A stretch of 33,512 nucleotides of DNA from Brunnivagina elsteri CCALA 953. GTDB lineage: Bacteria; Cyanobacteriota; Cyanobacteriia; Cyanobacteriales; Nostocaceae. Under the pieces are notes generated by a model that was given only the letters and a program-made list of their open reading frames with translations, was not told where the DNA came from and did no database searches. Shown in pieces: positions 1 to 33,512 of the stretch. The translations under genes were made by a program, and so were the position numbers. The DNA is taken from contig NZ_NTFS01000020.1 in assembly GCF_002289455.1 (NCBI RefSeq), positions 1 to 33,512 of the forward strand. The letters run 5' to 3'. Numbering within the stretch: the first letter of the stretch is position 1; each line of letters begins with the position of its first letter.

Positions 1-834
1 TCCGCATTTAAATCATATAATCTAAATTATTATAATTCTTGTGGGGTGGGCATTCCTGCCTGCCTTAATATATGATTCAGGTGCTTTTTAGCTTATCCCA
101 ACGACTAGAGATTTCCCACGGGGGAGAAACCCAATTTCCTGAGTTTTTCTGACTGCAATAAGCTTGACTCTCAAGACAGTCGCTACAAATTACTTCCGCA
201 TATCATATAACCAAAATCTTCCCCACATAAGTGCGATCGCACTCAAGCTCTTTTCGGAATTTATATAAGCCTAGATAATGCTTTCACTCAATTACGATTT
301 AAATTATTAAAGCTTTATATGTTAAGAATGTCAGGGAACCTTGACAAAAGGAAAATAGGTGTACGGATTGACAGTGCTTTCAGGGTGCGATATTCTTAAT
401 AATCACGGGAGGCGTATGACTTTGATTTTTGGCGCTCTGAAAGTATTATTATTGCGTTGTTTTTTTTGTTGTAAATTAAGCCTGAAATTAGTGCCGTAAT
501 GTAAACATAGATTTGACATTTTATTACGGTTGACAATTTTGATTTAGAGTGAATTAGATAAAACTATAATATTTGTTGGGTTTTGAGAAGTTCCCCCACA
601 CTGGAGTTATATTGCACTAAATAAAGTATTCTTGGTTTTTGGAAAATATCTGATATTTTGTGTAATTATTTAAACCTAATTAATCTTTCTTACCGTATTT
701 ATATTGGAAAAACCCGACTTTTCATTTTCACATTAAGAAAATAAAGATACTCAGTGAGGGATGGATAATTTGTATTGTGTTGGGTTACGACGCAATATTT
801 GGGGTTGATAAGAAGATTTAGATTTACACGAGTA
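1..834. other. Gene-free left edge
   Basis: No convincing reading frame was found on either strand. The stretch is AT-rich. A GC-rich patch at about 40-64 (GTGGGGTGGGC, then TGCCTGCC) looks like a dispersed cyanobacterial repeat, and a HIP1 octamer lies at about 233-240. Any promoter for a gene to the left would lie outside the window. Confidence 0.5.
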
Positions 835-867
835 GGGATACTGCATTGTATTGGTTTGCAGTATCCC
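835..867 (-). terminator. Hairpin after the PEP-CTERM-like gene
   Basis: A perfect 11-bp inverted repeat (GGGATACTGCA at 835-845, TGCAGTATCCC at 857-867) with an 11-nt loop starts 34 nt past the stop codon of the minus-strand gene at 901. No long U tract follows on the minus strand, and only TTT follows on the plus strand. Terminator or mRNA-end protection is therefore inferred from position. Confidence 0.45.
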
Positions 868-900
868 TTTAACCATGATGAATGTTAATCCTAAAGTCGA

Positions 901-1710
901 TTAGATAGCCTTCGACTTCCGTTTGGCAAATGCTCCAGCACTCAACATCCCGACAGCAACTATACCAACAGTAGAACTAGATTCTGGCACAGCTTGAGCA
1001 GGTAATCCCGCTAAAGTTGCTACATTATTACGAGTTCTGAAGATAGTGTAATGAGTGTTTCCAGAATTACCTCGTCCTTTATCACCAGTGGTAGTTTCGA
1101 GAAACTGTGCAGTATCGCTGATGCCGTTAATCTTACCCCAAGGACCAGTTTGACCATTATTAGCCCCTCGATTAATTGCGTTAATCCACGTTCCTCCCAG
1201 AATTTCCTGAGCCAATTCCCCATTCTTAGGGACATTTCCTTCAAAGCGATCGCCTGCTGCTAAGAAACCTTTATCTCGATCTGCAACTGCGACTGTACTA
1301 GCGCGGGTAAAGGGGTTGGAATTTTTGCTGGTCATGTATTCCCAATCGGTAGACTTACTAGTCAGCTTCGCGCCATTAGAAAAGCCAAATTGACCTAGCC
1401 AAGTTTCATCAACACTTTGATCGTCCCATACGACCATATATAAGTAATCTTTTGAGTCAACATTAAAATTCCAAGTTTCTGGACTAGACCAGTTATAAGC
1501 TCCTACACTACCTTTAGAACCCAGTTCGTTGCGTCCAATGAAATTCAGGGATTTTCCATCTTTATCCCCAGAAAAGAATCCGTAGTGATTATCCGCAGTC
1601 ACGGTTGCTGTTCCCCCCAGGGTAAGAGCCATCGATTGTCCTGCACTTACTAACGTCAAACCAGCTGTTAATAATGTTCCAGCAACCAAGCCTTTAAATA
1701 GTTTAAACAT
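901..1710 (-). CDS. Secreted protein with PEP-CTERM-like sorting tail
   Basis: A 269-residue protein with an N-terminal signal peptide (Lys-rich start, hydrophobic core, AGQSMA near residue 28). The Gly/Asn/Trp-rich middle contains no enzyme motif that I recognise. The last 30 residues have the PEP-CTERM layout: a short VPES motif at about 241-244, a hydrophobic helix at about 248-262, then the basic end KRKSK. The usual PEP triplet reads PES here. PEP-CTERM proteins are exported and normally processed by an exosortase, ending at the cell surface or in the extracellular matrix; no exosortase gene is in the window. It is a single-gene unit, with a hairpin just past its stop and about 515 nt of intergenic DNA upstream. 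The function of the mature domain is unknown. The secreted, sorted nature is fairly secure. Confidence 0.8.
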   Translation of the reverse strand: MFKLFKGLVAGTLLTAGLTLVSAGQSMALTLGGTATVTADNHYGFFSGDKDGKSLNFIGRNELGSKGSVGAYNWSSPETWNFNVDSKDYLYMVVWDDQSVDETWLGQFGFSNGAKLTSKSTDWEYMTSKNSNPFTRASTVAVADRDKGFLAAGDRFEGNVPKNGELAQEILGGTWINAINRGANNGQTGPWGKINGISDTAQFLETTTGDKGRGNSGNTHYTIFRTRNNVATLAGLPAQAVPESSSTVGIVAVGMLSAGAFAKRKSKAI

Positions 1711-2225
1711 TGTTTTATTTTCTGAAGATTTATTTGATTTGTTTCTTATCCATAGTCTGCCATCAAAAACTTGATTACTGGTATTTATTTTGACTATTTT
1801 ACGTAAAAATTATTTTCTATGTTTCACTCTAAAGGTGTGATAAACCCTTTGATGAAATAGGGCTTTATAACTCGTTAAAAAGTATTTTTACTAGTGTTTA
1901 TACTTGGATGTTTTATTTGAAGGTATCTTTAACAGAAGTAAGATTGTGGAAATATAATGAATATCTGGCATTTTCCAACCTCCTCAACAAACAAACCCAC
2001 AAAACCTCAGCGAATTCAGTGAGTTTGCCAAAAAAAACTATGTGTTAACTACTGAATAAACTCATTTTTGGGTGAATCAAAAAAGATTAACCTCCTAGAG
2101 CGCGATACGCATTGCTTATCGCCATCCCCATAGATTATGTATTTACAGCGATTAACGCGGAAAGTGCGATCGCAATATCGCAAAAATCTTTAAAAACAGC
2201 CTAGTTTTGTACTATTTTATATAGT
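1711..2225. other. Divergent intergenic region
   Basis: This separates the minus-strand PEP-CTERM-like gene from the plus-strand ABC transporter and must hold both promoters. It is AT-rich, with a HIP1 octamer at about 2166. I see no GTA-N8-TAC site, long inverted repeat or small reading frame that stands out. No clear Shine-Dalgarno sequence precedes the ATG at 2226. Confidence 0.4.
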
Positions 2226-4046
2226 ATGGGAATTCGTAAGCTAAGTAATGCTCTCCGCCAATCCGTTGCCGTTTTTCGCTATAGCGATCGCGCTGTGAAT
2301 TTAGTCTGGACTACTAGTAGTCGGCTAACGGTGATTTTTGGTATCTTCACTTTAGTGGCTGGTATATTACCTGCTGCTGTTGCTTATATTGGCAAATTAA
2401 TTGTTGATGCGGTTGTTTTCGCCACACAATCACGCCCAAATCCGAATATTTACCATGTATTGGGGTTTGTTAGCTTAGAAGCATTCGCAGTCGCAATTTT
2501 AGCATTGACTCAACGGGGTCAAAATATCTGTCAGTCATTATTACGCTTGTTGCTGGCACAAAGGGTGAATGAACTGATTTTAAACAAAGCTCTAACCTTA
2601 GAATTAACTCAATTTGAAGATTCGGAATTTTACGACAAGATGAGTAATGCCCGTCGTGAAGCCTCATCTCGTCCTTTGTCGTTGGTGACTCGTACCTTCG
2701 GGTTGGTGCAAAATGCTCTGTCGCTGATTGCTTACGGTGCATTACTAGTCAAATTTTCCATTTGGGCTGTAGTTGTCCTCGTAGTTGCATCTATTCCCAC
2801 CTTTGTCTCGGAAACCAAATTCGCTGCCAAAGGCTTTCGTCTATTTAGTTGGCGTGCCCCGGAAACCCGACAACAACATTATTTAGAGACATTAGTCGCT
2901 CGCGAAGATTTTGCGAAGGAAGTCAAACTCTACCAGTTAGGGGAAATGTTGGTGCGACGCTACCGGAATATTTTTCATCAAATATACACCGAAGACCGGG
3001 ATTTAACTTTACAACGGGGATTTTGGGGATATTTATTAGGATTACTAAGTACTGCAACCTTTTATACTACATACGGTTGGATTGTTTTGGAAACAATCGC
3101 TGGGAAGATATCTTTGGGAGATATGACGATGTATATTACCGTCTTTCGCCAAGGACAAATGACATTTTCTAATACTCTGACTTCGATTGGGGGAATGTAT
3201 GAAGATAATTTGTATCTCTCCAATCTTTACGACTTCCTCGAAGCAGATGTTCCGACTTCGGTTGGTAATGCCACTACAGGATTAAAACCTGGTGATGGAA
3301 TTCGGTTTGAGAAGGTGACTTTTACCTATCCAGGGAATTTACAGCCAGCATTGAAGAATATTTCCCTCCATCTGCAACCAGGGGAAAAGCTGGCAATTGT
3401 GGGTGAAAATGGTTCCGGGAAGACAACCCTAATCAAACTCCTGACAAGGCTTTACAATCCCAATTCTGGGAGAATTTTACTCGATGGATTGGATTTACAA
3501 GATTGGGATGTAGAAGTGTTGAGACAGCGCATCGGGGTAATTTTCCAGAACTTTGTCCGCTACCAGTTCACAGTCGGCGAAAATATTGGTGTGGGTGATG
3601 TCAAACGCATCGAAGATGAAGAACTCTGGCAATTAGCAGCAGAAAAAGGCATGGCATTACCATTCATTGAAAAAATGCCCAGACAATTCGACACCCAACT
3701 AGGTAAATGGTTTAAAGATGGGCAGGAATTATCGGGAGGACAATGGCAGAAAATTGCCCTTGCCCGTGCCTTTATGCGGAAAGATGCAGATATCCTCGTT
3801 TTAGATGAACCTACCTCCGCTATCGATGCCCAAGCCGAATATGAGATATTTGAAAGATTGCGATCGCTCACCCAAAATCAAATGGTATTTCTAATTTCCC
3901 ATAGGTTTTCCACTGTCCGCATGGCAAATAAAATCTTAGTCATCGAAAATGGAGAAATCATCGAAGTCGGAACCCACGAACAATTATTACAAGCGAAAGG
4001 AAGATACGCAGAATTATTTTTATTACAAGCTGCCGGATACAAGTAG
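2226..4046 (+). CDS. ABC transporter, fused permease and ATPase (exporter type)
   Basis: A 606-residue half-transporter. Residues about 30-330 form the membrane domain with several hydrophobic helices, as in type-1 exporters of the MsbA/HlyB class. The ATPase domain follows, with Walker A GENGSGKTT near 392-400, a Q-loop (GVIFQNF), signature LSGGQ near 502-506, Walker B ILVLDEPTS near 522-530 and the switch His in LISHRFSTV near 558. All catalytic elements are intact, so it should work as a homodimer or with a partner. The substrate cannot be told from sequence; lipid, peptide or drug export are all possible. It stands alone: no periplasmic adaptor or partner permease is adjacent, and the TolC-like protein lies about 19 kb away. 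The domain at the start has the loose TMD similarity typical of many cyanobacterial ABC exporters. Confidence 0.9.
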   Translation: MGIRKLSNALRQSVAVFRYSDRAVNLVWTTSSRLTVIFGIFTLVAGILPAAVAYIGKLIVDAVVFATQSRPNPNIYHVLGFVSLEAFAVAILALTQRGQNICQSLLRLLLAQRVNELILNKALTLELTQFEDSEFYDKMSNARREASSRPLSLVTRTFGLVQNALSLIAYGALLVKFSIWAVVVLVVASIPTFVSETKFAAKGFRLFSWRAPETRQQHYLETLVAREDFAKEVKLYQLGEMLVRRYRNIFHQIYTEDRDLTLQRGFWGYLLGLLSTATFYTTYGWIVLETIAGKISLGDMTMYITVFRQGQMTFSNTLTSIGGMYEDNLYLSNLYDFLEADVPTSVGNATTGLKPGDGIRFEKVTFTYPGNLQPALKNISLHLQPGEKLAIVGENGSGKTTLIKLLTRLYNPNSGRILLDGLDLQDWDVEVLRQRIGVIFQNFVRYQFTVGENIGVGDVKRIEDEELWQLAAEKGMALPFIEKMPRQFDTQLGKWFKDGQELSGGQWQKIALARAFMRKDADILVLDEPTSAIDAQAEYEIFERLRSLTQNQMVFLISHRFSTVRMANKILVIENGEIIEVGTHEQLLQAKGRYAELFLLQAAGYK

Positions 4047-4119
4047 AAATGTGGATTAAATAAAGTATAAAAGTCGGGTGTGTTAGCATCGCATAACGCA
4101 CCATTCCAAATTCTTAATA

Positions 4120-4344
4120 TTATTCCACAATCCCTAAAGCCACTTTTGCATCATTAATAGTAACCATGAGTGTCATTGGTGCAATAATTGAAGGGGTAAA
4201 ACCGCATTTCTCATAGAATTGCTTTGCTTCCTCGTTGAGCGCATTTTTAATCGCGGTAAGCTCTGATGTCCAAATTGCTATATTTGAATAGAATCTGGCA
4301 CGAAATACCCTAATCAATGCAAAATCGCTTTTACTTACCGCCAA
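4120..4344 (-). pseudogene. Remnant of a toxin-type GNAT acetyltransferase (C-terminal end)
   Basis: The frame is open for 74 codons, but only the last 40 residues (about 4242 to 4120) look like protein of a known family. Phrases such as EEAKQFYEKCGF and PMTLMVTINDAK match the end of TacT/AtaT-like GNAT toxins, which acetylate aminoacyl-tRNA in toxin-antitoxin pairs. The first 34 codons do not resemble a GNAT. The acetyl-CoA-binding loop (RxxGxG/A) is missing, and no antitoxin gene is next to it. The frame overlaps the start of the plus-strand GNAT at 4317 by 28 bp in the opposite direction. I read it as the tail of a broken TA toxin, not as an expressed gene. Confidence 0.55.
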
Positions 4345-4868
4345 ATTTCTTTATACGTCACGCTCGTGCAAAAGATAAATGGAAAATTAAAGAACTTTTG
4401 CTAACTTGGAACGATGGGGTTAATATCTTGCCAATTAATATTTATTGGCTAGCATTAATAATTCTTTGCTTTGTCTTCTTATTTATTCATGTTTTACTAT
4501 TTACAGCATTAATGGGGATATATCTGATCTACGAAATTCAGGTAAGGGATTATTCTGATTTTTGGGTAATAGACTATAACGGTTCTGCGGTTGGATGTGT
4601 CGAACTACGTATACAGAAAAAGTATTCCGTCATATTTAATCTTTGTATCAAAAAAAAATATCGACACCAGAAACTAGGCTCCTGCATGGTAGAGCATTTA
4701 ATCAACGAAGCCAAAAAACCAGTTTATTTATCATGCGATCGCGAATTAATTCCCTTTTACAACCAATTCGGTTTTGTTACCACCCATGCAGAAAATTTAC
4801 CTAGAGAATTACCAATCGCATTGGGTTTGACACAAGGTTTATCAATTGTACCAATGATGCTGGTTTAA
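4317..4868 (+). CDS. GNAT-family N-acetyltransferase with an inserted membrane hairpin
   Basis: A 183-residue protein. It begins with a GNAT-like first strand and helix (IRHARAKDKWKIKELLLTW, residues 13-31). A strongly hydrophobic stretch at about 38-74 follows, long enough for two membrane-spanning helices. The GNAT fold then resumes: FWVIDYNGSAVGCVELRI, the acetyl-CoA loop RHQKLGSC at 116-123, and the closing SCDRELIPFYNQFGF. GNAT enzymes move an acetyl group from acetyl-CoA to an amine; the acceptor is unknown here. The hairpin would anchor the catalytic domain on the membrane. A similar layout occurs in a few cyanobacterial GNATs, so it need not be a disruption. No clear ribosome binding site precedes the ATG. 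A remnant of a second, different GNAT overlaps its 5' end on the other strand. Confidence 0.75.
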   Translation: MQNRFYLPPNFFIRHARAKDKWKIKELLLTWNDGVNILPINIYWLALIILCFVFLFIHVLLFTALMGIYLIYEIQVRDYSDFWVIDYNGSAVGCVELRIQKKYSVIFNLCIKKKYRHQKLGSCMVEHLINEAKKPVYLSCDRELIPFYNQFGFVTTHAENLPRELPIALGLTQGLSIVPMMLV

Positions 4869-4928
4869 GTTCCTTCCCCTGAACACCGAAAACTGAATCC
4901 CAAAGGGTAGTAACTCGAAATCTTGTTT

Positions 4929-4949
4929 CCTCCCCTTTCCAAGGGGAGG
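4929..4949. terminator. Hairpin between convergent genes; dispersed repeat copy 1
   Basis: CCTCCCCTT and AAGGGGAGG form a perfect 9-bp stem with a 3-nt loop. It lies between the stop of the plus-strand GNAT (4868) and the stop of the minus-strand HAD gene (4994), a good place for a two-way terminator. It belongs to a repeat family with a second copy at 6416-6440; both copies are followed by a G-rich tract and a TATTAGTCAA motif. Confidence 0.5.
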
Positions 4950-4993
4950 ATTAAGGTGGGGTAGTTTTATTTCGGTTCCATATTAGTCAAACT

Positions 4994-5788
4994 TTAACCT
5001 ACCAATACTTTAACCCTGGCAGGTGTTAAATCTTGAACATTACAAAACACCATTTCAGCCCCCGCATCTATCAGTAATTCTGCGTAGGCTTCGCGCCGTG
5101 AAGGTAGTTTCTGGACATGGGGAGGTAACACCCCAACACCAATCCAATTATGCTGATTTTGCTGACTCCGGGCTTTTTCCACAGTATACATATCAGCAAC
5201 AGTATCCCCCACATATATCACCGTCGCTGGGTTTGTATCACCTTTTTCGAGATGACGAACAGCAGCAAATAACCCCGTTGGATCGGGTTTTCCAGGTGCA
5301 TCTTCCATCGCAATCAAAATCGGTGGTTTGATATTCAGCCTTTTTTCTAAAACATAGGTAGCAGAAGCACGAGTCGCTCCGCTAAAAAAGCCCCATGCTA
5401 TCCCAGCATTTGTCAGGTCTTCTAAGTATTTAGGTTGTAATAATAATGGCTCATCACAAATATATCCATCCCAGTGATTTGGATTTGTGCCTCGATACCG
5501 CGATTGAAAAAAAGCCACAATTGTTTCATAATCAATCCGGCTTTGATTTCGAGATTCCCCCTGAGTTTCCAAAAAACGATGTATTAATTCTTGCGATGCT
5601 TCCCAATCATTATTCCAAATCCCTTCAGATTTTAGCTTGTCAATATCTGTTGGTGTTGGGCGATAGCCGTTGTTGGTGAAATGTTCTACGGTATCAGCTA
5701 ATGCACGGCGATATGAGCCACTGACATCGCGGATAACGCCATCTATATCGAAAACAATAATTGTGTGTGCTGAGGATTGTTCGCTCAT
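4994..5788 (-). CDS. HAD-superfamily hydrolase (subfamily IA, cyanobacterial TIGR01548-like)
   Basis: A 264-residue protein with all four HAD motifs: I, FDIDGVIRD with nucleophile Asp14 and acid/base Asp16; II, the Ser in GFFSGATRAS; III, the Lys in GKPDPTGLF; IV, the acidic pair region IYVGDTVADM. An inserted helical cap between motifs I and II (about 20-125) is the subfamily IA arrangement. HAD enzymes of this kind hydrolyse phosphate esters in the cytoplasm; the substrate is not evident. The length and the opening DIDGVIRD fit the group called HAD-IA hypothetical 1, common in cyanobacteria. It is transcribed away from ycf65, with about 245 bp between them, and convergently with the GNAT gene. 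Confidence 0.87.
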   Translation of the reverse strand: MSEQSSAHTIIVFDIDGVIRDVSGSYRRALADTVEHFTNNGYRPTPTDIDKLKSEGIWNNDWEASQELIHRFLETQGESRNQSRIDYETIVAFFQSRYRGTNPNHWDGYICDEPLLLQPKYLEDLTNAGIAWGFFSGATRASATYVLEKRLNIKPPILIAMEDAPGKPDPTGLFAAVRHLEKGDTNPATVIYVGDTVADMYTVEKARSQQNQHNWIGVGVLPPHVQKLPSRREAYAELLIDAGAEMVFCNVQDLTPARVKVLVG

Positions 5789-6022
5789 GGAATCCGTTGG
5801 CTAAATAAGTTGAAATTGGGAATTGGGAATGGAGCATCGAATTGCCCCTAATTACTGAATTACTTTACCTTTTCCTTTGCTTTTTACAGTTGATTGTGGA
5901 TGAATCCCCACAATGGGTTGCTCAGGTGGTGAGAAATTGGGTTAAAATAAGCGATCGCAACGCCAATCCTATAAAATCAAACGGATGGCTCAGTGTCAGT
6001 AAGTTAAGCCCGGATATTTCCC
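5789..6022. promoter_or_regulatory. Divergent promoter region of HAD gene and ycf65
   Basis: About 240 bp between two divergent starts. Near 5813-5830 there is a short heptamer run (TTGGGAATTGGGAATGG), an STRR-type repeat. A HIP1 octamer lies at about 5951-5958. An overlapping 64-codon frame (5842-6036) has no family features and is probably chance. Confidence 0.35.
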
Positions 6023-6027
6023 GGAGG
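6023..6027 (+). promoter_or_regulatory. Ribosome binding site fixing the TTG start of ycf65
   Basis: GGAGG ends 5 nt before TTG at 6033. An in-frame TGA at 6030-6032 directly precedes this TTG, so no longer start is possible in this frame. Confidence 0.75.
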
Positions 6028-6032
6028 TGTGA

Positions 6033-6332
6033 TTGACCAAGTTTATTCTAAAAATTCTCTGGTTAGATGAGAACGTCGCCCTAGCGGTGGATCAAATTGT
6101 TGGTAAAGGTACTAGCCCTTTAACAAAGTACTTCTTTTGGCCCCGTAATGATGCCTGGGAAGAACTAAAAAAGGAGTTAGAGTCAAAACATTGGATTACT
6201 GATGTAGATAGAGTGGAACTACTCAATAAAGCTACAGAAGTAATTAACTATTGGCAAGAAGAGGGTAGAAAACGCCCAATGGTTGAAGCCCAATCTAAGT
6301 TCCCTGAAGTCACCTTTACAGGTAGCGCTTGA
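6033..6332 (+). CDS. ycf65: Ribosomal protein PSRP-3 / Ycf65 (cS23)
   Basis: A 99-residue protein matching the Ycf65/PSRP-3 family, a small-subunit ribosomal protein found in cyanobacteria and plastids. Diagnostic stretches are [18 protein letters not shown] at the N-terminus, then [18 protein letters not shown], and ESKHWI with [12 protein letters not shown] near the end. The length is normal for the family. The start is TTG at 6033, supported by a GGAGG sequence 5 nt upstream and an in-frame stop immediately before it. It is a single gene, divergent from the HAD hydrolase. The last dozen residues ([15 protein letters not shown]) are a poorly conserved tail. The identification is firm; the exact role in the ribosome is known only from plastid work. 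Confidence 0.93.
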
Positions 6333-6415
6333 TTTTTTTGTCCAACCTATCTTGGTTTATACTAAAAACGTCTAAAAGCTGAACTTTTTAGTTGTGAAAA
6401 ACTGATATTCTTAAG

Positions 6416-6440
6416 CCTCTCCCCTTGGCAAGGGGAGAGG
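6416..6440. terminator. Hairpin after ycf65; dispersed repeat copy 2
   Basis: CCTCTCCCCTT and AAGGGGAGAGG make a perfect 11-bp stem with loop GGC, 84 nt past the ycf65 stop. It shares its core (CCCCTT-N3-AAGGGG) and its downstream TATTAGTCAA motif with the copy at 4929-4949. It may act as a terminator but is also clearly a repeat-family member. Confidence 0.45.
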
Positions 6441-6565
6441 TTTGGAGAGGGGTTCTATATTAGTCAAGTTTTAAGCTGTTTTGGTTTATCAATCTTAAAA
6501 ATTTGAGATTTTAAGACTTTGATAAGACATTGATCTAATTTAATTATTCTTTGTCTGAAACTTTT

Positions 6566-6594
6566 GTAGAGACGTAGCACTGCTACGTCTCTAC
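6566..6594. repeat. Perfect 29-nt palindrome
   Basis: GTAGAGACGTAGCA, a single C, then its exact reverse complement. Palindromes of this GAGACGT...ACGTCTC type recur in Nostocales intergenic DNA. A degenerate relative (AGAGAC...GTCTCT) lies at 10035-10058 in this window. Confidence 0.7.
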
Positions 6595-6754
6595 GTTCAT
6601 TTTTATACAAAATTCTGGCACTACTTGCTGTCGTGACCAATTATTCCTTGATGGTACAAGCCCTCCGCAATTGGACGGGACAGAAACCGACACCGCCTCA
6701 TTGCTCTCTAAATTTATTTATGGATGAATAAGTTAGGAACTTTGCTTGGTTCAA

Positions 6755-6776
6755 GCCCCCGGATTCATCCGTGGGC
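6755..6776. repeat. Hairpin resembling an IS200/IS605 right end
   Basis: GCCCCCGGAT and ATCCGTGGGC form a 10-bp stem with one mismatch and a 2-nt loop. Sub-terminal hairpins like this mark IS200/IS605-type ends, and cyanobacterial tnpB genes often finish next to one. No tnpA or tnpB reading frame is left here, so at most this is a scar. Confidence 0.3.
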
Positions 6777-6784
6777 ACTAATTG

Positions 6785-6869
6785 CGTAGCTTTAGCTTCT
6801 CGCTCTGCGAGTATTGCGAATTACGAATTACGTAGCCTGCTTCTCCGCTTCGGAGTATTGCGAATTGTT
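6785..6869. repeat. Clustered short palindromic repeats
   Basis: Two copies of a GCTTCTC-GC...-GAG hairpin followed by TATTGCGAATT lie here. The first 27 bp (6785-6811) recur almost exactly at 22059-22085 near the TPR gene, with one base changed. They are dispersed small repeats with no coding content. Confidence 0.6.
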
Positions 6870-6958
6870 TTGACGTTGGTATTGAAGGAAATATTAGAAC
6901 GAAAAACCCGTATTAAAGAAGTGGAATAGGGAAAAACCAAGAAACAAACTAGTTGTAG

Positions 6959-6977
6959 GGGTGGGGTCTCCCCACCC
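6959..6977. repeat. GGGTGGGG/CCCCACCC hairpin
   Basis: A perfect 8-bp stem with loop TCT, flanked further out by ACTAGT-like sequences on both sides (6949 and 6980-6986). It is a GC-rich dispersed hairpin of a type common in this group, downstream of the Crp/Fnr gene. Confidence 0.5.
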
Positions 6978-7050
6978 TCACTAGTGATAGAATTACAATT
7001 GATCGGTCTATATCTATTAGATTGGGAAATTTTATTTTCTGGAAGTTCGT

Positions 7051-7099
7051 AGTCGGGTTAAATTTGTTAACTTTGTTAAATTTGTTAACTTTCCCGACT
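7051..7099 (-). terminator. Nested repeat hairpin after the Crp/Fnr gene
   Basis: AGTCGGG (7051-7057) pairs with CCCGACT (7093-7099). Between them an 18-bp unit, TTAAATTTGTTAACTTTG, occurs twice in tandem (7058-7075, then 7076-7092 lacking the last base). Each unit contains the palindrome GTTAAC. The element starts 11 nt past the stop codon of the minus-strand regulator at 7110. Confidence 0.45.
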
Positions 7100-7109
7100 C
7101 CCCATTGAA

Positions 7110-7697
7110 TCAACTTGCGTAACCGAACAATTGCTCTTCGCATAATACAATGCGATGCAAGGGAAGACGCTTAATTACTCCTTGTTCTTCAAATTGACTC
7201 AAAGCACGGGAGATAGTTACACGAGTTGGTCCTAGCATATCAGCAATATCTTGATTCGTTATACGCAAATCGATCAATTGTCCATTGTCAACTGCCTTAC
7301 CAAACTTTTTCGCTAACCATGCCAATAACTTAATTAGCATTGAATCAATGGTTTTCTGACTACGAATTACCATTAACTCTTCTGTTTGCTCGATATGGGA
7401 GGTTAAAGTCTTCATTAACTGATGATTCTCCCTCAATTTGAATTGAGTAACCTCAACTGAAGTCAAGCACTCAACTATGTAGGGTTCAATTGTTGATAAT
7501 GCATCTCCAACAATATCACCGTCACTCCAAATGCCTAGAGTAACCGCAGTACCATCCTCCAGGTAAGTCATAGTTCTTACCACTCCACTTTGGATATACC
7601 AAAGATTATTTTGTCCGCAAGGCAGAAAACCACGACGTGAAAAAAGTTGCTTCGTTGGTGGAGCGGTAGTTTCAGGAAATTTATAGATAGCAGACAT
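7110..7697 (-). CDS. Crp/Fnr-family transcriptional regulator
   Basis: A 195-residue protein. Residues about 20-90 are a short cyclic-nucleotide-binding-like beta barrel (FLPCGQNNLWYIQSGVVR, then AVTLGIWSDGDIVGDAL). A long dimer helix follows at about 95-130. The C-terminus is a winged helix-turn-helix: LRITNQDIADMLGPTRVTIS is the HTH (about 147-166), then RALSQFEEQGVIKRL. It is shorter than NtcA or Crp and not a close match to NtcA, so which Crp/Fnr subgroup it belongs to is open. The barrel lacks the RxSE-type phosphate cassette of cAMP-binding proteins, so cAMP binding is unlikely. An NtcA-consensus promoter lies about 150 bp upstream, suggesting that it sits below nitrogen control. Its targets are unknown. 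It is transcribed alone; the next minus-strand gene upstream is leuA, 318 bp away. Confidence 0.85.
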   Translation of the reverse strand: MSAIYKFPETTAPPTKQLFSRRGFLPCGQNNLWYIQSGVVRTMTYLEDGTAVTLGIWSDGDIVGDALSTIEPYIVECLTSVEVTQFKLRENHQLMKTLTSHIEQTEELMVIRSQKTIDSMLIKLLAWLAKKFGKAVDNGQLIDLRITNQDIADMLGPTRVTISRALSQFEEQGVIKRLPLHRIVLCEEQLFGYAS

Positions 7698-7818
7698 ATT
7701 TTTTTAGCCGAATATTTAACAGGGAACAACTTAGTTACAAATATATCCTGCCCGGATACCATTAAAACTCTTTTTTGAAAAAGTTTTCTATTAATTTTTC
7801 TTTTATGTCCATTGAGAA

Positions 7819-7862
7819 AATCTATAAAACCTAATAAATAAATATAAAGTAACGTAGGTTAC
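7819..7862 (-). promoter_or_regulatory. NtcA-type activated promoter
   Basis: On the minus strand GTAACCTACGTTAC (7862-7849) fits the NtcA consensus GTA-N8-TAC exactly. After 24 nt comes TAGATT (7824-7819), fitting the -10 form TA-N3-T. Known NtcA-activated promoters use about 20-24 nt between the two. The predicted transcript start is about 115 nt before the Crp/Fnr gene. The site is seen; NtcA binding is inferred. Confidence 0.6.
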
Positions 7863-7918
7863 AATTCAAATGCTCTGAAATATTTAGATGACCTTTAATC
7901 ATGAGATTAGTAATACCA

Positions 7919-7992
7919 GGGTAAGTAAAAATCTTACCCCGATCGAGAAAGTTGGATTCGGTTATATAGTTAAAACTTTCGCTTTTTTAACT
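7919..7992 (-). terminator. Two hairpins after leuA
   Basis: The first lies 24 nt past the leuA stop: AGTTAAAA (7968-7975) and TTTTAACT (7985-7992), an AT-rich 8-bp stem with a 9-nt loop. The second is GGGTAAG (7919-7925) with CTTACCC (7933-7939), loop TAAAAAT. Either could end the leuA transcript. Neither has a classic GC stem with a U tract. Confidence 0.4.
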
Positions 7993-8015
7993 AGTGATAA
8001 TTACAGAAAAATATC

Positions 8016-9812
8016 TCACAAATTTGGTTGAATTACCGTGAAGTTTTGATACCTTTCTGACTGTATGATTTGTTTACTTTGTTTAATTTGCTTGCTTCCA
8101 AACCCTGTCATCTCATGCTCTCTGGCTCGATTGACTGCATTGGTAATCGCCATTAAAGATGCTGTGACAATATTAGAGTCAATGCCAACACCATGTAAAG
8201 TTTTTGTTACAAATCCTGTGGCAAAATGACTCGCTATTTCCATATAAGCAACTGCTTCAGAATTGCTGCCAAAATGACGAGAATGTTCTTCGTAATGGTG
8301 AATTTGCAATTTTGAGTCTAATTTAAAACCCAATACAGAATCGAGTATGGAATCTAATGCGATCGCAAAAGCGTTGATTGGACCGTTGCCTTTGCCATGA
8401 ATCGTGATATACTCATTACTTATTTGTAATTTAGCCGACAGCATTTGTGTTCCATCTTCTGCTACATACAATTGATGCGATACATATTTCAACGATTCTC
8501 TTTCCTGCAAATATTCTTGCTCAAACAACTGCCAAATGTCCCTAGAAGCTAATTCTTTGCCACTAGCATCCATGAATTTTTGGACAATTTGGCTAAATTC
8601 AATTTGTAATCTGCGAGGTAAGCTCAAATTATAGTCACGTTCCAATAAAAACGCGATTCCACCTTTGCCAGATTGACTATTTACCCGTACAATCGATTCA
8701 TAGCTACGTCCAACGTCAGCAGGATCGAGGGGTAAGTATGGTACTTCCCAGAATGTATCATATTTTTGGACGGCGAAACCCTTTTTAATTGCGTCTTGAT
8801 GGGAACCGGAAAAAGCTGTAAATACCAAATCACCAACGTAGGGATGACGCTTTGGGATGGGTAATTGGGTACATTCTTCAACAATTCGGGCAATTTCGTT
8901 GATGTTAGAAAAGTCCAAACCGGGATGAATTCCTTGGGTATATAAATTCAACGCTAACGTCACCAAATCGACGTTTCCGGTACGTTCTCCATTCCCAAAT
9001 AAACATCCCTCAACCCGCTCTGCTCCTGCCATTTGGGCAAGTTCCGCAGCCGCAACCCCACAACCTCGATCGTTATGTGGGTGGACACAGAGTATTATAC
9101 TATCTCTACGGCTTAAATTGCGATGCATCCATTCTACTTGGTCAGCAAATATATTTGGTGTTGACACTTCTACCGTTGCGGGGAGGTTGATAATCGCCTT
9201 ATTTTCTGGTGTTGGTTTCCAAATATCGAGAATGCGATCGCAAATGATTTTAGCAAATTCGAGTTCGGTTGCGGTGAATGTTTCGGGGGAATATTGAAAT
9301 TGCCAGTTGGTTTCGGGTTGTGTTGCTGCGAGTTGGTTAAATAATGTTGCTGCGGAAACGGCTAAATTTATCGTTCCTTCCCGATTTAAACCCAATACGG
9401 TGCGACGAAATACGGGTGAAGTGGCATTATATAAATGTACGATCGCTTGTTTTGTACCGCGTAATGCTTCAAAGCTACGATGTATCAATTCTTGCCGTGC
9501 TGGAGTTAATACTTGAATTTTGACATCATCGGGAATTAATTGCTGTTCGATTAAATGTCTAACAAAATCAAAGTCGGTTTGTGAAGCGGAAGGAAAACCA
9601 ACTTCAATTTCTTTAAAACCAATATTTACCAATAAATCGAACATTCGCAACTTGCGTTCAATATTCATTGGTTCAATTAACGCTTGATTTCCATCCCGTA
9701 AATCCGTACTTAACCAAGTTGGAGGATGGGAAATTATTTGATTTACCCAAGTGCGATTCGGTAAATTAATTGCTGGAAAGGGACGATATTTATTTGCTGG
9801 ATTTTTCAACAC
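8016..9812 (-). CDS. leuA: 2-isopropylmalate synthase (yeast/actinobacterial-type LeuA)
   Basis: The first committed step of leucine synthesis: acetyl-CoA plus 2-oxoisovalerate gives 2-isopropylmalate. The opening [15 protein letters not shown], then [15 protein letters not shown] (catalytic Arg-Asp), the metal ligands in HPHNDRGCG and the long spacer place it in the TIGR00970 group (as in mycobacteria and yeast), not the usual bacterial type. The C-terminal LeuA_dimer regulatory domain, which binds leucine, covers about the last 130 residues ([46 protein letters not shown]). I chose GTG at 9812: AAGGA lies 10 nt upstream and homology begins a few codons later. The frame stays open to an ATG at 9890, which would add 26 unrelated residues (624 in total). 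Many cyanobacteria also carry a type-1 leuA elsewhere, so this may be a second isozyme. Confidence 0.92.
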
Positions 9813-9890
9813 GTTCGTTTTTTCCTTATTTCGTGATTTTGTTCGTAATTTTGAGGGATTGCAGCGAAAATATTCCGAATATTTATACAA

Positions 9891-10612
9891 ATTTGACGAT
9901 TCACAAATGGGTTATCAGGTTGCTGCAAAATCCACATCTGACAACCCGTAAATAGTCGTAGCAATGCCTCAATTGATAGATAAAGTCGCATAAATACCTC
10001 TCAGAGAATGCCAGTAGTCAGAATTTGAGAATGTAGAGACTTGATATATAACGTCTCTCTATATTGTGATGTTTATTGCGATCGCAGAAAACCAGTAGGG
10101 GTTAACGGTTGTTAACCCTGAAATATCTGGTTGTTATACTAAAAACTAAAAACGGGTTACAACTATACTTTTAGATTGCGTAAAAACCTTAAAGATGCAA
10201 CATAAGTCAGCATGACAAAAGTTCAGTTTTTACCCGTGGGCAGTATAACCCTGAAATATCTGGTTGTTAACCCTAAATATATGAAGAAAATTGCGAAGAT
10301 AGGGAAAACCTAAGCTTAATACTGGAGATTAAGCATTTAAAACTATTATTGATGAATAAAAATCTTGATGAAGCTTAGACTTCACATAGTAGCAGTTCTA
10401 GCCCAAGTAGAAGGCTAGAGTTTAGTTGTAGAGATAGCTGCTGAGTAAACATAATTATTAATTCCACTACTTAGAGAGTATCATATCTTGCGATCGCGAA
10501 ATTGGTCAAGTATTTATCCAGAAAAATCTTTTCGTAAACAATCTTAAAAACAGCTTAGGTACTCTCAGTCGTAAAATAATAGTAATGAATATAGTGCTGC
10601 GATCGTGAAGTT
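9891..10612. other. Intergenic region upstream of leuA and the three-gene cassette
   Basis: About 720 bp between divergent genes. It holds a degenerate GTCTCT/AGAGAC inverted repeat (10035-10058), a 23-bp direct repeat (10114-10136 and 10247-10269) and HIP1 octamers (about 10079 and 10491). No credible small gene was seen. A Shine-Dalgarno sequence before the ATG at 10613 is not obvious. Confidence 0.45.
10114..10269. repeat. 23-bp direct repeat pair
   Basis: AACCCTGAAATATCTGGTTG plus TTA occurs at 10114-10136 and exactly again at 10247-10269, 133 bp apart start to start. Both copies are partly palindromic with nearby GGTTGTTAACCC. They lie about 350-500 bp before the helical-protein gene. 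They could be regulator sites or a recombination scar. Confidence 0.6.
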
Positions 10613-12034
10613 ATGCCTTCTCAAATCTCGACAGAACCAGAAAAGTGGTGTGAAACCTACGAACTTGCTTCCCAACATGACAAATATTCCCTCTTGATGG
10701 AAGCACTTGAAGAACCACTTTCCCAGGAAATTATTGAAGAATGCGACTTAGGGATGTTGTTAGTTGAGTTAAAAGATGAATTTGACAGCAATAATTTAAT
10801 TACAGAATTTCTGTCGGTAATTGAAAAAATACAGCAGTTACAACCAGAACTTTATGCTCAAGAATTTACATACCTCGACGATTTACGAGTTGAGTATTAT
10901 TTATTTCGCAATCAACCAGAACTGATCGATAATTGTTTATCCCAGTTTAAAGCTAATCCTGTTAGTAATATCGACCAAATGATGCCATTAATCGATTATT
11001 TGCGATATTACGGAGTCACAGAAGCATTAGTCGATTTGTGCGAAATTAGTTACGAACCAGTTAAAAATTCCGATGACATAATACCGGGAACCGAAGTCAC
11101 TTTCATGGGAATTATTTTGCTGGATTTGGTAGAACAAGCTTATCAAAAGTTACAGCAAGGAGAAAATGTAGATTGGGAATCAATTGGAACTGTAGTCAAT
11201 CGATTTAATCCCGAAACTGGTCAAAAATGGCTTGTAGATATTCGTGATGATTTAACAACAGAAATTGAAATCGATCGGCAGTTTTTCACTGACTATAAGA
11301 AAAAGCAAAAACGCGAAAGAAATTTAGTTTCATTATCAACAAATTTCTTCAAATATATGGCAACTGAAAAGCAAATAAAATTTATCACTAGCCAAGCAAT
11401 TTGGGAATCAGTTTTAGAATTTTTGGGAGATAGGGAACGCTCCGAAAAGCAATTAGAACATCCAGATAGTTATTTTGCTTTTACAGAACAACAACTCGAT
11501 AAATATCTGGGCAGATTGCTTAACACCTTATTGTCTAATCGAAGAGCAGATTTAGTTGCTGTTGTTTGGGGAATCCCTTATGTATACGAATTCCTACGTC
11601 AAAAAGGAATTATTAGAGAAGCTGTATGTAAAGATGCGATCGCAGCAAGTAAAACCCTAAAAACAAAGGTGATTAGGTTGTTTGAGACACAACTATGGAA
11701 ATACGATTTTGTACATCGCTGGTTGCCTCCTCATAGTATTTCTGAAACCGAATTTGCCAATGAAGTAAGTCTCTTTGCAACCAGTATTGAAAAAGTTACT
11801 CTCCTTGCTACTGAACCTGGTGAAGGTGCATTAGAATCCTTCTATAATAATTTAGAAGGAAATTCACTTTTTAAAGACTTATTTACATCTCGTAAAATTG
11901 ACTTGGAAGAACAAGAGGTATTCGAGTCTTCAACACAAATTGATATACCCCAATCTCAACCAGCAAAAAAACGCAAATCTCCACTAATGCAAGCTGCTGA
12001 ACTCCCCGATAAAAAAAGTAAAAGGAAAAATTAG
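10613..12034 (+). CDS. Helical protein of unknown function, first gene of SNF2 cassette
   Basis: A 473-residue cytoplasmic protein with no family that I recognise. It is rich in Glu, Leu and Lys and should be almost entirely alpha-helical: several leucine-rich helical pairs at about 25-250, a basic linker KKKQKRERN near 228-236, a second helical block at about 240-410, and a charged tail ending KKRKSPLMQAAELPDKKSKRKN-like (very basic), which might contact nucleic acid or protein. There is no signal peptide, membrane helix, nuclease or NTP-binding motif. It is followed after 162 bp by an SNF2 helicase and then a coiled-coil protein on the same strand, suggesting a shared job. Base and codon use are AT-rich like its two partners. 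The cysteines are few and not arranged as a metal site. Confidence 0.75.
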   Translation: MPSQISTEPEKWCETYELASQHDKYSLLMEALEEPLSQEIIEECDLGMLLVELKDEFDSNNLITEFLSVIEKIQQLQPELYAQEFTYLDDLRVEYYLFRNQPELIDNCLSQFKANPVSNIDQMMPLIDYLRYYGVTEALVDLCEISYEPVKNSDDIIPGTEVTFMGIILLDLVEQAYQKLQQGENVDWESIGTVVNRFNPETGQKWLVDIRDDLTTEIEIDRQFFTDYKKKQKRERNLVSLSTNFFKYMATEKQIKFITSQAIWESVLEFLGDRERSEKQLEHPDSYFAFTEQQLDKYLGRLLNTLLSNRRADLVAVVWGIPYVYEFLRQKGIIREAVCKDAIAASKTLKTKVIRLFETQLWKYDFVHRWLPPHSISETEFANEVSLFATSIEKVTLLATEPGEGALESFYNNLEGNSLFKDLFTSRKIDLEEQEVFESSTQIDIPQSQPAKKRKSPLMQAAELPDKKSKRKN

Positions 12035-12080
12035 GTAATTTGGAATGGGAATTTTCTAACTGTCTGATTTTGCTTTTAAA

Positions 12081-12120
12081 CGCAGAGTATCGCAGAGGTT
12101 TACGCAGAGGTTCGCAGAGG
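12081..12120. repeat. GCAGAG short repeats in the cassette spacer
   Basis: Four copies of CGCAGAG at 10-12 bp spacing lie between the first two genes of the cassette. They are non-coding, of the short-tandem-repeat kind common in Nostocales. Confidence 0.6.
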
Positions 12121-12159
12121 AATATAGAGAATTTGCTTAGTTTTCAAGCATATTGTGAT

Positions 12160-12194
12160 ACTCCTTAACTTTTAACTCTTAACTCCTAATTTTC
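12160..12194. repeat. Heptamer repeats (STRR) directly before the SNF2 gene
   Basis: AACTTTT, AACTCTT, AACTCCT and AATTTTC follow each other in 7-bp register and end two bases before the ATG at 12197. They occupy the place of a ribosome binding site, and no Shine-Dalgarno sequence is present. Confidence 0.6.
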
Positions 12195-12196
12195 CA

Positions 12197-13906
12197 ATGA
12201 ATAATACCTACAATTTCACATTCCAAAATTCTCCAGCAATGACAGCCTTAAAACAGAGGCAACATGACGACATCAAATATTATAATGCTCGTAATGAGCT
12301 ATTCAAACTATCATTAATGGCAGACTATGACCAATTAGTTTGTTTACCTTCCCTCACTACAATCGACAAACACTGGTATCAAATAGAAACTGCAAGAAAG
12401 GTATTACGACAATTTGGTGGACGTGCATTACTAGCTGATGAAGTTGGATTAGGAAAAACAATAGAAGCAGGATTAATTGTTAGTGAATATCTGGCAAGAG
12501 GAATGATTCAATCAATATTAATACTAACTCCTGCTTCCTTAGTTTCCCAATGGCAATTAGAACTAGGGACAAAGTTTGGTATTTCTTCAATCACAACTGA
12601 TGACGACAGCAGACAGCAAAACCCAGAAGAATTTTGGACAGGAAATCCCCATATCATCGCGTCTTTAAATACAGCAAAATCAGCCAAACATTACCCTTTA
12701 GTGACATCACGTAACTGGGATTTAGTAGTTGTAGATGAAGCACATCATTTAAAAAATCGGAATACCTTAAATTGGAAATTAGTCAACTCTTTAAATAAAA
12801 GATTTATCTTAATGCTGACTGCAACACCAGTACAAAACTCCCTGGTAGAATTGTTTAATTTATTAACTTTATTAAAACCAGGTTTACTGAAAACAGAAGC
12901 AGATTTTAAACGCGAATATGTATCATCAAAAAATGGACGTATCCCCAAAAATCCAGAAAAACTCCGTAGTTTGATGCGGGAAGTAATGATACGAAATACC
13001 CGCTCTTTAGTTGATGTAAAATTACCAAAACGCTTTGCGACTACTATTACAGTTACTCCTAGTGAAAGCGAGAAAAAGTTATATTCTGATTTAAGCGAAT
13101 TTTTGAGAACCCACAGCGAACATCTAGATAAACTTTCTCGTACCAACTTGTTAATGCGATCTGGTTCTAGTCCAAATGCACTTGGGGAATCTTTAAAAAA
13201 TCTCTCCCAAAAATTAGATTTTGAAGAGTTGAAAACTTTAGCTAAACGTGCAAGTCAAATTAAACAAGTAGAAAAGTCTCGTACTTTAGTTGAATTGCTG
13301 AAAAAATCATCGCAAAAAACAATAGTATTTACTACCCATAAAGCTACATCAGCATATCTTGCTAAAGTTTTTAAAGAAAATAGCATCGAATTTGCAGAAT
13401 TTTTGGGAGATATGACTTTAAAACAAAAAGATGCGGCAATCGAAGCTTTTCGTGATAATCTCCCTGTATTACTTGCATCGGAAACTGGAGGAGAAGGACG
13501 AAATATTCAGTTTGCAAATGCGATTGTGAATTACGATTTACCTTGGAATCCGATGAAAATAGAACAACGTATTGGACGTATTCATCGCATTGGACAAACC
13601 CAAGATGTATTTATTTTTAATTTTTGTCTACAAGGCAGTATTGAAGAGTATATATTGCGAATATTACATGACAAAATTAATATGTTTGAGTTGGTTGTTG
13701 GTGAGATAGAAACTATTTTAGGCAATGTAAATGATGAGTTTGATTTTAGTGAGACAGTTATCGATATTTGGTTAAAGAATCAATCACACCAAGATATTAG
13801 TACTGCTTTTGAAAAATTAGCTGATGATTTACTTCAAGCTAAAGATAAATATCAAGAAACTCAAGAATTAGATGAGAAAATATTTGGTGAAGAGTTTGAA
13901 GCTTAA
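12197..13906 (+). CDS. SNF2-family DEAD/DEAH helicase-like ATPase (RapA/HepA-like)
   Basis: A 569-residue superfamily-2 translocase, only the two-lobe motor with short ends. Lobe 1: Q-type entry near 65, motif I DEVGLGKT at 81-88, motif Ia ILTPASLVSQW, motif II DEAH at 180-183 followed by His, motif III LMLTATPVQN. Lobe 2: IVFTTHKATSAYL (motif IV), LLASETGGEGRNIQ (V) and QRIGRIHRIGQ at 457-467 (VI). All ATPase residues are intact. SNF2 enzymes pump along double-stranded DNA and remodel bound proteins; RapA frees stalled RNA polymerase, and SNF2 proteins also serve in phage-defence systems such as DISARM. At 569 residues it is far shorter than RapA and lacks its extra domains, so its partners probably provide specificity. 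It sits between the helical protein and the coiled-coil protein on the same strand. Confidence 0.92.
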   Translation: MNNTYNFTFQNSPAMTALKQRQHDDIKYYNARNELFKLSLMADYDQLVCLPSLTTIDKHWYQIETARKVLRQFGGRALLADEVGLGKTIEAGLIVSEYLARGMIQSILILTPASLVSQWQLELGTKFGISSITTDDDSRQQNPEEFWTGNPHIIASLNTAKSAKHYPLVTSRNWDLVVVDEAHHLKNRNTLNWKLVNSLNKRFILMLTATPVQNSLVELFNLLTLLKPGLLKTEADFKREYVSSKNGRIPKNPEKLRSLMREVMIRNTRSLVDVKLPKRFATTITVTPSESEKKLYSDLSEFLRTHSEHLDKLSRTNLLMRSGSSPNALGESLKNLSQKLDFEELKTLAKRASQIKQVEKSRTLVELLKKSSQKTIVFTTHKATSAYLAKVFKENSIEFAEFLGDMTLKQKDAAIEAFRDNLPVLLASETGGEGRNIQFANAIVNYDLPWNPMKIEQRIGRIHRIGQTQDVFIFNFCLQGSIEEYILRILHDKINMFELVVGEIETILGNVNDEFDFSETVIDIWLKNQSHQDISTAFEKLADDLLQAKDKYQETQELDEKIFGEEFEA

Positions 13907-13908
13907 TC

Positions 13909-13988
13909 AGGAATTAGGAATCAGGAGTCAGTAATCACTAATCAGTAGGAATTAGGAATCAGAAATTAGGAATTAGTAACTACTAACC
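13909..13988. repeat. Heptamer repeats (STRR) before the third cassette gene
   Basis: About eleven degenerate 7-bp units (AGGAATT, AGGAATC, AGGAGTC, AGTAATC, ACTAATC and so on, with one 3-bp slip at 13944-13946) fill almost all of the 92-bp spacer, starting 3 nt after the helicase stop codon. No Shine-Dalgarno sequence precedes the ATG at 13999. Confidence 0.75.
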
Positions 13989-13998
13989 ATTAAAAAAC

Positions 13999-15042
13999 AT
14001 GCTTGCAACAAATGACCCAATCATTAATACTTTGGAAATCGTAATTTCCACCTATGATGGAATTGCGGAATTAATAGACGAGAAAACAATTAATGTACTT
14101 CTACCTGAAAAATTAGCAAAATCACTTCAATTAGAAGAAGAAACTACCTTTAGTACTGCTATTAATACCCCGAATAGCCAATTTATTAGCTATCATTCAG
14201 AACTCCTGAATCGATTTGCAGAAATTCTTACAGAAGTTGGTAACGTCACTACTTTAGGAATTAAATATGATGGTTATCTAAAAACTTCAGGATTTGAAAA
14301 ACAAATATCTCAAAAAATACAACCTCTGAATGGTTTAATTCGCTTTGTTGATGCTAAACCAGAAACCACTCGCTATATTTGGTGTAACGTTGCTTATACC
14401 GCAGAAGCTGATGAAAAACGAATTGGTATGGTATCATTTATTTTTAATGAATTTACATCTGTGTCGCCTGTAGACATAGGTGATGCGTTATTATGGGATG
14501 CCGATAAAATTCCCGTCGATGATACTTCCCTAGCTCAAAATATGAGCGATCGCGAACTATCTCACATCATTGAAGAGACATCTGCAAATCTGATTCAAAC
14601 AGATTTAGAAAATTGGCAGGCAAAATTACATCGTGCTTTAACTAGAGATGAAGAGAGATTAAAAAATTATTACGGAACTATCAGTACTGAGATTGCTGCC
14701 AAAATACAACACAAAGAATTAACAGTTGAACAGCAAGAAAAAGAACAAGCTAGAATTGAAGCCACAAACAGAGAGCTAGACAGGAAAATTGCCGATATTC
14801 GCGAAAGATACGCACTTTCTGCCTCAGCAAAATTACATAGTGCGATGGTATTACATCTGCCAACTGTACATATTAACTGTACTTTGCAAAGGAAAAAAAT
14901 TAAAAGAGATGTAACCCTAGTTTGGAACCCCTTCACAAAAATAATTGAACCTTTGCGCTGCGAAGTTTCAGGAGAACCCGTTTACGAATTTTATTTAGAT
15001 GACAAAGAAGCAAAAATAATTTCACCCTCTGCTTGGAAATAG
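13999..15042 (+). CDS. Coiled-coil protein with degenerate zinc ribbon, third gene of SNF2 cassette
   Basis: A 347-residue protein. The first 190 residues are a mixed alpha/beta domain without known motifs. Residues about 195-270 are a long charged coiled coil (repeated RDEERLKNYY, EQQEKEQARIEATNRELDRK). The end, about 275-347, has beta strands and the phrase WNPFTKIIEPLRCEVSGEPV. From memory, proteins beside SNF2 genes in other bacterial phyla end in a similar NPxTGxxEPPxCxxCG zinc ribbon. Here only the first Cys survives (CEVSG) and the second Cys pair is absent, so zinc binding is probably lost. It is the same strand as and 92 bp after the helicase. A role as the helicase's regulatory or DNA-recognition partner is inferred from the neighbourhood alone. 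Confidence 0.75.
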   Translation: MLATNDPIINTLEIVISTYDGIAELIDEKTINVLLPEKLAKSLQLEEETTFSTAINTPNSQFISYHSELLNRFAEILTEVGNVTTLGIKYDGYLKTSGFEKQISQKIQPLNGLIRFVDAKPETTRYIWCNVAYTAEADEKRIGMVSFIFNEFTSVSPVDIGDALLWDADKIPVDDTSLAQNMSDRELSHIIEETSANLIQTDLENWQAKLHRALTRDEERLKNYYGTISTEIAAKIQHKELTVEQQEKEQARIEATNRELDRKIADIRERYALSASAKLHSAMVLHLPTVHINCTLQRKKIKRDVTLVWNPFTKIIEPLRCEVSGEPVYEFYLDDKEAKIISPSAWK

Positions 15043-15647
15043 TTGTAAAAAGTTAACGGTTAACAGAAAAGGGGAAAATCTAAATTTAACTTTCTTCTTG
15101 GAATCGAATCATTATTTAAAGATTTCGTAATGTTTTTTGAGTCAAGTTTTACAACATAGTTATCGTAACTACTCAATCCTGTGATACTCTCTCACCTCAT
15201 CCAATGGGAGTTCCAGCTTCGCAACAAAAATTAACATTTCGGTTGCGATCGCAGAGGTGGTTTAGCGACACATCCCAGTGATAGCTATCAATGTAGCCAT
15301 CTACTCTGTTTTCTAGTTCCATATTTACAAAAAGAGATAGAACAGCCATATCGTCGGAGTTACAGTTTCCACATATCCAAGTTTAATTGGCTAAAACCTA
15401 GTTCTAGTAAGAACAAAGACAAATATTCTGAATCCCTACTGCCGTTGTTCCCCAAATGTGACAAAAACTTAAACATCCCTACTCATCCCCTCGGAGAAGC
15501 AGAAACTATGGCTAAAATGTAAAAATTAAATTGTTTTCTTTACACTTAATGGCTAAAATTGGGATTAGAGTTGGGTTTCTCGTGGAAATTTTGCGATCGC
15601 ACTAGGCATTTTTGTATCAAGTACGATAATATTGTTAGTCCTGAGTG

Positions 15648-15938
15648 TTAAATCCCTTTTGAATTGATTAGAATACCTTGTATACAATAGGAACAGTTTG
15701 TCAAGTCTCTCAAGGGTGACATTTTAGCAGCACGGTTGGGTGCGATTAAAATTAAATAAGCTAAAGTTGAATTAATCCGCCAAACGGTAGATTCAATCCA
15801 AGCCTTAATAATGTAGTTAAGGTTACTGGCTTCATCAAGTTGAGTCACTTGAACAAAATAAGACTCGTCCAACAAAAAATCAGTGCCTGTAGCATATTCA
15901 GCTAAATTGTACTCTTTCTCAGTGCGTGAAGCTGTCAT
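15648..15938 (-). CDS. Possible small protein or gene remnant
   Basis: A 96-codon frame with an ATG start. The residues are of mixed, protein-like composition (EYATGTDFLLDESYF, then a hydrophobic stretch LAYLILIAP at about 80% of its length), with no domain that I recognise. It is isolated in the gene-poor DNA before sigA and partly overlaps an opposing frame. It could be a real small gene, a decayed one, or chance. Confidence 0.25.
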   Translation of the reverse strand: MTASRTEKEYNLAEYATGTDFLLDESYFVQVTQLDEASNLNYIIKAWIESTVWRINSTLAYLILIAPNRAAKMSPLRDLTNCSYCIQGILINSKGI

Positions 15939-16840
15939 TCAGGGTAAGTCCTCACCAAAGGCTATCTATGTTAAGGGTACTAAACGCTGTTTTACAGCCA
16001 GAATTTGCGGAAATAAAAACTTTCCCACATCTAACTTAAATTTCCCTGTAGATACCATGAGTGAGTAAATACCCAGCAACAAATATGACAATTGTCCACT
16101 CAGAAACCCATAAAGGCAATGTAAAAAAGAGTGCAATAAAACTTCCCTTCCCAGTTAGCAGAATATAGCTTACTCACCAAATAATTCATGTTTTGGAGAA
16201 TACTTTGAATTAGACAAAACTAAGTGTACGGGATATTTAAAGTAACAACAATATTGTTGTAATTCCATCAAGTTTTGGAAAAATTCAGATGTATCACCAA
16301 GGCATTAAATTTATAATTGGGACAGCAGGCTTCATCTTACTTAATTACTTCATGGGTATTACACAAAAACAGTGCAATTTTTGTGAAACAGGCTACAATC
16401 TAAACAGTCTTTACAAGAAAATATCCCTTGGGAAGATATTTTTTTGGATGAGGTAGTAATTTTTCTAGCAAAACATAGTCTATTACAGACTATTCAATTG
16501 TAATTTTTGTTGTCTAGCAACGTTGATTACACTTAAATCTGACTAAGAAGTTCTATCGAGACTTTTTTGACTGCATCGCAAAGTACCAAAATGGAACTTG
16601 TTGTAGCTATTAAAGTCAAAATAGAAACTTGAGGAAGTGCCGAATACTATTTAGTATAAGGACATGATTGGGTAGAGCTTGACTAGAGCTTGAAAAATCT
16701 TACAAGTTTGTTCCTGAACATGGGTATAACTTCCGAAACTATCTTAGGTAAATGAGTCATCAACCATTAGGTAAATGACAGTTGAGCTAGCTTTAAAAAG
16801 CAGCAAATATATCTTGAGCAATTGATTCTGCAAGGAGCAT

Positions 16841-16845
16841 GAGGA
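16841..16845 (+). promoter_or_regulatory. Ribosome binding site of sigA
   Basis: GAGGA lies 7 nt before the ATG at 16853 and supports this start. A stronger AAGGAG at 16832-16837 lies farther up, too close to an ATG at 16839 that opens a five-codon frame ending in TGA across the sigA start codon. Confidence 0.55.
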
Positions 16846-16852
16846 ACGCGGC

Positions 16853-18013
16853 ATGAACCAGGCTAATAACGTACTCGAAAATATCTATCAGCCAGAACTA
16901 AAAGTTGGCATTCAGCCTGATTTCGAGTTAGAAGAACTCTTAATAGATGACGAAGAGGACTCGGATGGCGAAATGGATGAGTTTTTAGAACCATCCCCGG
17001 ATGAGGAGGACGCTAAGTCTGGAAAAGCCGCCAAATCTCGTCGTCGGACAACTACAAAAAAGAAGCATTATACAGAAGATTCGATTCGTCTTTACTTACA
17101 AGAAATCGGTCGGATTCGTTTGCTTCGAGCCGATGAAGAAATCGAGTTGGCGCGCAAAATTGCCGATTTACTCGAATTAGAGAGAGTTTGGGAAAAATTG
17201 TGTCAGCAATTAGACAGAGAACCCCAACATAGTGAATGGGCAGAAGCCGTACAACTTCCTCTGCCCCAATTTCGCCATCGGTTACACGTTGGTCGTCGGG
17301 CAAAAGACAAAATGGTGCAATCAAACTTGCGCCTTGTGGTTTCAATTGCCAAGAAATATATGAATCGTGGGTTGTCCTTCCAAGATTTAATTCAGGAAGG
17401 TAGCCTTGGTTTGATTCGTGCTGCTGAGAAATTCGACCATGAAAAAGGTTACAAGTTCTCTACCTATGCAACTTGGTGGATTCGTCAAGCAATTACGAGA
17501 GCGATCGCAGACCAATCCCGGACTATTCGCCTACCAGTACACTTGTACGAAACCATCTCACGGATCAAGAAAACCACTAAGTTGCTTTCCCAAGAAATGG
17601 GGCGCAAACCCACTGAAGAAGAAATCGCAACTCGGATGGAAATGACCATCGAGAAGTTACGATTTATTGCCAAATCAGCGCAATTACCTATTTCCTTGGA
17701 AACCCCCATCGGTAAAGAAGAAGACTCTCGTTTGGGCGATTTTATTGAGTCTGACGGTGAAACCCCTGAAGACCAAGTTTCCAAGAACTTGCTACGGGAA
17801 GATTTAGAGAAAGTCCTCGACAGTCTCAGCCCACGGGAACGTGATGTTTTGCGCTTGCGTTACGGTTTAGACGATGGACGGATGAAGACGCTTGAAGAAA
17901 TCGGTCAAATCTTCAATGTTACTCGCGAACGTATCCGTCAAATCGAAGCGAAAGCACTACGCAAGTTACGCCATCCTAATCGTAACAGTGTGTTGAAAGA
18001 GTATATTAGATAG
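16853..18013 (+). CDS. sigA: Principal RNA polymerase sigma factor (group 1, sigma-70)
   Basis: A 386-residue housekeeping sigma factor, the form called SigA/RpoD1 in cyanobacteria. The N-terminus is acidic, followed by a basic stretch [10 protein letters not shown] near 62-71. Region 1.2 starts at [16 protein letters not shown]. Region 2 is complete, with [20 protein letters not shown] and the -10-reading helix [16 protein letters not shown] near 205-220. Region 3 holds [15 protein letters not shown]. Region 4.2 ends the protein with the helix-turn-helix [20 protein letters not shown], which reads the -35 element. The length and the opening [16 protein letters not shown] match the Nostoc type. 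It directs most vegetative transcription. The gene is monocistronic, with a factor-independent terminator about 65 nt past the stop. Confidence 0.96.
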
Positions 18014-18078
18014 AATTTGATAGATTTTGAATTTATCCCGGCTTCATGTCGGGTAATAATTTCTCTAACAAAAACTAA

Positions 18079-18120
18079 AACCTGCTGCGAGTACAACAAT
18101 TGCGGTGGGTTTTTATTTTA
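18079..18120 (+). terminator. Rho-independent terminator of sigA
   Basis: AACCTGCTGC (18079-18088) pairs with GCGGTGGGTT (18102-18111) over 10 bp with three G-T pairs, followed by TTTATTTT. A smaller stem, CCCGGC/GTCGGG, lies just upstream at about 18037-18053. Confidence 0.65.
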
Positions 18121-18140
18121 CCGAATTAAAGGGAAACTGA

Positions 18141-18180
18141 AAAACCTGGAAAAGAGAGGCACATCTCTTCCCAGGTTTAA
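18141..18180 (-). terminator. Terminator of the hli gene
   Basis: AAACCTGG (18142-18149) pairs with CCAGGTTT (18171-18178), and AAGAGA (18152-18157) with TCTCTT (18164-18169), giving a long interrupted stem. On the minus strand it ends in TTTTTC. It lies 42 nt past the hli stop and may also back up the sigA terminator. Confidence 0.65.
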
Positions 18181-18221
18181 AAATTAACATCAGGTATTGG
18201 TTAAATAGACATTACAAGAAT

Positions 18222-18404
18222 TTACAGGATACCCCAGAAATGTAAAAATCCTTTACCAGAAAACACTTCGATTCCAGCAGCAGCGACGAAACCAATCATT
18301 GCCAAGCGACCATTCCAGATTTCCGCTTGTGGAGTAAAGCCCCAACGCCAGCCATTACGGTCTTCTGCTACTACTGCGCTACCTTTCACTGTTGTATCTG
18401 CCAT
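18222..18404 (-). CDS. High-light-inducible protein (one-helix chlorophyll-binding, Hlip/Scp)
   Basis: A 60-residue single-helix protein of the light-harvesting-like family. The chlorophyll-binding helix is [20 protein letters not shown] (about 27-46), with the diagnostic Glu28, Asn31 and Arg33 that ligate pigment and pair across a dimer. The length is typical of HliA/B-type proteins. Hlips sit in the thylakoid membrane, bind chlorophyll and carotenoid, protect photosystem II assembly intermediates and are induced by strong light or stress. The [11 protein letters not shown] lead-in is the usual one. It is a single-gene unit with its own terminator. I do not see a clear HLR1-type element upstream, although the upstream DNA is very AT-rich. 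Confidence 0.94.
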
Positions 18405-18588
18405 GATTAATAATCCAAACTACAATAATTAAGGTTTGTGACCTTGTGTTAATTAATATAACAAATTTTTCCTAGATATTACATATATTTACATATTCGT
18501 ATTTATTCTAAATTTTGCTGGTATTTTTTGATGATTGTTTTTTGAAAGTTGTGCTAAGGCTCTTCTCGTTTGGATGGAATATAAATTA

Positions 18589-18608
18589 GGGCAAACAACC
18601 GTTTGCCC
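18589..18608. repeat. GGGCAAAC/GTTTGCCC hairpin after the topoisomerase gene
   Basis: A perfect 8-bp stem with a 4-nt loop, followed by CCTACAA. This is a frequent dispersed hairpin in cyanobacteria. It lies 34 nt past the minus-strand stop at 18643 and may end that transcript. Confidence 0.5.
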
Positions 18609-18642
18609 CTACAATTTTGGAGAATTTATTTCTTGGTGTTCC

Positions 18643-21150
18643 CTAAGGTATTTCGACAACAGAAATGATTTTTTCGTCACGGTTGAGTTGAACGACACTT
18701 TCACCCATACTATCCCGACCGGATGTAGTCACCGTATTTAGGGCAAGACGCACAACTCGTTGCTGATTGGTAATTAATGCTACTTCTGATTCAGGATTGA
18801 AGCGGGTAATCCCAGCTAAAGCATCGGCTTTACTGGTGAATTTACAAACCTGAATACCAATATCACCTCGGTTTGCCAAGCGGATATTACTAACTGGTAG
18901 TTGTTTGGCATATCCCTGTTGGGTGACAAGTAATATTTTGTCTGCGGTTTTGAAGGTGACACAACCTGCGATCGCTTCGTTGATTCGTAAGCGCATTCCT
19001 TGTACACCCATTGCCGTCCGTCCCATGATTGGTAACTGTTGTTCTTCAATGGCGAACCGTAACAAACGTCCACCGGAACTGGCTAAAATTAGCTGTTCTC
19101 CGGCTTTTGTGAATTGAGTTTGTAATAACTCATCGTCATCTTTAAGTTTGGCAATGGTGATGCCGCGACGGGTGAGATTGGTAAATTCCGATAGGGGTAA
19201 GCGCTTGATGCGTCCCTGTTTGGTGAGGAGAATCATCTCACCTTCAGGGTTTTCTGGCTGCATAAAGCGGGTGAGAATGCCCTCTGTGGCTCCTTGGGCT
19301 GTATTGCTGAGTAGGGTGATGAGGGGAGTTCCCCGTGCATTGCGTCCGGTTGAAGGAGGGATATCACCAACAGTGATGGGATAAACTTTGGCTCCTGTGG
19401 TGATGATTAATAATTCTTTGTGGGTGTCGGTTGGGGTGGTGAGGAGAGTAAAATCGTTTTCCGAGGTATTGTTATCGACTTTTGATTTTTTGCCATTGGG
19501 CTGATTTCGGCGCACATAACCGCGATGGGTAAGTTCGAGGATGACATCTTCGGAGGGAATGTCTAACTTGAGATTTTGCTTGACTTTTTCGTCATCGTCG
19601 TCAGAAATTTCTCCTTTACTACCACGACCACGTAAAAATCTTGCTTCCTCGGCAGCAATGATTTTGGTGCGACGTTCATCACCAAATTTCCGCTTGAGAC
19701 TACGCAAATCCTTTTTGAGAGACTTGAGTAATTCCTTGCGATCGCTCAACAATCTCCGTAAACCTGTAATCTGTTCTGAGAGTTCGTTAAATTCCTGTTG
19801 GAGGTTTTGCTGTTCTAAACCTGTGAGACGACGCAGAGGCATTGATAAAATCGCATCAGCTTGGACAGAAGCTAATTCCAGACGATTTATTAAGGTTTCT
19901 TTTGCCGTACTGCCATCGGGAGCTTGGCGTAAAATCGTAATAACTTCATCCAAATTTGCCAAAGCTTTGAGCAAACCTTCCACCAAATGGGCACGATTTT
20001 CCGCCTTACCCAACTCGTAACTATAGCGACGATTGAGGGTTTGTTCGCGGAAATCTAAAAATTCTTGCAGCAAACTCCGCAAACTTAATTGTCGGGGTTG
20101 TCCATCAACAATCGCCAAAACAATCGCCCCAAAATTACTTTGTAGGGCTGTTTGGTGATAGAGATTTGCTAAAACCTCCTGGTGATTGGTGTCCCGTTTG
20201 AGTTCAATTACCACCCGCATCCCATCGCGATCGCTCTCGTCACGAATATCAGAAATACCGTTCAACCGTCCTTGGTTAACCAATTCGGCAACTTTTTCAA
20301 TCCAACCAGCCTTATTAACTTGATATGGTAATTCGGTAATAATAATTGCCGTGCGCTTATTTTTGCCGCGACTCCCAGCAACTTCCTCAATACTGGCAAT
20401 CCCACGTAAAACGATACTACCTTTCCCCGTAGTATAAGCTTCGCGAATCCCCGAAATCCCGACAATTTCTCCACCTGTAGGAAAATCGGGACCAGGTATT
20501 AATTCAAATAATTTTTCGTCGGTTAACTCCGGATTATCCGACAACGCAATCAAACCATCAACAATTTCATTTAAATTGTGGGGGGGAATATTAGTTGCCA
20601 TGCCCACAGCAATCCCCGTACAACCATTGAGAATCAAAAATGGTAACTGGGCTGGTAAAACCGTGGGTTCTTGTTGGGAGTTATCAAAGTTACCAATAAA
20701 ATCAACAGTTTCCTCACCAATCTCCGTCAGCATTCCGTCTTGACCAATGGATGCAAGGCGTGTTTCCGTGTATCTCATTGCTGCCGGAGGGTCATTATCA
20801 ACCGAACCAAAGTTACCATGTCCAGCCAGTAGGGGGTAACGACAGGAAAAATCCTGTACCAACCGCACCAAAGCATCGTAAACCGACTGGTCGCCGTGGG
20901 GGTGGTATTTACCCAAAACATCCCCAACAACACGGGCACATTTTCGATAAGGTCGATCGGGGGTAAGTCCCAATTCGTGCATCGCATATAAAATCCGACG
21001 GTGAACCGGTTTTAAGCCATCGCGGACATCGGGTAAGGCTCGCCCGACAATCACACTCATGGCATATTCAAGATAAGACCGTTGCATCTCGGTATGCAGG
21101 GCTGTGGTGATTACCTGTCCCGTAGAGAGAAGGTTTAACTGTTTTGCCAT
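18643..21150 (-). CDS. gyrA: Type II DNA topoisomerase subunit A (GyrA/ParC family)
   Basis: An 835-residue breakage-reunion subunit. It cuts both DNA strands through Tyr127 ([10 protein letters not shown]) and passes a second duplex, with the ATPase B subunit encoded elsewhere. The N-terminal core has [20 protein letters not shown] and [16 protein letters not shown]. The [16 protein letters not shown] stretch, a coiled coil at about 430-510 and a C-terminal beta-propeller from about 540 follow. The canonical GyrA box QRRGGKG is not present; the site nearest to it reads [13 protein letters not shown]. Cyanobacteria often carry two A subunits; the Gln at the residue after HPHGD and the weak GyrA box make this possibly the second, ParC-like paralogue. 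The gene is divergent from the receiver-domain gene, with 289 bp between them. The enzyme class is certain; gyrase versus topoisomerase IV is not. Confidence 0.9.
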
Positions 21151-21439
21151 GAGTTGTTACCTGAAATTTAATTACACAGAATAGCCGTAAGTGGTTAAAG
21201 ACGTTGAAACTAAGCACTCTTGCAACCACAGCATAGCGGATGAATAGGGTTTCAACACAAATTTTTGATACTCAAAGGATAAAAAGCAGTAGTATTATCC
21301 TTGATGACGGGGGAACACATGGATTAACAAATAGAGCCAATCGTTTACGAGGGTTTATCCACGTTATCCGAACTGGCAGGAGACTCACAACTGTGTTAAT
21401 CACGTATTTATCCCCATCACCCTAATCAGCTAAATTCTC
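21151..21439. promoter_or_regulatory. Divergent promoter region of topoisomerase and receiver genes
   Basis: 289 bp between two divergent start codons. I see no GTA-N8-TAC site, long palindrome or small gene. A 61-codon frame here has no protein-like features. Confidence 0.35.
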
Positions 21440-21844
21440 ATGAAAACTGTTCTGATTGTCGAAGACGATCTAATTAATGCTCGTGTTTTTTCCAAGATTT
21501 TAACCAAGCGAGGTGGCTTGGATGTCAAACATACGGAAAATGTGGAAGAGGTAATGAGAATTGCTTCTTGCGGAGAAGCTGACATCATTTTGATGGATGT
21601 TTCCCTATCTCGCAGTGTTTACCAAGGTAAATCTGTCGATGGTATCAAGATTACACAAATGTTGAAATCCGATCCACAAACATCTTCCTTGCCAATTATT
21701 TTGGTGACAGCACACGCGATGGAAGGCGATCGCGAGAGCTTTCTTAAGCAGAGTGGTGCTGATGACTACATTTCTAAGCCTGTTGTCGATCATCAACAAT
21801 TTGTTGACCAAATTCTGGCACTCTTACCTAAGAACGACCAATAG
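21440..21844 (+). CDS. Stand-alone response-regulator receiver protein (CheY/DivK-like)
   Basis: A 134-residue single receiver domain without output domain. The acid pocket VEDD (Asp9, Asp10), the phosphate-accepting Asp53 in ILMDVSL, the Thr in ILVTAHAM and the conserved Lys in DYISKPV are all present, so phosphorylation should work. Such proteins pass phosphate or bind a partner such as a histidine kinase, flagellar or pilus part or cell-cycle protein. No kinase gene is adjacent. A small insertion after the Asp53 loop (SRSVYQGKSVDG) is a feature of many DivK-like cyanobacterial proteins. The gene is divergent from gyrA and convergent with the TPR gene. The partner is unknown. Confidence 0.92.
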   Translation: MKTVLIVEDDLINARVFSKILTKRGGLDVKHTENVEEVMRIASCGEADIILMDVSLSRSVYQGKSVDGIKITQMLKSDPQTSSLPIILVTAHAMEGDRESFLKQSGADDYISKPVVDHQQFVDQILALLPKNDQ

Positions 21845-22058
21845 AAAACTAATTTCACAGCAAGGTTAGAACATTTTCTGATTCTTGCCAAGATTACTTT
21901 AACTAATGTCGTACTAAAATCACCCGAAATCAACTCTTTTTTAGAAGCAGTAACCAAAAAACTATGAGGTTGCTGCTTTCTAACTTTTACAATATATATG
22001 TACTACTTTACCGGTAATAAATCAATAGGCTGAGGGATTGGGGAATTAAAACAATTTA

Positions 22059-22085
22059 CGTAGCTTTAGCTTCCCGCTCTGCGAG
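22059..22085. repeat. Second copy of the CGTAGCTTTAGCTTC repeat
   Basis: This 27-bp sequence is shared with 6785-6811 except for one base (T to C). Its right half forms a small CTCGC/GCGAG-like hairpin. It lies between the convergent receiver and TPR genes. Confidence 0.65.
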
Positions 22086-22111
22086 GAAAAGCGAATTTCC
22101 CTAACTGCCTA

Positions 22112-22981
22112 CTATCTTGGAGCAGGTTGGCTTGCGCTTTGTTGAATTGCGGCTTGAATGCGCGGTAACTCGACGAATTTTTTAGTATCCGCAAGTAAGC
22201 GCGTACCCCAAAGATTTTCTTTGAGAAAATCTAAGTTAGCGTAACGACTATCAATGCGAAGTGCTTGTTCACCCAATGTAATCCCTTGTTGCTGGTCGCC
22301 CTTAGTATAATATGCAACAGCTAATGCCATTAATGGTTCTGCGGCTTGTTTGTCTAAAACAACGGCAGATTGCCATTTTTGGATGGCTGTCTGGGTGTCA
22401 CCCTGTTCATACTTAATTAAACCGATGTTATTAATAGCGGGCCAGAACTTTTGGTTTAGAGAGACAGCTTTGTTATATTGCGCGATCGCATCGGGTAATT
22501 TGCCGAGCATATAGTAAGCATTGCCTAAATCAAACAGCCCTTCGGAGTCGTTGGGTTTTATCTTTAAACCAGCCATGTAGAAATTGGCAGCTTGTTGATA
22601 TTTTTGCTGTTGGAAATGAACCGAACCCAGGGCAAACTGAACAGCAGCATTTTTTGGGTTGAGTGTTTGGGCTTTGGTTAGGGATGCGATCGCATTGTTG
22701 TAATCTTTGGTTTGTAAATATAAACCACCCAAAAGGAACCAAACGCGATCGCTTTTTGGTGCAAGCTGTGATGCTAACTTTGCTCGCGGTAGAGCTAATT
22801 CGTACTGTTGAAACTGCCCCAGGGAAGCAGCTTCTTGAGCCAGACTCAAACCTTGTTTTTCGAGTTTTGCGGCATCAAGTTGTACGGTATGTGGTATGAG
22901 AGCTTGTGCGTTCGCATGTTTGGGCATAATCCACAAGCTACAAACAACCAAGAGAGAAATTAAACTAGTTTTTTTCGGCAC
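22112..22981 (-). CDS. Exported TPR-repeat protein
   Basis: A 289-residue protein with a signal peptide (KKTSLISLLVVCSLWIMPKHANA, cleavage expected after ANA near 25). Tandem 34-residue tetratricopeptide repeats fill about 45-265; clear units begin near AQEAASLGQFQQYELALPRA, DRVWFLLGGLYLQTKDYNNA, AAVQFALGSVHFQQQKYQQA, SEGLFDLGNAYYMLGKLPDA, WPAINNIGLIKYEQGDTQTA and EPLMALAVAYYTKGDQQQGI. TPRs are scaffolds for binding other proteins; the location should be periplasm or thylakoid lumen. No catalytic domain is visible. It is a single gene, divergent from the TolC-like gene with 467 bp between them. Binding partners cannot be read from sequence. Confidence 0.88.
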   Translation of the reverse strand: MPKKTSLISLLVVCSLWIMPKHANAQALIPHTVQLDAAKLEKQGLSLAQEAASLGQFQQYELALPRAKLASQLAPKSDRVWFLLGGLYLQTKDYNNAIASLTKAQTLNPKNAAVQFALGSVHFQQQKYQQAANFYMAGLKIKPNDSEGLFDLGNAYYMLGKLPDAIAQYNKAVSLNQKFWPAINNIGLIKYEQGDTQTAIQKWQSAVVLDKQAAEPLMALAVAYYTKGDQQQGITLGEQALRIDSRYANLDFLKENLWGTRLLADTKKFVELPRIQAAIQQSASQPAPR

Positions 22982-23448
22982 GCTAACCTTCTATTGCCAT
23001 AAAATCAAACAATCTTTCAGATAGCTTAAACTATCTCAGCTATTGACGACAGCAAAATGTGACATAACTGCCCTGAATTCGGGGAAAGAAAAAGGGAAAA
23101 TTTAATGGAAAGTCTTGCTTTGCTCCATATAGACTTGAATAAATCTAGCTGAGTGCGTCGATATCTACGAGATGCGCTAGCTGATATCAAGCAAAGTCGC
23201 GACACTGGTTAATGGTTAATGGTTAATAGTTAATGGTTAACAGTTAAGTGTATCAGTTGACATTAGCTTATTATTTGTCATCTTTTATTTGTGCATCGCT
23301 TCAAACCAGTTAACAGATTGATTTTTTACTCTTAATTTTCCAAGTTTTTTGTCGCTTGGAAAGGTTTTACATCCCTTGAAGTTTGTTCAAATCTGTTTTG
23401 CACAACCGTTTTGCATAAGTTGCTGACAAACCCCTACACGAACCAGCT
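22982..23448. other. Divergent intergenic region of TPR and TolC-like genes
   Basis: About 470 bp, AT-rich. Its clearest content is a heptamer tract at 23207-23248. There is a GATATC-centred imperfect inverted repeat near 23158-23190. No small gene was seen. Confidence 0.4.
23207..23248. repeat. Heptamer tandem repeat (STRR), GGTTAAT x6
   Basis: Six 7-bp units in perfect register: GGTTAAT three times, then AGTTAAT, GGTTAAC and AGTTAAG. It is of the short tandemly repeated repetitive class known from heterocystous cyanobacteria. Confidence 0.85.
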
Positions 23449-25641
23449 ATGAATTTTTCTAAATTTCTTCTGCATTCTTCTTGGATTGCATTCGCACCAC
23501 AACTTGTATTTTGGAGTATTGCTTTAGCACCACTTTCCGCAGGAATCGCGCTTTTTATCCCAACATCATCTCAAAGCGCTGAGGCTTTACCTTTACCAGT
23601 GGTGCAAAAAAATGAAGAAAAAGTCGGAAAGGCAGCAGAGTTATTTCCCTTAACTTCAGTTTCCCTTGCTTCTCCCCAAACTTCCCCTGTTTCTTTCTCT
23701 TTGTCTTCGTCTCCTTCTACTTCTAGCACTGATTCAAGCCCTAATTTAAGCCCTGATTTAAGTGCTACTGCCCAGCAGGAAAAAAAGAGCGACGAAAACA
23801 CTACCTTTATCTCGCGAGATTCTCCCAATTATGAAGAAAAATCTGGCTCTCAACCGGAGAAGTTACAACACAAAAAAAATATCATCAGGTTGAGAAATTC
23901 CCCCCATTCCGAGAAAAAATCTGATTTTCAACGGGAAGAATTACAGCACAAAAATCAGCACGAAAATAATTCTCCCCATTCCGAGAAAAAATCTGGTTCT
24001 CAACGGGAAGAATTACAGCGTAAAAATCAGCACGAAAATAATTCTCCTATCAGGTTGAGACAATCTCCCCATCCCGAAAAAAAATCTGATTCTCAACGGC
24101 AGGAATTACAGGGTAAAAATCAGCACGAAAATAATTCTCCCCATTCCGAGAAAAAATCTGATTTTCAATCGGAGGAATTACAGCGTAAAAATCAACAGGA
24201 AAATAATTCTCCCCATTCCGAGAAAAAATCTGATTTTCAACAGGAGGAATTACAGCATAAAAATCAACAGGAAAATAATTCTTCCCATTCCGAGAAAAAA
24301 TCTGGTTCTCAACAGGAAGAACACCACCACAAAAAAAATTCAATCCCAGTTCCATCTTCCTTACTTGTTCCCAGCAAACCAGAAGAGGTGAAAATTCAGG
24401 AAAATCAGCCGTTAACTCTCGAACAAGCCTTAGAAATTGCCCGTCACAGCAATCCGCAACTAAAAACGGCAATTTTGGAGTTAGAGCGTAGTCGTGCTGG
24501 TTTAAGAGAAGCAGAAGCGGCGCTATATCCAACATTTGGGATAAGTGGTAGCCTAACAAACGGCACATCAGCCCAAGACCAATTATCGGTAGATTCTGGT
24601 GTAGCTCTTCCTGCCACAGACGAAGCGAGGACAGCATTTACAGGGCAAGCGGAGATTAACTACAACATTTATACATCAGGTCGGAGGTCAGCAAGTATTC
24701 GCGAAGCTAAAGAAAGGATGAGAATTAGTAAGTTGGATGTGGAGACAAGGTTTCAAGAAATTCGTCTGAGCGTTACGACTCGTTACTACGACTTACAAGC
24801 TGCCGACGAACAACTACGGATTTCCAGCGCTGCTGTAGAAAATGCCCAAGCGAGTTTGCGGGATGCTCAAGCATTGGAACGTGCGGGAGTTGGGACAAAA
24901 TTTGATGTATTGCGATCGCAGGTTAATGTGGCTAATTCCCAACAAGATTATGTCAATGCGCGATCGCGTCAACAAATTTCCCAAAGACAATTAGTATCAC
25001 TATTAAACTTGCCGCAAACTGTCAATATTAGTACTGCCGAATCAGTAAAAGTCGTAGCTTTATGGCAGCAATCCCTGGAAGAAAGCATCATCTATGCCTA
25101 CCAAAATCGGGAAGAATTAGAACAACGTCTAGCTGAACGCAATATTGGTGAACAAAGACGCAAGTTCGCATTATCACAGCTTGGACCACAGGTGGCACTG
25201 GTAGCAACTTATGATTTATTAGACCAGTACAACGATAAGATTAGCGCTACTGATGGTTATTCTGTAGGTGTGAAAGCGAAGTGGAATATATTCGATGGTG
25301 GTGCGGCAAAAGCCCAAGCATCACAAGCAAAAGCCAACATTGCGATCGCGGAAAGCAATTTCACCAACCAACGTAACCAAATTCGCTTTGAAGTCGAACA
25401 ATTTTACGCCCAGTTGCAGTCTAATTTAGAAAATGTGCAAACAGCAACGGCATCCGTTGACCAAGCTCTGGAGGCATTACGACTTGCCAGGTTGCGGTTT
25501 CAAGCTGGTGTCGGCACACAAACCGATGTAATCGCAGCAGAAAATGACCTGACTCGCGCTCAAGGTAATCGGGTTACAGCTATTTTGGATTACAATCGTG
25601 CCTTTGCTAACCTGCAACGGGCAGTTTCTGTAAAAGTGTAA
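23449..25641 (+). CDS. TolC-family outer-membrane efflux protein with repeat linker
   Basis: A 730-residue protein in three parts. Residues 1-46 are an export signal with a hydrophobic core (SSQSAEA at the end). Residues about 47-320 are a low-complexity linker, first Ser/Pro-rich and then a 24-residue tandem repeat of the SPHSEKKSDFQREELQHKNQ kind (about 124-300). Residues about 322-730 are two outer-membrane efflux (OEP) repeats, starting QPLTLEQALEIARHSNPQLK, with the heptad-like helices of a TolC barrel tunnel (SLRDAQALERAGVGTKFDV, LRLARLRFQAGVGTQTDV as the matching pair). TolC proteins form trimeric channels for export across the outer membrane. The inner-membrane pump and adaptor are not nearby. 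TolC proteins are usually about 420-500 residues, so the linker is the odd feature. Confidence 0.9.
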   Translation: MNFSKFLLHSSWIAFAPQLVFWSIALAPLSAGIALFIPTSSQSAEALPLPVVQKNEEKVGKAAELFPLTSVSLASPQTSPVSFSLSSSPSTSSTDSSPNLSPDLSATAQQEKKSDENTTFISRDSPNYEEKSGSQPEKLQHKKNIIRLRNSPHSEKKSDFQREELQHKNQHENNSPHSEKKSGSQREELQRKNQHENNSPIRLRQSPHPEKKSDSQRQELQGKNQHENNSPHSEKKSDFQSEELQRKNQQENNSPHSEKKSDFQQEELQHKNQQENNSSHSEKKSGSQQEEHHHKKNSIPVPSSLLVPSKPEEVKIQENQPLTLEQALEIARHSNPQLKTAILELERSRAGLREAEAALYPTFGISGSLTNGTSAQDQLSVDSGVALPATDEARTAFTGQAEINYNIYTSGRRSASIREAKERMRISKLDVETRFQEIRLSVTTRYYDLQAADEQLRISSAAVENAQASLRDAQALERAGVGTKFDVLRSQVNVANSQQDYVNARSRQQISQRQLVSLLNLPQTVNISTAESVKVVALWQQSLEESIIYAYQNREELEQRLAERNIGEQRRKFALSQLGPQVALVATYDLLDQYNDKISATDGYSVGVKAKWNIFDGGAAKAQASQAKANIAIAESNFTNQRNQIRFEVEQFYAQLQSNLENVQTATASVDQALEALRLARLRFQAGVGTQTDVIAAENDLTRAQGNRVTAILDYNRAFANLQRAVSVKV
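23818..24348 (+). repeat. 72-bp tandem repeat inside the TolC-like gene
   Basis: About seven coding units of 24 codons; a typical start is NSPHSEKKSDFQ. Units begin at residues 150, 174, 198, 229, 253 and 277, with a diverged unit before them at about 124. The third unit carries 7 extra residues (PIRLRQS-like), copying IRLR from the first, diverged unit. The unit length keeps the frame. Copies are nearly identical in DNA, suggesting recent expansion. Confidence 0.85.
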
Positions 25642-25692
25642 ATCTTTTTCTGTTTTTTCTGTTTTTTTTGAGGACGCGATCGGAAGTAACTG

Positions 25693-26202
25693 TTGCGATC
25701 GCGTTTATTTAAAGATTTAACAAGGGATTTTGGTGAGAATACTTTAATTGGGAAATCGCATACTTTTAAAGATATTTTCTTTGTTCCACCAAAATATTCA
25801 GAAATGCTCAAACGACCTTATGCACGCATTGAGAAAAAAGACCATGACTTTGTGATTGGAGCAACTATACAAGTATCTTTTGAATCTGCCCCTCCACCAG
25901 AACAGAATGATAATTTAGGCGAAAAAATTACTCTGGTCAAAGAAGAGCCAGACAATTACTCACAAGTGAAGGTGACAGGTAACATCGAAACTCATATTTT
26001 TGATATTCCTGTTGTAGTTATTGAATGCAAAACATATCTTGATAAAACAATGCTCGAAGGTTCATCAAGAGCAGCAGAGGATTTAAAGGCTAGAAACCCA
26101 AATAGTTTATATATTGTGCTGATGGAATGGATCAAACTCTCCAGCGATTACTCATTACTGGTGTCGTTTTTATGCCCCCTAATATCAAAATATGCGGCAT
26201 AG
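25693..26202 (+). pseudogene. Truncated restriction-endonuclease-like gene (Bpu10I-family resemblance)
   Basis: A 169-codon frame from a TTG that directly follows an in-frame stop (TAA at 25687). The core FDIPVVVIECKTYLDKTMLEG (about 103-123) has a D-x6-ExK pattern typical of PD-(D/E)xK nucleases. Together with ARNPNSLYIVLMEWIKLSSD, it recalls the Bpu10I restriction-enzyme family, whose members are about 280-300 residues. After about 26147 the similarity stops and the frame runs 17 residues into DNA that is antisense to another frame. Both the start and the end of a normal enzyme are missing. No methyltransferase is adjacent. I take it as a relic of a restriction-modification system. The family name is from memory; the nuclease motif is seen directly. 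Confidence 0.55.
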
Positions 26203-26467
26203 AAAAACCTTCTTTAATTTGATTGCGGCGAATATTTAATAACACTTGAGCATATTTTTCTCCCATTTCTGTCGGAGAAACCTTACCAGTATTAAATATT
26301 ACTTCAATAATCCAATGGGGATTATTTACTAAACGACATTGAGCCGATTCTGGTAAACCTTCGATAAATAACTTGGCAAATTCTTCCCGACTGAGTGGGG
26401 GAACAACTCCATCCACAATATCAAAGTTGTGGGATAGCAACATTCGTCCCTGAGAAAAATCAGCCAC
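26132..26467 (-). CDS. Small protein of unknown function
   Basis: A 111-codon frame from GTG, with a stop two codons upstream. The residues look protein-like throughout (LSREEFAKLFIEGLP, NPHWIIEVIFNTGKVSP, EKYAQVLLNIRRNQI, MPHILILGG), but no family is recognised. Its last 24 codons overlap the end of the plus-strand restriction-like frame, tail to tail, so at least one of the two ends has been made by a rearrangement. No good Shine-Dalgarno sequence precedes it. It could be an intact small gene, or a fragment of a longer one. Confidence 0.4.
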   Translation of the reverse strand: MADFSQGRMLLSHNFDIVDGVVPPLSREEFAKLFIEGLPESAQCRLVNNPHWIIEVIFNTGKVSPTEMGEKYAQVLLNIRRNQIKEGFSMPHILILGGIKTTPVMSNRWRV

Positions 26468-26782
26468 TGTCTAACCCTGTAAGTATAAGCACCCTAGAAC
26501 TTTATTTTATCGCGATATTGTCACTTACTTTAGGTAAAGATACTTGATTGCAATGGTTGATAGAGGATTCCTACGGAGTATCGCAAGTTATATAAATATC
26601 AACTCTTAATTAAAACATTATCTAGAAAATCCTTTTTTTAAAGAAAATATAAATGTTTGCCAATTTTGGTTGTTTCAAACATTTTCCTTAGGATACTTGT
26701 TTTATCATTACCTCAGTTCAAATACTTAATTCTTAAATCGCTTCTTTGAATACAATCCGTAATATTACTTAAATAAATCAAA
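26468..26782. other. AT-rich divergent gap
   Basis: 315 bp, very AT-rich, containing no credible gene, palindrome or consensus promoter that I can support. It must hold the promoter of the plus-strand secreted protein. Confidence 0.35.
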
Positions 26783-27505
26783 ATGAATGTTTCCAAAATC
26801 AAGTTAAACTGCCAGCCAGCAGTTATATTGGCATGGGCAGGTATTTTTGCATTGCAATTTTTCCCATTTCAAGTTAAAGCTACAGTTGTTACATCAGTAG
26901 CAGAAACAGAAATTTGTCCAACTCAAAATTCTTTACCCAAACGTAGTTTTGAGACAGAAAAATACAAAGCTTATATTTGTTTGGGAGATAAGGAGAACGA
27001 ATTAGGTTATTTTGTACGTGTGACGAAAGGTGATAGTAGCAAAATTACTGTACCACTGGTGCGAAAAAGTGGTGAAACTTATATAGCTAGAAATGATGAA
27101 ATTGCTTACATAATATCACTCTATGAAATGTTAATTCAGAAACGTGGAAAAACTGTATTGAGAGAGAGAGTAAATAGTGCGATCGCAGCTGATGGAACAT
27201 CTCTAAACAGTGCTTGTCCACAAGGGCAAAATATCCTCCAGGAAGCTGTTACCAAAAGCTTTATCATTTATATCTGTGGTAATGATAAACCCGGAAGTTA
27301 TGTTGCGATCGCGAGAATTGGTAATCAAAAAGTAACTCTTCCTTTGTCAAATTCTAAAGAAAGTAGCACTTCCAAAAATGAATCCAAAAATAAACAGTAT
27401 GTTGCAATCGAAGGTAATACTCGTTACTTCCTAAATCGGGATGTTTTAAAAGTTGTTCAAGGGAATCAAATCAGGATTAAAGAAAAAGTGTTGCGATGGC
27501 TTTAG
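26783..27505 (+). CDS. Secreted protein with two duplicated Cys-pair modules
   Basis: A 240-residue protein. The N-terminus is a signal peptide (AVILAWAGIFALQFFPFQVKA, cleavage near 36). The mature part is an internal duplication. Module 1 (about 44-130) runs ICPTQN, YICLGD, GYFVRVTKG, KITVPL, YIARNDEIAYIISLYEMLI. Module 2 (about 143-238) runs ACPQGQN, YICGNDK, SYVAIARIG, KVTLPL, YVAIEGNTRYFLNRDVLKV. Each has two Cys about 23 residues apart, likely forming a disulfide outside the cytoplasm. I do not recognise the family. The role is unknown; small extracellular or periplasmic binding modules are a reasonable guess. A strong hairpin lies directly after the stop. Confidence 0.78.
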   Translation: MNVSKIKLNCQPAVILAWAGIFALQFFPFQVKATVVTSVAETEICPTQNSLPKRSFETEKYKAYICLGDKENELGYFVRVTKGDSSKITVPLVRKSGETYIARNDEIAYIISLYEMLIQKRGKTVLRERVNSAIAADGTSLNSACPQGQNILQEAVTKSFIIYICGNDKPGSYVAIARIGNQKVTLPLSNSKESSTSKNESKNKQYVAIEGNTRYFLNRDVLKVVQGNQIRIKEKVLRWL

Positions 27506-27512
27506 AAATGAA

Positions 27513-27560
27513 GGAGAAGACAGAAATAAATATAGAAATAAATATAGAAATGTCTTCTCC
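27513..27560 (+). terminator. Hairpin after the duplicated-module gene
   Basis: GGAGAAGACA (27513-27522) and TGTCTTCTCC (27551-27560) form a perfect 10-bp stem, 7 nt after the stop codon. The 28-nt loop is a tandem AATAAATATAGA-type repeat. No U tract follows. Confidence 0.5.
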
Positions 27561-27795
27561 AACTCTCTCTGAATATCCAATTTTCAATTCTTGATTCATC
27601 CTATTCCCATAAATTTCTATCAATACTTAATTTAGCCTAAATTTACTTGTATTCTGAACCTTTAGGATGACAAACTTGCATCCGGAAGTCATACAAAGAT
27701 AATGAAAAATAATTTTTATCTTAAAACTACAGACTGATATATTTTATTTAATCAATAGTTAGTATCAGATAGTTGATATCAAATATCACAATTCT

Positions 27796-27830
27796 TAGAT
27801 TCCCGATTTCTTAGAGAGGTTGGGAATCTA
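27796..27830. repeat. TAGATTCCC inverted repeat
   Basis: TAGATTCCC (27796-27804) pairs perfectly with GGGAATCTA (27822-27830). The AGATTCCCGATTT core recurs once at about 29200, next to crtW. Confidence 0.5.
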
Positions 27831-28033
27831 TCCGTTGCTTTAGCTAAATATAGCGATACAAAATATGATTTTACAGATTTTTAGAGTTATCTGAAATTTT
27901 TAGTACTTAAGTGCTAAACTCTTTATTAGTACAGTGTAAAGTTTTGTGTACAAAATATAAGGTTTTGTATAGAAAAGCACAAGTCTTAGATTTGTTCTTA
28001 GATTTAGAGAACTCCACAGAAAGAAATGCCCAA

Positions 28034-28111
28034 TGTCATTCTGAGGAACGAAGAATCTCGCGTAGATGCTACCCTTCGGGAAGTCTTTCGCCTACGTTCC
28101 TCAGCATGACA
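28034..28111. repeat. Inverted-repeat element, MITE-like
   Basis: TGTCATTCTGAGGAACG (28034-28050) and CGTTCCTCAGCATGACA (28095-28111) are inverted copies with one mismatch, around 44 bp that include CTTCGGGAAG. This GTCATTCTGAGGAACG sequence is a known type of dispersed repeat in several bacterial groups. It creates an unreal 78-codon frame (27911-28147). Confidence 0.65.
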
Positions 28112-28294
28112 ACACAGGATCATTCATTTTGTGGCTTACTCTTATAGCTTTGCAGTAACTCTTATAGGTAAAAGTTATTATTATTTATTGTTAATTATTT
28201 ATGATTGACAATTGATAATTTATAGCACTATTAAAAAAAATCAAGCGACTCCAAAATAAACCTATCAGTAAAGTTACTTTTTTCTCTTCTTAAT

Positions 28295-29092
28295 ATGATG
28301 ACAAGTAATATTTTGTTAAAAGCTCAAAAGCCTGTTTCCTATTCCACTGAATTACCCATTCCTGATACAAAAAAAGAAGGTTTGGCAGGGCATTATTCAA
28401 TAATAATTGCCACTGTAATTATGGCTATATGGGCTATTAGTCTAATATTATTAATGACTATAAATCTTGAACAAGTTAATATATTTTTTATATTAGTTGC
28501 TATGTTATGGCAAACATTTTTATATACTGGGCTATTTATAACAGCCCACGATGCCATGCATGGAGCGGTTTTTCCCAGCAATATAAAAGTGAATCACTTT
28601 ATTGGTTCTCTTTGTTTAACATTATATGGTTGTTTGTCATATCAAAAGTTGTTGAAAAAACATTGGCAACATCATAAAAACCCAGCTAGTGAATCCGATC
28701 CAGATTTCCACAATGGCAAGCAGAAGAATTTGCTATCTTGGTATTTCCATTTTATGAAAAATTACTGGAGTTGGAAACAAATTCTGACCTTAATGTTGAT
28801 TTTCAATATTATTGTTGCTACTCTGCATACTCCTGAAAATAACCTCAAGTATTTTTGGATATTCCCTTCAATATTAAGTTCGCTACAGCTATTTTATTTT
28901 GGTACTTTTGAACCGCATCGTGAACCGAAAGAGGGATATAAAGAACCCCATAATTCGCAAACAATCTCTCGTTCTGTCTGGCTATCTTTTCTAACTTGCT
29001 ATCACTTTGGTTATCATGAGGAACATCATGAGTATTCTAATGTTCCTTGGTGGGAATTACCTAAAGTATATAAATGGAAGCGAGAATCTTAA
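28295..29092 (+). CDS. crtW: Beta-carotene 4-ketolase CrtW
   Basis: A 265-residue membrane di-iron enzyme of the fatty-acid-desaturase/hydroxylase fold. It adds keto groups to the beta-ionone rings of carotenoids, giving echinenone and canthaxanthin. The histidine boxes are intact: HDAMH in LFITAHDAMHG, HWQHH in KKHWQHHKNP, and HEEHH in FGYHEEHHEYSNVPWWELP. Four or so membrane helices surround them (about 34-60, 62-85, 160-178, 185-200). FYFGTFEPHREP is also characteristic. This matches the CrtW of Nostoc-type cyanobacteria rather than the unrelated CrtO type. The N-terminal 30 residues are variable. Two ATGs are adjacent at 28295 and 28298. It is a single gene; the keto-carotenoids may serve light protection, as with the hli gene elsewhere in the window. 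Confidence 0.93.
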   Translation: MMTSNILLKAQKPVSYSTELPIPDTKKEGLAGHYSIIIATVIMAIWAISLILLMTINLEQVNIFFILVAMLWQTFLYTGLFITAHDAMHGAVFPSNIKVNHFIGSLCLTLYGCLSYQKLLKKHWQHHKNPASESDPDFHNGKQKNLLSWYFHFMKNYWSWKQILTLMLIFNIIVATLHTPENNLKYFWIFPSILSSLQLFYFGTFEPHREPKEGYKEPHNSQTISRSVWLSFLTCYHFGYHEEHHEYSNVPWWELPKVYKWKRES

Positions 29093-29275
29093 ACCCACGC
29101 GATAAGCAAAGCTTAATGCCAAAGGCATTAAGCTCTAAATAACCTCATATTTTTAGCGACACCATTCGATAAGCTCCGTTTATCGCAAACCTGCACAGAT
29201 TCCCGATTTTTAACTATGTTTGTTGTCAGATTTTAGATTTTCGCACAGAAGTCGCGAATCTTGAACCCACGCGAT
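29084..29275. repeat. 20-bp direct repeat at the 3' ends of crtW and the STAND gene
   Basis: GAATCTTAAACCCACGCGAT (29084-29103) recurs as GAATCTTGAACCCACGCGAT (29256-29275), one mismatch. The first copy includes the crtW stop codon, and the second ends 5 nt before the stop codon of the opposite gene. Confidence 0.6.
29110..29134 (+). terminator. Hairpin after crtW
   Basis: AGCTTAATGCC (29110-29120) and GGCATTAAGCT (29124-29134) form a perfect 11-bp stem with loop AAA, 18 nt past the crtW stop and between two convergent genes. No U tract follows. Confidence 0.5.
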
Positions 29276-29279
29276 CGCT

Positions 29280-32200
29280 TTAATTGCATAAAGTGCGATC
29301 GCTCTCTGCCACTTTTGTATTATTCTGTAAGTAATCTTGTAGTAATTCGCAACCTTTACCGAGTAATTTGTCAATTTCTGTATCTGCTAAATCTCGAAAA
29401 ATGACTTTGCCGCTACTACTGCCTGTTACTAAGGTTTTGCCATCTGGGGTAAATGTGAAACTTGCGAAGGTGTCATTTTCGGCATTGATAGCCAATTCTA
29501 ATTTGCTTTCGCGATTCCAGAGTTTAATTTTGTCTTCGCTGAGGGTAGCAATTATTTTACCATCAGGGCTAAAACTGACACTTTTAAAGCTTTCACCATT
29601 GCCATACAAAGGTTTGAATTGCTTTCCTTCGGGAGTCCACAGCCGCACTGTAGTATCAATACTGGCAGAAGCTAACACTTTACCATCATTCGACCAGGCT
29701 ACAGCAAATACGGAACGACTGTGACCAGGCAAGTTTCTAATTAACTTCCCTTCTTTGTTCCAAATTTTTACTGTTTTATCATCGCTTGCAGAAGCAATTA
29801 AGTTACCATCTGGGCTGAAGCTAACCCAGTTTACAACGTCTTCATGTCCCAATAGTGTTACGATTAACTTACCATCGCGATTCCACAATTTTACTGTTTT
29901 GTCTGCACTTGCGGTTGCTAATATTTCCCCATTCGGCGACCAATCAACACTTAAAACTGCACCATCATGCCCTTCTAATGTCTTAATTAATTTACCATCA
30001 CGATTCCATAATTTGACTGTTTCATCTTCACTTGCAGTCGCCAAAATTTGACCATCGGGACTAAAACTGGCATCCCAGACTTCTTTTTTATGCCCAATTA
30101 AATCGTGTTGTAATTTACCATCGCGATTCCATATTTTCACGGTGTTATCTTCACTAGCTGAAGCAAACAAATCACCTTTTAAGGAATAGCTTAATTTTGA
30201 TACACTCTTAGAATGGGCTTGAATACTCTTTAATGGTATATATTTCCATCGCCACAATTTAATATTGGTATCGCGACTTGCTGATGCTAACATTTGTCCA
30301 TCTGGACTAAAACTGACACTGCTAACCCAGTCGCTATGTCCTTTTAACATTTCCAGAACCTTTCCATCCAGGTTCCAGAGTTTTACTGTTCTATCCCAAC
30401 TTGCCGATGCGATCGCATTCCCATCGGGACTAAAAGCGACATTTGCGACTACACCTTTGTGACCATCAAAGGTTTTTAATAGTTTACCATTGCGACTCCA
30501 CAGCTTCACGCGCTTATCCCAACTCCCTGTTGCCAGCATATCCCCATTGGGGGACCAAGCAACGCTAAAAACTGTATTTCCCTTACCACTTCCCGGTAGT
30601 GTTGTCAATAATTTACCATCAAGACTCCATAATTTGACTGTTGTATCGCTGCTGCTGGATGCAATTATATTACCATCGGGACTAAAAGCGACGCTGGTAA
30701 CTGAGTTAGTATGTCCTGTTAGGGTTGTGAGTAATTTACCATCGCGATTCCATAACCGTACAGTGCTGTCAAAACCTCCGGATGCAATGATTTGTCCGTT
30801 GGCAGACCAAGCAACGCTATTAACTAGTTGCTGTCCTGATATGATGGTTTTTAATGCTTTGCCGTCTCTAGTCCAAAATCTCACGGTTCCATCGCTACTT
30901 CCCGATACCAGCATTGTACTATCGGGGCTAAATGCAACACTATTAACACGGCGAGAATGACCTTTGAGTGAGTGTAATTTTTTACCATTCTTCTCCCAGA
31001 GATTGACAGTACCATCACTGCTAGCAGAAGCAATGATTAAATTATCGGGGCTAATTGCCACACTATTAATGTCAGATGTATGTCCTTCCAAGCGGTTAAT
31101 TTCCCGCACTCGCATTCCATAGGTTGCTTGATAAAGTGCGGTTTTAACTAGTTGCTGGGTTTGAGCATCGGGGAAAATGGCTTTGTCGAGTTTCTTTGCC
31201 GCACGCAATCCTTCTCGGAGGGAATCAATGTCTTTACCTAAAGCAAATAGGGCTTCGCTGGATGCGCTAGCTGCTTCACTGGCAGCAATTACAGCTTTGC
31301 GTCCTTGGTAAAATGCCATACCAATGGAAGCGGTTAAAATTAACATACCGAGAGATGAAGCTACAAGGGCATTTTTGAGAATACGGTTGACTCGCGTTTG
31401 ATTTTTGCGTTGTTTTTCGGTTTCAATCAGTTCAGCTTGGAGTTTTTGCTGTTCAATTTCCGCATGTAAGCGATCGCGTTCGACTCGACTAACTTCATCG
31501 CGTTTTCGTAGTTCTTTTAATTCTCCGAGTAAATCCGAACCTGTTTGCGGTTGGTTATCTTGATGTTTTGCTTGTTTGTTGTGACGTAGCTCGCTATTGA
31601 GACGGGAAATTTCTAACTCGCTTTGCTGTACTTGTTGACGCAACTTTTTTACTTGTTCTTGCAAAGAAAGTTCGTCTTGTTGGAGAACACGAATTAAATC
31701 AACTAAATAATCGTGAATTAATTGATAACGTTCGGGAACTTCTGGAAAGAGGACAACTAATCCCGATCGCACCAAAATTTCTAAGACTAATTCGAGTTTT
31801 TCAACGTTCTCTAATTCAGCTAATTCTGTGGCTAATTCGGCACGAGTTTTAAACGGACGTTTTTTAGTTTCATCAGTTAATAAATACAGTACTAATAAAG
31901 CCGCTCTTTCATTCTCTTCTCCGCAATCACGAATTAATTCCTTTAAATATCTTTCAATTAATTTATTTGGTCTAAATTGTTGATATTTTCTCAAACTGAG
32001 GATACGCTCATCTTGGAGTTGTGCCCCCACAACTTGTAATTCAATTGGACGAACTTCCCCCAACTCTGCCGATAAATCCTCAACTAAGGCATCTATTAAA
32101 GCTGGTTCGAGATGATATTGGGAACGCTCAGTTAATTCTTGAATTACAGCTTTAGCATCCTCACGGGAAAAGTTATTTAATTGATAGCGAACATTCTTAT

Positions 32201-33512
32201 CTAGCAGATTATAATTAATGGGTTCAAGTGCAGAAAGCTGCTTAAATTCTAATAACCTGTGTAAATAATCTTCTCGCACACTGAAAATTACCTTCACAAA
32301 AGCCACATTCAAACAATCGCATAAAAACCGATCGAATTCTTGTAGCTGAACCTGACTACAACCAGAGAAAAACTCCTCAATCTGGTCAAAAATTAAAACA
32401 GTAATAATACTATTGCGAGCATTTTCCTGCAACAAATCCAAAACCCCATCAATAGTAATTGGAGTTGCTGGAAAAGGTAATAGATTCCCATCCAATCCAG
32501 CTTTGCGAATAGCCAGAGGTTTTGTAGATGCGAGGGCATTTCCCAAAGCCTTCCCTAATTCCCGCACCCAATCAGTATAAATTTGTAGCACCACAGGTAC
32601 GGCGATTTGGTCGCCAATTGTCCGTTGTTGCAGTGCCGGAACCAATCCAGCCGTGACTGTCGAACTTTTACCAACCCCCGAAGGACCATGTATAATCGTT
32701 AACTTATGGTCAGCACGACTAACCCTACCAATCAAATTTTGGATATCCCTTTGTCTGCCAGAAGCGGTAATTTCCAAAGCCACAGTACCGTTCGGCGAAT
32801 TAAATGGTGAACTAAATACTGGTGTCTGAGGATGCTTTTGAGGTTGTAATCTCCCTGCCCCAATAAACGCCCGCAAACCATATTGCTGCTCAACCGAACG
32901 GCGCTTTTGCCTGATAATAAAGGCTTCTAAATACAAACCAGATTCAAAATACAGAGTCCGCAACCACCGCATTAAGTAAATATAGCGATATACATCGTAG
33001 TTAAAATCACTATTGTCCAGTGATAACTTCAGTTCCTGACTCGCCAACTCCAACTGTTCACCAGCAATCGTGCTATATTCCCGCAGCGAGTGACTACCAT
33101 CATCACCCAAATTTCGCAAAGCCTTAGCCAAAGTTAAGCGGTAAATTTGCCCCATCAACAACGGGAATAAATTTGGTTGCGAATGTTGACTTTCCTTCGC
33201 TTCATAGAGTTGCCACAATGCTACCCTTGCCAACTGACTTGCTTGTGCCCAATTTTGACGAGAAATCGCAACAATAGCCAAAAAACCAAAATCGCAAGCT
33301 AATTGGAAATGTGTACCGTGGGTATGATGTAACTTTTCTGACTTGTCGGCGACTATTTGTAACTCACCCCATTCTTTGAGATGTTGTAAAACCTCCGCCA
33401 ACAGCCCAATAATTTGCGCCATCAAATCAGGACGTTGGGCTTGCTCAAACACATCCAGACATTTTTGGAAATAAGACTTAGCCTGTTGCCAGCGCTGACG
33501 ATGTTCTAAGTG
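29280..33512 (-). CDS. Giant STAND NTPase with TPR-like N-terminus and 14 WD40 repeats (5' end outside window)
   Basis: The frame is open to the right edge; a GTG at 33452 is internal, since the preceding codons (LEHRQRWQQAKSYFQKCLDV) are protein-like. At least 1410 residues are present. In order: TPR-like helices (to about 32890); an nSTAND1-type NTPase with Walker A GPSGVGKSS (about 32661-32690) and Walker B VLIFDQIEEFF (about 32370-32403); helical arm and coiled coils (about 31390-31680); one membrane helix ASSLGMLILTASIGMAFY (near 31310-31365); and 14 WD40 repeats (29390-31110), enough for two seven-bladed propellers. The tail ELLQDYLQNNTKVAESDRTLC is common in cyanobacterial WD40-STAND proteins. 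STAND proteins act as switches that oligomerise when a ligand binds, some in phage defence; no effector domain is seen in the part present. The function is unknown. Confidence 0.9.
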   Translation of the reverse strand, partial: HLEHRQRWQQAKSYFQKCLDVFEQAQRPDLMAQIIGLLAEVLQHLKEWGELQIVADKSEKLHHTHGTHFQLACDFGFLAIVAISRQNWAQASQLARVALWQLYEAKESQHSQPNLFPLLMGQIYRLTLAKALRNLGDDGSHSLREYSTIAGEQLELASQELKLSLDNSDFNYDVYRYIYLMRWLRTLYFESGLYLEAFIIRQKRRSVEQQYGLRAFIGAGRLQPQKHPQTPVFSSPFNSPNGTVALEITASGRQRDIQNLIGRVSRADHKLTIIHGPSGVGKSSTVTAGLVPALQQRTIGDQIAVPVVLQIYTDWVRELGKALGNALASTKPLAIRKAGLDGNLLPFPATPITIDGVLDLLQENARNSIITVLIFDQIEEFFSGCSQVQLQEFDRFLCDCLNVAFVKVIFSVREDYLHRLLEFKQLSALEPINYNLLDKNVRYQLNNFSREDAKAVIQELTERSQYHLEPALIDALVEDLSAELGEVRPIELQVVGAQLQDERILSLRKYQQFRPNKLIERYLKELIRDCGEENERAALLVLYLLTDETKKRPFKTRAELATELAELENVEKLELVLEILVRSGLVVLFPEVPERYQLIHDYLVDLIRVLQQDELSLQEQVKKLRQQVQQSELEISRLNSELRHNKQAKHQDNQPQTGSDLLGELKELRKRDEVSRVERDRLHAEIEQQKLQAELIETEKQRKNQTRVNRILKNALVASSLGMLILTASIGMAFYQGRKAVIAASEAASASSEALFALGKDIDSLREGLRAAKKLDKAIFPDAQTQQLVKTALYQATYGMRVREINRLEGHTSDINSVAISPDNLIIASASSDGTVNLWEKNGKKLHSLKGHSRRVNSVAFSPDSTMLVSGSSDGTVRFWTRDGKALKTIISGQQLVNSVAWSANGQIIASGGFDSTVRLWNRDGKLLTTLTGHTNSVTSVAFSPDGNIIASSSSDTTVKLWSLDGKLLTTLPGSGKGNTVFSVAWSPNGDMLATGSWDKRVKLWSRNGKLLKTFDGHKGVVANVAFSPDGNAIASASWDRTVKLWNLDGKVLEMLKGHSDWVSSVSFSPDGQMLASASRDTNIKLWRWKYIPLKSIQAHSKSVSKLSYSLKGDLFASASEDNTVKIWNRDGKLQHDLIGHKKEVWDASFSPDGQILATASEDETVKLWNRDGKLIKTLEGHDGAVLSVDWSPNGEILATASADKTVKLWNRDGKLIVTLLGHEDVVNWVSFSPDGNLIASASDDKTVKIWNKEGKLIRNLPGHSRSVFAVAWSNDGKVLASASIDTTVRLWTPEGKQFKPLYGNGESFKSVSFSPDGKIIATLSEDKIKLWNRESKLELAINAENDTFASFTFTPDGKTLVTGSSSGKVIFRDLADTEIDKLLGKGCELLQDYLQNNTKVAESDRTLCN

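What the first reader, a model, noticed from the sequence alone, without database searches (positions are those of the whole stretch)
10613..15042. Three-gene SNF2 helicase cassette of unknown function
A helical protein of unknown family (473 aa), a bare-motor SNF2 ATPase (569 aa, all motifs intact) and a coiled-coil protein (347 aa) lie on one strand with gaps of 162 and 92 bp and no other gene between. A stripped-down SNF2 motor with two private partners is the pattern of a dedicated remodelling machine. SNF2 proteins occur in the phage-defence system DISARM, and B. subtilis has a similarly sized SNF2 protein (YqhH) next to an uncharacterised partner (YqhG). None of the usual DISARM partners (methylase, PLD nuclease) is here. 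It could instead serve transcription recycling as RapA does. Defence is a hypothesis, not shown.
Basis: partly seen in the sequence, partly recalled or inferred. Interest (0 to 1): 0.62.

Follow-up and report, generated by a model that had tools for sequence, protein, structure and literature searches.

The report
Mobile two-gene split SNF2 motor
Two of the three genes form a travelling pair in cyanobacteria, with a related pair on plasmids of salt-loving archaea, that looks like a known kind of DNA-motor protein cut into a motor half and a tail half; the third gene only happens to sit beside it, and what the pair does is not known.

Summary
The three ORFs are as described, but the conserved unit has two genes. 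P2 (SNF2 motor) and P3 travel together: 20 of 99 family genomes hold near-full P2 and all 20 hold P3; in 30 of 30 loci read with near-full P2, P3 lies downstream on the same strand. P1 is in 6 of 99 genomes and adjacent only in the window and one genus-mate, although the three form one 4.5-kb presence/absence unit against another genus-mate. The pair occurs on five cyanobacterial plasmids and one alphaproteobacterial plasmid; 15 of 16 haloarchaeal loci read hold a same-sized motor with a partner directly downstream. P2 ends where 34 single-chain DrmD-type proteins run on for 295-325 residues; the haloarchaeal partner matches that extension, and P3 matches the haloarchaeal partner moderately, not the extension directly. 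Best reading: a RapA/BrxHII/DrmD-type machine split in two. DISARM is not supported. Cyanobacterial neighbours are rich in plasmid and integrase genes, with no sign of defence islands; 7 of 16 haloarchaeal loci carry DUF499 or DUF1156 genes. Function is inferred.

The parts
12197..13906 (+). P2: bare SNF2-family motor, 569 aa; ends about 111 aa after motif VI, where single-chain DrmD-type relatives continue
13999..15042 (+). P3: partner, 347 aa; predicted strands, then antiparallel helix hairpin (184-237, 243-285), then strand (low-confidence model); proposed free-standing RapA/BrxHII/DrmD-type C-terminal module
13907..13998 (.). P2-P3 spacer filled with short repeats (AGGAATTAGGAATCAG type); in 17 of 30 loci the spacing is -17 to +13 nt, so the 92-bp gap looks derived
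10613..12034 (+). P1: 473-aa protein, all-helical in a low-confidence model; neighbour, not a member of the conserved pair
10591..15112 (.). about 4.5-kb segment (P1+P2+P3) missing between leuA and rpoD in a genus-mate (G068): presence/absence unit in this lineage

Best explanation
P2-P3 is a mobile two-gene operon encoding a split RapA/BrxHII/DrmD-type SNF2 machine. P2 is the ATP-driven double-stranded-DNA translocase; P3 supplies in trans the C-terminal module (an alpha/beta part carrying a long antiparallel coiled-coil hairpin) that single-chain relatives carry after the motor. The two would assemble on DNA, move along it and displace or inspect what is bound there. Because the pair occurs on plasmids, is patchy and often decays, and is of the motor type used by BREX-related and DISARM-type defences (beside DUF499/DUF1156 genes in some haloarchaea), its most likely use is in conflict between mobile elements or with phages. 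Shown: gene pair, co-inheritance, plasmid carriage, motor motifs, where P2 ends relative to single chains. Supported but not proven: P3 as the C-terminal module. Inferred: co-transcription, assembly, translocation, and the conflict role (about 0.45 on its own).
For: Pairing: 20 of 20 family genomes with near-full P2 have near-full P3; 30 of 30 loci same strand with P3 downstream, gap -17 to +13 nt in 17, 50-185 in 8, over 500 in 5; P2 and P3 distances correlate, r 0.91, 0 of 2000 permutations (shared host ancestry also contributes). Plasmids: 5 cyanobacterial and 1 alphaproteobacterial. Neighbours: integrases 7, ParA-type 7, ParB 6 among 140 of 199 ORFs from 26 loci; none of these is in the 25 most-hit families of 135 of 165 control ORFs, so at most 2 hits each there. 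Split: in a multiple alignment P2's last residue falls 110-111 aa after motif VI in all 34 single-chain proteins, with 295-325 aa remaining; local alignments reach P2's last residue in L163 and in 4 of 80 viral loci. Haloarchaeal partner profile versus that extension: hhalign 95.5%, P 1.4e-8, 258 columns, score 69.4 against at most 28.7 for 10 shuffles. P3 versus haloarchaeal partner: 75%, P 2.5e-5, colinear over 333 columns, score 46 against at most 19.4 for 20 shuffles and 22.5 reversed; the haloarchaeal HMM ranks 29 of 30 P3 above all but 2 of 1069 unrelated open frames. The motors of the two split groups lie together on one side of a branch (97/69). The P3 model's helix hairpin followed by a strand fits the BrxHII/RapA C-terminal domain described in PMC12839542 section 27 (read).
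Against: P3 does not match the single-chain extension directly (0.7%) nor the C-termini of BrxHII-like L115 or RapA (0.6%, 0.3%). The single-chain DrmD-type extension itself does not match L115 or RapA C-termini, so placing all of them in one module rests on the haloarchaeal partner (69% with L115 over 83 columns, 1.9% with RapA) and on the paper. The reversed control of the strongest match is not clean: score 36.2 (28%), and 40.7 (52%) in the wider set of 37 against 70.3 observed. Cut into parts, the P3-haloarchaeal match falls to 0.4% for the N-part, 0.8% for the coil and 12% for the C-part. Only 8 of 30 P3 outrank the best decoy, a coiled-coil ORF, and the reciprocal searches separate badly: with the P3 HMM a chance ORF (18.8 bits) beats the best haloarchaeal partner (9.3) and reversed P3 reach 6.9; with the extension HMM the coil decoy (18.7) beats the haloarchaeal partners (11.5). 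The P3 model is poor (mean pLDDT 39). No defence enrichment was seen near cyanobacterial copies, and no nuclease or methylase was found conserved beside them.
Confidence: 0.5

Rival explanations
1. A RapA-like transcription-recycling helper: P2-P3 removes stalled RNA polymerase, perhaps on plasmid DNA, and has no defence role.
For: The solved structures closest to P2 by sequence are RapA (157 bits); the cyanobacterial pair sits beside plasmid genes rather than defence genes; P2 is nearly as constrained as rpoD (0.034 and 0.025).
Against: The RapA model match starts at model position 114 and P2 residue 17, leaving no room for the tandem Tudor part of RapA named in PMC12839542; RapA cut-off not reached (237.2 of 576 bits); 79 of 99 family genomes have no near-full copy, odd for a housekeeping factor.
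Confidence: 0.25
2. An orphan helicase arm of a BREX-related (DUF499/DUF1156) or DISARM-type defence, kept in cyanobacteria as an accessory that works with restriction systems elsewhere in the genome.
For: 7 of 16 haloarchaeal stretches read show annotated DUF499 or DUF1156 genes; the motor scores best with DrmD and then BrxHI/II, RapA and DpdE models; in L047 and L050 a 203-204 aa ORF of one 4-member cluster, by eye a PD-(D/E)XK-type nuclease, lies between P2 and P3.
Against: No DUF499 or DUF1156 protein among the 10 window proteins scanned, nor among the 25 most-hit families beside other copies (capped list); whether the host genomes carry such systems elsewhere was not searched.
Confidence: 0.2
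3. A three-gene cassette, with P1 as a lineage-specific third subunit.
For: P1, P2 and P3 together are the 4.5 kb missing in genus-mate G068 and stay together in Calothrix sp. CSU_2_0.
Against: P1 stands alone in G066, G018, G022 and G049 and is absent from 16 of the 20 genomes with near-full P2; P1 evolves faster (dN/dS 0.186).
Confidence: 0.07

Closest known systems
BrxHII helicase of Type-3 BREX and helicases of BREX-related (DUF499) systems (PMC12839542, sections 27 and 33 read)
   Same: SNF2 core; haloarchaeal versions of the pair sit beside DUF499 or DUF1156 genes in 7 of 16 loci; the described C-terminal domain has two long coiled-coil helices before the last strand, as predicted with low confidence for P3
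   Different: Single chain, in the paper with an N-terminal Tudor for BrxHII; here two genes and no Tudor, and no ATPase, methylase or PglZ found beside the window copy
DrmD-type SNF2 helicases (NCBIfam NF038318/NF038317, PADLOC PDLC02619)
   Same: Best-scoring family for P2 (262-267 bits); colinear with P2 to its last residue
   Different: Single open frames of 946-1117 aa in the 34 examined; P2 is far below the cut-offs; no DISARM partners
RapA (E. coli)
   Same: Closest solved relative of P2; has the same kind of C-terminal domain as BrxHII according to PMC12839542
   Different: Single chain with tandem Tudor; no direct profile match of P3 to its C-terminus (0.3%)
Haloarchaeal SNF2 + hypothetical protein pair (e.g. 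WP_006065900/WP_006065899; partner in phrog_36169)
   Same: Motor of like length, partner directly downstream, overlapping by 8 bp in most; partner moderately supported as a homologue of P3
   Different: Partner carries zinc-ribbon-like cysteines, in two cases long arrays of them (676 and 1095 aa)
B. subtilis YqhH/YqhG
   Same: Small SNF2 protein with an uncharacterised neighbour (recalled); B. thuringiensis YqhH has ATPase and helicase activity and aids UV survival (PMC10054049, abstract)
   Different: No PF11079 (YqhG) match in 10 genomes or records holding P3 or its relatives; YqhH not compared

Membership tests
SNF2 family of superfamily 2 | SNF2-rel_dom and Helicase_C with intact motor motifs | tested here: met
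DISARM (class 1) | DrmD at curated cut-off | tested here: not met
   266.5 of 950 and 240.9 of 610 bits
DISARM (class 1) | drmA, drmB, drmC and methylase beside it (features recalled) | tested here: not met
   10 window proteins between 901 and 21150 scanned against NCBIfam and PADLOC; the matches of the nine others name no such protein (tables capped at 25 rows)
RapA | RapA model at curated cut-off | tested here: not met
   237.2 of 576 bits
RapA | N-terminal Tudor pair | tested here: not met
   match starts at RapA model position 114 and P2 residue 17, so only 16 residues precede it
RapA | binding to RNA polymerase | not testable with these tools
   needs biochemistry
Type-3 BREX / BREX-related systems | DUF499/BrxC ATPase and N6-methylase in the locus | tested here: not met
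   none among the 10 window proteins scanned; for other cyanobacterial copies only a capped list was seen; present by annotation (either gene) in 7 of 16 haloarchaeal loci
[quoted passage not shown]
   predicted helices 184-237 and 243-285 then strand 290-298, but mean pLDDT 39; transitive profile link, direct link absent
YqhG (PF11079) | profile match | tested here: not met
   0 of 10 genomes or records at E<=10; B. subtilis among three controls that ring

The most novel reading that the evidence does not exclude
P2-P3 is a self-sufficient two-protein immune or anti-plasmid system in which splitting a RapA/BrxHII-type remodeller into motor and C-terminal sensor makes assembly itself the switch: the motor is engaged only when P3 recognises foreign or stalled DNA, with no nuclease or methylase needed. 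The same split machine would serve plasmids in bacteria and archaea.
Probability: 0.15. Interest if true: 0.75.

Novelty: new variant of a known kind. Interest (0 to 1): 0.48.

Why it matters
RapA, BrxHII and DrmD are large single proteins; the role of their C-terminal domain is, as far as I know, unsettled. A natural version in which that domain is a separate, co-inherited protein would let its job be tested directly by adding it or leaving it out. The pair's presence on plasmids of cyanobacteria, an alphaproteobacterium and (in related form) haloarchaea marks an uncharacterised module used in two domains of life, and the 'hypothetical protein' labels of P3 and its relatives could be replaced.

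Tried and rejected
Three-gene cassette: rejected as a conserved unit. DISARM: rejected. YqhG homology, which I suspected from a recalled pattern: no support by PF11079; YqhH was not compared, since I found no way to a Bacillota genome. P3 in viruses: none in 50,697 phage records at E<=0.1 and none in two scans of viral contigs; the haloarchaeal partner query found none in viral contigs although it matches a PHROG family. BrxHII-like (L115) and RapA queries in viral contigs found nothing; the L115 query in 386 cyanobacterial genomes rang nowhere at E<=1e-70, which by the tool's own note shows nothing. P3 profile against PDB sequences: best E 0.21. P3 model against PDB by VIA-align: 49 of the 50 rows shown cover only residues within 173-291, the helix hairpin (Z up to 10.1, in the range the tool gives for common helix arrangements); RapA was not listed, which excludes nothing. 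P1 model: all helical, pLDDT 41.6, not searched further. A weak P3 hit in G273 is a 57-residue stretch of an unrelated-looking ORF with membrane-like segments, taken as chance. An earlier count said 21 of 99 genomes with P2; the table gives 20 (loci L009-L028).

Rows dropped: 59 of 199 neighbouring ORFs and 30 of 165 control ORFs were left out of the family scans (9 and 8 of these because they have 1000 aa or more). PADLOC counts are families, not proteins; one control ORF resembling DpdE or DrmD may account for many of the 70. 302 viral stretches encode a relative of P2, the best 80 were kept; 43 of 80 gave a usable SNF2 frame; 37 sequences (33 viral, 4 cyanobacterial) passed the length filter and 34 formed the main cluster, all 34 aligned. 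The 30 loci are those with near-full P2; loci with broken P2 (L059-L063) were not in it, and L049 was left out as a duplicate of L107. 16 of the 18 haloarchaeal records were read (H29 and H34 were not). The tree uses 50 sequences; rows outside the length filter fell away, and RapA and seven others have long branches.
Full report
What is there. The window is one 33.5-kb contig of a 7.0-Mb genome; its neighbours are a 2-isopropylmalate synthase (leuA), a CRP-family regulator, rpoD and gyrA. The closest named relative met is Calothrix sp. CSU_2_0; genus-mate G019 has a contig of the same length holding the same genes and is taken to be that assembly. P2 is an intact SNF2 motor; P1 and P3 reach no curated cut-off. 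Against Calothrix sp. CSU_2_0 the dN/dS values are 0.186 (P1), 0.034 (P2), 0.068 (P3) and 0.025 (rpoD): P2 and P3 are real, strongly constrained genes.

Two genes, not three. In 99 genomes of the family, near-full P2 is in 20 and broken P2 in 5 more; P3 is in 26, near-full in 21, and every one of the 20 genomes with near-full P2 has it; P1 is in 6. Only the window and G019 have P1 beside the pair; in G066, G018, G022 and G049 P1 stands alone among unrelated genes. Over 30 loci read that hold near-full P2 (29 cyanobacterial, one alphaproteobacterial), P3 is always downstream of P2 on the same strand; the spacing is -17 to +13 nt in 17, 50-185 in 8 and more than 500 in 5, where other sequence has come between. 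Distances between loci agree for P2 and P3 (r 0.91; 0 of 2000 permutations), which is expected of a pair but also of any two genes with the same history.

Mobility. In a third member of the genus (G068) leuA and rpoD are neighbours in the same order and about 4.5 kb holding P1, P2 and P3 is missing; homology stops near window 10,590 and resumes at 15,113, with 33 bp between these points in G068. Gain or loss cannot be told from this alone; the scattered distribution favours gain. Elsewhere the pair lies on plasmids of Nostoc sp. UHCC 0302, Nostoc sp. C057, Calothrix brevissima NIES-22, Oscillatoria nigro-viridis PCC 7112 and Chondrocystis sp. NIES-4102, and on a plasmid of the alphaproteobacterium Rhodovastum atsumiense (P3 25% identical; SNF2 45.5% over P2 residues 84-569). 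Of 199 neighbouring ORFs from 26 loci 140 were scanned: integrases 7, ParA-type 7, ParB 6, Uma2 6, relaxases 2; the first four are not in the 25 most-hit families of 135 of 165 control ORFs, where the last family shown has 2 members, so each has at most 2 hits there. PADLOC shows no enrichment (29 families, none in more than 2 members, against 70 in the control), but these are family counts and one control ORF resembling DpdE or DrmD may inflate the control. The control regions were taken from long contigs of related genomes, so this says 'mobile context', not 'more than other plasmid genes'.

A wider family. P2 also finds haloarchaeal plasmids at 31-38% identity (18 records at E<=1e-30). Of 16 of these loci read, one (L115, Haloferax larsenii) is a single-chain BrxHII-like protein (519 bits) and 15 are bare motors; all 15 have an open frame directly downstream on the same strand that matches the haloarchaeal partner profile (14 of them were in the profile, the fifteenth, in L116, is unannotated and scores E 4.5e-85). 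The usual overlap is 8 bp. Seven of the 16 stretches carry genes annotated DUF499 or DUF1156; some others show restriction endonucleases. According to PMC12839542 (sections 27 and 33 read in full, other passages seen by search) an ATPase, a methylase and an SNF2 helicase are the three core parts of DUF499-centred, BREX-related defences, the methylase carrying DUF1156. That paper's main text holds none of the word starts split, haloarchae, DISARM, DrmD or cyanobacteri.

Why P3 may be the missing C-terminus. I collected single-chain relatives: 30 from viral contigs and 4 from cyanobacteria. In a multiple alignment P2's last residue falls 110-111 residues after motif VI in all 34, and the single chains continue for 295-325 residues, against 347 for P3; local alignments reach P2's last residue in L163 and 4 of 80 viral loci. 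The haloarchaeal partner profile matches that extension with probability 95.5% and P 1.4e-8 over 258 columns, score 69.4; 10 column shuffles score at most 28.7, but the reversed extension scores 36.2 (28%), and 40.7 (52%) in the wider set of 37 where the observed score is 70.3, so composition of the coiled coil carries part of it. P3 matches the haloarchaeal partner with 75% and P 2.5e-5, colinear from column 9 to 354. The haloarchaeal HMM places 29 of 30 P3 sequences above all but two of 1069 unrelated open frames and 8 of 30 above the best decoy; the best reversed P3 scores 3.0 bits; the Rhodovastum P3, cut short in this set, scores -1.3.

Against this. P3 does not match the single-chain extension (0.7%), L115 (0.6%) or RapA's C-terminus (0.3%) directly. 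The DrmD-type extension does not match L115 or RapA either; only the haloarchaeal partner touches both sides (69% with L115 over 83 columns, 1.9% with RapA). Cut into parts, the P3-haloarchaeal match is noise for the N-part and the coil and 12% for the C-part. Reciprocal HMM searches separate badly: the P3 HMM gives a chance ORF 18.8 bits and the best haloarchaeal partner 9.3, with reversed P3 up to 6.9; the extension HMM gives the coil decoy 18.7 and the best haloarchaeal partner 11.5. The motors of both split groups lie together on one side of a branch with support 97/69, which fits one origin of the split but does not prove it.

[quoted passage not shown] The P3 model, made from two near-identical sequences and poor overall (mean pLDDT 39), has its only confident part in a helix hairpin (184-237 and 243-285), followed by a low-confidence strand (290-298). 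That agrees with the description, but coiled-coil hairpins are common.

Function. The most likely biochemical role is an ATP-driven DNA translocase whose C-terminal module acts in trans. For the biological role the evidence is divided: relatives and haloarchaeal context point to defence; the cyanobacterial context points to plasmid life; the nearest solved protein is the RNA-polymerase recycler RapA. I put about 0.45 on a role in conflict with phages or other elements, 0.25 on a RapA-like role, the rest on repair or unknown.

Novelty. Paper-library searches (listings, only the first 15 to 30 of 46 to 203 papers) showed no title or abstract start that describes a split SNF2 pair of this kind; beyond listings I saw sections and passages of PMC12839542, the outline with abstract of PMC12458937 and PMC10054049, and passages of PMC7385302. 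Subscription papers are not held, so this is weak evidence of absence.

Noticed in passing
window 15648-15938 (-): 96-aa ORF between P3 and rpoD is kept at 60-63% identity in G068 and Calothrix sp. CSU_2_0, outside the mobile segment; a small real gene or a conserved region upstream of rpoD.
   Followed up: no
L047:8787-9398 and L050:7949-8563: A 203-204 aa protein (one cluster), by eye a PD-(D/E)XK or HsdR-N-like nuclease, lies on the opposite strand between P2 and P3 in two genomes; an annotated HsdR-N protein also lies near the broken P2 on a Nodularia plasmid (L117).
   Followed up: partly
L114:7569-10856 and L112:7813-9843: Haloarchaeal partners of 1095 and 676 aa carry long arrays of zinc-finger-like CxxC motifs after the shared part (by eye); most shorter partners end in a zinc-ribbon-like motif, while cyanobacterial P3 keeps at most a trace of it.
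   Followed up: no
L110:7601-8794: The haloarchaeal partner matches phrog_36169 (874 bits over its whole length, unknown function), so a near relative is among the proteins from viruses that PHROGs was built on.
   Followed up: no
L032, L031 (G018, G083): Decay products: in G018 the start of P2 is followed at once by the end of P3, as after an internal deletion; in G083 P2 is broken while P3 stays near full length.
   Followed up: partly
L160:6684-15997: A single-chain DrmD-type protein sits near a type III methylase and type III restriction enzyme in a cyanobacterium.
   Followed up: no
window 12080-12120: The P1-P2 spacer holds ACGCAGAG-type tandem repeats, and the P2-P3 spacer AGGAATTA-type repeats.
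   Followed up: no
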